A DNA stretch of 64,000 bases from Clitopilus passeckerianus (lineage: Eukaryota; Basidiomycota; Agaricomycetes; Agaricales; Entolomataceae): NCBI GenBank assembly GCA_944990035.1, contig CALYLX010000106.1, positions 186,001-250,000 on the forward strand. Reading direction: 5' to 3'. The notes beneath the pieces are model-generated. The model ran no database searches. It saw nothing but the letters and a program-made list of their open reading frames with translations, and was not told where the DNA came from. The first letter of the stretch is position 1. Every line of letters starts with the position of its first letter. Made by a program: the position numbers and the translations under genes. This document shows, piece by piece, positions 1 through 64,000 of the stretch.

Positions 1-2575
1 TGAGCATGTTCCTCGGGTCATCCAGGAAAAGTGGTTGCTTCCCTGCTGCTGCTGTGGCTGGCTTTACCAGTGGCTAACGATGGTGAGATTTGTCTTCGTG
101 AGTCGTATCTCTGATAGCAGGGAGGAAGGGTCCACGAAGGCAGGTGAGGGCAGAGAACCTTTAAGCTTGAGGTCGTGGCTTTGGACGACCATATCTGAGA
201 ATCCGAGAGTTTGCTTCGCTACTGGTTTTCGCCGTCCGGGTTGGCCTGATAACGACGTTGCTGGTTTCGCGAGGTAGAGGCTATTGTGTATTGCTCGTGC
301 TCGAGCATGCGAGGCGCCGTACGTAGGCTGGAAAACGATAGTGCTTCTGGTAGCCTGACCTATACCCATTCATTAATGGACGCACAAAAAAAAGTGAGGA
401 GATAATAGGTACTTTTGAAGCCAAAATGAGGTTTTGCTTGCACTCTAAAGGGAGCGTCTGCTTGTCCTGACCGACGTCAATATTACAGGAGTCTACAAGC
501 AAAGTCAGAGTTCTGAACCATTAGCCATAAAAGATAAAACGCGCAGGTTGGAGCACGAAGTCGGCCAATATGAAGCGGACCGAGCGGCGACGAGGATTCA
601 GTACATCTCATCAAGGGCTTTCTTTGCTACGACAGAAACAGGAGTTAGAAGCAGAAGGTGGAAGTATGAGGGGAAGCTTACTTGCTCAAGATTACTTGGC
701 CGACTGTTGGCAAAGAAAAACTGGTGGTCGACTGGATATCTGCCGGAACTGGCTGCCGGATTTTGGCTAAAACCTTCCTTACAACTACAAGCACCCGAGG
801 AATGATCGTCTATCAGGCCTGTGATAGATGAGGCTGTTAGTAGGCGCCATTGCGGGAAAAAAAAATGCCACTCACGATGTGAACAGCCTTGATTAAATGC
901 AGACGTGTCCCGCTCGATTTGAAACAAAGTGTTGCCTTATAGTGACAAGGGGCCGGCATCACTCTAAGGAGACACAGCGGTTGAAATTGGAAGGCTTTCT
1001 GTATTTCGGGTAAGGGTAAGTGAGGACGTCTGGAGTAACATGGCAAACGTACGCTCATTAGTTCATATGGTCCTTCACCACGAGCTTGGCGCTGTTACCA
1101 GCGTTTCAGACCTCGTAGTTTCGGAACTTCCAGCCCTACGAGAAACATGGGGGTGCTGGTGATATTTGAAGGTGAGGAGAACTGGATGGCCACGAAAGCC
1201 TCGTGAAGGATGAGGAGCAGGGATGTCACGCATGACAGGATCACGCAAACCGACTCCACCGACTTTCTATTCAGCAGCTTTTGAAGATTCTCGAACTGAG
1301 CACCACGCCTTCCCTTCAAGTCCAGCCAGCTACATCGGGTTTACTACACACGCCTACCCCTGAATCCTGTCTGAATCCTCACATTTCCACTTGCATGCTC
1401 GATCCCCTACAAAATTGTGACGTACGGAAGCATAACGGTGCCCCGTAAAGTTAGAACCAGACTCCTAGGTACCTTAAATGCAACCGTTGAAGATATAACA
1501 ATGTGCACCCTAGTACTAGTAGTAAATCAAATTTATTGTGCTTGAGGGGCGTAGCCCCTATGTTACACATTACATCCGTACTCTAGGTCGTTGCGAGGGA
1601 AGCCATAAGTGGCCCAAATCAACGCCAGCCTACTCTATTCTACAAGAGCCACATAATGCACTACCCCCCCACTCAAAGGCAGAGAATGAGCAGGCCGGCG
1701 TATCCCACACCGTTTTAGTATGTGCTCCAATGTGCACCCTAACTCCGTCCAGATTGCGGCCCTCAGTTGGCTCCTACTCTATATGCGGACCTACCTTTGG
1801 AGCCAACCTGGGAATGTCTCTTCTCGCTGCCATGCTCCTGCTTTCAGTCGACCGTTGTATTTATGCTGCTTTGTATGTGCTAGTACGTTCATCCACATCA
1901 GCCATTGACCACGACTCATAGGATGTTAATCTCCAACCCACCCTTGGCGCCACTCTAGCCGTTCGCCCTTGTGCAAGAATCAACGCCCCAACGTTCATCT
2001 GCACGAAGCCTGATCCCAGGGGTCGCATCCCCTAGGCTTGTTCCCCGTGTTTTCCATCAATAACTTGTGAGACGTGGACTATTCAACGCTCTGAAACTGT
2101 AAGCACCCCATGAGTCTTCGCTCAGGCTCGAGGGAGGACCGATTGGATACATTGAGTGCAATGAGGATACCAAGTTGTGACTGGCTCTGATAAATAAAAA
2201 AAGAACGGGGTGGAGAGCTGTGGTTTTTGAAGAGCAGCTGAAACACTCAATGTAATTGTAAATAATGTGGAGAATGCGTGCATAGTAGAGGACCTAGAAG
2301 GCATGGCATGAAATGGAGGCATGTAGGGTGTGTGTCATGGAGAAAAAAACAAGTCCGCCAACATAGTATCGTGAAAAAGAACCATATATGAAGAGACTAC
2401 ATAGAAAGGCCATGGGATATGTAGATGAAGAAACGCGGGGAAAGAAATGACAACGGTGAAGTAAGAGCGTATCCTGAGAACCTTGACCACACCAAAGGAC
2501 CGTTAGCCTCATCGTGTATGTAGTCGATGAAAGTAGACAACTCACCTAGCGAACTTGTCGTAGTTCATAGCAAAC
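1..2575. other. No supported gene
   Basis: I see only short open frames without recognisable domains or a coherent exon chain. Two small GC-rich inverted repeats stand out, near 1543-1556 (GGGGC, three bases, GCCCC) and near 2019-2034 (AGGGG with CCCCT). The segment just downstream of the HET gene stop (about 2100-2575) should carry its 3' untranslated end, since the two stop-side frames there show no domain. The left edge may hold the end of a gene lying outside the window, but nothing in it is recognisable. Confidence 0.5.
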
Positions 2576-5500
2576 TCACTCGATGAACCTGAGGACGGAC
2601 TTCTTTGTTTTCGAGATAGGAGAGATCACGATGTGTTCTTGAGTCGGAATTCTAGTGCAGCGATTTCCGTCCATACTGAGCAAGATAGCCAAAGTACGTG
2701 ATTCGTCGGCCAACTCGGTTAGAACGGCAATCCCTAGATGATCATAACCCCCTAAACCCTTAGACACTACAGTGACCTCCTGGTCCAGCCCCGTCAATCC
2801 CAACTGAGATTCCTCCATTCCCAGTTCGGCTTCAACGATTTTCTGAACCCGAAGGGTCGCAGCGTAAACCACCAAAGGAATGCGCAGTCCTTTGTTCGTG
2901 AGCATATAGGCTTCATCGGTAGAGTGGGCTTTATCCCATGTAAAATTAGTGTCCTTCGGTGGCTTGGTTGCGAGGGGCTGTAGCGGAAGTGGGGAGAAGC
3001 AAGTCGCATCGGCTGCGAGCATACTATTGACTGGAGAAGGGTGTCCCTTCCAGGCTAATAAGCCCATGTCGCCGCTGCGCTGGAGAATCTCTACCTGTAG
3101 TCGATGGAATGCCATAACCCCTTCGCTGTAAGCGATCGACATGGGGATCTGCAGTACACCAATCAGGCAATACGCCATGTCCTCGGTTCTGGTGGTTTGC
3201 CTCTTCGAAATCCACATGAGAGCATTTCTGGCATGATTGACACCAGCAGTAAAGTTGAGAAGTTGATAGGCGTCGATCCCTGTGATTTTAGCGATTGTTT
3301 TCCAGAGAGGAATACCCAGGACGTCATCAGGGAGTTTGTCATTTCCCTCTGTGTTACTGGTGATGCGGCGCCAGGATTTCCCAAAGAAGAGTATTCTTCT
3401 TGGAGCCAAGAGCTCCTGTAGCGTCCAACCTCTTGTAAACCATGGATCGCGTCTGAGGGTCTGAGAACTGGCAGTCTCAGCGAGGTGGACGATGCAAATA
3501 TCAGCGTCGCGATACCAGTTGAACATAGATCTGATGGACTCCTCGAGCTCGGCACTCCTGCTCTTGTCGATGCAGCCAGTGTCAAACCAGACGAATTGGC
3601 AGCCATATTGCGATGAGATGTCACAGAATTCCACGAGTTTGACTAGATCCTGGCAATGGCCCCGTTGCTCGTATGATAGCCCATCGCAGAATGCCTTCAT
3701 TCCTTTCAGCAACGCCAAACCCTCCTCCGCCTTCTCCATAGAAGCATCACAGGCTAAGAAGTCCAGGATCTCTCTACCCGTTCGTTTGGTTACGCGATCA
3801 TTTGTGAGCTTGCGAAATCCGGCCACGGAAAGATCCTCGAGCTTCAACACATCCTGGTAGGTCAATTCACCCATCTCAAGCCACCTATGAGAAAAAATTG
3901 CATATCGTGTCTTAGCGGTAATCCATTTCCTTGTATGAGCCCTAATATCATCCCGAGTTAGATCAATCCACTTCGAGCTGTCATGAGAAGGTAAAAGCCC
4001 GTCAATAAACAAAACGATGGCGCCTTCCATGAAACCTTTGACTGCACCCCTCCGGACAAGCTTCATGCCTTCAAGCTTGAGAAGATATATTGGAAGTTGG
4101 TTGTGAATGTACTCATCAACGACGTTATGAATGGCTTAGTTAAGGAAATTCAATATCAATTCATATTTCAGAAGAGAAATAAACAGACTTTTGATATAGG
4201 AGCCCTTTAAAGAAGAAAATAAGGGGATGTAGTTTTGAGAGTATATGCAAAGCCTTCAATTGAAGTACGTACCCTCTAGAGCACGCATAAAGGGATTGAC
4301 AGAGATAAATGAGGATTATAGACAAACTTACTTGCTGAAGATGAGGTTAGCGAGCAAATAGGCAACACTAGATGGTCCACTTACTATCTGAAGACGAGAT
4401 CAGCCAGCAAATTGAAAAAAAAAAAAACTGTATGATTGACTTACTTCCTGAAGGCAAGATCGGGGAGCGAATTGACAACGATAAATATTCACTTACGCGC
4501 TGAAAATAAGATCAGCGGGAGAGTGCTCAACACTGGATGATGAGTCACTTGCTGCCTGAGGAAACATCAACAAGCGAATCAACAACGCAGGATGGTGATT
4601 CACCTACTGCCTGAGGACAAGATAGGGGAGCAAATCCACAGCACTGAGTGATTGACTTACTGCCTGAGGACAAGATTAGCAAACAAATCTACAATGCTGG
4701 ATAATTGGCTTACTTCCTAAAGGCGAGCTCAGCGAGCAAATTGATAATGTTAGAAGATTGGCCTACCCGCTGAAAACGAGATCAGCGAGCGAACCAACAA
4801 AGCTGGATCATTCACTTACTGCCTGAAGACAAGATCAGTGAGCCAATGGACAACGCAGGATGATGCAATTACCATCTGAAGACAAGTCCAGGGAGCGAAT
4901 TGACAACAGTAGATGATATATTTACTTTCTGAAGACTAGGTCAGCAAAGCAAATATACAACTCTAGATGCTTCACTTACCAACTGAAGACGAGCTCAGCG
5001 AGAGCCAATTGACCAAGCTGTATGATTCACTCACTTTCTGAAGAGGAGGTCAGCAAGCAAATTGACAACACTGGATGGTTTACTTACTTTCTGAAGGTGA
5101 GATAAGCGAGTGAATCGAAAAATCTGGATGGTTCACTTACGACCTGAAGATAAGCTCAGCAAGTGAATTTACGACACCGGATGGCTAACTTACTTTCTGA
5201 AGGTGAGATCAGAGAGCAAATGGATAACACTGCGTGGTATATTTACTTTCTGAACGCGAGCTCAACGAATGTATAGACAACGCTGGATGATTCACTTACT
5301 GCCTGGATACGAGGTCAACAAGCAAATTGGAGAAGCTGGATGGTTCACTTACTTTCTAAAGAGAAGGTCAGTGGGCAAACTGAAAACGCCGGATGGCTCA
5401 CTAACTTTCTGAAGGCAAGATAACGAGCGAGTTGACAACACTAGATGATTCACTTACTTCCTGGAGGCAAAATTAGCGAACAAGTTGGCAATACTAGGTG

Positions 5501-6793
5501 ATTCACTTACTTCCTGAAGCTGATCTCAGCGAGCAAATTGACAATTCTGGATGATTCACTTACCCGCTGAGGAGCAGCTCAGCAAGCAGATTAACAATGC
5601 AGGATGATTCACTTGCCCACTGAGGACGAGATCAGTGAGCGATTTCACAACGCTAGATGGTTCTCTTACTTCCTGAAGACAAGGTCGGCGAGTCAATTAA
5701 CAAGACTGGATTATTTACTTACCCACTGAAGACGAGGTCAGCAAACAAATCGACAACGCTTGGCGTCACTTACCAACTGAAGGCGAGATCAGCGAGAAAA
5801 TTGACAAACATGCATGAATGACTTACCTGCTAAAGACAATCTCAGCAAGCAAATCGACAACCCTAGATGATTCACTTACCAGCTGAAAAATAAATTAGCG
5901 CCGAGCGCATTGATGTCACTGAAGGATTCGCTTACATCCTGAACACGATATCAGTGAGCAAACGGAGAAGAACCAAATAGTTATATACCAGCTCAAGAGA
6001 GCTCAGAGAGCAAATCGACGAAGCTAGACGATCCACTTACTTCCTGACGACGAACTCATAAAACAAATTGAAAACCCTAGATGATTCACTTACTTCCTGA
6101 AGACGAGATCAATGAGTGTATCGACAGTGCTGGATGACTCACTTACCCGCTGAAGACGATGTTTGTGAATGAATGGATAACACTGGACGATTCTCTTACC
6201 TCCTGAAGACGAGATCAGCAAAAGGAGGTGGAATCCAATCATTCACATACTGCCTGAAGGCAAGATTAGTGAATGCATATGATATTTCCACCTTACATAC
6301 TTTCTGAATACGGCCCAATAGCGCATGCATTCAGGCGGTAGAATACAATCATGTGTTGACCTTACTCACATCCTGTTGGTACAAGCAGTTATATCGTATC
6401 CATCTGGCCGTTTTCCCGGTGAATTGGGATTCCACGCACCCACTTTGACCCGCCGCAATGAATAGTTCATCTCCACCTCATTATTGTTAAAGGCGTCACT
6501 TACATCCTAATGCGCCCAACCGTGTAAGATGTTGAGAATAAGATACCTTTCTCTTGGAGAATGATCACTCACGATCTGTAGGGTTGCCGGCCCAACTGTG
6601 GTTAATGGATGCTCATAGATCGTATCTTATAGAGTTGACATACTTCCAGTTCCTGCGAACCAATATCGAATTAGCAATGAAACACTAAGCAACCATTTTT
6701 CAGCCCATACATGGCTAGCAGGTTGCTCCGTATCCACCTGATATTGACATCACGAGCAGTTCATGCAACAGCACTATTCATTCCACTCACCAT
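2576..6793 (-). CDS. HET-domain protein with 5' one-codon exon array
   Basis: The last exon (4134 down to 2576) encodes a HET (heterokaryon incompatibility) domain, the family whose members trigger fungal cell death after non-self contact. Motifs in order: RYAIFSHRW, then FVWFDTGCIDK followed by ELEESIRSMFNWYRDAD, then WFTRGWTLQELLAP, then RTEDMAYCLIGVL. The frame stays open upstream of the first internal ATG (4064-4066) to an acceptor at 4135-4136. Beyond it lie a 16-base exon (4189-4204), 42 three-base exons, a 9-base exon (6644-6652), a 27-base exon (6711-6737) and a possible start ATG (6791-6793) set directly against a GTGAGT donor. All junctions are in phase. The model has 47 exons and about 579 residues. 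The HET call is firm. The micro-exon part rests on splice signals and phase, with no transcript evidence. The exact start and the 16-base exon (donor GTCTGT is weak) are the least certain parts. Confidence 0.75.
4273..6575 (-). repeat. Array of 42 one-codon exons separated by repeated short introns
   Basis: Read on the minus strand, each unit is a donor (usually GTAAGTGA), about 30 variable bases, a CTGAT-like branch site, TCTTCAG, and then a three-base exon. 25 of the 41 exon-to-exon spacings are exactly 53 bases. Most others are 50-60, and three at the 5' end are 69, 134 and 69. All length changes fall inside introns; the exon is always three bases. All acceptors are AG. Donors are GT except two GC donors (after the exons at 4553 and 5617). 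Low coordinate of each triplet: Lys 6301, 5406, 5353, 5247, 5194, 5088, 5035, 4926; Glu 6200, 6094, 6041, 5670, 5511, 5458, 4714, 4445; Ala 6251, 5300, 4820, 4661, 4608, 4553; Arg 6147, 5564, 4767, 4497, 4273; Leu 5989, 5880, 5774, 4980; Asp 6504, 6370, 5936; Trp 5723, 5617; Ile 6573, 4385; Gln 5827, 4332; Val 5141; Met 4873. Confidence 0.85.
6644..6793 (-). other. 5' leader exons of the HET gene
   Basis: Three small exons are proposed upstream of the codon array. ATG at 6791-6793 abuts a GTGAGT donor. A 53-base intron leads to a 27-base exon at 6711-6737 (V D T E Q P A S H), then a 58-base intron (GTATGG to CGCAG) to a 9-base exon at 6644-6652 (E L E), then a 68-base intron to the first three-base exon at 6573. 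Intron lengths fit the rest of the gene and all phases are zero. The ATG exon could extend further 5' or another ATG could be used (one sits at 6709-6711 in a different arrangement), so the start is tentative. Confidence 0.45.
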
Positions 6794-7025
6794 ATTGAGA
6801 AAGGTCAGAATGAAGTTAGTTTATGACCGAAGCGATTGGCGGCGAGAAAAGACGCGAGAAGGGAAGCAGGAGGAAGGCGGAGAGAGAGATTATCCCTTTT
6901 GTTGATTGATTTGAACGGTTGCAGATAATGATCCTGCTAATCGCAGCCCATCGATCGATCATTTCATGTAACGTGCAAGTGTGAAGGATGGGCGCGTGCT
7001 AGGGCGTCTATCTATCAATCTTTGA

Positions 7026-7900
7026 CTATATTAGCCGGAGGGGCCTCCTCACATCTCTGCACAACGCCAGTGTCCACAACAGGTTGCAAATGAATACAAT
7101 CGAGACGATACGGTAGATACAGTCAGAAGAATTCCTTGTACTCAATTCATCCAGTCTGACCAAAGGGAATGTGATCCAGCCTTGGCCTGACATGTAGCGC
7201 CACTCGATAACATTGATTAAGCGCTGCTTCGAGAGTATGAAGGTCGGGCGACCTCCATCATGAAAGGCACTAAGCTCAATTGGCAAAACACGTTCCGAAC
7301 GTGGATCTAAGGTCTTGGTTAGCCCATGCATCATAATTTTGGTCAGAGGCAGAACAACGGAAAACAGTCGTGGGAATTATCGCCCAAAGTCGACACGCAA
7401 CGGCTTGCTTGACCGCGACCGTCTTCCCCTTGAACTGCACGGCTTCAAATGTCATAATCTTGGTCATAATGCTAGAAATTATCGAACATCTACGCCGGAC
7501 TTCTTGTTCAAATGCTGGAGCTAAACGAACCTTGATAAATTGAACGAGATGGTACGTCCAATATCCATCCTCACTTTTTGCTTCTAACTTGGATTCTCCA
7601 GTATAATTCAACCGTCATCACTCCAAGGTCGTCTGCCTCAGCTCCGCCTATGCAGAGATGAACATCAACCATGGGTTATCAAGTTGAGCACAAGCTAGGG
7701 GAAGGATCAACTTCAACTACGTTCCCGATGCACGCTATAGTAGTTGGCCACGAACTACAGACACCTTCACGGACGAGGCATCCATATCGAGCCTGACACG
7801 TTTCTTTGTCGTGAAGTAAGTCTGGTTCATTTCCGCTAGCCTGAGGCGAGAGTAGCTCCTGGAACATATGGCTGGATTGAAATCATGGGACGTCAGCTTC
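7026..7900 (-). CDS. Hypothetical protein fragments
   Basis: Two overlapping minus-strand frames (7611 to 7276 and 7334 to 7026) read like pieces of one protein. The first includes YWTYHLVQFIKVRLAP and the second ends with a hydrophobic stretch IYRIVSIVFICNLLWTLALC that could span a membrane. A third piece lies at 7867-7679. No clean intron joins them, and the DNA holds a partial direct repeat (cataatttggtc-like sequence near 7327 and 7450). This may be a multi-exon hypothetical gene or a decayed one. I do not recognise the family. Confidence 0.25.
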
Positions 7901-9960
7901 TCGGGGTTGCTGGCATTGTCTGGTGGAACTGACAGTCGACTACAGCTCTTTCCTTTGTTTTCGTATTTCCTATGAACTCGAGAACTAACTCCCTTTTAAA
8001 CAGGAACGATGGTGTTTTCAAGCTTCCTACTCTTGGAATCAAATCAACGACGCAGGAGTTTGGCCCGACAACTTTCCCTGCCCCTTGTTGGTATTTGCTC
8101 TCAAACTCTTGGGCACCAGGCAATCCAGGCCTGGTCACGAGCTGGGCAACATCAGCTGCTGCAGCTGGCGGATTTTCCCTTCCCCTGCCGTCTATCGTTG
8201 GTGGATGGCTGGCAAATATCCAGGTCTTCTCCCCTATCAAACAGGTACGCCAGCTTCCTTAACGCCATGAAAATGGGAACACTGATAAATAGTTTGCAGG
8301 AGTGTTGATATCCAATGAACACGCAGTTCATCAGAGCAAAGACATCTGACGGTCAACGTCAGATGTCAACGAGATTTCGGCCAGACCTACTTGAGGTGGG
8401 TTACACCATCCCTCATTGATTCATTCACCAGTTTCTTTTCGTCTATCCGCTTCTCTTACCTCTGAGTGCTTCCCTCAAAACTTAGATGTCCTCTTTTTTT
8501 ATTTTGCAATTTATATTTGAACCCATCTGATGCAATCCTCCCTCTCTAGTATCCGAACCTTGACCACCAAACCTCCCATTGCTGACTCGGTGTTCGCGCT
8601 CAAGGAAGGCCACAGACCTCGGCGATGTCCACCGCGGCAGAGTCAACGGAGCCAGCTTTTGGACCAGTCACAATCCAACACGGTTTCCTCCCATCACCCT
8701 CCTGGGCATGCTACGCCGTTTTTCAGGCGGTCTGGACCTCGACCAACATTCGTGGAGTATGATGCCGCTCCCGCCGTCGTGCATAACATCATCAACAAAC
8801 CCAGTAGTGCAGCTGGGTGATGCCCTAGCTGACTAGCAGTACCTCTCGTCCCCCAATGACCCACCATCCCGTCGAAGCCTCCCAGCTTGACAAACAACTA
8901 CAGTGGACCCTCAAAAGCCGAGGCAGAGATGGATTCTTTCCGACTGGTTATTGACGAATCTTCTCCATGGCAGCTTCGGCTCGCGTTTCTGCTGCTGCCA
9001 CCGCTCCCGAAACTCACCACATACACGGACCTGCTTATGCCACAACGTGCAGACGAGAGGACGCAGGTGTGGTCCCCGCTTAGGCTCGCTACCAAGGACT
9101 CGCGGGGTGCGGCGTCGTCGGTGGACAGGGCGTCAAGAAAGGCCCTTGTTATACCCCAGATTGTGTCGCTGCCGGTGTTCGTATTTGTGCTTGTATGCTT
9201 TTCGGGCCCTGCACTCTCAAGGCGAAGTTGGCAGAAAAATGCATTCACTGCAGCACAGCCACCACTCCTATGGCAAGCACCCGAACCGATGCACACATCG
9301 TTTTGCCACCATAACCATGCGATATTACGTCTCCCACTGTCTCTCCCAGCGCTGCTGGGCCCTCATGCAGCGAATCCGATTTGTAACGACACTCCCTGCC
9401 GAAATCAGGCTCAATGACTGCCACACCATCCGTACCGTCCAGGAAGATAGCATCGGCTTCGTGGAATGACGAACACTACGACGAGCGCGAGCCTTTGGCG
9501 CCTTCAGCGTCATTTGGAAGCCTGCCAGCTCTCGTCCAGGTGGTGTGAGGAAGTTGTGCACTCGCTCAGGAAGGGACGGCGTGGTCGAAGTTATTCCCTG
9601 CCTTCCGTAACAGGGAATTGGCAAGCAGGAATCTCTTCGGACCATTCGCGCTCGTTGCCCAGGAGGAAACCGGTGTTGTACTGGTGTTCTACCTTACTCA
9701 TGGACATGAACATGGACAAACATTTCTGTAGTTTGTTAATCTGCACGTTACCCTTTCTTCTCCTCCGCTTCGTGGTGCTTCTTTATTTCCGGCTACATGA
9801 CTTTTTCACGTACTCTTACACATTGCGATAAACCACATCTTTCCAGTTTCTACCATGCGCTTTTGCTACGTTCATTGTTGACTTTCAATGGGGATGGCAC
9901 TAAAAACTTTCGAAGAAGCTTTTCAATTCAACGCTGCGTTCGAGTACATACGTCCATAGG
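7893..9960. other. Unrecognised, possibly degenerate coding remains
   Basis: This stretch has several mid-length frames on both strands (for example 7893-8240 minus, 8887-9417 plus, 8898-9296 minus) with overlapping reading but no domain I can name. The plus strand has intron-like signals (TTTAAACAG near 8000, CAAACAG near 8241), so a plus-strand multi-exon gene or its remnant is possible. An 11-base inverted repeat with a 5-base loop lies at 8341-8367. I assign no product. Confidence 0.3.
8341..8367. repeat. Short perfect inverted repeat (11-base arms)
   Basis: GACATCTGACG at 8341-8351 is followed by the five bases GTCAA and then by CGTCAGATGTC at 8357-8367, a perfect reverse complement. 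It could form a hairpin or be a dimeric protein-binding site. No gene nearby is well enough defined to give it a role. Confidence 0.55.
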
Positions 9961-9966
9961 TTCCTA

Positions 9967-10476
9967 CTAAGGTGAGTACACCCCTAGAATGTTCGCAAAG
10001 TCCTGCTCGAAATTAAGGGCAAAATTCGCATGACCCGCATCTCCCGGGGTCGGTGTCCTCTTGAATTTCCTCTGTAACCTCATCAGCTCACCGGTGAAGG
10101 CTACCACATTGGCGGGATTGGCCAGTTTGATCTGGTGCCATTCAGTAACTACCCCTCCATTTGTCGCCCACAGCTTGTGACCGAGTACTCTGTCCTCCAG
10201 CTCCTTGCCGTAACCTCTATTAACAACGGGATTGCGGGGCGTGAGGTTGGGGTCCAAGGCGATCCTACAAATAGATACTGGATGATTAGTGCCAGGCATA
10301 TATTTATGCAGTATCACGGTATTGGGCGACGTACGAGCATGTCGGGTTCCCGGTCGCATAACGGTTACTATATAGATAATCCAAGGTTGCATTGTAGTCG
10401 GCTCGGTGAGTTGTATCTCCAAACTTGATGAAGACCAAGACGGTCTCGTTGTTGAATGCCTCTCCTTATGGCCCAA
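9967..10476 (-). CDS. Hypothetical protein, C-terminal part
   Basis: A 169-codon minus-strand frame whose last hundred codons look coding: charged and evenly mixed residues including GYGKELEDRVLGHKLW and NFALNFEQDFANILG. The first part of the frame (before about 10265) is less convincing and may be intron. No domain is recognised. The segment from 10480 to 10990 upstream shows no further exon I can support. Confidence 0.3.
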   Translation of the reverse strand: MGHKERHSTTRPSWSSSSLEIQLTEPTTMQPWIIYIVTVMRPGTRHARTSPNTVILHKYMPGTNHPVSICRIALDPNLTPRNPVVNRGYGKELEDRVLGHKLWATNGGVVTEWHQIKLANPANVVAFTGELMRLQRKFKRTPTPGDAGHANFALNFEQDFANILGVYSP

Positions 10477-11493
10477 TTACTAGTCGTCCGTTGAGCGAAT
10501 TCAGACTGTTAGCTTACCCTTACATGCCACGAAAGGCCTACAGGGCTAGGCGTGACGATGAAGTAGGCCCCTGGATCACCTGGGTTTGCTGCCATTTTTT
10601 TAGGAATTCGAGAGTTGAAGTCAGAAGAGGAATTGGATCGAATTGCTAACAGGTTAGAGCCTTATGTAGTGCTCTTGACCGGAGGTTGTACATCACCGAT
10701 TCCTCTCTAAATACGATGGAATCATTGTTGCCTGTGGGTTCCTTGACCTGTTTCTCGACAATAGTGACAGCGAGCACGTACCTTCTTTTGACAGACACCC
10801 GTGTTTACTGGAGGCATAGACCATATCATAAATCCAATATAGGTACCTAAGACGTAATTTTCACTGGCGTTTCTGTGGTACTCTATTTAGTGAATTTCCT
10901 CGGGAAACGTTAGCCAACTACATAACTCAAAGTTCGAGCCAGAGGTTTGGATTATCCCTATGATGCGGCAGCGGTAATGTAGACGATTTCCTCCACAGAT
11001 CATCTGGATCCAACAAGGAACAAGGGTCCTGCTTTCCCTCCCAAACTCCCCTGAGCCCCTCGACCTCGCTGAGCGTGTTCCATTCGACGTGACCAGGGGA
11101 ATGCCTCTTGTAACGCCTTACAGAATCCATGCGATTCGGGTTTAATATTCTTGTTACCTCTCAAAGCATACGCCCCCTGCAGCTTCAGGAACAAGAGCGT
11201 AATACAGTGTGATACAGCCATTGGCTGTTCTACGGGTGAGTTCCGCAGATCTAGGAATTCAATCTGGCTGGCTCCAGTGGTAAAGTCGATTTACGTCACG
11301 GTCGAAGGGTTGGTAGATGAACGTAATGATGAGCCCTTTCAGTGTCGCGCATTTTTGCGAAATGGGTATCAGACCCGCAAGGTCATGCACGTCCTCTCCC
11401 GACGCTTTGGGGCAGCCACGAGTGATTCCAGGCGCGGCCAGGCCTCCAGAATATGACTCAAAAAGTCATCCGTCAATGCATCAACTGGAAAGC

Positions 11494-11500
11494 CCTCCAG
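11494..11500. repeat. Target site duplication, left copy
   Basis: The heptamer CCTCCAG directly precedes the left inverted repeat and recurs at 12802-12808 directly after the right one. In the uninterrupted paralogue the site occurs once, within the codons for L-E-G. Confidence 0.85.
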
Positions 11501-12801
11501 CTCAGTAAAAAAGAAAGTCGGTGAAAATCAGTATTAGGTCATTCGAAGTCATGGTCTGGTCACATTTTTGCCTTTCTATCAGGGTCGTACCACCTATCAA
11601 CTATTTCGGCTGCTCTGCCGAGGTGAAGTTACGTTCACTCAGATGGAAGTCAATGATAGTCAGAATGTGGTCAGTCATAGTCAGAATTTAGTCAGTCATA
11701 GTCGGAATTGCGCCGTCTATAGTCAGTCCAGTTATTGTGGTCTTTCTCGTTGATAAGCACCCCACAACCGCTCTGCATACTGAACTGGATTGACTATGTA
11801 CAATATACACTAATTAGTTGGCCCTTGCAAGGTCCTACATCTTGGAAATAGTCTAGCTTCGATGACAGATTTGGAATGCGTGTATGGAGATGTTGCCTGA
11901 GTAGGCAGGTAGAGTTCTTTTGCCCTGGCAGAGATTCATATTATTGAAGGCAGTCAGGAATACTCGGATCGAAGGCATCATCATGTATTGGGAATATATT
12001 TGTTAACTTTCAAGTCTGAGCCTCATCAACTGGCGGTCTTGATTTCTGCTAAGTCCTTCGGCGATCACCGACATCACGTGCTTTGACAATATTTGTCGCG
12101 TCGCTGTTGGACTTGTTCCGAGTCTTCCTCCTTCTCCTCCTGCTCGGTTGTCCTCTGCTGGCTGCGGTACCCTCATAGGAAAATGAACGGCCTCATAATG
12201 TTTGGTAAGTTACCCTACTTATCTACTCATGCTCCTCCAACTCAGACTAAACTGAAGAGGTTTTCAGAACCAGGGAGTATCGTTGGACCGGACAGCACTG
12301 AAGGACCAATATCCATTTGCGAGTCCAGGAAGGAGTCAGAACTACCCAATGGAAGGGCCTCCTGTGAGTGTGTGCCCATTTTACTTGACCTTTTATTGAC
12401 CGTCCTCCAAACCGGCTCTCACAGGATCCCCTCATTGGATTTTCCTTAACCAAATGTATTACTCTACAGCCTTCTAGATATGATCGTGTATTGTAGCGTA
12501 GTTTGGAATAAAAGGGTTTTCCAAATATTCAATAGACCGAAATAACGCCAGCTGGCAACTGAAAGCGGCTCAAAATATCTGACTAGCATCATGACCGAGA
12601 TCTGACTCTGTCTTGACCATTCACTGACCGTTGGCGGCTGAAGCGGAATCAATCGGAATCAGGGTCATCAGTTATGAGAGTTACTAACCGAAATATAGTC
12701 ATTATTCTAGTCAGTACAAAGTATCAAAAAACGACATTTTACAACCATCAGTCAATCACGACCGTCCAGTGACCAAGCACTGACTTTTCCTTTTTACTGA
12801 G
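11501..12801. mobile_element. Non-autonomous DNA transposon (MITE-like), 1,301 bases
   Basis: Imperfect terminal inverted repeats of about 24 bases: the left end begins CTCAGTAAAAAAGAAAGTC and the right end, read from the other strand, begins CTCAGTAAAAAGGAAAAGTC. The element is flanked by identical CCTCCAG heptamers at 11494-11500 and 12802-12808. It lies inside the F-box/LRR-like gene, and its removal rejoins the reading frame. No transposase is visible; the longest internal frames are about 120 codons and show no domain. The ends do not match the CACTA or TA-target classes. A 7-base duplication is close to the 8-base duplications of hAT or P-like groups, but I cannot assign the superfamily. 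Confidence 0.85.
11648..11730. repeat. Subterminal short direct repeats in the transposon
   Basis: The motif ATAGTCAGAAT/CAGTCATAGTC recurs four times in about 80 bases near the left end. GTCA/TGAC motifs also crowd the right end (about 12,590-12,785). Clustered subterminal repeats are usual transposase-binding sites in DNA transposons; that role is inferred here. Confidence 0.5.
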
Positions 12802-12808
12802 CCTCCAG
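12802..12808. repeat. Target site duplication, right copy
   Basis: Second CCTCCAG copy bounding the 1,301-base element. The F-box/LRR-like coding sequence (minus strand) is uninterrupted on its far side. Confidence 0.85.
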
Positions 12809-13983
12809 CCAAACAGATCGAAGTTTTGGAAGGGTAATTATGGAGCAGATTAAGGCAGTATTTTGGTGGAGAGGGTGAAAGTTAAAGTTGTCAAAGAAGA
12901 GTGTGAGGGTCGTTAAATTAGTGAAACGACGAAGTGGGGTGACGAACTCAATAAAGTCGGCAGGCCCGCGTGCACCGGAGGCTTCAATCTCTGTAAGAGT
13001 ATTCGGTGCATAGTTAAGAACAACCTCGAGGTCCTGTGCTCCAATCTGGCCTAATTCTAGGGATGTGAGTTCCGCCAACTTGAAGCCGGCTCAAAGAGAG
13101 GCGGCCGTGAAGCAGGATTGGAGTTACTCAAGCAATAGGTGTTGCGGTCGGCGATTAAAACCAGGGGGATTGTCAATGAGGAGAGTTGATAACTTGGGGG
13201 AGTCGTCCAAGACTGTGTACAAGGTTCGGTTAACGTCTTGGAGGCTCATGATAACGGTCCTGAGATTATTGACATTGGAGAAAAATGATTCTAAGGTGAA
13301 TCCCATTCCCGGCGCCATCATACCTCTATGCATAAGCCAAGGTATGTGTAAATAATCCAGGTTAGGGCAGCATCTTGCTAACGAACAGAGAAAATATTGG
13401 ATGCTGTAATCATGATAGGCAGAGTTGTTGTTGAAGCCTGTGCCTGGAAAATCACGTGTTATGGAGAGCTCCGTAAGAGTATCAGCCAGAAGAACCGGTA
13501 GATACTCTATACAAGGGAATGTACTTTCTGTTCCTAGAACTAGTTGGAGCGACTCAAGTCGAGAGAATAGCTGCTTAACAGGCCGGTAGGTCGATAGTTG
13601 CCGAAGGACGGTCTCGTCGACCCCAAAATTCTCAGAGGTTTTTAACTCAAGAACGTGGATCTTGCTACTGTAGTACTCGAACCTTTCCCAGTCGTTCTCC
13701 GTAAGGCATCTGAGAAACTGCAATATGGTCGATGATAAGAATCCCTGTAGAAAGGACGTAAATTTTCATCTACAATTGGTTTATCATCCTCGAATCTCCA
13801 TAAGTCACTTGGCATAACCAGCACCAATCGTGATAAGGTATTCTGCTCTCGCCAAAGAACGTTAAGTGCGGGATCTGTACACCAGATCAAACATTTGTGG
13901 GTGTGCTAAGAACGGTCAACCAGATAAACCGACTTCCCTTGAAAGGAGCGGCAGGTCATTTGTACCTCCAAGCATGGATGCAT

Positions 13984-15056
13984 ATCCTACTGTCACTGTC
14001 GCCTCTGTTAGAGTGCTGAGGGCCAGAAGGACCAGGACATTCGGAGTTTACCGAAAAAGACGTAAGTTGAGCCGAGAAGCAGTCGCTTTCTGGGCTGAAA
14101 CTTGAAGGAAGTTGTGATAATGTAGGTCAAGTCTAGATCAAGCAGCACAGAGCATAGGACAGAGCACGATTTTTGCTTAGTCAACGAAATTTAGTATGAA
14201 TGACATTAGGAGCATTAGGCCATGTGTCTACGAAAGTCTTGGCTCAAGCACTTGCCCTTCCTCAGAGTCTTGTTCGCTTGCCTCTGATTCATGGCATCGG
14301 CCTCATACCATCTAGAAATAAACTCTCGTTGCAGCTTTTAAACCTCACAGACTGCCTTTTCTGACTTGTAGCTTGAATGCCAGCGCACCTGTATATACAA
14401 GTGTACCGCACCTCGTCGCTGCCAGTGATAAGGCCAACTAAAGGTCTCTGACACTCTTCCAGTTGTCGCTTTACGGACTGAAAAGCCATATCTGTACGCT
14501 TCTCGCTTTGACCTCTGGCATTCAGCACTCATGCATCAGGGATGGATGATATTGAGGAAAGAAATAGGGTCTCAAGCCTGGGGCCGAAAACGTCTTGCAC
14601 CTGCCGGACTGACCTATCATGAGGCTTCCATCGACCTTTCATGCCGCCCAGTCACTCACAATCATATGGCTTCTTTTGATCCGACCCGTCGGTGGACTGT
14701 AGAGTGGCGTATTATTAATGAACCAAGGATTCTGCGAGACGAGGAGGCTCTACCTCTGTGGTAAAGCGTTGGAATATGATTTAGACGATGCTGGAAAGAC
14801 TCCTTTAAATACGGACGACACCCCTGTGATCTTGGAATGTTCTAAGGTTCGAGGTTCAATAGAAAGTATCTCGGACCTCTAACAAGTCGTCGCTCTGGGT
14901 TGTTCGGTTGTCTCGCAATAGTGCGTCTGAGCATTCATCCTGCTGATCCGACATGCTTTTCGATTCCCCTCCATAGAACCTGTCATATATGTCACTGACC
15001 CTTGGCTGCCTACAGAAGCAGGCGATTGGTGCGGCATCCCCAGACTGGAGGTCTAG
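13984..15056. other. Intergenic, part of a duplicated block
   Basis: No gene is supported. The segment from about 14585 onward is an older copy of 16675-17000: both carry a GACCTATCA-GGCT-CCATCGA tract and then the promoter of an I66 inhibitor gene. A minus-strand frame at 14289-14528 has no recognisable domain. Confidence 0.45.
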
Positions 15057-15060
15057 AGGG

Positions 15061-15068
15061 GTATAAAT
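15061..15068 (+). promoter_or_regulatory. TATA box of the I66 inhibitor gene
   Basis: GGGGTATAAATAG spans 15057-15069, about 90 bases before the ATG at 15152. The same element is conserved at the matching place in the duplicate block (GGGGTATAAATA, 16991-17002), which supports it as a real core promoter. Confidence 0.7.
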
Positions 15069-15151
15069 AGTGAGATTATGCTGGACCGTCTTACCAACAA
15101 CCTCTGATTGTTCTATTCACCGCCGAATACCTCTCGCATAACAACATTACT

Positions 15152-15786
15152 ATGGCCCCCCTTGCCAGTCTCGCATCTGGACTCTACACCATTACATCTC
15201 TTAGAGACCAGGGTGGCTTTGTCTCCCGGGTGGATATTGAAGACAAGTCTCTTAATCCCAAGGCCATTGTTGTGAACCCGTCAGGTTCACATCCCATCCG
15301 GTTCCAGGCAAGTAACCATACATCTGTGGATAATCTTAAGTTTGCTTACCCGTTATTTGCGTAGTGGGAGATCAGGAAGACACCAAATGGTAGCCATATA
15401 CTGTTGAACGACGGACGCCCTACAGGCGTGATCAACAATGCACTCTACGCCATCCTCACGGACTACCCCCCACCTGAGGAATGGAGAATTTTATCCACTC
15501 CACAGCACGGACAGAACGCATACATGTAAGCTGCTTGTTAGACCGGTTTATGATGGTCCTAACCTATGGTGTTTTAGCATTATAGCTGCAGACGGTTTCA
15601 GGGGCTGGGTAGCTCAGGACGACAGCTCCTTGCCCGTATGTTTTTGGCACAATGCAGTGTACTCTGTATTCTGATGGAACTTTTCCTTTTTAGATCGCGG
15701 TCAGACCTCTAACCAGGCTCCCCATCCATCCTTCATACTACCCACCCTTCGAATTGTTCAAGATCGAGCAGGTTGGGGAGGAGTGA
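15152..15786 (+). CDS. I66-type beta-trefoil protease inhibitor
   Basis: A 155-residue protein in four exons (15152-15307, 15365-15525, 15578-15635, 15694-15786). It resembles the fungal I66 family (cospin/cnispin type), small cytosolic beta-trefoil inhibitors of serine proteases thought to protect fruiting bodies from fungivores. Supporting features are an early SGLYTI strand, the W-E-I/W-R-I strands, GWVAQDD, the IAVRPL strand and the closing FELFKIEQV, plus a length typical of the family. The first intron has a GC donor (GCAAGT); the others are GT-AG. A TATA box lies about 90 bases upstream. The family is assigned from recalled pattern rather than a search, so a related trefoil fold (mycocypin or ricin-B-like lectin) is possible. 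Confidence 0.75.
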
Positions 15787-15950
15787 TACATCCGACCTGG
15801 AACTGTACGAGTAGTCTAATAGACTTCCGACTTGAGGCTCTAATGGATTTCACTGGCATTCCTTTATATGAACGATCCAATGTGTAGTTAGAAACTAATC
15901 TTAATAACATCCCATACACGAAGCTAAATGCGTCAACATGCTAGATATAC

Positions 15951-16203
15951 GTAAAGGTCAGAGTCCTAGGTTCAGCCTCGGGTTTTGAGTCACGGAAAAG
16001 ATTGCATCACCATGCATATTCATTCACCAACGTATCATACAAAGTCTGTGACTACCAGAGTAGTAGGCAAACAACACCAATCCGAAGGACCCTTGTTCCA
16101 CCAGTCTCCGTTACTCAATGTAATCAGGAAAATGCTTCTCGCAATGCTTCACCGAATTTGTGCGATACACTATTTGGATCTTCGGGATTCCCATTGGCAA
16201 CCG
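15951..16203 (-). pseudogene. F-box/LRR-like 3' remnant
   Basis: This is a nearly identical copy of 17960-18200: it holds the last 26 or so codons of the F-box/LRR-like protein (ending LREAFS-like, stop at 16124-16126) and its 3' untranslated region, and nothing more. Homology breaks off right after ATGGGAATCC at about 16203. It marks the edge of the tandem duplication that also copied the I66 inhibitor gene. Confidence 0.75.
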
Positions 16204-16990
16204 GTCATCGGTCAAACCAATCGACAGTCTCCGAGTCTGACACTTGTCCAGCTATTGATCCTCACTAACCGAGGGCAGAAATAATTGTGTCACACGTCAA
16301 CACGTTGTTTGCAATTGCTTGGGCGTCTGCTTCCTCGGGGTTGAACTTGAACAGTGCTCTCAATCGTCGCGTTTTTTCTTGTGACTCAGCTGGGATATAC
16401 TGTGCTTTGTCCAGAACCAATGGACCTCGAGACTCTCTGAAACAATGGAATATGTTGCTTTCTCTTCGAGATCGCTCAAAGCAGCTGATCCAGACCACAG
16501 ACCACCCTCGGTGACTGGCGGCTTGAATGTAACCTATGATAAGATAGACCTACGCTACATCCTACACTGATCACGAGAAGCCGAGGTCGCCTACTTCCAG
16601 TTTGACCTTACTGTACGGCGGCCCCGTAACTCTTCACTGATCTCTCCTTGGCGGAGTCCTGAACCTGGTGCTCAAATCGTCTCCTGCGCCCTGCCGCTGT
16701 TGGCCGGCTGACCTATCACGCGGCTACCATCGAGCCTCATATTTTTTCCTCGCTCCACTTCTATTCCATCCGTGCAGATCATGTCGTCAAATCACCGAAT
16801 CGTGTATCTACAGCTCTGGGTGCCCCACAATTGAATCCCTTGTGATGAGCGAACATTTGGAACTCGTTCTATTGAGCCTACATGCATCATTATTTTCATA
16901 GAGCCTGTCACATTCCATATACGCCGTCATTCCTTGGCTGCCAGGAGAAGCAGTTGATTGGTGCACCATTCCGCCAGCCAAAGGTTGAGA
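16204..16990. other. Intergenic, duplicated promoter side
   Basis: No gene is supported. A minus-strand frame at 16265-16498 shows no domain. From about 16675 the DNA is the second copy of the sequence upstream of the I66 gene. Confidence 0.45.
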
Positions 16991-16994
16991 GGGG

Positions 16995-17002
16995 TATAAA
17001 TA
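16995..17002 (+). promoter_or_regulatory. TATA box of the second I66 copy
   Basis: GGGGTATAAATA at 16991-17002, about 85 bases before the former start codon of the decayed inhibitor gene. It is identical in core to the box at 15061. Confidence 0.6.
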
Positions 17003-17085
17003 CCCAGAGTTTGCCCAAGGAATTTACCAACAACCAGTACTCTTATCCATTCGCCGCTCAACACTTCCCATATAACAACATCGCT

Positions 17086-17721
17086 GTGAGTCTCATCAGA
17101 AGCGGACTCTATACCATTAGCTCTAAACTTGACAGCGTTGACCTCGTCTGTCGCACTATTCCTGAAGACAGGTCCCTGCTCCCCAAGACCGTATGTGGTC
17201 ATCCTAAAGGGTTCCGCCTCAATATCTTCCATGTAAGTTTGCGTACTATAGATATTATCGAGTGCCAGTGTCCTTACGCCTGTCCGTTTAGTGGGAGATC
17301 AGGGAGGTTGAAGATGGCAATTACATCCTTTCCTAACTCGGCAATCCCACTGGCATCGTAGATAATAAGGTCTTTGCCTTCCTCTTACCAGAACATCCCC
17401 CTGAGCGTTGGAAACTCGTTCCATGCCCCCAAGCTGGGGAGAACGTATACACGTAAGTCGTTCATTGAACTAGTTTATGATGATTCTGACTCAAAGCCAC
17501 AATTCAGGATTGAGACTGCTGACCGCTGCCGAGGATGGGTAGTTTCCAAGGAGGACAATAAGGCACCTGTAAGTTTTGGGATCATGGGAAGTATGATATC
17601 CTAACTTAAGTTTGCATTCTTCTCTTAAATCATCGTCAAGCCTCTTATCATTGGACCTAGCGAGCCTCCATTCAGCCCACCTAACCAATTGTTCCAAATC
17701 AAGCCATTCTTCACTGAGTGA
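17086..17721 (+). pseudogene. I66-type inhibitor, second copy, inactivated
   Basis: A duplicate of the inhibitor at 15152-15786 with the same four-exon plan (17086-17232, 17292-17452, 17508-17568, 17629-17721; exon 2 is 161 bases in both). Diagnostic residues remain (SGLYTIS, PEDRSLLPKT, CRGWVVSKED, VKPLIIGPSEPPF, NQLFQI), and they are closer to the usual I66 pattern than those in copy one. Three lesions are visible: the start codon position reads GTG (17086-17088), exon 2 has an in-frame TAA (17334-17336) where copy one reads through, and the last acceptor is AA instead of AG (17627-17628). An upstream ATG (16882) stays in frame through the TATA box but reads promoter DNA. Confidence 0.8.
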
Positions 17722-18119
17722 TGCCACAGTAGGGATTATTTGTGGAGTGTAACACCACCATTGTAAACTAAAATGTGCAATAAATATTGAATATATGCTG
17801 TCGTCGCCCATGATTGTTTGCATTTTCCCTCTCTTCTGCTCCCCAATCACCAATCTTTATTGCCGCTTGACGGTCATCCGTTTTCCTCCGTATCCTCCTT
17901 TCTACCTAACTCTTCGACCACCAGACCCGCTGATAGTCGTCAGGTAAAGCCTTCCAAGTGTAAAGATCAGAGTCCTAGATTCAGGCTCAGGGTTTCACAA
18001 CAAAGTCTCGAGAAAAAAGAAATCACAGCAGTACTACATTTATTCACCAACGTATCGTACAAAGTTTATGAGTACCAGAGTAGTAAACAAACAACACCAG
18101 TCTCCGTCACTCAATGCAA

Positions 18120-19742
18120 TCAGGAAAATGCTTCTCGCAATACTTCACCGAATTTGTGCGATACACTATTTGGATCTTCGGGATTCCCATTGGCAACCGC
18201 CTCCTGCAGTCGAGGAAACATAATGTTGATGCAGCGTAATACCGCCAATGGCTGTTCAACGGGTGAACAGCCAAAATCTAGCCTCCGGAGCGGGCTGGGT
18301 GTTCGACCGAAACTAATCTGCTTCACGTCAAAGGGGCGGCAGAGGAGGGTGATGATGAGCTCCTTCAGTTCCATGCAATTTTGCGAGATAGGTACCAAAC
18401 CTGCAAGGGTCATGCGTGTGTCCTCGCGAGGATGTAAGGTAAGGGATTCCAAGTTTGGCCAAGCCTCTGGTATGCGACCCAAGAGCTCATCTGTCAAGGT
18501 GTTGCGTGGAAAGCCCTCCAACTTGACGAAGCCGAGCCGTCGCAGGGAAAGAATAGGGGCAAGGGAGTTAATATCTCCTTCGTGTGGGTGAAAGTCAATC
18601 TGGGAGTAGTGCAGGCTGAGGGATATCAAGTCAATGAAACGTTCAAGAGGGTTGATCAGCTCGGTAAAATGGGCAGAACCATGTACACCGAAGGCTCCAA
18701 GACATATTAGAGTGCTTGACACATGGTTCATAGCAATTTTGGCATCGTCGGCTTCAACAGTGACCAACCACAGGGATAATAGTTGCATGAAGGAGCCGGA
18801 AAAAGACACTGGTGTGAAACATGATACCTGCATTGGCACTGGGACTCGGCGCACTCGCACTCGCCAAAAGATAATCTGTGATATTCCCGATCCTAAGGTC
18901 GGATAACTGAGGGAGTTGTCCGATCTTGCGCATAAGACTAGGTGTGACATCTTGGATGCTGATCTTAAGGGTCGTAAGGCTGTTGAATTGGCAGAGAAAT
19001 GATTCTAAGGTGAACTCCAACCCCGCTGTACTGAGCGGTTGTTGAACGAATGTGGGGATAGATATAGCACGTAGGTTATGGCAACATCTTCCTAGTGAAC
19101 AAAGAAGATGCTGGACAATGGAGTTGTAATGGTCGTAGTCGTTGTCACCTGGGCATAGTTTGTCATCACAGAGTAGATCAAACCTCGTGAGGGAATCTTC
19201 TAACATGGATGGTAGATACTCTATGCAAGGAAATTTTTTCCCTTTCCCTAGAGTAAAAAAGAGGGACTCCAACCGAGGTAATAGGCGTTTGACTTGCCAG
19301 TAGGTAGATAATTGGCGGAGAATCGTCTCGTCTACACCAAAAGTATCATCGGTTTGGAGATCGAGGGTACGGATCTTGTTGGCATAGTAGTCGAATCTAT
19401 CCCAGTCGGTAGAGGCAAGGCATCTAAGGAAATGCTATAAGGCATACTCTAAGTGATTAATCCGAAGAGAGCTGAACATTGAGCCTCACGATCAATCTTC
19501 CTTGAACCTCGGAGGCCCATAGATCCTGGGGCATGGCCTGTATAAGTCGCGACAAGCCAGCTTGGTATCGCCAAAGCACATTAAGCGCCGGATCTGTACA
19601 CAAAAGGACACTTCAATTTTGTTCAACGTCAAGGAGAGCGAAACGTGTGACCTCGGAATGATTGACAGGTCAGAGCCAAAGCCGCTAGGGAACCCTCATT
19701 TTGAAAGGTTAGGTCCTCATTTCTATCGCCTCTAAGCGACAT
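18120..19742 (-). CDS. F-box/LRR-like protein
   Basis: A probable SCF adaptor of the expanded agaric family, apparently intact. The start ATG (19740-19742) leads into an F-box tail SLAALALTCQSFR, then VLLCTDPALNVLWR after a short intron, an intron of about 55 bases (GTGAGG to TTATAG), FLRCLASTDWDRFDYY, and several leucine-rich segments. One more intron near 18760-18835 (GTATCA to TTGAAG) joins the two long frames. The C-terminus is KFGEVLREAFS. It is the closest relative of the disrupted gene at 11000-13983 and the parent of the remnant at 15951-16203. It lies tail to tail with the dead I66 copy. The N-terminal F-box is only partly visible, so an upstream exon may be missing. Confidence 0.7.
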
Positions 19743-20369
19743 GGCAACATCTTTCGCCTTCATGCACGTACCTTGTTGGTAACTTGAATAGTGATTTGGT
19801 TGCATTCGAAGTCCTTGGTGGACAGTGCGCTTTTCCTATTTTGGCTTGTATCCTTCCTATTTGGTGCGGGTATATTTTCTTTCTCATTCTATCCCGTCAC
19901 CTGAGAAAAGAGTCCATGCGCAAATAATCATTACTGTGAAAGCCACACATTGTTTCAATTTGCTTTCTCCAATCAAGGTAGCCATACAATTTTTCTTGTG
20001 TTTCCCTCTGTCGAGCTTGACGAAAATTGCTATTACTCGTATTAGTTGGGTATCAGTGCGCCACATTTGATTGTTTCTAAATGTTTCATAGTCGGAATTG
20101 CTTAGTTGATCTCGAGGAGCAGCTCATCAAAATCGAGCACAAGAGATTTTCAACGCGCACATAGCTGCTCCATCCGCCGAGGTCACCGACAGCCCCATAA
20201 CCTTGAGGCGAATTGCAAGCGCCGACGTCATTTTCCGGGCACCCGCCGTCATCATGCTGACATAACTCGGGTTGCACAGCCATCAAGAAGCCCAACCACG
20301 GTTGGCTCAAAACCCTCGTGTCCTTCAAAAAGCTCCATCTGTCATCGTCTCGGGGACTTGGCCAACTAA
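19743..20369. other. Intergenic, divergent promoter region
   Basis: This lies between the minus-strand F-box gene and the plus-strand gene starting at 20370. In the last 100 bases before 20370 an alternative plus frame reads LGQLNGSPPGG, which could be 5' coding sequence of the next gene in a shifted frame. No other gene is supported. Confidence 0.4.
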
Positions 20370-23300
20370 ATGGTTCACCGCCCGGTGGACTCGAGATTAC
20401 TCACAAATGTCTTGTCGCAAGAAAAAGAATTCTCAAAACACCTTGCTTCTTTACTTGACCAATCTCATGCTTCTGTTGCGTCATTCTCTGCATACGCCTC
20501 TGCTTCTTCTCCGCCGACATCGAATGTCATTCTGGCCGTAGCTGGTACCTTGGCAAATGCGGATGAGGCGCTCAGGCGATATGCGAGTGCAGTGGAGGAA
20601 TGCTCCGCGCACCTTAAAGGCTTAAAAGAGCTCGAGGACGAAGTAGGCAATATCCTGAGGGATCGAGAGATTCTGTTCGTTCTTCTCCTTCTGATAACCT
20701 CGCATGTATACTGACTATAGTAGTGTAACCCGCCTAATCAAAGCCTCCAAATCGAGCAAACCCACTTCCTCCAACCGTCTCTCCTTCACACTTCAACCGA
20801 CATCCAGCCTAACCTCACTACAATCGTCGGGTTCCTCTCCACTTCCGTTACCCGGGGCATTCCCGGCCTCCTCTGCATCCTCTTTCTCGACTCTCGGTTC
20901 GCAGTCGCCCAATCCACTGCATACCTCTCAGAAACTCTCCGCCGCACAGTCAGAGCTCCAAGCATGCGAAACACACCTCGCACTGAAAGAGCGTCAACTT
21001 GCGGAGAGGAGAGCGGGAGCTGTTAGGGAGGGCATGAGCGTGAGGCTGAGAGCCCTCGTCGAGTGCGGTTGGGTCTGGGGCGAGATGGGAAAGGAAGGTT
21101 TGAGAGCTTTGGACGAGCTGGCGCCAGGAGCCACGTCCCAAGCTCAGAGTCAGAGCAGAAGTGCGGTGACGACGTATCCAAATGGTACAGTCAAACCCCT
21201 CCCCGATCATCCCTCTCGACCTGGATCCGACCTGTCTTCTCTAGCTCCTTCACAGTCTGCGTCGCAGATTGAGCCCAACAATGCTGGAAGCTCCAGTTAT
21301 TCTCATTCTCAGGACCATGGAACTGGGACTGGGACGTTTCACCTTCCTCCGGCACATGCTATTACGGATTCTGAAGGGCATTTCTATCCGTATGCGCCCT
21401 CTGCTAGTATGGGAGGAGGCGAAGCTGGCACGGCTACTGATACAGGGGCAACGTCGCCACGGCATGTCCTCTCGAGAAGGATAACAGAGGAAGAGTTGGC
21501 TACCGTTGCCAGTTCCTCTGGTCATGGCCATAGTCATGATGCCTCGGCTACACCTCCTCCCCCACCTCCGTCAGAGAACCCTTCTACCCAGCCTCAAGCT
21601 CAGGTCCAGGAGGAGGAAGTCATCACCAACGACGACAGCTCGTCCATCAACGAACCCACTCCGCCGACGGAGACGTTGCAGGTTGTTGAGAATCCTCGAT
21701 ATGCCCCTCCTCCTGCTGCCTCTGCCCCTCCCACGAACGGATCGAAAATCTCCCTGGCTCGTTCGACGAAACCCCAACCCCTACCTCCAACTGATAAATC
21801 CGCCACCTACGCGCCCCTCGGCTCCCCACATCGTCCACATCGGAGATTTGGTATCGGGACACAGAATAGAAGAGAAAGTTATGATTCGTCGGCTGCTGGG
21901 TCTCAGGCTGGTGATCATCCCTCGAGTGGAAAGAGCCATAGTGGGTTCTTTGGGAGTCTTGGGAGGTCGTTATTTGGTGGACGGAAGAAGGATAAAGAGA
22001 GGGAGGTGTCAACGAATCGAGGTGGGACGGAGGAACCGACTAAAGCTGGTCCTTCAACACGAGTCATCGACTTGAACGCCTCGCCGACTGGGGAGAGACC
22101 TCGAGAGGAGGATAGCTCTTCTGATGAGGAGGACGCGGGAGATTCGGATAAAGAACGTCATGGGAGAGCGGGAGGGAGAAAGGGCATCAAGGGGTTGTTC
22201 CATCATTCGAACAACTCTGGGACCAAAAAATGGGATACGAGGACGGATAGGAACCTTCACGCGCTTGGGAAGTCTGCGGGACACCGAAGGGCGGGGAGTG
22301 TAGACCAGGTTGATAACGTCCCGGCACCGATAAGGCATGTGGATGGCCCGGATTTGTACGAGGTCGTTGCGAGTGCTGGACGGACGACGACTCGGAAGAG
22401 GGTGGCGAGTGATGTTGGGTATATGACGCCGACGAGGTTGACTTCTGCATCCGCGACCTCGCTCACCAATAATGCTTCTTCGTCCCCTACACGTCCTGGT
22501 ATGGCGAGGTCTCCGAGTGATAGCAGTGCGTATGGCACGGCTGGGGCTGGGGGAAGGGGTGGGGGGAGGAAGTTGAAGAAGAGGAGTCCGAGTGGGACGG
22601 GTACGGCGGTGCAGGTGCCGGGGCTTGCTACGATTCAGAGCGGGAAGAGTGAGGAGGGGCACGGGGAGGTGGCGGTGGGTGTGGAGGGGAGGGTGGAGGC
22701 GCAAGAGGGAGGGAAGGAAGTGAAGAGGTCGAAATCCACAAAATCTGTGGGTGGGAAGGGAAGGAGGAGTTCGAGTGTTCCTCCAACTACGACGTATATT
22801 GCTGGTGTTCCGACCACAGCTACGTCGCCTTCGCATCATGCTAGAAAGACGGCGACACAGGCGCAGATACCAGCACAAATCCAAGGACCGTCGGCTGTAC
22901 CCAACCAGATAACGACACATCATGCGGGTGGTGTGGTTCTTGTTACTACTCTACCCTATTCCCCTTCAGCCCCCCCGAATTCGAATCCTCATAACTCAGC
23001 GACATCCCATCCTACTGCAGGTGCGAACCTGTCGAGAAATTCAAGCTTGGCATCGGCAGCGTCTGCACCGCCTTTGTTGCTTGTATCTGCTCCTAGTTCC
23101 GGGGGAGCAGCAAGTGTAGGACAGGCTGGGGTTGGAAAGAGGGGTGGGGCGAGGCATGGCCATGGTGGGTCTGCTCTTGGTGTTGCCGGAGAGAGAAGCG
23201 TGCGAGGAGCCGGAGCTGGTGGGCAGGGACAGGGACATGTGAGGCGGTCCGCGAGCGTGAATGTTCCCAATACTGCGCATCAGCAAAAGCAACAACAACA

Positions 23301-25062
23301 GCATCAACAGCCGCACTCGCAACAGACACAGACACAGACGTTCGTCGTTCCGAGCGCGCCGCCTCCAGCGTCTGCTTCGGTTTATGGGCCCGGGTCGGGT
23401 ACTGGGACTAAGCCTGCCGCTGCCACTGCTAGGCCATTGTCGACGGGGATGGAGGTGAAGGCGCCGAGGAGGGTGGATAGGGAAGAGTTGGAGAGGGAGG
23501 TTCAAGGTGCCAGCGGGTCGGGTTCGGGGGCGCATCGTACCCCACATGTTCACCATCAACATACGGGAGACACTGGACATGGTGTGACGAGGGGGAGGAG
23601 TTTGGAGAGGCTTAGTGGTGACGAGGGAGGAGGTAGTCGGAGGGGAGCTGGACATGATCAGCAAAAGCAACATTCGAAGAAGCAAGCAACGATGGAGGTG
23701 CCGAGTGCACCGAAATCGGTCTTTGAGACGCAGACCCCTGGAGCTGGTGGTAGTGGGACTCAGCATCAACACCAGCACATGTCCACCCCGTCTACGTCTG
23801 CTGCTTCTGTAGCTGGATCCTCGTCGCGAGCATCAATGACACCCGCAGGAACGAGTACCCCAATTGCTGTAGCTGCGCCCCAACCTCGTCCTGCTGCGTC
23901 TACTCCCTCTAGCTCGATATTCCCCTCTGTCCCTATCGCCCAACCTGCCCATCCTACAACACCTCCACACCATCATCCTCAACTGGGCAATACCCTATCG
24001 CCTTCTCCCTCATTGCATAGGCAGCACGACAAATCTCCTCTCCGGAGTGCGCTGAAGAACGGTGGAAGTGGAAGTGGGAGCAGCCGGTCGCCGAGTCCGG
24101 AGAAGACTCCTAGCCATAGGAGTCAGAGTCCGTTGAAGAGCGCATTGAAGAATTCTTCATCAACTACCAACGTGCATTTGGGGGTCAGCCAGCCGCCTGG
24201 GGGAGGTGTTGGTAGGACGCCTAGCCCATTGGCGTTGAGTGCAGGATCTACCACTCCAGCAGCTGTCCAAGCACCTCCGAGTGTCGCTTCTCCGGCCCCT
24301 GCCCCTGCCCCAATGCCGAGACCCTCCGGCACGACCTCTCCAGCACCAGATGGTGGTAAAGCAGATCTGAACAGACGGCTCTCCATTGCTTCTGTCGTGA
24401 CGGATGACGGAGACGATGCGGAATACGAAACAGCGGACGAGGCTGAAGGGACAGACTCTTCGGAGGAAGCTACGCCTACTCATACGACTATTCCTCTCCC
24501 TCTCCCTGTGCACACCGTCAACATTGAGATCGTTCAACCAACTCCGACTCCACCTCAATCCAATGGATATGCTATCCATGCACCCTCCCCCGTACCCACA
24601 CCTTCACCTGCGCCTTCTCCCTCTCCTGCGTTAGCACTGTCCGCACAGGCATCCGAAGAAGGTTCGGGTGTAGGATCTGGGTCGGCAGCGAGTGGAGAAG
24701 GAGCAGTGGTGAAGAGGAGGAAGAGCGTGAGGGTGTCATTGCAGCCGACATTCACGCCTACGCCGCCTGCGATTGAGTATAGCGATGAGGAGGCGGAAGC
24801 GGAAGCCAGAGCACCTTGGGGTGGAGCGGGTCGCGGTGGTGAGGTGAAACAGGGAGGAGGAAGAGGAGGGGCTGAGAACGGGAAGGGCAACGGAAAGGGG
24901 AAGGAGAAGGCGGGGAAGAACCGTGATGAAAATGCTGGGAAGGCCCTTCCTACACCAGATTTGTGGGAGGATTCGAGTGAGGAGGATGTTGAGTATTCGA
25001 GAGCGAGGAAGTTGTTGATGAGGATGGGGAGGAAGGGGAGTGGGAAGCCACATCACCGATAG
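20370..25062 (+). CDS. Large protein with BAR-like helical N-terminus and disordered tail
   Basis: Two exons (20370-20674 and 20721-25062, joined by a 46-base intron) give about 1,548 residues. Residues 1-260 are mostly helical with a long coiled-coil look (LLTNVLSQEKEFSKHL, AVEECSAHLKGLKELEDEV, then ELQACETHLALKERQLAERR and LRALVECGWVWGEMG), as in BAR or I-BAR membrane-bending domains; this assignment is tentative. The remaining 1,250 residues are low in complexity: Ser, Pro, Gly, Thr and Gln rich, with acidic patches (SSDEEDAGDSDKE), basic S-P repeats (SPLRSALKN, SPLKSALKN) and many possible phosphorylation sites. A role at cell cortex or endocytic sites would fit but is inference. The start is uncertain: 20370 is the first ATG in frame, yet adjacent DNA reads well in another frame. 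Confidence 0.75.
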
Positions 25063-25925
25063 CGTTGTCAATGTTCATTCTTTCGTTGCATCATTTTATT
25101 TTTGTTCTTGCATCATAGGCGTATTTCTATCCTTTTTTTGGTTCATGCTATCCAGGTTACTCTACTATCATCCTAGTTACACGATTTTACTATCAAAGGC
25201 ATCTTTCATTGCTTATAAGCATCACCTATGTACGGCTTTTAACGTGCACGTATTCCTCAATACCACGCGGGAAAGTGTAAATCGACATCGTGGCCAATGG
25301 CCATAGACCTACATCGGTACCGCTCACTGTACACCGCTCATATCCTTCGTAGACGCGCTCAGAAGCAATGCTGAGGGTTTTCACTCCATGAAAATGTATT
25401 CCTTCTGCTTGCTAGTTGAGGCTTGATGGCACTACACATCACCATCGGACCAGCGAGTGGGGTTTGGCCCAGCACTGATGTTGACTACGACATGACAGAT
25501 GTGACAATGAAAGGCTCGTCGAGGTGAGCCAGTTTTGCCTGGTGTTTATATTCAAGGGTTCTCACCCTGATCAAGAGTGCCGACAGGACAAGTATCTACA
25601 GCACCCTGCCAAGCTGATATCCGTGATTTGAAGTCGATTCCAGGACAAAATTTCCCGTGCCTCATCGATCTCAATGATCCCCTGCCTTATCTTGGCCTCT
25701 CACCTATGCTCTTGCCTCTCTATGTTCCAAGTTTCTGTAGAGAGAAGACATCGGATCTACCCGTCTCATCGTGGAATCACGCCCCCCTTTTTGGATTGGC
25801 ACCTGGCCGGGCAGCCAATTCCACATGTCGAACACATATTATGACAGCGATGTCCGTCGGCGTGTCATCTATAAGGGCTTCAGATAAGTTTTTGAGCTCA
25901 AACTCCACCCACTGAAGCGGCGCGG
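25063..25925. other. Intergenic, with the left copy of a duplicated upstream segment
   Basis: 25063-25450 is AT-rich trailing sequence of the large gene. From about 25560 to 25730 the DNA matches 30515-30680 (for example GACAAGTATCTA...CTGCCAAGC...GATTCCAG), the segment ahead of the related membrane-protein gene. No gene is supported here. Confidence 0.5.
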
Positions 25926-27204
25926 ATGGATCCTGACGTAGCGCAGTTCCTCCAAAGGAATGCGGAGCTGTCCACCCCAAGCAACCCAGCCCCCGCCCCC
26001 CATGGTGAGCTTGAGGCGTGCTCTTGTGATGGGACTTCAGGTTAACAGCTACGACTCCAGGAGTGGATCTCCCAGCCTTGCTGTGGTCACTGACATTGAC
26101 TTGGCGCCGTGGTTTCCGATCTCCCGTTGTAATGTTCACCGCAGGCGCTACTTTCTTGTGCTTTATTCTCTTGGCACTGGATACAGCAGCGTCCATCTCA
26201 AATCTCATTGCGATATTGAGGGTAATTCATGGACACTACCAGGGAGCGACTGTTACTGATGTAATCGAAATGACGAACAGAGAAATGTTCACTCCAGATG
26301 TCCTTCGTAATTGGTCGCAAAATATTCCTGTCAGTCATATTGTGCACTTTGCTCGGCTCTGGTCGCCTCATCCTTTTCTTCGGTACATAGATCGGGCTCA
26401 GCGACGGCGTGGTCATTTGGAGGACATCTGTTCTTTTCCCTGACTATCCATGGATGCTCCGTTTCTTGGCACTCTTGTGGGTGGCTTACCTAGGTGGCTT
26501 AAATTTCTTGGGTTGAGAATATAGTCTCATCTTCGTTTCCCCCCTTTAGCAAGTGTAATTACCTTGAACATTGTCCTCTCATCGTACACAAAATGGCTTC
26601 AATGGGAACCTGAAACCAAGTCATATTCCATGTTAAAACGGCTGAACGAGGCTTCCAACTACCTATCTCTCTCCGTAAACCTCACAGCAACGCTTCTCAT
26701 CATACACGGCCTATGGTGAATAGGAGAATCAAATGTTGCGCCTTGTAACACTCTGAACGCGATCCTAGGAGATACAGAAGGTCTTTCTTCGGCGCCATGC
26801 CCTCGTCCTGTAAAACTACTGGGCAAAGAATACTGGCTCATCTCGTCGATACGGGGCTTATTTTCTGCTGCTTGCAGGTAATTCATTCATTATGCAAGTC
26901 CGCGCTCAGGCTCTGAATAGTACCATAGATAACTGCCTTTGTATTGCAGCAGTTGGCCGACACCAGCATCATTTCGTTGACTCTTCATTCCATCCTGGCG
27001 TTGAATGCATTTTCTTGCATGCTTTATGCGTTTAGTGTAAGTTATGCCGAGGCCACTCTTTGATGACCTATGATAACACCAATTCTGAATGACCAGGGCA
27101 TCTATCCAGCTATTGTCTGCGTCCTCGCGCACCTCAAGAGTCCGGGCAGGGGGTATCATGTGGCTGATACCTCTATAGTCGTCGGGTTGGATGTAGCTGC
27201 ATGA
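25926..27204 (+). CDS. Multi-pass membrane protein, copy 1
   Basis: A member of an agaric-specific integral membrane family of unknown function with about seven hydrophobic segments. It starts with FLQRNAELSTPSN. A segment with AGATFLCFILLALDTAASIS follows, then NWSQNIP joined by an intron to IGLSDGVVIWRTSVLFPDY, then SYSMLKRLNEASNYLSLS with LTATLLIIHGLW, RRSFFGAMPSSCKTTGQRIL with LVDTGLIFCCLQ, and a last part ending near GIYPAIVCVLAHLK. Most introns are 50-70 bases with good sites. The second exon does not join cleanly in frame, so the gene may be damaged there. It is the paralogue of 30912-32211. Confidence 0.5.
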
Positions 27205-30002
27205 ATACCGTGTTTCTATTTGTATCCAGTTAGTATGATAATTTGGCATCAGTTTGTCGAGGAAACCATTGATTTGGAGAGCCAAAGAGAACTTGTGAGT
27301 AGACAATCAACTGCACCAGTGCATGCATTGATTTGGAATCCGAAAGCCGAGCAGGCCTGGGACACGTTCAAGCGCTGAAGAGGTGAGCAGCGGCTAGATA
27401 AGATAGCGAGAGTCGAGCTAACCCAACCTCACTAACAACTAAAACCACAACTCACAACTCCGAATTCGTGGGCCTCGTGTAGAATAGCACTCTGTACACC
27501 GAAATACCCTTAGGTAGCGATGAACAATGTAAATGTGTGTGCGAAAATTGAATATCTTTCAATTGAATCCCTCAGTAATCAACTGATCACAAAACTAATA
27601 TAAGTCTCGAGATCAAAGGCTTCGCACAGTCTCCAAATCTAAGTAACACACCCGCAGTTGTGATACCGAATCTGGGCTATCGAATACTTGAATTACGCGC
27701 AATGTACTACCTACAACTTTTATACTACAAAGAACTCTGCACGGACCATATAAAATTAAACATCTTGGCATTCGGAAACTTTGGCGGCCTTTCTTATATG
27801 TTAGGAAAGGTGCGGAAATAGTTTATGAGAGGTCCAGAATGACGTGCTCTCGAAAACTTGGAAAAATATTCAAAGTTCCAACGTTGAATAGTAGATGCGA
27901 CTGGACTTTGCCGGTCGGTCCGTGAAGTCGATTGATCTCCGACACGCGTCCGGGCGAATGGGAAGCTGCCCATCAGTCGGAGCTCGAATCCGCCCCACAA
28001 TGGTCTTCATTCTCGTCGACATTGTTCTGCATTCCAGGGAATTCCGTTTACTTTCAAACCACTCGTAGTAGGTAGATAACAACAGTATGTATTCATTAAA
28101 ATCATTAAATTTCAAGCGCATCATCATGCGTTGCATCCGGGACGGGACGGCGACATTAATTCGGCAGTGCGGTCCTAGTACCCGAAAACCGAGAAGTCAG
28201 AAATTATACCACACTAGGACACGCTGCCATACCAAATTCTGTCCTAAAACCGTGCACTCGCGAGTTATCCAGATCCTAAAGTGAGTACGGAAGTTGTGAT
28301 AGAGTGGGGCACCATTGAATCCCCGCTTGATTGAAGATGCCGGATGCAAGCCTATTGGCCGCACCCCGAACGGCCGACCCCGCCGACAGGTCAATCAATA
28401 TCAATATTCCGGTGAAGCCTCAGATCGAACAAGAATTCGGTTGGATTGTGCTGCTTGCCCAGTGATGAACGGCGCGGGAAATGAACTGAAAGTGCGTGCT
28501 CGACAACAACTCACACACGCACACTAACTAACCCAAAACTCACGGCCTCTCAAGGGTTCGTGGGGCTTGGAACAATCGAATAACACTCCTCAACCCTTAG
28601 GTAGAGTCGTATATAGATAGTTTGATTGCTTGTGTAGCGTAGAATTTGAATTCGAAGTTTTTATATTCAAAGAACAACAAATCTGCGCGCACGCAAATGG
28701 GATCCCTCAGGAAATACTCAAGACCAAAGAACCCGCAGTTTCTAAGGTCGAAGCACACGCCAATCGTTTAGATACGCTCGCAAACGCTCTGAATTGAGAT
28801 CTAACGAATACTTGCTTTTTCTAGGTAGGAAATAGTACAGTACTTATACAAAATGCGAATGGTCCGTGCCCTGTCTGCTATAGAATATTCTCGAACGTGA
28901 TAGCTATTTTTAATATGCCAAGGGTATGAACTAGCGAATGAGAACTCGTCGAGAGGTGTACCATATGGAAACGATCGAGAATTGGGAGAGAAAGTGTTGT
29001 GCATAATTCTGCCAGAACTCTCCACCCAAATATCTCGTTCGCTATTGGTTGGTCACTCGAAATCTGACCAAGCTTATGCTTGGTATGCGTTCCCGAGTAC
29101 TTGGAACCACGCGATTCCTTGTCTATATTTTCGTTGTGGAGGAATCCTCCTTCGACGATTGGACAACCTCGACGATAGATGACTTTGCCGGGCTCGGCAA
29201 GTTTGCGATCAAGGTACCGAGGTTGTTCTAAGAATATCCCGCTCAGACATTGCCCCTGCCGAGATCGGGTCGTCATCGGATTCGTCGGACTTCGAGTCTT
29301 TGCGCGCAGGAGTGCCAATCCTGTACCTCCTCGGTGGACGAGTACTGATGTTGCCAATGCGGCGTATCCCTGTTTCTGATACCGTCGCTCGAGTTTACAC
29401 CGTTAAGGGTCCCTCGTTGGTTCATAGCTACTCTTACTAGGTAACCGGAGCTCATTCCTAGTCTTAGGTTTCCCGTGTATTAGGTAGAGAAATACAGATA
29501 AAATCGACAAAACAATCGAAAATAAATGTATTCACGGCTGGGCCGTGTCACCAGCGTCGAATATGTAACATAGACTTACATCAGAGCTTCATTATAGAAT
29601 ATATCACACTTAAACCGTATATAAGGTCAAACCGCAGGCAAATCTAGCATATTGAAAAAGTCAGACGACGCTCGAAAGATCGGTAGGCTTTTCTACGTAT
29701 TCTATGGTCAAACCAACATCTGGAGTTGAACCTCACATTCCAGACGAGATCTTCCCTTTTGGGTGGAAGGAGTGGAGCTAAAAAGAGCTGCATTTTGCCT
29801 CTAACCAGTTTCTGTCCTCATCTGCTCTCTGTATAAAGGTGCACTAGGGATGGTGAGTAATCGAATATTTGAAAACGGTCGTTGTATGACAGCCGTTCTT
29901 ACAGTCCTCGACCGTACACGAGAAAAACACATTGGGGCGGCTGATATCCCTCCCCCTCCGACCAACAGCTCGCCCATGAGCTTGTGTGTGGAAGTGGTAA
30001 AA
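27205..30002. other. Repeat-rich intergenic DNA
   Basis: No gene is supported. Two diverged direct copies are visible at about 27415-27700 and 28500-28800 (shared tracts: CTAACCCAA/ACTCACAAC, CGTGGGxCT-xGxAGAATA, CCCTTAGGTAG, CCCGCAGTT). They may be old solo LTRs or another element. A plus-strand stretch at 29200-29440 reads LRISRSDIAPAEIGSSSD and AGVPILYLLGGRVLM with stops nearby and could be a retroelement remnant. I could not name it. Confidence 0.35.
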
Positions 30003-30074
30003 GGGTGCCATGACGGGGGCCGAACTCTTGAGTCCAAAAATGACTGACCGCGTCAAAACCACTAGACTAAACGG
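30003..30074 (-). ncRNA. tRNA-derived sequence (possible SINE head)
   Basis: The minus strand reads GCCGTTTAGTCTAGTGGTTT and continues with a possible anticodon arm (AGTC, seven-base loop, GACT) and a weak B box (GAGTTCGGCCC) about 35 bases downstream of the A box (TAGTCTAGTGG). The 3' acceptor strand does not pair with the 5' end, so this is not a working tRNA. The downstream minus-strand tract to about 29840 could be the body of a SINE. Only one copy is visible here, so the class is uncertain. Confidence 0.35.
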
Positions 30075-30911
30075 CCTTTGATTTCCTACCTTTTTGGGTC
30101 TTATGAAGTTACTACACCAAGTAGCAATATAATGCCGAAATCCTGGCCCTCCGCATTGTAATAGGGGTCAGCTGCGTACTAGGGGAGTATTTCTAGTGTG
30201 ATGCGGTATCTGAAATAGGACATCTAGATGATACTATAACGCCATTTTCCTATAATTGCTAGGTGTATTACAAAACTGCTATACGGACTCCTCCCCCTCG
30301 TCGCACGGACTTCCCATGACTGCCTCCGGCATGTAAAGCTCAGCAAATGACGGGGGTGTAGTTGCGTTTTGGCCGGATTTACCGAGTGGACCATCCCTTC
30401 AAGAGAAGGAAAGCCCGTGCGGTACGAGATAATTCATACAGGAACACGGAGTGGCATTTTATTCAGTGCTGATGTTGATTGGATGTTAGTGTATGACAGG
30501 CCAGCCTTTCATTCGCCTTCAAGGTCTCGATGTGATCAAATACATCGACAAGACCAGTATCTAGTACAACTTTCTGCCAAGCCGATGCTCATGATTGGAG
30601 GCCGATTCCAGAACAACTTTCTCAGCGACATGCCTCGGAGATCAATCGCAATGATCTCCTGTGTATCTTGGCTTCTTACCATTCCAAGTGTGACGAGAAG
30701 AAGTTGTCATGAGAAAACATCAAATCTGACCGAGTTCGTTGAAACTCATATACCCCTTCTCCGATTTGTACCTGACTGCGGTAGTCTTAACGGAAGCGGT
30801 TCTTCAGTCATTGCTGATAACACAATTACCCATCATCTTTACCCTCTATAACTTATAAGTTGTCCCCCGGATAAGCTCTCCAGCTAAAACACTACCCATT
30901 TACGTAGGACG
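30075..30911. other. Intergenic, with the right copy of a duplicated upstream segment
   Basis: 30515-30680 matches 25560-25730. An open plus frame (30369-30851) crosses it but has no domain and is not conserved as a frame in the other copy, so I treat it as non-coding. Confidence 0.45.
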
Positions 30912-32211
30912 ATGGATACGGACGTGATCTATTTCCTCCAAAGAAATGCAGAAATAACCATTCCAAGCAACGTAGTGATTGCTATCCTCACTTCTATTCT
31001 CTATGGTGAGTTTTTTTCGTTGCGTTTTCGACATCGGGTCTTACCAGTTCTACTCAAGGGATGAGTCTTCCAGTGTTTGTGTGGTCGATGAGAATCAATT
31101 GGTCGGTGCACAGATGTCGAATCGAAACGCGCTTACAGGCGGTCAAGGATGCGTGGTTTTGGATCCCCAGTTTTGATAGCCACCGCAGGCGCTACTCTTT
31201 TGTGTTTTATTCTCATAACCCTGGACACGGTAGCAACCATATCTGAGTGCCAACCCGTGTTGACGATCCTTCTTGCATTTAACCAAAGCGGCAAACCAAC
31301 TATCCCCGAGGTGATCGAAGCCTCCAACAGAGAGATGTTCGTACCAGATGTCGTTCGGAATTGGTCGCAGAATATTCTTGTCGGTCCTTTCTGCACATCC
31401 TTGGCTTTCTTTCCCTCACCTTTTTCTGCGTTTAGGTTGGGCTCAGTGATGGGATCATAATTTGGAGGACATCAGTAATCTTCCCCGACTATCCATGGAT
31501 GCTCCATCTCTTGGCATTGTTATGGGTGGCATATGCTGGTGAGCTGAACCGTCTTATCGACGTGGAACCCATTTTTATTTCGTCTTCCTGTCCTTTAGCA
31601 ACAGTAATCGCTCTAAGTGTCCTCTGCTCATCGTACACAACGTGGCTTCAGTGGCAGCCCGAAGCTGATTCATATTCTATCCTGAAACGTCTAAACGAGG
31701 CATCCAACTACTTGTCTCTCACCGTAAACTTCTTAGCAACACTTCTCATCTTGCATGGCCTATGGTAATTAGCGTAGCCAGGTGTCAGATTTCCACGGTG
31801 TACTAACCCCAATTCAAGGAGATACAGGCGCTCTTTCTTTGCCTCCACTTCTTTCCATAATTCCACTGGCCAGAAGATACTCACAGTTCTTGTCGACACA
31901 GGGCTTGTTTTCTGTTGCTTGCAGGCAAGTCTTCATTTACCAAAGAAGCACTTAATCCCTGAATGGTGCCATAGATGATTACCTTTGTACTACAGCAGTT
32001 GAATGATAGTGGTATCATTTCGTTGACTCTTTCGTCTATATTAGCGTTGAATGCATTTTATTGCATGGTTTACGCATTTAGTGTGAGTGGTAATGAAGCG
32101 CCCCTAGTTTTTACTAACACAGCTCTCAACGTTTAGGGTGTATACCCGGCTATTGTCGGTATCCTTGCGCACTCCCAAAGGCGCAAAGATTTAGTATACG
32201 GTAGCTTCTAG
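30912..32211 (+). CDS. Multi-pass membrane protein, copy 2
   Basis: Paralogue of 25926-27204. Exon 1 is 30912 to about 31003 (starts with YFLQRNAEITIPSN, then VVIAILTSILYG, donor GTGAGT). Later parts: MSLPVFVWSMRINWSV, AGATLLCFILITLDTVATIS, NWSQNIL joined to VGLSDGIIIWRTSVIFPDY, LLALLWVAYAG, YSILKRLNEASNYLSLTVNF, RRSFFASTSFHNSTGQKIL with LVDTGLVFCCLQ (GC donor), ISLTLSSILALNAFYC, and a tail GVYPAIVGILAHSQRR ending at TAG 32209-32211. A one-base frame change lies between FWIP and VLIATAG (about 31168) with no intron there, so either the model is wrong or this copy has a frameshift. Function unknown; predicted integral membrane. Confidence 0.5.
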
Positions 32212-33500
32212 GTCTGCTATTTGTCAGATTATGTGGTGCTTAGATTCCGTGTTTTCATTTGTATCTGAGGCCAAATGAGACTGGGTCGCCAGGATATCCA
32301 TTCCGTTCGGTGCAGGATAATTTGCAAAGCGCTCAACGCTCCCAGGAGTCCAGGACGTTTCAACGCCAGTACTTTCAGAGGTAACTCGTTGGGGTTTTTA
32401 CGATTCACAAGGGGAACAGGTTTGGCATGTTCTCGAGCGTGAGTGGGAAATACTTCTTGATAGTCTTCATAGCCTTCACACCGCACCTGTTTCGTCATAT
32501 TTTTGTGATCTGGACTCACATGACAATGGAAGAAATAGACTCCACGGCATCATGACGAAAAACAAATTAGGGCATCAAATGCACGTGATGTGTGGCGTAA
32601 CGCAGCCTTCAACACTTGGATGAGTGAACTCGCCCAATCTTGGTTCAGCCCACATTATCCCCCTTGTTTTGCGCTCGTCATTGTTTTCTGGTGAACTTTG
32701 GAGTCTTCGCAAAGTTTTCCTTTGAAGTTTTCGGGCCACAATCATAGTCAATCCAGTATAACGTACAATAAAACTGAATAATGAAGGCGATACACTAGAG
32801 ACTCGATAAAAGCTGCCCGAGATTGGGAAGAGATGGCGAGGGAAGAAGTTAGAAATCCGATCTCTGAAAAAATTGAATCGTAACCAGGCGATGCGGAGAG
32901 AAAGAGTTAGAAGCCCGCGCTCGAACATGACATTAATTATATCTATGAAAAGGCCCAGCGAGGACTCGGAGCTCACTACCCTCTTCCATTTCGAGGGTGC
33001 CTGGCGTATCTCCCCGTTTATCCTTCCACTGCAGTACAAGAAGCTAGGTGCAAACTGCGGTCGGTAAAGATTGATGCGGTACTGGGCAACGTCATCATTG
33101 AACATACGGTCCGGCACCGTTGACGAGGCTGGTCGGAGGGCTATGCATTGCTCGATAGATGTATAGACAATAGAGAGGTGAACAATGTGTTGATAATCCA
33201 CCCAACCCTACACTGCTGTGTTTTCCACATTCAATGGCATAAGCGGCTCGGAGCTTGGGGCATGTGTATAATACGCTTTGTTTTGAACCTAACACCCTCC
33301 GCGGCGGCGCTCGTGACCTTGAAGTCAACAAGCGTGAGCGCGTGTAAGTTTCAAACTCTTGCAAGGAGCTCACCTTGAAGTCGATCCTTTGATAAATTGA
33401 ACGGGGTGGGGGACGCGACCAGCGGTAAAACCAACTTGGGAGCTGTATCCTTGGCTGAACTGGCCGGGCTTGCGGTCGACTGGGTGGAATTATCTTCTAC
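32212..33500. other. No supported gene
   Basis: The longest frame (33201 to 32575, minus, 208 codons) has a hydrophobic region but no domain, and the segment is AT-rich with no exon chain. It could be a hypothetical gene, but I cannot separate it from chance. Confidence 0.35.
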
Positions 33501-33517
33501 TTACAAGAAAGGTCGAC

Positions 33518-34381
33518 TCAAACTACAAACAATACCTTGAGCTCCTCGCACTGGTCTCTATTCTTCGTGATAGAGTCTTCTAGCCTTGTGTACACGTCCC
33601 CCGGAGTCGAAATGCTATCATCCGTCGTCTCCCAGGCCAATGGCAAAATATCGTCTCGAGGATACACGTTTGGCTCCCTGGAGGATTGGATCCTTGGGCG
33701 CGAACAAACTCGTGTCCTGGGATAACCATGGGAGAAACCGCTAGTAGTTGATTGAAAGGAACCTCGCTGAAAAGCTCCTTGGAGAGCGCCTGATTTCTGC
33801 CATAGCTGCCCGTCGCAAAGAAGGGTAATTGGTGATATGTCATAGCGGGCTTGAAAGGATACGAAAATAAGCTTATTTCCCGACTGTTGGAGCCAACCTA
33901 AGATATGAGCATGTTTATGACCTGCAGCAGAAAACAAAAGGAAAGAAACTTTTACATCATGTACGCCTTCAAAATGCAAGAATTACGCTCGAATATGGCC
34001 CGAAGGAAGACGCTGGGCGATAGGCTGAGAACGTTGTTAGCGCAAGACTGGCTTTCAAGGGGGATAGGATAGAAATGGTGCATCATCGAAGGTTTGGGCC
34101 AAAATTGCACGTATTCGCTCGCGACAAGCTCCTGGTGAGTCACATTACAATTTCCAGCTGGGATGAGGAAACGACGGTGTTTTCCTCACGAAGCCTTGGA
34201 AACCTCTCCGCCAACAAGACGAACATGCGGCGGTCTTCCGTCTTTCCACATCGGAGTGGCAAATCAATGGCCCTTGAGCCAGATTCCTGGCGGCCGCAGG
34301 ATCGCAGAGGCAGTCTGGTCCCTGGTTCCGTACCAAATTGTTAGGCCGAGGATTGTACTGCCTAGGTGCTTGCCATGACAT
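33518..34381 (-). CDS. Hypothetical protein, fragmented
   Basis: Minus-strand pieces that look coding in part: 34381-34145 has HLGSTILGLTIWYGTRDQ in one frame, and 33979-33518 ends with RLEDSITKNRDQCEELKVL. Frames shift between the pieces and I could not place introns with confidence. No family is recognised. It lies just downstream (on the minus strand) of SUMO. Confidence 0.25.
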
Positions 34382-34648
34382 AGAAAAAACGAGATATCCT
34401 GGTCACAATCTGAGTCGCTCCTACGGTCCACTTTTGGAGCCTACCATGGAAACGCACTGCACTCCAAGGACGAGTTCATATTCAAAATCGGGGCCGTCGT
34501 GAGGAAAGAATTTCAGCATGCGGCAAATTAAGATTGTGTTTCGTACGTCGTGCAGGAAATAAGAGGAAGTATATGATTATGGTCGAAAGCGAAGGTGATT
34601 GTACACTGAAAGCCGGGTACGAAAGGTAGAATCCAAAAAAGCAGCATC

Positions 34649-35216
34649 CTAATATCCTCCGACCTCTGCGGTATCTGTCAGCACTGAAGAGTGTACGCGA
34701 GATAAAATGACTCACGTTCAACCATGACATCGATCGTATCTGCAACGACGGACGAATCAGTACACGGTTGAGATAAGACATGGTGAAGCATACCGTTGTC
34801 CTCCATGTCAAGAGAGCTTGGAGTATCATCGTCGTTTATCCTGTTACCATCGTAAAGGAATCTAAAAGGCAGGACAAAGGTCAGACACTGAGCTTATGGT
34901 GGCGCTGTCTCTCAAATGGAGACAAGACAAAGAAGTTGCCACAGGAGGTGAAAGGAACAGCGACTAACCGAATACTGCCGACGTCTTTCCCGACTTTGTT
35001 GGCATAGGCAGCCTGGAGCTTGCTCAACCGTGTGTTGCGCTTGATTTTGAAGAAAACTTCCTCTCCTCCTGCACTCACAACCTGACGAAAGATGGACGCG
35101 TAAGCACACGATAGAACGGGAGATTTCGAAAAGAAACCGACCTTCACGTTGATTGGGGCGTTCTCCTCCTCAGGCTTTGGCTCCTCCTTGGGTTGCTGGC
35201 GTTCCTCTTCCGACAT
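34649..35216 (-). CDS. SMT3: SUMO (ubiquitin-like modifier)
   Basis: A 98-residue protein in five exons (35216-35142, 35081-34969, 34861-34794, 34739-34716, 34665-34649), all GT-AG and in phase. An acidic flexible N-terminus (MSEEERQQPKEEPKPEEE) leads into INVKV, then the ubiquitin fold: EEVFFKIKRNTRLSKLQAAY, then RFLYDGNRINDDDTPSSL, MEDNDTIDVMVEQVGG and a single tyrosine after the glycine pair. The C-terminal extension implies processing by a Ulp protease to expose Gly-Gly before E1 activation and conjugation to lysines. Length and the R-F-L-Y-D-G-x-R motif are standard for SUMO. The last exon is only 17 bases. The gene is expected to be essential. Confidence 0.95.
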
Positions 35217-35513
35217 TATTGAATTTCAAAAGCGAGTTTTAGTGAAAGTCGGGTGACAGCGAAACACAAACGCGTCTGCAAGTCAACGATATTGGTAGCT
35301 TCCTGAAGCACTAAATGTGCGTTTGACGCTATCGAGCCTCCAGCACAATGGTGGTTGTGGGGTGAAAAGGCGAAACCTCGACAGCATCCTTCCTCATCGT
35401 TGTGCTTATGTAATCCCCTGTAATCAGGTATCGTTACCTGGCCCTCAGTCATTCTCACTGTTCCCGACATTTATCTAGGCGAAAGAAACACAGGGGAATA
35501 TTCATTAAGGTCG
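35217..35513. other. SUMO promoter and 5' untranslated region
   Basis: A minus-strand frame (35470-35216) runs straight into the SUMO ATG but has no domain, so I read this as promoter and leader. CAAT-like and pyrimidine-rich tracts are present, but no clear TATA box. Confidence 0.5.
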
Positions 35514-35630
35514 TTACAGCTCAGGAGTCCTGGCCATCCAATACAAAATGAGCAAAGTGATACCGAAAGCTACTGAATAGGTGATAATAATGTCGACAGG
35601 AATAACAAATGCAGGTTCATTAACATCCAT
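35514..35630 (-). CDS. Possible 38-residue single-span membrane protein
   Basis: The ATG (35628-35630) lies one base after the stop codon of the upstream oxygenase gene. The frame encodes MDVNEPAFVIPVDIII followed by TYSVAFGITLLILYWMA and ends RTPEL. One clear hydrophobic span of about 20 residues with short charged ends resembles the tiny tail-anchored subunits known in fungi. It could equally be chance sequence in the 3' untranslated region of the oxygenase mRNA. I do not recognise a homologue. Confidence 0.3.
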   Translation of the reverse strand: MDVNEPAFVIPVDIIITYSVAFGITLLILYWMARTPEL

Positions 35631-35631
35631 T

Positions 35632-38600
35632 TCAAGCGTCGTACTGTAAGCAAACAAGGTGTGAGTTGGGCTGACAACGAACTGAAGGTGGAAGCACTTA
35701 CAGTAATGATCATTGAACCCGGCCAAGGGCTGACAGTGCCGTTACGTTGGATGAATTGGTTCGTTTCAGTCTCGTGAATGATTTCTGTAAAGCCGCTCAA
35801 TTGACCCGCAGCACCTGGCGCGCGGCGGATGTTCTTGAGTTTGAAGACGGCCTTGACGATTTCAGCAATGGTATGCTGAGCGTAGGAGGTACCGGGGCAG
35901 TTGTGGAAGCCAGCACCGTTCAAATTATAGGAGGCAAGCGGACGATTAGGGTCAACGTTATGTGGCTCAGGGAAGTCCGCCGGCTAGCGTCATAAATGTG
36001 AGCCAAACATGGTCAAGCAAAGCAAAGGTTAACACCTACGTTGAGATTGGCGTTTCTGAAGCTTGCGTAGATACGGTCGCCTGCTTTGACTTGGACTGGG
36101 GGCAGACCTGGACCTTGGTCGATGACTGTGTCAACTGCGGCCTGTCGCCAGAGGCCAGGGAATTGAGGGTTAAGACCTGGAAGATGACATTAAACAAATC
36201 CGACTCGGCATGAGGCAGCGAGCATGGACTTACGCATTGCTTCGCGAACATATCCCCGAAGAAGGCCGTCGCTAGTTGCATCGTTCGTCTGGGCCAGCCT
36301 CGAGAGTTCTGCACGCTCCTTCGCGCGTGAGTCATGGAGATAGAAGTCAATGACCTGGACCGCAGCATGTGCGAAGTTGACGCAAGCGCCAACAGCAACG
36401 CCGAGGATGTTACCAAGCAGCTCATCCAGCGGACGTCCAGTTTCTGCGAGTTTGCTCAAGAACGGATACGACTCCTTCTTGCTGGGTGATGAGAAGAGGT
36501 TAGCCGCTCGAACAGCCAAGCTTCCGACGTAGCTCTGGAGACGCTATGTAAGCAATGAGAACGCCCAAGTGAAAGGTGACGTACGGGGCACAGCTGGGGA
36601 GCAACTTCTATAAGAGATTTGGCAGTAAGGCCGCCGACGATGAGACCGGCTTGAGTTGCTGCTTCATGGAGGGCGAAACTGTGTTCGGGGTCGTCGAAGG
36701 TCATGAAAGTGACACTAGTGACAGAGAATGTTAATTGGTATCAAGTAGGAGACGCAGCGCACATACTTGAACTACAAATCATGTCAGTACTTTATTTCTG
36801 ATAGATGAGCGTTCAAACCTACCAGGGTAACCAACATATCAAACAACTCATTCTCCGTGTAGACGCCTCGAGGGTTCTCCTTGGTCTTGAGCTCGATACC
36901 AGTGAGCTTGTCTGCAGTAACATGGCAAGAGACGACATTGATGACGTCTTTGACGACATCGACGAAGCGGCCAGATGTGTTGGGGTGTCTACAGGTCTAG
37001 TTTCAGCAGTGGACAAGATCATTGCATCACCGATACTCACGTCCATGACTTCTCCTGAATCTTCTTCGTAATATTGATGGAGAACCATGTCGCAAACTGA
37101 TGAAGAGAGTCTTTCTCAGGGAAGAGGGCATGTAGCATCATGGCTTTGTCGTTGTCATGTCTGTGAGCAAATGCGGTCAGCATCCCGTCACACCGCCAAC
37201 AAGTCAGGTAAACTTACTGCTGGACATCGTCAAACATCAAGATAGAGCCATATCCATACTTCTCGTACAGGACCTTGAACCTGCGAGGGTCGTTGAAAAC
37301 CTGCCTGATCCCGTTGTATGTGTTGAGGACCTTCGGCTCAGGCAGGGTGACGGGCTTCGTGAAGGTGTATTTGTGAGCGATGCCTTGGCGGGTGAGACTC
37401 TGCTTCATGTGATCGGGGGTGAAGAAGGGATAAATGGCGTAGACGGAGTTCCATTCGTAGTGACGAGGCAAGTGGCGAAGCATGAGCTTTCGAACTGGAG
37501 AAAGATCAGGCGCGGTGAGCATCATGGAAGCGGAAGTTGCTTACTTTCAGATCCACCTCCACCATCGTTCATATCTCTCTGGCAGTCATAGTAACCCCAA
37601 GTGGTCAGGTTGGCGGCTATAGTAAGAAATGTTGAGCATAGGTAGAAATCCGAGTAGACAAGAATACTGACGAGTGAAATCGGTGGTGAAGAACCTATCA
37701 CCACGAACGAGAGCAATGGCATCTCCGAGAACACCACGAGTGGTGGTGAAGCCGCAGGCGAAGTTAGAGCCTGGCGTCAGAGGCATGACCGATTCGGCTT
37801 GGAGACCGACCTACCAGCAACGTTCGCGTTAGTAAATCCCAAGTGACTGCTATGATAGAAGAACCCACGTAGAGCTCAAGGTTATCGACATGGCCGTAGA
37901 GCCTCCTTGCCTCACCAGCAATCTCTGGGTCTGGGTTCCAATCCTCGAAAGTCTCGAATTGCCTCAAGCCGAGGAACTTCCTGAACTCGTTCATGGTGCA
38001 AACACCCCAGTTCCTAGCCTGCTCGATCGTCATGATCTCGATCAACCTCAATACCGGAGGTGTCGACCTTCCACCGAAGGTACCAGCAGGGTCAGAGGTA
38101 GAGGAGTGGAGAATGCGAGCCAAGTCATCATCATTGAAACGACCATCAGGGCCACGTTGGAGGCCAGCGAAGGTGCGTTCAGCGGGGCTGCTGCCTTTGA
38201 TCTGTGCGAAAGTGCCCATGATTGCTGCGAAGTCTTGGGGAGTGAGCTTCTCTGGGTCTCCGCCGTTGGTGAGTTTCTGCATGATTTGACCAATCCATTT
38301 CTCATCCCACTCGGAAAGGGTCGCGTGCCACTACAAGCAAGTTCGGTAAGTGAACTGGGAAAGAAACATCCAGATGTAGATGTCCTTACCCTGTAGAGAA
38401 GGTTGAACTCAACGCTGACATGGTTGCCTCGGCCACGCTCGACTTCGACGTCCTCCTTCTTGATTTCCTGTGAAGCCAAGTAGATTAGGTTGTGCACTTG
38501 AAAGAGAGGTGAAAGGCAATTACATCAAAGGCATTCATGTTCCAGTTGACACCCTCGGAAGAACCAAGGAAACCAGCCACGTAATCGCCCATGATAGCGC

Positions 38601-39938
38601 TCATGAAGTGACCACAGCTAAGGGAGAGTTAATACCGGAAAAGAACGACATGGTATTTAAAAACACCGACTTGATAAGCTTTGCGGTCTGGAATATTTTC
38701 TCATCTTGGATGGCGCGGAGATTGGCATCTTCCGGGGGAGGATCAGACCATTGCTTGCACTCGTTGATCTTCAGAATCTTGTTTGCGATGAACTATTAGA
38801 ATAGTACGTTAGTAAACGAACCCAGTCAGAGTCGATGGCAAACCGTACGTTATGGTTACGGCTGAACAGCACCAAGAGAACACTAGACGCCGGCGGGGCA
38901 AACGCGAGGCGTGATTCAGAGAAGGTATCCGGATAAAGCAAACCACGTCCAGCAGCCTTGTCACGAACTCTGTCCTGCTGCTCTTGGTCTGATGGAGGCA
39001 CATTAGCCACACGCAACAAGGGGAGCGTGTTTGCACTCACTGTCTCCGTAAAGAGGGCTGAGATCAAGGTAGGAACTTGCATTGTTGATATGGTTCTTTC
39101 CAGGAGTGGGATCAGTGCGGAAAAGCGAGTGAATGACCAGCGATGCATAAGCAAAGATCAAGCTCGACATTCCACCAGGGTGGGTAGCTTTCTGTGGAGA
39201 TGAGTTAGTTTGGTGCACACGAGAGATGTGACATATGAGCTCACATTCTTCCTCTTGAGAATAGAATCAAAAATCAAGCCGGGGTCGGGGAGGGAGGTCC
39301 TTGGCAAACCAGATTTGCCTTGAACACTTCGTGCATAAGGGGTACCTCCACGTCCAATATCAGGATCCGCGAGACAGTTTCCTCCACCATCCGCAGCACG
39401 GAAGTGGTGTTCGGGTCCCAGGTACGAAGCTGGGGGATGAGGAACAGTACTGTACAACGTGTTGATCACAGTATCGTTGAGCTTCTTGGAAAGGTCGCTG
39501 TAGGGATCGAGCTTGGCCATGATACCGAGACCTTTGGCAAACTGAAACGGGATAAGCGTTTAATGTAACTCAAGAATGAGGAGAAGCTTACAGCAAGTTT
39601 GCGATCATCAACAGCCTGAGGGTGCTGAATGGCGTCGAGGAAAGCTGACTATATTGAGAGTTATCATTCCGAGTTCTCTGGAGCGTCAAAAAAACCGAAC
39701 GTACAACATCTTCAACCTTGGGGTTGAAGCCTCCCTTGGCCTTGAAGTTCTTGACCCTGTTGACGAGGTTCACAATGCTCGAGTGACCTTCTACATCGTC
39801 GGACGGATCGACTGTGATTTGCCAGTCATAGTATCCAGTAGGAGCATCAGGTAGAGGTCTCTTAGAGAGATAGCTATGGTCAATGCTCATGGTGAGCAAC
39901 TGACTAGCGGAAACTGCAGGCTGGGAGGCTTCGGCCAT
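35632..39938 (-). CDS. ppo: Ppo-type fatty acid oxygenase (heme dioxygenase-P450 fusion), copy A
   Basis: A bifunctional enzyme: an N-terminal animal-peroxidase-like dioxygenase makes a fatty acid hydroperoxide from linoleate or oleate, and a C-terminal P450 domain rearranges it to diols or cleaves it. Visible in order: RPLPDAPTGYYDW, HPPASYLG, FRAADGGGN, GTPYARSVQG, the distal histidine region FAYASLVIHSLFRTD, SSYLDLSPLYGDS, FAPPASSVLLVLFSRNHN, the catalytic tyrosine and proximal histidine YRWH (split by an intron near 38395), FRKFLGLRQFETFEDWNPDP, the P450 I-helix region DELLGNILGVAVGAC, and the heme-cysteine loop NGAGFHNCPG. The last exon (35632-35643) encodes only Y-D-A. More than ten introns. 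It would act in oxylipin signalling or C8 volatile production. Same strand and order as copy B. Confidence 0.9.
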
Positions 39939-42059
39939 TCTTGCTGAGGCAACTTGAAGGGATCAAGTGAGGTCAATAGCAACATATCCCCTGGAGCATT
40001 TATATCAGCACCAGGCAAGGGTCGTGATCATTCCAGGTGCTCACCGCTAATGAAAGGAGCAGGCTGTGATACACTATTCGCTCCGTGTTCAAATTGGCTA
40101 GTCCTGTCCGTTCGTTCTGTCGCCTGACATATGGTATTTGCGCGAATCACCGCATGTCTTCAATCCCCGGCGCCAGAGAGGCAAACTCAAGCTTCATCTA
40201 GCCAGTGATATGGCTTGTATTTGACGAGTCCATGCAAGCTGTCAAACGTAAATGAATGGTTCGGGAAAAACCTCGCATCCGGCAATCAGACCAGCAAACA
40301 CCTCCAACTGCCGGACCGGCGAGAAACCGGCCCTCATCTGGCTCGTGCTCAGTGTTCACCTCGTATTCTTGTCCAATTCTTGTCCTACATCCTCAGGCTA
40401 CGCTGAGGGCTGTACTCAAACAGTTCAAACAGGCATATGAGGAGACCTGATTCTCAGGTCTCCTCTCAGAAGAACAATTGCATCAATCGAGACTATTGAG
40501 CCTGTCAGCTTGGTCGGACATTAATATTGATGCAGCCACCTTCAGAACTATGGAAGCCTTCCAGAATCATAGTAACAGTGCTTATGCTAACCGCCTTCAG
40601 TTATGACATGGGTAATTTTCTAATTTCGGATGGATTGTCGCGAATACTCTTGACTTCCACCTTGCTTCCACCGCCGGAAGAGCCGTTCTTTGCAGATTAC
40701 GGCTGTCGCAATAACCCAACGTAGATCAGCCTAATCGGTCGATGAACGAAAAGTTCGTCTATGTAGGTTTGGGAGACTCTTTGTTCTCCCCCTGTGTCCC
40801 GCCGCTTTGATTTCAGACATCATTTCGAGTCCCTAGCTGACTTAAGTCCGGCCTAACTTTAATCGTGGGGTGTGGACCACGTAGCTTCGAGAAGGTCGCC
40901 TACAACCGTAGCGAGTCTCCCACCCTTTGACGATGCCTATCCGTAACGGCACTTTCAAGGGCCCTGCAAGTCTACTCGCCTGGTGGGCCGAGCAATCTTC
41001 AGCGTGATTCTTGCCGTGGGCGCGGCTCAAAATGAAGAGTTCATTGTATCAGCAGTCATTGATATTCATTACAGCATAATTGAGCCAACTACGACGTCTC
41101 GAATTGTTGCTTGACTTTGCTTGACGGTGCAAGAAGAATCTGAGCAATTTGGCCACTTCCGGCAAATGACGCTTGACCAAGCAATGGTACACTACCGCAA
41201 ACTCATGCAGCCAATCACGGTTGTCATCGGATAGTGTTTATTCTCGAGGTGAAAAGATAAAGCTTTAAGGCTGCCCACTTTGGAACCTTATAGTCACGAA
41301 AAAAGCATGGGAAATACCGACCGAAAACTTGACGTTCAGTACATGTGACCACATCGTTCAGGGGGAGATAGCTCAGGAACTGCGCAATTGGCCTACAATG
41401 CAATCAGCAGAATGACAAGACACCAGGGGGACGCAGCCAATCTGTTGAAACCGACAGATATTCAGGTCCATAAATACAGATACAGGTCATCTGCGGGGAG
41501 GTGATCCATGTAATCGATGAATACCGAGAGGGTGTCAATGTGTAGGTGCAAACAAGATTTACCACGCAAAAGACTCTAGACACATATCTTATTCTCTGCA
41601 CAAATATCCTTGAGTTCTTAGAGTCAAGCTTATAGTCCTATCGTGCCCCAGGAATCGTTGTTGCTCCCGATTCTCGATCCCTTCATATGGCTCGGAAATC
41701 AGACACCGTCTCGCTGTTTCGGTCGCAGAGACGAAGCTGCCATAACTCTGAGGAACGTCCGCTGAGGAGGTTGCCTCCGCACGGCAGGCATAGCGTGTAC
41801 GGTGTGTCAAAGACGTTCAGAGTCGGTAACGACAATGCGGACTTCATGCCATCAGTATGTGAGGAAGGATGAGAGCTAGTTCGGCCTCCTTCGCCCCACA
41901 AATTAGCGGCTATGTGTGCAAACAGGACCCAGATACACCCACCGTAGATATGATAGACCGAAAACGATCGCAAGGAGAGGAAAGAGAAATCGTTCTATTA
42001 CAAGAAAGTGTATTTGGATACCACATCAGTACAAAGTTCGTACAAAGACTATCAGTCCG
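39939..42059. other. Intergenic between oxygenase copy A and the AAA ATPase gene
   Basis: The first 200 bases are the promoter of oxygenase copy A. No gene is supported in the rest; frames are short and unrelated to known domains. It contains a perfect hairpin at 40439-40465. Confidence 0.5.
40439..40465. repeat. Perfect hairpin, 12-base arms
   Basis: GAGGAGACCTGA (40439-40450), three bases TTC, then TCAGGTCTCCTC (40454-40465). The arms pair perfectly. It lies about 500 bases upstream of oxygenase copy A and could be a hairpin or an operator-like site. No element boundaries are seen around it. Confidence 0.6.
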
Positions 42060-44265
42060 TTAAGCAACAGCCACAACTTCTCCAGCCCCAGCTTCCAGCA
42101 CCTCCTTCTCACCAACAGCTTCCACAACCTCCTTAACATCCTTCGTCTTAACAGCAGGCGACGAACTCCCCGAAGCAGGCGCCGAATACGCAGGAACAGG
42201 CGTCAGCGGCTCCTTAGCCTCAGTAGGTTTGACCATCCCTCCTCCATACGGCATAACCATCCCACCATACGGACCCATCCCATACCCGCCCCTCATAGCA
42301 GGCGACGCCTGCCCATTATTCTTCTCCTCTTCCTTCTTCCTCTTCTTCTCCTCCTTCCTCCTCTCCTTCTCCTCCCTCTGATCAAGCTCGTTGTCCGCCC
42401 ATTCTTTGATGCGCTGGACAGCTTGCAGGGGTTGGCGTTTGCAGGTGAGAAGGAAGCCTTGGAGTTCGGCGGTTGAGAACTTGTGCTCGGGAATGCTAGA
42501 TGCGAAGGTGGTGGAGAGAGCGGGGACGTCGAGAGGCTCTGCCGGTTTCTCGTCGGTGGGTGTGGTGGGTGCTGGTTTGACGGCGCCGGCTCGGTTGAAG
42601 AAACGCATGAAGAGCGCTGCGGCTTGGTCTTGGGTAGAAAGGAAGTATTCGATCTTCATGTCAATACGGCCGGGTCGTGTGAGAGCGGGATCCAGACGGT
42701 CGGGATGGTTGGTCTGAAAGGGGACAACATTAGTATTTCATTGGACAAAAGTTTCAGTAGTTGGAAGTGCATACCGTGGCAAAGAAGAGTTTTCCTTCCT
42801 CACTTCCGACACCGTCAAGAACATTGAGCAATCCGGAGAGCGTGACGGAGCTCTTCCTAACCATCTTCCTGGGCATCATCATACCGAAATGGTCGTTATG
42901 ATCGTCATCATCATCCTCTCGGGGCGCGGGGAACGCGCAGTCAATGTCTTCAATGAGGAAGATAGATTTCTTCGGAATTGAAGACGCTGCCTTGGTAAGG
43001 AATGTGTCGTCGATGCTGGAAATGCAGACGACGTGAGCAAATGGAAAACGGGTTTTGGCCCCAAGACTTACAAGGTTGAGGATAAAGAAAGTGTATAGAT
43101 TTCCAGACCAAGTTCGCCAGCAAGAGCATAGATAGTTGAGGCTGGAGAGAATGCCTATTAGCACAAGGACCAAAGTTAATAATGGAGTTGCTTACTTTTT
43201 CCAGTTCCAGGAGGTCCATGAAGCAAATAGCCCCTTCGATGAGGGATACCCGCCTCAACATACCAATCCTCGGTTTCAATAAATTCCAGAGCGTCCTTGA
43301 CCAATGAATCGACAACGCCATCAGGGAGAATGACCGAGTTCATAGGGCGACGACTCTTTTGCTTGACGTTCGTCCAAATCATATCCGGGCCGTAGCTTGG
43401 CTAAATACGCTAGAGTCAGAATGAGACGCGGAGGAAGATGTGGATGGTACGAACCGAATCGGCCATATGAACAGTGACATTAGGCCTGCTGGCGTCGGTG
43501 TACCTGCTGCGCGCTTCTTCGACGAGTTCAGAGAGCGCACCCATCCGCAAGGTGTACATTCTGTGAAAAGAAGGTTTAGTTAACCACCACCAAGTTGGAG
43601 AGCTACTTGAGACATACGAAATGTAAATAACATTGCTGGAGGTTGACCCAGACCGACCACCCCCACCACCGCTGCTGTAGCTAGTGTTCGAGGTGCGTTT
43701 GACCTCAACCCAGTACCCGTTCCATCGGAAGAGTTGAGGAAGTTGGTAGGTTGGAATATAATCCGCGTTTCCTTGAGTGCCGATTTCTGACTCGGGATCC
43801 ACGCCCCATTTGCGTTTAGAGCTCTTGGATGCGACTGCAAAATCTTTCGAGCGACGCCAAATTTTTTCTTGAGTCTGATGAAGATCGAGTCAGTGACACT
43901 CGGGAACGCGGGGCACGCGTCGCTCACAAGAAAGAGGATAATCCATTCGTATGTCGGGTCTCCTTCGTCGAATCTCGCTGTGACGCAGAGCTCTAAAGAC
44001 GGCTGGTCAGTTCGAAAATTTCCATAACGACCAGTAAACCCGACTCACGCAAGCTAAACCGTTCAATGAGCCACTGACACAACCTCCGCCCCGTCTCAAT
44101 GATGGTCCCCAACACCAACAGCTTCAGACTGTCCATCCACACATGGTTTGATAGAAGCGACCCGAAAAACGACAATCCGAGAATATTCGTGGGCGACATG
44201 GAGGCCATGCTACTCCAAGACGAGGCTGACGCGGGGTTGTCCCCAAATGTTGCGGCTGCGTCCAT
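42060..44265 (-). CDS. BCS1-like AAA ATPase
   Basis: Relative of the mitochondrial chaperone Bcs1, which translocates the folded Rieske protein across the inner membrane; agarics have many Bcs1-like paralogues of unknown role. The N-terminus carries a hydrophobic segment [17 protein letters not shown], then the BCS1_N-type domain ([32 protein letters not shown]). The AAA core has Walker A GPPGTGK (about 43197-43217, split by an intron), Walker [13 protein letters not shown] (about 42932-42972), a sensor region with [16 protein letters not shown], and [16 protein letters not shown]. The C-terminus is long and charged ([19 protein letters not shown]) followed by a Gly/Met/Pro-rich tail, unlike Bcs1 itself, so this is probably a paralogue rather than the housekeeping gene. 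Seven or more exons. Confidence 0.88.
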
Positions 44266-44947
44266 GATGCGGCAGGGAGCGGGATATTTGCGGTAAGGAT
44301 CTCGTCCAGTGTGGTCGGCTTTATACCAGCGGTTGCTTGCTAATTACGAATAGGAGTTTTTGACTGGCATGCTTTATGCATGCTGTCATCCCGTTACGTG
44401 GAGCCGAGATAGTGCGGGATTCTCGGAAGCCTTGGCCGCGGTCACTATCTCGCTGCTTGCATTTTTCTGGCGTATATTGACAGTAATCGGGTGCAGGCTT
44501 GTCTTTTGGTCACTGCTGGTCGCGGATGAATGGTTGCTGACGCTCACAATCGTGTTCTGTCGTTGCCGAGGACAATACTGAAGTGGTGCAACGTGCTGGT
44601 CAAGTTAAAAGATTGTTGTTGCCTGTTTTCGAAGCTAGAACCCAGCCAATGTCAAGAAGTTGACAAGAACGGTCGGAGCAGCTGACCGGTCAGCTGCTCC
44701 AGCAGTTGGCTATCCATTGAGATGACCAAATATCGTTTCCGGATCGCTGTGTATGTTGCAATGATGTCTCTCCGAAATGTAGACAGTTCGTGGACTTCTA
44801 GCGTGATTATACCCTTGGACGCATGTTCTAAGTTAGATAACGGAAGATGAATTTCATTTTGTAGGGGACATGACGATGCGTGATACAGTAGATGAGATAA
44901 CAAAGATTCGTAAGAATAAGAACACTAAGAAATCAACCACGAGACAT
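44266..44947. other. Intergenic with a 26-base palindrome
   Basis: Promoter side of the AAA ATPase gene and 3' side of oxygenase copy B, both on the minus strand. The only notable structure is the palindrome at 44675-44700. Confidence 0.5.
44675..44700. repeat. Perfect 26-base palindrome
   Basis: GGAGCAGCTGACC is followed with no spacer by its exact reverse complement GGTCAGCTGCTCC. It contains two CAGCTG E-box cores. It sits about 410 bases upstream of the AAA ATPase start and 250 bases after the oxygenase copy B stop. A dimeric basic helix-loop-helix or zinc-cluster binding site is one reading. Confidence 0.7.
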
Positions 44948-47900
44948 TCAAGGATCATACTACAATCGCCAGTCAGTACAAGGCCACACAAAGCAAAGAG
45001 CCCGATATAACATACCTGGACAACAATCGAACCAGGCCAGGGACTAACAGATCCATTACGTTGGATATAGAAGTCGGTATCAGTTTGATGCACAGTCTGA
45101 GTAAAGTGCTTGAGCTGCCCAGCATTCCCAGGCGCACGACGAATGTTCTTGAGGCTGAACACATTCCTGACAATCTCCGTGATAGTCTGAACAGCAAAGT
45201 TCGTTCCAGGGCAGTTGTGGAAGCCCGCACCGTTGAGGTTGTAGGAGCTTTGTGGCCGAGTGGGGTTGACCGCGAGTGGGTCGGGGAAGTCGTTGGGGTT
45301 GAGATGGGCATTCCTAAAGCTTCCGCGGATACGGTCGCCGGCTTTGATCTGGAGAGCTGGGAGACCTGAGCCTTGGTCGACGGTAGCGTCAACGGTGGCT
45401 TCTCGCCACAAGCCGACGAATTGAGGACGCAGACCTAATCAATGAAGTCAGATTAAGGACTCCAGATAGAACGCGGGGATACTCACGCATAGCCTCGCAA
45501 ACGTATCCTCTCAAAAGCGCAGCACTATTCGCATCCCCGGCCCCCACAAGCTTGACGATATGGTCCCTCTCCTTCGCCCTCTCATCATCAAGGTAGAAGT
45601 TGACGACATTAACAGCACCAGTGGCGAAGTTCGGGCAAGCACCGACCGCAACACCAATAATATTACCGAGAAGCTCGTCAATGGGGCGGCCAGTCTCCAG
45701 CAGTTTGCTCATGAAGGGATAGTGAGGCTTCTTGGCGGGAGGCCAGATGTACCGGCCGACGCCAGCAATCAGGCCCTTGAAGATCGTAGGTGAGGCCATT
45801 GGTGCAATCTCGATGAGCGACTTGGCGATGGAAGCACCGACGATGAGGCCAGCGTCGGTAGCAGCCTCGTGAAGAGCCCAACTGTGCTCAGCATCGTCGA
45901 AGGCTTCGAAAGTGCAGGTAAAGAGGGCGGTGAGCAGATCGAACCACTCGTTCTCAGTGTAGACGCCATTAGGGTTCGATTTGGTCTTCAAGTCGGTTCC
46001 GGTCTGATTCGTGGATTAGTACATTATGGACCCAATAGTTGAGTGTTGGCACTTACCAGCTTCTCAGCGGAGAAGTGCACAGCTGCAACGTTGATGACAT
46101 CCTTGACGATATCGACGAAGTTGCCTTGGGTGTTGGGGAAGGTGATTGACCTCTCGCGGATGAGGGCTTGGATCTTCGCGCCATACCAGGCAATATGCTG
46201 GTTCAAGGACTCGGGATCGGGGAACAATGCGTGGAAGACCATAGCCTTGTCGGTGTCGTGCCTAACAGGACATATTTGGCAAAAGGCGTATCAGGCTTGG
46301 AGGAGATCACTCACTGCTTGGGGTCATCGAACATGAGAATCGAGCCGTAGCCAAATTTCTCGTAGATGTTCTTGAACCTCTGGGAGTCTGAGAAGACGGT
46401 CTTGATGGCTTGGAAGGTGTTGAGGATCACAGGAGGCTTCATGGGAATGGGGCGGTCAAAGCTGTACTTCTTGTCGACACCACGAGCAGTCATGCTCTCC
46501 TTCATGTGCTTGGGAGTGAAGAAGGAGTATGCGGAGTAGACAGAGTTCTAAAAGATCTTATAAGTAAAGTAATGAGCTAAAACGCTATCAACAGGACTTA
46601 CATAGGGGAAGTGACGAGGAAGGTGGCGGAGGATGAGCTTAGGGACTATGAGGAATAAGTCAGGATATATCTCAGCTGTTAAACAGGCCAACTCACTCTC
46701 TCCTCCGGATGCTCCATTGTTGAAGTCACGTTGGCAGTCGTAGAAACCCCATGTTGTCATGTTGGTGGGTGTGAAGTCGCTGGTGTAGAACCTATCACCA
46801 CGAACGAGGGCAATGGCATCACCAAGGACAGCACGCGTGGTGGTGAAACCACAAGCAAATCGGGAACCAGGAGTCAAGGGCATAGTCGACTCGGCCTGGA
46901 GACCAACGTATAGTTCCAAGTTGTCAACATGGCCGTAGAGCTTCCTTGCTGCGCTTGCGATCTCTGGGTCGGGATTCCAGTCCTCAAAAGTCTCGAACTG
47001 CTTCAAGCCGAGGAACTTCCTGAACTCGTTCATGGTACAAACACCCCATTCACGAGCTTGCTCGATGGTCATCATCTCGACTAGTCGGAGGACTGCTGGT
47101 GTCTTGCGGCCACCATAGGAGCCGGCAGGAGCTTCTGTAGCGTTGTAAAGGACGTTGGCGAGGTCATCATCGTTGAAGCGACCGTCAGGGCCACGTTGAA
47201 GGCCAGCAAAGGTGCGCTCAGCAGGGTTGGGGTTGATCTCGGCGAAGACTTTAGCGACAGTGGAAAAGTCGGCAAGAGTATAGTCCTCGAAGGGCTTGTC
47301 ACCGAAGGCAGTGCGGAAGACATTGTTCGTCCATTGTTCATCAACCTCGGAGATGGTTGCGTGCCACTGTATCAAGTTGAGAAGTCATTCTTATACATGG
47401 AGGAGGTTTGACTTACGCGGTAGAGGATGTTGAACTCAACACTGACGTGATTGCCTTGACCACGTGCAACATTGAGGTCCTCGCCTTTGATTTCCTGATA
47501 TTGGAAGAAGTTAAGCACGTACAGCATTCAAAGCACGATAGAGAGCTTACGTCAAAGGCGTTCATGTTCCAGTTGGCGCCCTCCGAAGAACCAAGGAATC
47601 CAGCAACGTAGTCACCCATGATAACGCTCATGAAATGGCCACAGCTTTAATACTAGTCAGAATTGTATGTGATCTTAGTGATGCGGAGACTTACTTGATG
47701 AGCTTAGCAGTCTGGAAGATTTCCTCATCTTGTTGAGCACGCTTAGCCTCATCTTCCGAGGGAGGATCAGACCACTTCTTCTTCTCATTGATCTTCAAGA
47801 TCTTCTCGGCGATGTACTGTTGGACAATAAGTCAGTTGGAGACAAAGAGAAATTGGCAACAAATAGTGAACGTACGTTGTGGTTTCGGCTGAAAAGAACG

Positions 47901-48937
47901 AGAAGAACACTTGCACCGGGAGGCAAGAACAGAAGTCGTTCTTCGGAGAATGTATCGGGGTACAGGAGACCACGTCCGGAGGCTTTGTCTCGGACTTTAT
48001 CTTGAGCAGCTTGGTCTGTGAAAATATAAGAACCCAGAATTCCATGACAAAGCAGAGGTACTCACTGTCACCATATAGAGGGCTCAAGTCGAGGTATGAG
48101 CTGGCATTGTTGACGTTCATGTTCCTGAAATCCGTTCGGAAGAGGGAATGTGTAACGAGGGAGGCATAGGCAAAGATGAAGCTAGACATTCCTCCTTCAT
48201 GGTTGATGCACTGAGATTTGGATGAGCAACCCGTTGAAGCTCGTTAGCAAAGATGCTCACCTCTTTCCTCTTCAAAATAGCATCGTAAATTAGGCCAGCA
48301 TCTGGAAGGGAGGACTTGGGTAAACCAGCTTTGCCTTGGACACTGCGGGCGTAGGTAGTCCCAGCGCGCCCTAGATCGGGGTTCTCCAAGTTGTTTCCGC
48401 CGCCATCTGCGGCCCGGAAACAATATTGTGTGCCAAGGAATGAGGCTGGAGGATGTGGAACAGTGTTATAGAGTGTGTTGATGACGGTATTGTTGAGCTT
48501 CTTGGAAAGGTCGGTGTTGGGGTCAAGCTTCGCTAGGATTCCGAGTCCGGTTGCGAACTACGAGGAAGTTTGTCAGCTATGTAGGTTATAACACAACAAA
48601 GAGGCTTACAGCTAGCTTTCTGTCATCGATAGCCTCTGGATTCTCGATGGCATCAAGGAAAGCAGCCTAACGAGCAGATGAGTTTACAGTAACTGGCAAT
48701 ACCGACGAAGTGACTTACCACGTCGCCGGCCTTGGGCTGGAAGCCACCCTTATCCTTGAATGACTGAATCCGATTCAGCAAGTTGGTGACCTTTGAGTGG
48801 CCTTGGACGTCGTCTGCGGTATCTGTGGTGACCTGCCAGTCATAATAGCCAGTGGGCGCATCTGGAACTGGACGACGAGCAAGGGAGGCAGTGTCAAGGC
48901 CCAGGCCTAGGAGTTGAGAAGCTGAGAAATCCGTCAT
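44948..48937 (-). CDS. ppo: Ppo-type fatty acid oxygenase, copy B
   Basis: Tandem paralogue of copy A with the same architecture: RPVPDAPTGYYDW, HPPASFLGT, GTTYARSVQG, the distal histidine region FAYASLVTHSLFRTD, SSYLDLSPLYGD, LPPGASVLLVLFSRNHN, GDYVAGFLGSSEGANWNMN, Y-R then W-H split by an intron near 47375-47417, FRKFLGLKQFETFEDWNPDP, GFTTTRAVLGDAIALVRGDR, the I-helix region IDELLGNIIGVAVGACPNF, and the heme-cysteine loop NGAGFHNCPGTNF. The short last exon encodes Y-D-P (stop 44948-44950), matching Y-D-A of copy A. The catalytic tyrosine, both histidines and the cysteine are present, so both halves may be active. The two copies differ mostly at the N-terminal exons and linkers, as expected of an old duplication. 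Confidence 0.9.
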
Positions 48938-51900
48938 GTCAGTCGTAGGAAGCCTCGCTGAGAAAGCGGTGGATGTTTGCTCACAATTTCTTGCATCTTA
49001 TATGTGTGGAACTACAGGGGCTTCTGATAGGTGAAACCAAAAGGGCGTAGTGCGGAATGCCATTTTGGATAGAATTCTTCGAGGGGCCGTTCATTCATCC
49101 TGTCTACCGTGTACACGGGATAGGCGGTTCTGTGCAAGCCAATTTTCGTCAAGACGTCAGAACACTGTCACGGCAATCCAGAAGCTCTGGTGCCTCTGGT
49201 ACCCGATGACTGAACTGGCCGGGTTCCCGGGATGATTTCTCGGCCCAATGCCGTCTTACAGGCCTTCGTGTCTTCGAAGTGGCCACAGATTACCGTTGGA
49301 GCAGTGCAAGGTACGAAGATGTCGGAATTTCCCCAGCTGAGAGTGAATGAGCGCTGCAATCCACAATCCCCAGGTCCCGTGTCCCTTCAGATCGTTTTGC
49401 AGACACATTGGTCAGTTTGCATTCAGTCTGGACCTTCTGGATGTTGCACGTCAGGTACCCTTATGGTATGAAAGGACATAGAGTTCTATATCCTGGCCCT
49501 GTGATTGGAGGAAGAAGGAAGTTTACAGTAGCTTAGATAATGAACTTTGAAGTTCGATCAACTCCGTTCCAGATCATATCCTACTACGGCCACCGGTTTC
49601 ATTGAACCCATGATCTTTCGTGCCTTGCCCAGAAATTCGCCGGACAAAGGAAGGCTTTCTCTTCAGTATCACAATGTTGTTCTGCAGAGCAGTAAAGTAC
49701 CAAGTGGCATTTAAAAAGGCGAAGCGTCAACAGCATCAGGCAAGGACTGAGTCGTCGCGGTAATCCAAAACGTTCTAGTAGCCGAATTGCCGACAAGTTG
49801 AAGGCGATGGCAGTCTGGACTCTGAGTCTGTAGTTCCACGAAAACACGGCTCGTAGTAAAGTGCCAGGATCGTGGCTTCCAAGAACCGGTATTCACACCG
49901 GAAAATTCTAGCTGTCCCGACGAGCGATGACATGTGTATGTCGGGAAGGCACCTTCCCTGCAGAGAGAAGCAAGAGCTTGCAATGCTGGTCACTCTTGTG
50001 GCATCCAGCGAAAATTTACCACCTCCACCTCGGGGATTCTCTCAGTCGTCCATGTCCTGGCCGAGACAACGTCTCACTCGGTTAGTTCTTAAGTTTCATC
50101 ACGGGACGTTTCTTGTAGCAGGAATTTCAAGGAATGTATGTTCGCTACCCTGTGGGGGTCATTCAACCTTACCCAGAGTGCTTCTTGTCCAATTAGCGGC
50201 GGCCGGTTTGTAGGCAATGTCAAGCAATGTCGTGATAAGTTTGAACCATCCCCTACCCTTCTTCGGCATTTAATTGATGAAACAGACGTCTGGCTCCTCA
50301 GGCTTTCTGATGTTCTTTCTGGTGTATTCGCAAGTTTTCCACATGGACTTGTGCATGAGGTAACAGCTCAAGTAATTATACCGGTAAGAACTACAGATGA
50401 TAATACGGCATGACATCTGTACTTCTCGTAACGTTGTAATGATCTTCTGTAAAATATACCGCTCACGAGAACAGGAAATGTGAGAAGCGAAGGCGTCAGC
50501 TCGGGCACTGTATGGCAGGTGCTCGGTGACATTACCACAGCTGCGCATTGGCTATTGGGGCTAGAAGTATTGTAATTCGCATGCTAGCCGGTGAGTGCAC
50601 TCAAAATCGACGGAAGTATTTTTCCTGAAAGTTGCAAGGGACAGGAGGAATGATGGAAGTATTTCTGACACTCAGGGGAGATCCAGAGCTTCGTCCCCCG
50701 ACTAGAAGAATGATATACGACCAGAGACAGTTAATGTTCAGGATAGCGGAACCCAGGGCGGGGGCGCCGAGGACGTGGTAGCAATGCAGTATTCCTGCAC
50801 CCCTAGGTTACTTGACGTATTCACATTGGAAGGCATCCAGGTCAACGATGTCATTCGGTATGTGCCAAGACCTCTTTTGGAATGTATCTTCCGGAGAGGG
50901 TCACTCACATAATACGGGACCCACTTATGAGCAGTGGGCAGTAACAATCCCTAGAAGTGAATCACCCGGAGCAAAATCATTATCGAGTGTACCTCGTTAA
51001 GGAACCCGCGGAAGACCTGCTCGGAAGGTAAATCACTCGGGGAGCGTCTACTTGTCAATTAGCGTATGCCAGCACTCTGTAACAAGCTGGATCTACCTCC
51101 AGTGCCTTTTCAGTATCACTTTACTACAATGGAGATGAATGTCTGAATAAGAATCGAGATCAAAACTCACTTTCAAAGAGCATACTAAGTACCGACATCA
51201 TAATCAGACTCGGGAAAAATAGCAGTAATTTAACTAATCGGGAGATTGAAACTGAGTCTAAGGCGGTTTCATGTCCGGGAGGGATGTGCCTTTTGGCCCA
51301 TCCGATGAAGTGTGCTCGATTCATGGTGAAAGAACCAGACAAATCGTGAGAAGGCATCCACAAATAATTTACTTTAACTTCGAGTTCAAGACTTCTATGC
51401 AATTAACCTGCAATTAACCCGATTTGAGGTTCCGAGAGTCCATGTAGAAGCGAGGGTGGTATACAGTTGTATGAAATCGCCATCATACTACCTCAAAGTA
51501 CGGCCCACTTAGGGTGGTAACACACCTCTCTATGCTTGCCGGTGTGCAGCACGATACCAACTTGAACTGGTCGGGACAATGTGGGACGGGCGAAGGTTCA
51601 CGGAGATCTGTGCAAGAAAAACCACTGGCGTAGAGCCAATATAACAGTTGTTTGCGAGCCGCAAGGCTCGGAAGATAGCCGTTCGCGATGGGGAGATTCG
51701 GCCTTCATTGTACCCGGTAAATAACCTCGAGGATAGGGGCGAACAGCTTCCAAGTTGCTCCCCGTGATCTCCGTTGTCCAAAAGGGTGATATGCTATTTG
51801 GCCTTGTTTGCATTGAGGTTCTGGCAGCTCGCTTGATGGAGACGCGTTGGAGCTCTTCGTCCTTCTTTCGACCCTGCTGCATCAAATGAAGTGCTAGTCT

Positions 51901-52298
51901 GACAGCGAAAATGTCACAGATTTGTGCCCCGTAAGGACGAAATCATCGGCACACTTGACCAGCAATGCATACTTGGCCGATTATCTCAACGGGGGTTTCT
52001 TGATGCTCTGAGTCCAGGGCGAGCTTGGTCTGCCGACCTGACGTCCCATGAGCATAGAGCTTCAACGACAAGACTTCTTCAAGTGATCAGGATCATGACA
52101 GGGATCCTTCTATTTGTCTACATGGGGAGCCGAATACTATTTCGTGTGACCCATACCGGGATTCCAATGGTGCCTTTCTAGTTCCCTAAAGGCAAGTAGC
52201 ATTGTTCGTGTCAAGTAATATTACATCTCATGGGGTATATTTGAACCCGACCTGCAGCCTTCATCCTGGGCCCAGCTTCCCACACAACAGGACCCGTT
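48938..52298. other. Long intergenic region without a supported gene
   Basis: Only short frames, none with a domain or a coherent exon chain. The first 150 bases should be the promoter of oxygenase copy B. The last 100 bases before 52299 should be the promoter of the DUF2235 gene. No repeats or element ends were recognised between. Confidence 0.45.
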
Positions 52299-54315
52299 AT
52301 GGCCACCGAAATTGAGAACGTCCCCTCGGGCTTCAGTGACAGAACGGTGCTCGATCCTATCGAGCCCAGTTTCCCTCTCCCGGAGACACCTATCGAGCTG
52401 CCACATATCATTCCCCCTACTCATCGAGCGAGGACCCTCGTTCTTTGCTTCGATGGAACAGGTGACCAGTAAGTCGGGCGCTCAATCCCTTATGGCTGAG
52501 TACTGAAAAGTTCGTTCCACAGATTTGATTCGGACGTAAGGCCAAGCTACATCCTACGGTGTTCCCCGTGTTGACGAAATTGACAGAACTCCAACATCGT
52601 CGAACTCTTCTCAATGTTGAAGAAAGATGATCGTGCCAGGCAGATGGTTTACTATCAGGCTGGAATCGGGACTTACACTTCCCCGCAAATCGCTACTCCC
52701 ATGGCTGCCAAATTCTCCAAGGTACCGACTGGAGTTTCGAATCTTAACTCGATTCTCGAACTAACCTATCACCCATTCTAGGCTATGGACGAAGCAGTTG
52801 CATGGAATCTCGCGGCTCATGTTATGGGTGTGTATTTCTGATCATACAACCCATCTCTCAGCTGACTCCTGAGACAGATGGTTACGAGTTCCTCATGCAA
52901 AATTGTACGTCCACCCTCTTACCGTGCTCCGACTCCAGCTGACACCCCGTTCAGACGAGGCTGGCGATCGTATCTGCATCTTTGGTTTCTCTCGCGGGGC
53001 CTACACGGCTCGCGGTCTTGCAGGAATGATTCACAAAGTTGGCCTACTCCCTGCATGCAACCACCAGCAGGTCCCTTTCGCGTACAAGATGTTCAAGCGT
53101 ACGGATGAGGTTGGCTGGCAGCAATCCAATGCTTTCAAGAAAGCATTCTCTATTGATGTTGATATCGAGTTCATCGGCGTCTGGTTCGTATTCTTACTAC
53201 CTTTCGCTTGATGTCTTCAATTCATATTGGTATGTCTAGGGATACTGTCAATTCAGTCGGCCTCTTCCCCCGTCGTCTCCCCTTCACGACCTCCAATTCC
53301 ATTGTGAAGACGTTCCGCCATGCCATCGCCCTTGATGAGCGACGAGCTAAATTCAAGGCCAACCACTGGAATCAGCCTACACCAAAGGAAGCTACTCTTG
53401 GTGTCAAGTCCAAGCCCAAGGTTGTCGAGACGAGCAGTCCTACTCAAGAGACCTTCCCCGATGGCACAGAAGCCGCCAAACCCAAAGAAAATGGCGTAGA
53501 TCCTGCTGCTAAGCGTCCTATCAAGAACGCTAAACAGAGGGCCTATGAAAGACAGTACTCAGCACATATCGACCGGGTTACTGATATTGACGAGGCAAGT
53601 TGTTTATTGATATCGTTTGAACGCACACTAACACTCGGTGCTGAATAGGTTTGGTTCGCTGGATGTCATTGTGGTACATTGTTTCCCCACCTCATACATA
53701 ACATCTCATTGATTGTTCGTTTTACCAGATGTTGGTGGAGGCTCAGTTGAGAATGGTACCCCGAATACCCTCGCTCGCATTGCTTTGCGCTGGATGATCC
53801 GCGAATGCTTCAAGACCGAAACCGGCATCATGTTCATCACTGACAGCCTTCGCGGGATTGGGCTTGATCCTGCCACCGTCTACCCCTACGTCAAGCCACG
53901 CCCTCCCCGTATTCCTGGAACCGGTGCCACCATCCAGACAATCCCCAAGACACCGCCCAAGGTGCACTATGGCGATTCTGACGACCTTATCACGGTTACC
54001 AAGTCCGAGGAGGAAGAAGAGCACTTTGACGCTCTGTCTCCAATCTACGACCAGCTCTCGCTCAAGTGGCATTGGTGGATCCTCGAAATTATTCCCTTCT
54101 GGCAACGGTGGCAGAAGAGTGATACGACGTGGGAGACGTCGTACATGTGGAATATGGGACATGGTCGGTTTGTCCCGAGGCAGAAGGTTCGGACAAGGGT
54201 GCATCGTAGTGTTTTGACGAGGATGGAAGCAGTGCATGAAAATGGCCAACCTTACACCCCGGCTGCTTCATTTGAGAAGGCGAGGACGTTGGGCACGTTG
54301 GAATGGGTGGATTGA
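52299..54315 (+). CDS. DUF2235 / Tle1-like alpha-beta hydrolase
   Basis: The DUF2235 family includes bacterial Tle1 phospholipase effectors and many uncharacterised fungal proteins. Visible: TLVLCFDGTGDQ, a 13-base exon (52523-52535), NSNIVELFSMLKKDD, VYYQAGIGTY, a 27-base exon (52878-52904), the nucleophile elbow RICIFGFSRGAYTARGLAG (GFSRG is the G-x-S-x-G motif), FIGVWDTVNSVG, a 150-residue charged insert, and WFAGCHCDVGGGSVEN carrying the likely catalytic acid. The C-terminal part ends PAASFEKARTLGTLEWVD. A cytosolic lipase or esterase is likely but the substrate is unknown. Fungal members commonly occur singly, and the neighbours give no functional hint. Confidence 0.88.
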
Positions 54316-54593
54316 ATGGAGACTTATGTATTGTTACCGCTGATGTTTTTAATGCCGTTGAATGAATTTCACGTTTACGCCTATGAACGAAATGTAGTGT
54401 CGTTTCTCAATATGAGGTACTCGGGTCGAAGCCTGCAGTTCGGGTGGTTCTATCAAATGAATCGGCTCGGTTCAATTTCGCAGTCGTAAATCGAGCCCAT
54501 CAGAGTTTATTCTTACCTAAGTTTTTCCCAAGGCTCGGTCCGGTTCACGAAGCAAATCAGTCAGCTCATTACACTCACTCACAGTCTTGCTGC

Positions 54594-57593
54594 ATGACCT
54601 CTCGGGCCTCCAGGTCGTCCAGTCCGCCAATTAAACGCGTCAAGCTCGAGAACACGGATGGTTCTGATACAAATGAGCCTGAAGACGCTAAAGTTGCGGT
54701 CGAAAATGAGGTCCACGACGAATACGACGAGTTACAGTGCAGTATCTGTTTGCAAACGACTGTAGACCGGACCATCGTCCCAACTTGCTCTCACGAATTC
54801 TGCTTTGAGTGCATACGTATCTGGTCTGGTAAGCCTACCTCCGAATGAAACGAACCATCCACAATGTGAGCTAGAATGTTACAGAACAATCACGTCGTTG
54901 TCCTCTGTGCACCCAGGCGATCGGGGACTATGTGATCCACGACATAAGATCCAAATATGATTTCCGGAAGCATTACCTTCCTCCTGTCCGCTTGTCACCG
55001 TTTCCAGCATCCGCACGTTCTCTGAGAGAAGAAACGATCCGCCGAAGACGAACAGCACGCGAACGGGAGCGGGAGCGGCGTCTGCGTGAGGAGCGAGAAG
55101 AAAGCGACAGGCTTCAGCAATCAATTTCAAGACGAAAGTGGATATATGAGCAGAATCTCTATGCGAAGGTCAGTCACCACCCTGATATTCCAATAGAGCG
55201 ATTGGCACGCTCTGTGACTGGTTTCACCAGAAAATTTGGCAGGCCATTCAGACCCATAGAATCAGTCGCCTCCGAGGATGCAGCCATCTCATTTATTCTT
55301 GATATGGGAATCTAACCTAGATTTCTACTACAGCACATCGGTTCCAACCCATATACCCGCTATCGCCCGTTTCCTACCCCTGCACAATTTGCTGCGTCAC
55401 AGGACTACATCAAGAGGACGACCACATTCCTCAGACGGGAACTTCAGATTTGGAATGACCTCGATGTGGAGGTGGACCCTATTTTCTTTTGAGAAAGCGA
55501 TTGTTTTCTGATTTCACGTCCATCCTAGTTCTTAACCACCTTCATAATTTCGATGATGAAGTCGATCGATATACGATCCGAGTCCGCAATTAAACTACTT
55601 TCAGAGTTCTTGGATCTGGATACACCATACAACGAAGGCGAAAGACACCCTCTCGCAGAGCATTTTGCACACGGTAGGCACATACCCTGAAGTCGGTGAC
55701 ATTATCATTAAATTATCCCCACTACCGGTTTAGAAGTATACACGTATCTGAGGTCCCCGTTTCGTGATCTCTTCGTCTACGATGAGACTGTCCAAGTATG
55801 TGGAGTCCTTGTTGGAATCCTCCCTGGCTAACAAATGACTGTCATAGTATGACGCGCCGGCCGTGCAACTGCCTCCGATACTCCAAGAAAGGCGAAGACC
55901 GAGGTCGTTTTCTTGTTCCAGATCACCTCCGCGGGTTGAGAGGACTACCTATCAAGCTCGACAGTGTTCATCCCCGACAAGCCCCACCCTCTCTAACCAG
56001 TCACCTCGAAGGGCATTCGAGGACGATGCTGGCCCAAGCGCTCGTTCATATGGCTCATCTGTTCATGCAGCAACTTCTCGCACTTTGCTACCTCCAAACA
56101 CACCGTTCATTCAACAGGGTGCCGAACGAAAGGCTTTGGTGCACATGAGCACTGCGGGCGCAAATAAGGCGGGTAACCAACTACGAGGTCCAACAACTCG
56201 CGATGACACTCGTGTGCGCTCAGCACATTGTCGTCTTCGCGACAATGAAGTCAGCCAGCGCCACCAAAATTTGCGGAAGCAACATTCAGGTGAGAAATTT
56301 CCAGATAGAAACGTAAATGTCCTCCTAATCACGGTGGCAGACCGAGGCCGAACTATATCACATGATTCAGAAGCATTTTCCCCCTCGTTCACTCCTAGCC
56401 ATGTGCAGCCAGATATGCAGACGCCACCATCTGAAGAAAGTCGTATGCAGCAGACGCCGCCGTTGTTGAGTGTTACACAGGAAGATCTACCAGAGCCATC
56501 ACCACCTTCGAGACAAAAAAAGCCTCCGCGAGCGCGAACTCTAATACAATCCGTTCAAGCGCACCTGGGTTCGGGTCTGGGCTCCAATCTCCAACTTGGC
56601 CTGGCCAACACACCTATGACGGGAGTTGTAAATCCCCAACCCGGCACGGCTTCAACACGTTCTACATCCCCACCATCGTCGTTGCTCGCTCGGTTGTCAA
56701 AACCAGCTCTGGAGCCAGGTCGTGAGCAATCAAACCCTACTCCGATTGTCAGCGGTCGGGAAAATATAGACCTTGGCGACAGTGACAACTATCGACGAAT
56801 CAACATTGACAATTCAATCGATTCTGAAAGTCAGACCTCGCTTAATCACTCCGTAGTCCAGTCGGCGGGCCTGCAATTCCGCACAAACGACATGCCGACG
56901 ACTCCCCCTTTATATCAGTCTCCAAGCGAGAAGGATACTTTGAATTCATCAACCTTGCCCAGCGCCTTCTTGCGAGATCCACGGAAGGATCCTACAGAGG
57001 CCCGCCGCCCAGATTCTCCAACCCCCGTACCCGATAACTTGAGTTTGATGGCGAACGGCCTGAGCATTCGCGACTCTGTGCCGGCTGAGGTTCGGGCATT
57101 CTTCACCGTCCAAGATTCGCCATTATCGGGGGCACGATCGGATTCCCGGGATTTGAATGCCAATCATATCCACGACGTAGAAGATCCTCTTGGCCACGTG
57201 GGTGGGATAAAGTTGCGGGGTAACCCCATCAGGCCATCAAGCCCTCTAAATCCGACCTCAGTCAGCTCTGAACACGAATCCCAAAACGCGAACGCAAGGA
57301 GGGCCAGGTTGCTGGCGAAATTACTCCACGAAAAACGGCGAACTCCAACCTCCAGGGACACTGAGCAGGGGAACGCCACGTGCCCAGTCGAGTCATCGAG
57401 GTCGACTTCGACAGTTAATTTGGCGTCTGACACCAAGCTTCTAACAGATTCAGTCAAGGCAACCAATGCGATCAAATCGACGTCATCGCCAGATGGTGGC
57501 CCTCTCAATACCCATGACCTGGAATCAGAGTTAGGGCACAGGTTGCGGTTAAAAGCCAGGTTGACGACTAGAAAAAGAAGCCTAGAACAATAG
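54594..57593 (+). CDS. Topors-like RING E3 ligase
   Basis: C3HC4 RING near the N-terminus: LQCSICLQTTVDRTIVPTC, then SHEFCFECIRIW, and after an intron RRCPLCTQAIGDYVIHDI. A basic helix follows (RRRRTARERERERRLREER). Then comes a conserved domain with HIGSNPYTRYRPFP, FLRRELQIWNDLDVEF, LSEFLDLDTPYNEGERHPLAEHF read as pieces, and YLRSPFRDLFVYDE. The C-terminal 550 residues are Ser/Pro/Arg-rich and disordered. This order matches Topors-type RING proteins, which act as ubiquitin and, in animals, SUMO ligases in the nucleus. At least five exons. The start ATG (54594) is chosen because the upstream in-frame ATG at 54444 reads leader-like sequence. The family call is from domain order and recalled motifs. 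Confidence 0.75.
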
Positions 57594-57989
57594 ATTACAC
57601 ACACGACTTATGCATGTATATCCCTGATATTGTTGTGACGTCGTTTTATTCCAAGTTTCCAGCGCGGTGATCGGCCAAATGAATGAACGCGTTGTAATCA
57701 ATCGCGACAAGAAATTTAAGATTAATTATTTCTAAAGTACGGTATCTGGGTCGTGAAAACGTTTCGAGGTATATCGATCAATAAAGACAGGAGATAGACA
57801 GGCGGATGGGCCTCGGATAGAAAAAAACAACTAATACGAATTACACTGGCACAGCGATATAGCAATAATTATAACGAGATATTAACAGATGAATGTAGCG
57901 CGTGAAATTACTGACGGTCCAAAAAGAATTAGGAAAAGGAGTAAATGAGCGATTCTTCGTTTGACATAGCGATTTCGTAAATCTGTTCA
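57594..57989. other. AT-rich convergent intergenic region
   Basis: 3' ends of the RING gene (plus) and the homeodomain gene (minus) face each other here. AT-rich, with possible polyadenylation tracts; no gene. Confidence 0.5.
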
Positions 57990-59574
57990 TCAGATTTCGT
58001 CGTGTGTTTCTCTAGAGGGCGAGGGCGAGCGAGACTGCTGCCCCTCGCTTGTGGTCGGGGTGGGTATAAACATTCCTCGAACAGGGTCATATCTGCCTGG
58101 CGGCCGGGGAGACGGCTCCTCGGAACCAACTGCCTCAGAAGAAGGGTCGGTGAAAACTTTATAGGTTGGCGAAGCGGAGCTTGGAGGGGACTCTGGACGC
58201 TGGAGATATGACGAGGACGCTGCGTGAGGACTAGGTGATCGCAACCGAAGCGGCGGAGGCAAAGTCTCTCGTCGAGTGGGTGGCATGGCATACAGAGGTG
58301 AGAGGCGGGTCGGTTGATGCCCTCTCGACTCATGTGGATGATGGGTGAATGAGGACTCAGGGGAAGGATCGTGCTGCGACGTAAACGATAAGACGGGAAG
58401 CGCACGGTTTGATGTGGGTGAAGAGCTTTGCCGGCGTGAGGGAGTGATCAAGGGAGGCAATGTGCGTGATTCACGATCATATCCCCCTGCGTACTGAGAT
58501 GCAGAACTGGCAGGGCGGCGATTGTAATCGTAGGTGGCGGTGGGGTATGTGGAACCGAACCTCGAATAGTGAGGCGAAGATCGTGTATCGTCATGGGGCC
58601 TCATAGGAGCTGTGCTCGGGCGTCCGCTACCTGGAACTTCGTATTGATAATCGGTACCAGGAATTCCAGGACCAGAGAGCTGGGCGGGAGAGTCCGAATG
58701 ATAACCACTGAATGCGCTCTGATCAGAGGTCATGCCACCATAGTGGTGCCGGTACGCCATTTCAGAGGCCGCCCTGTGGCCCACCATCGAGGGCCCAGCC
58801 ACTGACGTATCAGCTGCACTGGGTGGGAACGGGCCGTACTGGGGGGCCCTCTTCCTAGATGGGTCACCTAAACCATGTGGTCGTCGCGCTTTCTGACGTT
58901 GATTCTTTGAAGGAAGCCGTCAGTCACCAAACGTAGGAACAATAATAATGCTTACTTGAAACCAAATCTGAATACATTCAGTCAGTAAAATACCCAAATC
59001 AGACGAATGTATTACATGCCTGAACCTTCCTGGCACTGAGGCCGATGGATCGGCCCACCTCCTCACGTACGGCGGTGCTGGGAAAACGGGACTGCAGACC
59101 ATAGATCAGAAGTTTCCGCCAATGCTGCTGTAGAATAGGACAGACCTGTGCCAGTAGAGCATGCAGTACTGCGGACTGATGGGGCGTCGTTAACGTTCGT
59201 GTCCTCTTCTTCTTGGGGGGCGGTGCGGGTGTTGGAGCCTCAAGTGGTTGTCTCTTCTCGTCCTGCTCAGTATCAGCTAGATTATCTTCATGAGAGTCAG
59301 AGGAGTAGCTTGAGTGGGTGTCCTCCTGGCGATGCGAGTCCCTTGACGGATTTCGTGCCATTCGTGCCATGTGGTAACCGCCAGAGAGAGATGTATCTAG
59401 AGAGTGTTCGAGGGAGTACGATGAAGGATGAGAGCGTGAACAATGCTGTTCAAGTGGTGGTGCAGAAAGAATGTGATCGTGTGAGTCTGTTCGTGAGGTC
59501 GTTGTTTCGGTGGCAGGCAGGATATTACTTGAAGTGGAATTAGGGATTGGAGTAGGTGAACGGGACGTGCTCAT
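57990..59574 (-). CDS. Homeodomain transcription factor
   Basis: The first exon encodes a Ser-rich N-terminus and a basic start of the homeodomain (PPKKKRTRTLTTPHQ), then AVLHALLAQ. After an intron come SRFPSTAVREEVGRSIGL and SARKVQ. Then a 12-base exon (58956-58967) encodes exactly I-W-F-Q, followed by NQRQKARR. The WF-N-R residues of the recognition helix are all present, with glutamine at position 50, so DNA binding is expected. The intron before the 12-base exon has a GC donor (GCATGT). The C-terminal 250 residues are Ser/Pro/Tyr-rich and disordered. Homeodomain proteins of this non-mating-type kind regulate mushroom development in agarics; which orthologue this is cannot be told from the sequence alone. 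Confidence 0.88.
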
Positions 59575-60990
59575 TCGATTAAGGTAGAGGTAAAGGGAAG
59601 AGGGGAAGGAATGTGGAGGAAGCCTCAGACGGAACCTCGACGCATCTAAGCAGAATGTGCGCGAGATGGGAAGAAGAGGTCGAAGCGTTCACGGCAGTTT
59701 TGTGTTGGAGGAATCCAGGGTTAACGTGCCAGGGACTCGTCGTAATTCATGCGAAGTTAGCCGAAAAGGAATCTCCAAGCGGATTATCTAGGTTTGTCGG
59801 ACTTTAATAAGCTTTCTTACCGAGTGATCTCTGTCAGGTGCTGAGTTGTGTGCGCGACCGTATCGAGGCGGCGGTTCCTTTTGAAAAATCAATATAGTTT
59901 CCAACATAGAAGCCATGAGCACCGTAGTTTCTTCTCGTCAATTCTACATTGACTGGTGACGTCCGACAACCTAGTATTGCTTACGCTGGTTTCTAAGAAG
60001 GGGTTCTCGGAACGGTTGACACGGCACGAGTGGCTGTACGACGCGCTCATGCAGAACTATATTATCCTCCGGAAACGTCTACGTAGCAACGAACAACGGC
60101 TCAGCCAAAATTTGAGGCACAGATTTGAACCCAAAAGGCCCACATGTGTCAACGATGACCGTGACAACCCACCCCACCTAGCCTAAGCGAATCGATGAGA
60201 TAATAGGTATGTTTTCTGCAGAAAACAGAGTTGCTGAGACTTGAGGTTCGGAAGATAAATTTGGGATTGAGGCTATTTGGCTAAATGAAGGATTCTGTCA
60301 CTTGCGGCGCAGCGATTTATTTACGGCGTTTCATACATATTTTGGTGGATTACACGGTGACAGTTAATTTAATGGGACACCCGATTACAATCCTCTCATG
60401 GTCGTTAGCTCGGTGTGCCCATAGGAGACAACGTGCTGACATTGTCACCAAGGCATTCGTCGACCACCGGCTAGGGCGGAAGAACGGCTCATAATTGCTG
60501 ACTAGAATTGGAGGCTGGCACCTCCGCATGCGATCCTTCGCCAAGTACTCATGATGCATCCATCTGGTTCCGTGTGGGCGCCAACATCCTCGAGGAGCAT
60601 TCAATTTCGGTATGTGACCAGCGCGGAAACCCAGTGATAATTGAGGTAAGGATTTCATTATGCAGATCCTAATCAATCTCCGAGTAGAGGCCATATGATG
60701 AGGAGCCGTTTTACGCCTCCTGGCGTGAGGAGGTGATTAATCACGTATGCATGGTCTGAGCAAGCGCTCATCCCTCGACAAGTAATCGTATTTGGTCTCG
60801 ATCCTAGGACCTGTTCGTCGCATGTCCTCGGTGTGTAGGCTCTGTCTGCTGGGTCCAAATTAGCCTGTTGCTGCGAGATTTACGGAAGCTATCTCACATG
60901 GTATCTCACTCGAGGATTCGATCGCAACCAACGTCGATCGAAACAATTCAGAACTTCCGTGAGCTCGCCCCATGCAGGCGTTGGTACTCT
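59575..60990. other. Intergenic, no supported gene
   Basis: Promoter side of the homeodomain gene, then short frames only. A plus-strand run from 59916 (MSTVVSSRQFYIDW before a possible donor) leads nowhere that I can follow. Confidence 0.4.
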
Positions 60991-61420
60991 GGTATTTTCA
61001 TTAGACATAATTGGCGTTGCTCGATCTGAATTGAGATTATTCCGTAAAGCGGATGGAAGGAAAATATTGTCGTTTCCACCGTTCGTGTAATCGTTGCTGC
61101 AATACTTACTCGGGCTCAGTGCTTCCATTCCCAGAATATCCGTAGGCATGTCGGCGAATAGGTCGATGGCCTGTGGATGAATTGAATCAACATATTCTGC
61201 GACACGGAGCATGGGGCACGACGTACCAAATTGAGGAAACCCGCGGCAAGGTGATGGATATCCCTGACATGGGAGTCGAAAGAAACGTCAGGTGTTCAAG
61301 GGAGTGAATAGACTAGACAGAATGCGATTAGAGGGGACTTACTATTTTCTTCAGAGTTTCTACCAAGTCGAAAATATCGGGTACAGTTTCTTGCGGAAGC
61401 ATTCGTCTGCCTGTGGCGTG
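60991..61420 (-). pseudogene. C-terminal fragment of an unidentified fungal protein
   Basis: Minus-strand pieces read QETVPDIFDLVETLKKI, then DIHHLAAGFLNL, then EYVDSIHPQAIDLFADMP and ILGMEALSPSKY, with a possible short intron between the second and third. The pieces look like the C-terminus of a regulatory protein, perhaps of the fungal transcription factor type, but no DNA-binding part is found upstream (61420-62000). I treat it as a remnant or an incomplete model. Confidence 0.25.
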
Positions 61421-62288
61421 TCATAAGATACCTATCGGCGAGGGCAATTATTGGGAGGTACCATGAGTCACCATCAACCCGACAATGTTAATGAAACAAG
61501 GGCATCCATTTAGCGTCTGCACTAGGCCATTTAGGGCAGGCCTCCTGGTCAGGGCTAACAGAACTTGGCATGATTGTCGCCTTCAATTTAGAAGGCAAGG
61601 GTCTGCTGGAGTCCTGGCAATTGTAGAACCCCGACCAGGAGATAAGACCGGCAGGATCTCTTCCATCCTCCAAGCTCCCCCTTCATTTCACAGTCAACCA
61701 AAAACAGAATGTTCAGGTGCTAGATTGGCAATGAAATTTGCTTGCAGACGCTCTTCGTGCGCTAGATCCAGCCCAGATCAGGCCGGTTTTCTGCGCTTAG
61801 ACAAGATCATGAATCATAGAACGTGGCTGAACCTGAAAGCTGAAACACCTCCGGCGGCCAGCCCACATGCAAACTTTAAGCTTTTGAGGCCCAATATGTC
61901 ATTAATTAGACAAGGTGTCTATTTGGACACACGCCCCAGTTCTCCTGGCATTTTGACAGAAAAAGCGCACCATTCCCCGCACTGCCTTAGGCATCGTGTC
62001 AATGCCGGGGCCGAGAGCTTTCCGTTCATCAGCAAGTCCAGCTAGAAGCCACAAAATACTGGCAATTCAATTTCAAAGTCTTTACGAGAAAACGTGGTGG
62101 GATGCCGGCAAGCTTGTTGGTTTTTTTTATCACGGCAAGGAACACACGAAAATCGGTGAACTCGACGATGAACCGGTTTGTGGTTCGGGATCAAAAATGT
62201 TGGGACGCCAGTTCGTTTGGAGCTCGGCCCGTGACCCAGCTTGCGCTTACCATCGACGGCCAAAGTCACACATCCTCAAATTTGCTGG
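61421..62288. other. Intergenic, no supported gene
   Basis: A 186-codon plus frame (61485-62045) has no domain. The last part is the likely promoter of the bromodomain gene, which has no clear TATA box. Confidence 0.4.
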
Positions 62289-64000
62289 ATGGAGGCCTCA
62301 GGCTCGTTTTCTTCTTACAATCCACCAACATCTCCTGTATTCTCGAAGGCTTCAACCTCAAAATCTTCAGGCCTGACTCTGGTTCTTCCTGCGTTGAAAG
62401 GAGGCAAACCTATCAAAGCAAGTGCTGGCGCAAAAAAACCGAAAGCAAAAGCGGGCTTACAGGCGTACTATGGAGGACAAGATGAGGAAAGAAAGGTGGC
62501 GCCTCGGCCAGTAAAGCTGAAGCCCTTAAAAGAGGTGCTGGGCAAGTTAATCGCCCAGATAAAAAAGTAAGTCGACGTGGGTTTGCGCTATCATTTCCCC
62601 GCTCACCTTCCTGCAGAAAGGACGATTATGCCTTCTTCTTGCAACCTGTCGACATTAATCAAGTACCAGGCTATGCGGATCTTATTAAACGTCCAATGGA
62701 CTTTGGTACCATGACACTAAAAGTAGAAAAGGGGAAATATCGTTCTCTTGAGGAATTTGGGGTGCGTTTGACTTCCATGTCCGACAGCAGTCAACTAACT
62801 TGAGATGTTCTTGTAGGCTGACATTCGCCTTGTAACGGGCAATGCTAAGCTTTTCAACCCTCCTGGTACAATATATCACACCGAAGCCGACCGACTAGAG
62901 ACCTGGGCGTTAGATCATGTCCAGAAGGCTTCAGCTACTGTCATACAGTACGAAACCGACTGGAATATCGATGTTGAGAGAGATGAGGAGGGCTCCATTA
63001 ACGTAGACGATGAAGAAGATCCCAACTTCGGAACACCAATGGATGTTGACGAGCCAGGGTTAAATGGCCGCTCGCCATCTGTCGCGTCCCAGACTGCCCA
63101 ACTTTGGACAGGCAGACGCGTCACACGCGCTCCACAGAAAAAGCCCGACAAGCCAGCACTACCAAAACATGTTTCTGAAAGTGTTGATGAAGAAGGACGC
63201 CTGCCTGGCTCGAGGGAGGGTTTAGGTGCTTTTCCTCCGATGTCAGATTGGTCACGGACGATCGTTGCATTAAAGCTCAAAGGTGGCATTCGATATCTAT
63301 GAAATGTCTTCCAGTACTGACTATATGCGCAGGGAAGCGATACAAAAAGAAGGAGCGACTACGAATAGAAAAGGAAGGCCCGCCTATACTGGCAGACGGA
63401 AGCTTAGACTATACTGAAAGTCAGTATATCAGATTTTGAGAGCCGCAATTGTTCTAACACACGCTGCGCATATAGTGGAAGACCCTTTCTCAGTGCTATC
63501 TGCGCTAACACCTGAACCTCTATCACGGCCGCTCTTAACACCCCTGTACCCACCACTATTCAATCTCCCGCCGTCACAACCACCCCCCTCATCCGGAGAC
63601 CCATCAACATCTCAGACCCCAATACAACTTCAAGCACCCTCCCGACTTCCTCCTCCGCATCTGGCACCTACAACACTGCCTCCCGGGTACTCTCCTTCAA
63701 TACCAGCGCTTTTAGCTCAAGTATCTGCGTCGGCTGCAGGCAAACTACCTGCCTCGCAGAGCAGCAGGAGACACTGGAATGTTGTGCGGAACCCGCCCAG
63801 AGGCAAAGGGAAAGACAAGGAAGAGGATCAAGAGGTCGAAATCCCTGCATGGCAGACACCTAGGGAGATGCATACAGTCGACCAAGGATCATTTGCCGCA
63901 CTTACCGCTGCTCTTCATACGGAGATGCAACGAAGAGGGATCTCTCCTTATATGCGGAACGTTGACGAGCAGGGAAAAATTATCGAGGCGTTGCGGGAAT
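62289..64000 (+). CDS. Bromodomain protein, 5' part (runs off the window)
   Basis: A chromatin reader of acetyl-lysine, resembling BRD7/BRD9-type subunits of SWI/SNF remodellers. Start ATG 62289-62291 (MEASGSFSSYNPPTSP). A basic segment follows (KPIKASAGAKKPKAKAG). The bromodomain begins near LKEVLGKLIAQIKKKDDYAF and continues FLQPVDINQVPGYADLIKRP, MDFGTMTLKVEKGKYRSLEE, DIRLVTGNAKLFNPPGTIYH; the conserved asparagine and the P-x-D-F pair are present. Exons: 62289 to about 62568, 62617-62761, 62817-63282, 63333-63419, 63476 to beyond 64000. Downstream are an acidic region, a basic KRYKKKERLR tract and a Pro-rich stretch. The frame is open at the window edge. Confidence 0.88.

Follow-up and report, generated by a model that had tools for sequence, protein, structure and literature searches.

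Upstream of an exon with a HET (heterokaryon-incompatibility) domain, the minus strand of the DNA analysed here (the window, a stretch of 64,000 nucleotides from Clitopilus passeckerianus) carries a long row of triplets, each enclosed between an acceptor-like AG and a donor-like GT or GC. The question raised by this locus is whether such triplets are exons of a single codon or the letters of a repeat that is never translated. In the reading preferred here, to which a probability of roughly 0.86 is given, the array is made of tandem units, an intron-like stretch plus a triplet, whose triplets splicing is predicted to join one at a time into the N-terminus of a HET protein, translation as the predicted one-codon exons being the likeliest fate of the triplets. 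If the predicted splicing is right, up to 95 one-codon exons follow one another, and we know of no denser intron runs than these arrays.

Predicted exons of the window gene

The predicted gene comprises 48 exons and 580 codons without an internal stop, in the order ATG, a 27-nt exon, a 9-nt exon, 43 one-codon exons, a 16-nt exon and the HET-domain exon. Its 47 introns are 47 to 68 nt long (median 50), a length not divisible by 3 in 40 of the 47 cases; every acceptor is AG and the donors are GT (45) or GC (2). The features of the gene are the following.

6791..6793, minus strand: coding part of exon 1, the start codon ATG only, with a GTGAGT donor directly after it
6711..6737, minus strand: exon 2, 27 nt, VDTEQPASH, comparable with paralogues C155_1, C106_3 and C155_4
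6644..6652, minus strand: exon 3, 9 nt, ELE (the three paralogues just named have RLE or RME)
4273..6575, minus strand: array of 43 predicted one-codon exons, each unit an AG, 3 nt and GT or GC
Array triplets 1-9 (first base, minus strand): 6575 ATC, 6506 GAT, 6442 TGG, 6372 GAT, 6303 AAA, 6253 GCA, 6202 GAG, 6149 CGG, 6096 GAA
Array triplets 10-18 (first base, minus strand): 6043 GAA, 5991 CTG, 5938 GAT, 5882 CTG, 5829 CAG, 5776 TTG, 5725 TGG, 5672 GAA, 5619 TGG
Array triplets 19-27 (first base, minus strand): 5566 CGG, 5513 GAA, 5460 GAA, 5408 AAA, 5355 AAA, 5302 GCA, 5249 AAA, 5196 AAA, 5143 GTC
Array triplets 28-36 (first base, minus strand): 5090 AAA, 5037 AAA, 4982 TTG, 4928 AAA, 4875 ATG, 4822 GCA, 4769 CGG, 4716 GAA, 4663 GCA
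Array triplets 37-43 (first base, minus strand): 4610 GCA, 4555 GCA, 4499 CGC, 4447 GAA, 4387 ATA, 4334 CAA, 4275 AGG
4428..6219, minus strand: tandem repeat of period 53 (one codon with its intron of about 50 nt), in two overlapping rows (27.3 copies and 30.6 copies) with 67% matches
4189..4204, minus strand: exon 47, 16 nt, GSYIK plus 1 nt, with a weak donor GTCTGT
2576..4134, minus strand: exon 48, the last exon, with the HET domain, ending at TGA (tblastn relatives and Pfam)
3458..3625, minus strand: Pfam HET domain, PF06985, E 1.4e-8

Since the ATG (6793-6791) directly abuts its donor, the first coding exon is also a single codon, and GTGAGT, GTGAGC or GTGGGT stands directly after the ATG upstream of nine of the ten C106/C155 arrays (in C106_5 it was not recognised). 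Exon 2 has counterparts reading ADTEQLTSH (C155_1), ADTDQPTSH (C106_3) and ADTEQPTSH (C155_4), and the donor position of exon 47 is occupied by GTAAGT, GTATGT or GTACGT in nine C106/C155 paralogues. An earlier note on this DNA had described 42 such units; the run itself stands, with the count corrected to 43, as its 134-base gap contains an overlooked unit (AAAG, TGG, GTGCGT; triplet 6442-6440). TGG is also the third one-codon exon in paralogues, within F-D-W (C155_1) or F-I-W (C106_3, C155_4). The two GC donors that the note reported are present and follow the triplets starting at 5619 and 4555. The peptide predicted from the 43 array codons is IDWDKAEREELDLQLWEWREEKKAKKVKKLKMAREAAAREIQR. The strict branch motif CTRAY was found in only 19 of the 43 array introns and a looser set in 33.

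The HET match scored 35.6 bits against a gathering cut-off of 22.5, which identifies a HET-domain protein, and tblastn relatives on C106 and C155 were matched over 495-496 residues in one piece. The Pfam scan of the 496-aa frame found HET only, with no NACHT, NB-ARC or WD40/ANK/TPR; an NCBIfam scan of the frame gave no match, and no relative of the HET protein was found among viral contigs. Pfam returned only sub-threshold matches for six spliced N-terminal segments. Because a protein database search with the spliced segment of C155_1 gave no relative up to E 10 (181 candidates) and most of the 14 relatives read begin near the HET exon, gene predictors are expected to miss the N-terminal array segments.

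Three-base units across the genome

The motif CAGNNNGTRAGT has 24 matches in the window, 23 of them in the array, against a shuffle mean of 0.93 and a maximum of 4 in 100 shuffles; the window array is therefore not due to chance. Exon lengths of 1-12 were tried in 20 gene regions. Runs appeared at length 3 alone, with 7-50 consecutive units in the 19 regions where this rule gave an array; other lengths reached 3 in a row at most, and on the reverse strand a run at length 3 never exceeded 1. An open search over exon lengths 1-60 picked a longer exon at seven places in 6 of 18 arrays (C101 aside), one of the seven being the genuine exon 3 (9 nt) in the window gene. Genome-wide, the strict tandem pattern occurred 176 times with a 3-nt exon and not once with 4 or 6 nt; the reversed control gave one chance match, and in viral contigs five stretches had one match each, an array being found in none.

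The window gene was presented in the earlier note as a single case; the gene is upheld and is here extended to a family. In the same genome, arrays were found in 20 of the 21 HET loci whose upstream DNA was read, the C113 locus being without one, and at least 19 further copies with one-codon runs exist besides the window gene. Array size ranges from about 12 to 95 consecutive units; with alleles counted, the arrays are spread over at least eight contigs, and a HET exon lies downstream of each array read. The same one-codon design is built with two intron lengths, of about 50 and about 66 nt, which have the donor GTAAGTGAATC in common. In the distant member C101/C98, whose HET is 46% identical, one-codon exons lie between quite different introns and the triplets are identical in 13 of 13 cases by eye; the C101 exons are partly longer (6, 9, 11 and 17 nt, by eye), and the open 1-60 search did not settle C101. 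The HET frame is apparently broken in at least two members, C106_5 and C97:349k.

The introns within one array resemble one another, those of C34_1 and C36_1 being alike. This resemblance, together with the donor shared by both intron families, would be expected if introner-like elements had inserted side by side in waves and had left 3 nt between them by chance. Introners spread to many genes, an introner element being recognised as near-identical introns in many unrelated genes, whereas all 176 strict pairs lie within stretches around these HET genes and a 328-base array query, with which single intron copies elsewhere were sought, matched C106 and C155 only among the matches listed (at least 11 candidates scored). 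Moreover, independent insertions would not give exactly 3 nt every time, and such an origin is judged highly unlikely. A dispersed element near window 30232-30295 was considered as a possible introner and rejected, as intron borders were not seen.

Constraint on the triplets

In form, the arrays are head-to-tail minisatellites, of period 53 in the window and of period 69 elsewhere. Such periodicity, like the similar introns of C34_1 and C36_1, is what a neutral satellite in one long intron would display, with splice-like letters kept by descent, the array skipped and the triplets untranslated. Against this, no stop codon occurs among 769 triplets from 19 arrays, where 44.8 were expected from column frequencies. 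These triplets use 59 of the 61 sense codons and 104 begin with T; of the 43 window triplets, the search behind the set recovered 39, and the remaining four are sense codons.

Haplotype comparison bears on the same alternative. Two pairs, C97_329/C157_534 (48 units) and C106_3/C155_4 (30 units), were compared with units called in one haplotype alone, and in the other haplotype all 78 units are ungapped and bordered by AG and by GT or GC. Triplet substitutions at codon positions 1, 2 and 3 number 0, 0 and 5, all five synonymous; positions 1 and 2 are thus unchanged at 156 sites, against 8.0-10.2% difference outside the triplets, and each of the 78 gap columns falls outside the units (triplet plus splice dinucleotides). 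In a wider set of 82 units with AG and GT/GC in both haplotypes, positions 1 and 2 changed at 1 of 164 sites versus 344 of 3664 in introns (Fisher p 4e-6), with five synonymous changes and one nonsynonymous, the latter in a C97/C157 unit that can be placed two ways (CAT/TAT versus GTA). At sequence level, purifying selection on the amino acids encoded by the predicted codons is demonstrated in the two haplotype pairs. This codon-level constraint sets the arrays apart from a minisatellite without a coding role and makes the neutral satellite very unlikely. The proposal of the earlier note, a protein segment to which each array exon before the HET exon adds one codon, gains support from the stop-free triplets, the 580-codon frame and the synonymous-only changes.

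The C106_1/C155_1 alignment (42 paired units, 34 nonsynonymous and 0 synonymous changes) was dropped as selection evidence, since array lengths differ in this first gene of the two haplotypes (43 versus 95 units) and a one-to-one pairing of the units is not possible. In the second window piece checked between haplotypes (30000-31500), the C155 match covered only 576 bases at 70%. In young arrays, triplets are far more variable than introns, as in C106_4/C155_5, with 12 of 36 triplet sites changed versus 43 of 398 intron sites (p 6e-4). In C34_1, also young, the closest unit pairs carry the same triplet (2 of 2) and there is an association between codon type and intron similarity, indicating that some of the variation simply stems from the duplication of units.

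At least for the 69-base arrays, translation could also be imagined without any intron, as a protein of 23-residue repeats with one hypervariable residue. C34_1 and C36_1 are indeed open in the array direction for 250-310 codons (partial arrays only), because 69 is 3 x 23, but their opposite strand is open as well (180-258 codons). Intron lengths that are not multiples of 3 (32 of 37 counted in the window, 70 of 70 in C155_2) and in-frame stops in 12 of the 43 window array introns argue against this protein, as do the diverged 69-type introns, in which the frame is broken (15/71 in C36_2, 23/80 in C157_562, 35/46 in C97_329) while the triplets of these arrays are still stop-free. An intronless repeat protein is consequently considered extremely unlikely.

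Proposed mechanism and known systems

Under the preferred reading of one-codon exons, splicing would be stepwise, each ligation lengthening the growing exon by one codon, with the next donor thereby reaching its edge; this order is proposed because two spliceosomes could hardly hold, at the same time, an acceptor and a donor separated by only 3 nt. In human cells, the exon junction complex represses donors near a fresh junction (excerpts of PMC6224609), so that chained splicing would require weak repression here. Unequal exchange or slippage would gain or lose whole units and, as one unit is exactly one codon, the protein segment could lengthen or shorten by single amino acids with the reading frame intact and splicing unharmed. 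The triplet would be the part of the unit free to diversify, allowing the segment to change quickly in length and residue. The N-terminal segment would likely be the recognition or partner-binding part controlling the HET cell-death domain in nonself recognition; from the HET domain and by analogy, we infer that the arrays may serve as the fast-evolving N-terminal segment of HET incompatibility proteins.

The array units are all symmetrical and, within an array, the introns resemble one another; pairing of a donor with an acceptor further on would therefore keep the frame. The one-codon exons could then be real and yet mostly optional, with units skipped at random, giving mixed N-terminal variants per gene, much as the small symmetrical exons of schistosomes give pools of similar proteins (PMC4350168, in part). 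The residue-by-residue conservation of the two haplotype pairs argues that each codon matters in place, at least there, and optional use on this scale appears rather unlikely. A bolder view, held tentatively and at somewhat under even odds, is that of a codon tape, an intron-plus-codon satellite that the spliceosome would read codon by codon, with unequal exchange editing single residues and occasional unit skipping creating a per-cell ensemble of variants. The introns would then form a scaffold that removes itself and lets single codons be inserted, deleted or shuffled without harm, a mode of protein sequence evolution that we know from no other gene.

If the one-codon exons are real, it becomes a puzzle how a spliceosome copes, dozens of times per transcript, with a donor lying 3 nt from an acceptor, and the arrays would offer natural substrates on which to test how short an exon can be and in what order splicing proceeds. 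They would also represent a new route of protein evolution, with an intron plus one codon as the duplication unit, and would provide HET proteins of this fungus with fast-evolving N-terminal segments.

Among the papers listed by searches of open-access PMC, none dealt with runs of one-codon exons. There is a likeness to the schistosome micro-exon genes (MEGs), described in excerpts of PMC4350168 as having many consecutive very small symmetrical exons that are alternatively spliced. In contrast, the fungal arrays have exactly one codon per exon, form a tandem repeat of intron plus codon, reach runs of 95 and encode an N-terminal segment only, before a large HET exon; in MEGs most of the coding region lies in very small symmetrical exons, whereas in the window gene, symmetrical as its array exons are, all small exons together amount to about 61 of 580 codons. 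That a 3-nt exon can be spliced in is indicated by the single micro-exons of Drosophila homothorax and troponin T and of mouse and rat NCAM (PMC7392893, in part), which are isolated, whereas here tens occur in succession without a larger exon between. The authors of the Trichoderma Xlr2 study called functional microexons previously undescribed in filamentous fungi (PMC11121469, in part); theirs is likewise a fungal microexon, but a single one in a transcription factor gene, not an array.

Ratchet points leave no residue, AG directly abutting GT, whereas here 3 nt remain between acceptor and donor, as in every unit of the window model, and are under selection as codons, and runs appear only at 3 among lengths 1-12. 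Recursive splicing through RS-exons and ratchet points resembles the proposed mechanism in its stepwise passage through sites at which the first step leaves a new donor on or close to the junction (excerpts of PMC6224609).

With HET-D, HET-E and HET-R, the arrays share a HET domain and alike repeats with hypervariable positions; in those proteins, according to excerpts of PMC4986451, the repeats are homogenised by concerted evolution, have hypervariable positively selected positions and are protein repeats (WD40, with ANK and TPR in other NLRs) of proteins with NACHT. The HET frame of the window falls outside such fungal NLRs, which combine NACHT or NB-ARC with WD40, ANK or TPR, and here the alike part is the intron, the hypervariable part being a single codon N-terminal of HET.

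Predicted exon structure of the window gene and exon length

The one-codon exons of the minus-strand HET-domain gene, sought as AG-NNN-G(T/C) on the minus strand of 6575-4273, were placed within the following predicted gene model:

6793-6791, minus, exon consisting of the start codon ATG (gene model)
6737-6711, minus, 27-nt exon (gene model)
6652-6644, minus, 9-nt exon (gene model)
6575 to 4273, minus, 43 one-codon exons (AG-NNN-G(T/C) search)
4204-4189, minus, 16-nt exon (gene model)
4134-2576, minus, HET exon (gene model)

The run of one-codon exons described in the earlier note was thus recovered, with its count corrected from 42 to 43 by a TGG codon at 6442, inside the 134-base spacing, which paralogues carry in the same position. 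The model has 47 introns of 47-68 nt (median 50), each closing with an AG acceptor, their donors being 45 GT and 2 GC, and the predicted coding sequence of 1743 nt contains no internal stop. The motif CAGNNNGTRAGT matches the window 24 times (0.93 expected), 23 of these matches lying in the array.

When consecutive exons of fixed lengths 1-12 were searched with generic splice rules in 20 gene regions, runs arose at exon length 3 only (7-50 units in the 19 array-bearing regions); the other lengths never gave more than three consecutive exons, and length 3 on the reverse strand gave at most one. A strict tandem pattern (TCAG-NNN-GTAAGT with CAG-NNN-GTAAGT 32-60 bases further on) was found 176 times genome-wide with three bases (reversed control 0), and not once genome-wide with four (reversed control 1) or six. 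On recount, all 176 matches fall in stretches around the HET genes, and the strict form is therefore found nowhere else in the part of the genome open to the search. A GTACGT variant of the pattern occurs 75 times, on contigs C36, C97, C155 and C157.

The gene family in the assembly

In the 64.8 Mb assembly, the array used as query matched contig C155 and further sites on C106, the contig of the window (C106:186001-250000), and a profile scan with window units followed by chaining located arrays 5' of five HET exons on each of these contigs. The pattern search added C34 and C36, whose period-69 units (introns of about 66 nt, again one codon) also sit upstream of HET exons. The HET protein as query gave 27 matches, counted as 24 loci. 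Upstream DNA was examined at 21 of them (C106 x5, C155 x5, C34 x2, C36 x2, C157 x3, C97 x1, C101, part of C98, and C113), the C13 and C26 loci lying outside this survey, and one-codon exons were present at 20 of the 21, many of which are haplotype partners of each other. They were absent from the 2.6 kb examined upstream of the C113 locus. An array is also present at C97:349k, by pattern matches only. The longest array, C155_1, has 95 units; C157_534, C157_552 and C97_329 were examined over 4 kb only.

The closest named relative of the HET frame is from Flammula alnicola (51%) and that of another window gene from Tephrocybe rancida (66% over 76%), both Agaricomycetes, which makes a mushroom-group fungus the probable source of the window. 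Two HET copies with arrays upstream, C106:161171-162646 and C97:348132-349633, have internal stops or a split frame and may be pseudogenes. Separately, window 30232-30295 contains a dispersed element roughly 63 bases long, in which no intron borders were seen on inspection; partial copies of it (82-88% identity) lie on more than 15 other contigs.

Evidence bearing on whether the triplets are codons

Among 769 triplets of 19 arrays, from chains picked by splice score alone, no stop was found, whereas independent column frequencies predict 44.8; these triplets comprise 59 different codons and 104 start with T. Without the two young arrays, C34_1 and C36_1, the count is 0 of 678 against 34.3 expected.

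Since an otherwise single-copy window gene recurs at a second place on C155, in opposite orientation, C106 and C155 appear to be two haplotypes; a different piece of the window has only a partial match on C155. The two contigs are strongly diverged (82% identity in the otherwise single-copy gene, 88-91% over portions of the HET cluster). Judging from the arrays alone, C97 and C157 appear to form another such pair. For two pairs alignable unit by unit, unit calling used only one haplotype, and the called units were then located in the other. All 48 units of C97_329 were retained in C157_534 and all 30 of C106_3 in C155_4, ungapped and with AG and GT or GC. Triplet substitutions at codon positions 1, 2 and 3 numbered 0, 0, 3 and 0, 0, 2 respectively, all synonymous, while the remaining positions differed at 296 of 2900 (25 gap columns) and 119 of 1492 (53 gap columns). 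Starting from the other haplotype (47 and 30 units) gave identical triplet changes.

In a broader set of 82 units, for which both haplotypes had to show AG and GT or GC, five synonymous changes and one nonsynonymous were counted; with 18.5% of random single changes to these codons expected to be synonymous, five of six has p 0.001. First and second positions differed at 1 of 164 sites versus 344 of 3664 in introns (Fisher p 4e-6); third positions, at 5 of 82, showed no significant difference from introns (p 0.44).

The distant members C101 and C98, whose HET is 46% identical to that of the window gene, carry one-codon exons together with some longer ones, and their introns do not resemble those of other arrays. 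Where the two were compared, 13 of 13 one-codon exons were identical by eye and the introns differed in places, so that the one-codon design likely predates the introns as they now stand. Exon sizes are mixed in both (3 and, by eye, 6, 9, 11 and 17 nt), an organisation which is possibly the ancestral state preceding satellite-like amplification. On the comparative evidence, it is hard to escape the conclusion that the triplets are translated; all 43 window triplets may be joined in each mRNA.

Diversification, encoded peptides and possible role

Young arrays show the reverse of this conservation. In 20 unit pairs of C34_1 with 3-5 differences among the 132 sites of their two flanking introns, the fraction of differing sites was 0.317 for triplets versus 0.035 for the flanks; in 14 pairs from 13 of the 40 units of C36_1, which form a run of exact period, it was 0.667 versus 0.034. 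Triplets are identical in the two closest C34_1 pairs, and C34_1 introns are more alike between units sharing a codon than between units with different codons (p 0.004 upstream, 0.029 downstream), so that units spread by duplication with triplets diversifying on top. C34_1 builds its 50 units from six codons that encode six different residues, and C36_1 its 40 from eight. Between the presumed partners C106_4 and C155_5, 12 of 12 units persist, with changes at 12 of 36 triplet sites versus 43 of 398 intron sites (p 6e-4; 4 nonsynonymous and 2 synonymous triplet changes), and the first genes of the two haplotypes have 43 units (window gene) versus 95 (C155_1). Arrays are thus hypervariable in some genes and conserved in others. 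The triplet hypervariability is likely due to diversifying selection; gene conversion homogenising the introns only is a possible cause. On either strand, the young 69-base arrays (C34:55321-58702 and C36:368445-365750) give an open frame of 23-codon repeats, which gene-prediction software may take for repeat proteins.

E, R, K and L make up 417 of the 769 residues of the predicted peptides, which look helical or coiled-coil-like by eye; the exceptions are C36_2, with much P and G, and the beginning of C155_2 (GGRDITHHIGGTTIINHIG). No Pfam cut-off is reached by any of the six segments tested, and no relative of the C155_1 segment was found in the protein database. The first 28 one-codon exons of C155_2 (C155:279017-280500) encode DFHDSVIAGGRDITHHIGGTTIINHIGS, which is rich in G, I, T and H, imperfectly repetitive and reminiscent of fungal amyloid signalling motifs.

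Unit anatomy and codon-level selection are visible in the sequence. To judge from the geometry, splicing would proceed stepwise along the array. Since the exon junction complex is described as repressing donors near a fresh junction in human cells (PMC6224609), such repression would have to be weak in this fungus. A unit duplicated in any phase would again give an intron plus one codon, so that arrays could grow without frameshift.

In the open-access literature searched (PMC), no run of one-codon exons was found. Isolated 3-nt exons (PMC7392893) and schistosome MEGs (PMC4350168) are known, and a report on one fungal microexon calls functional microexons previously undescribed in filamentous fungi (PMC11121469). 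The array genes may act in nonself recognition, as their HET domain, their clustering (five in a row on C106 and five on C155), their haplotype divergence and their likeness to WD40-repeat HET genes suggest. HET is described as a cell-death effector domain in Podospora, and the WD40-repeat HET genes as combining concerted evolution with hypervariable positions (PMC4986451).
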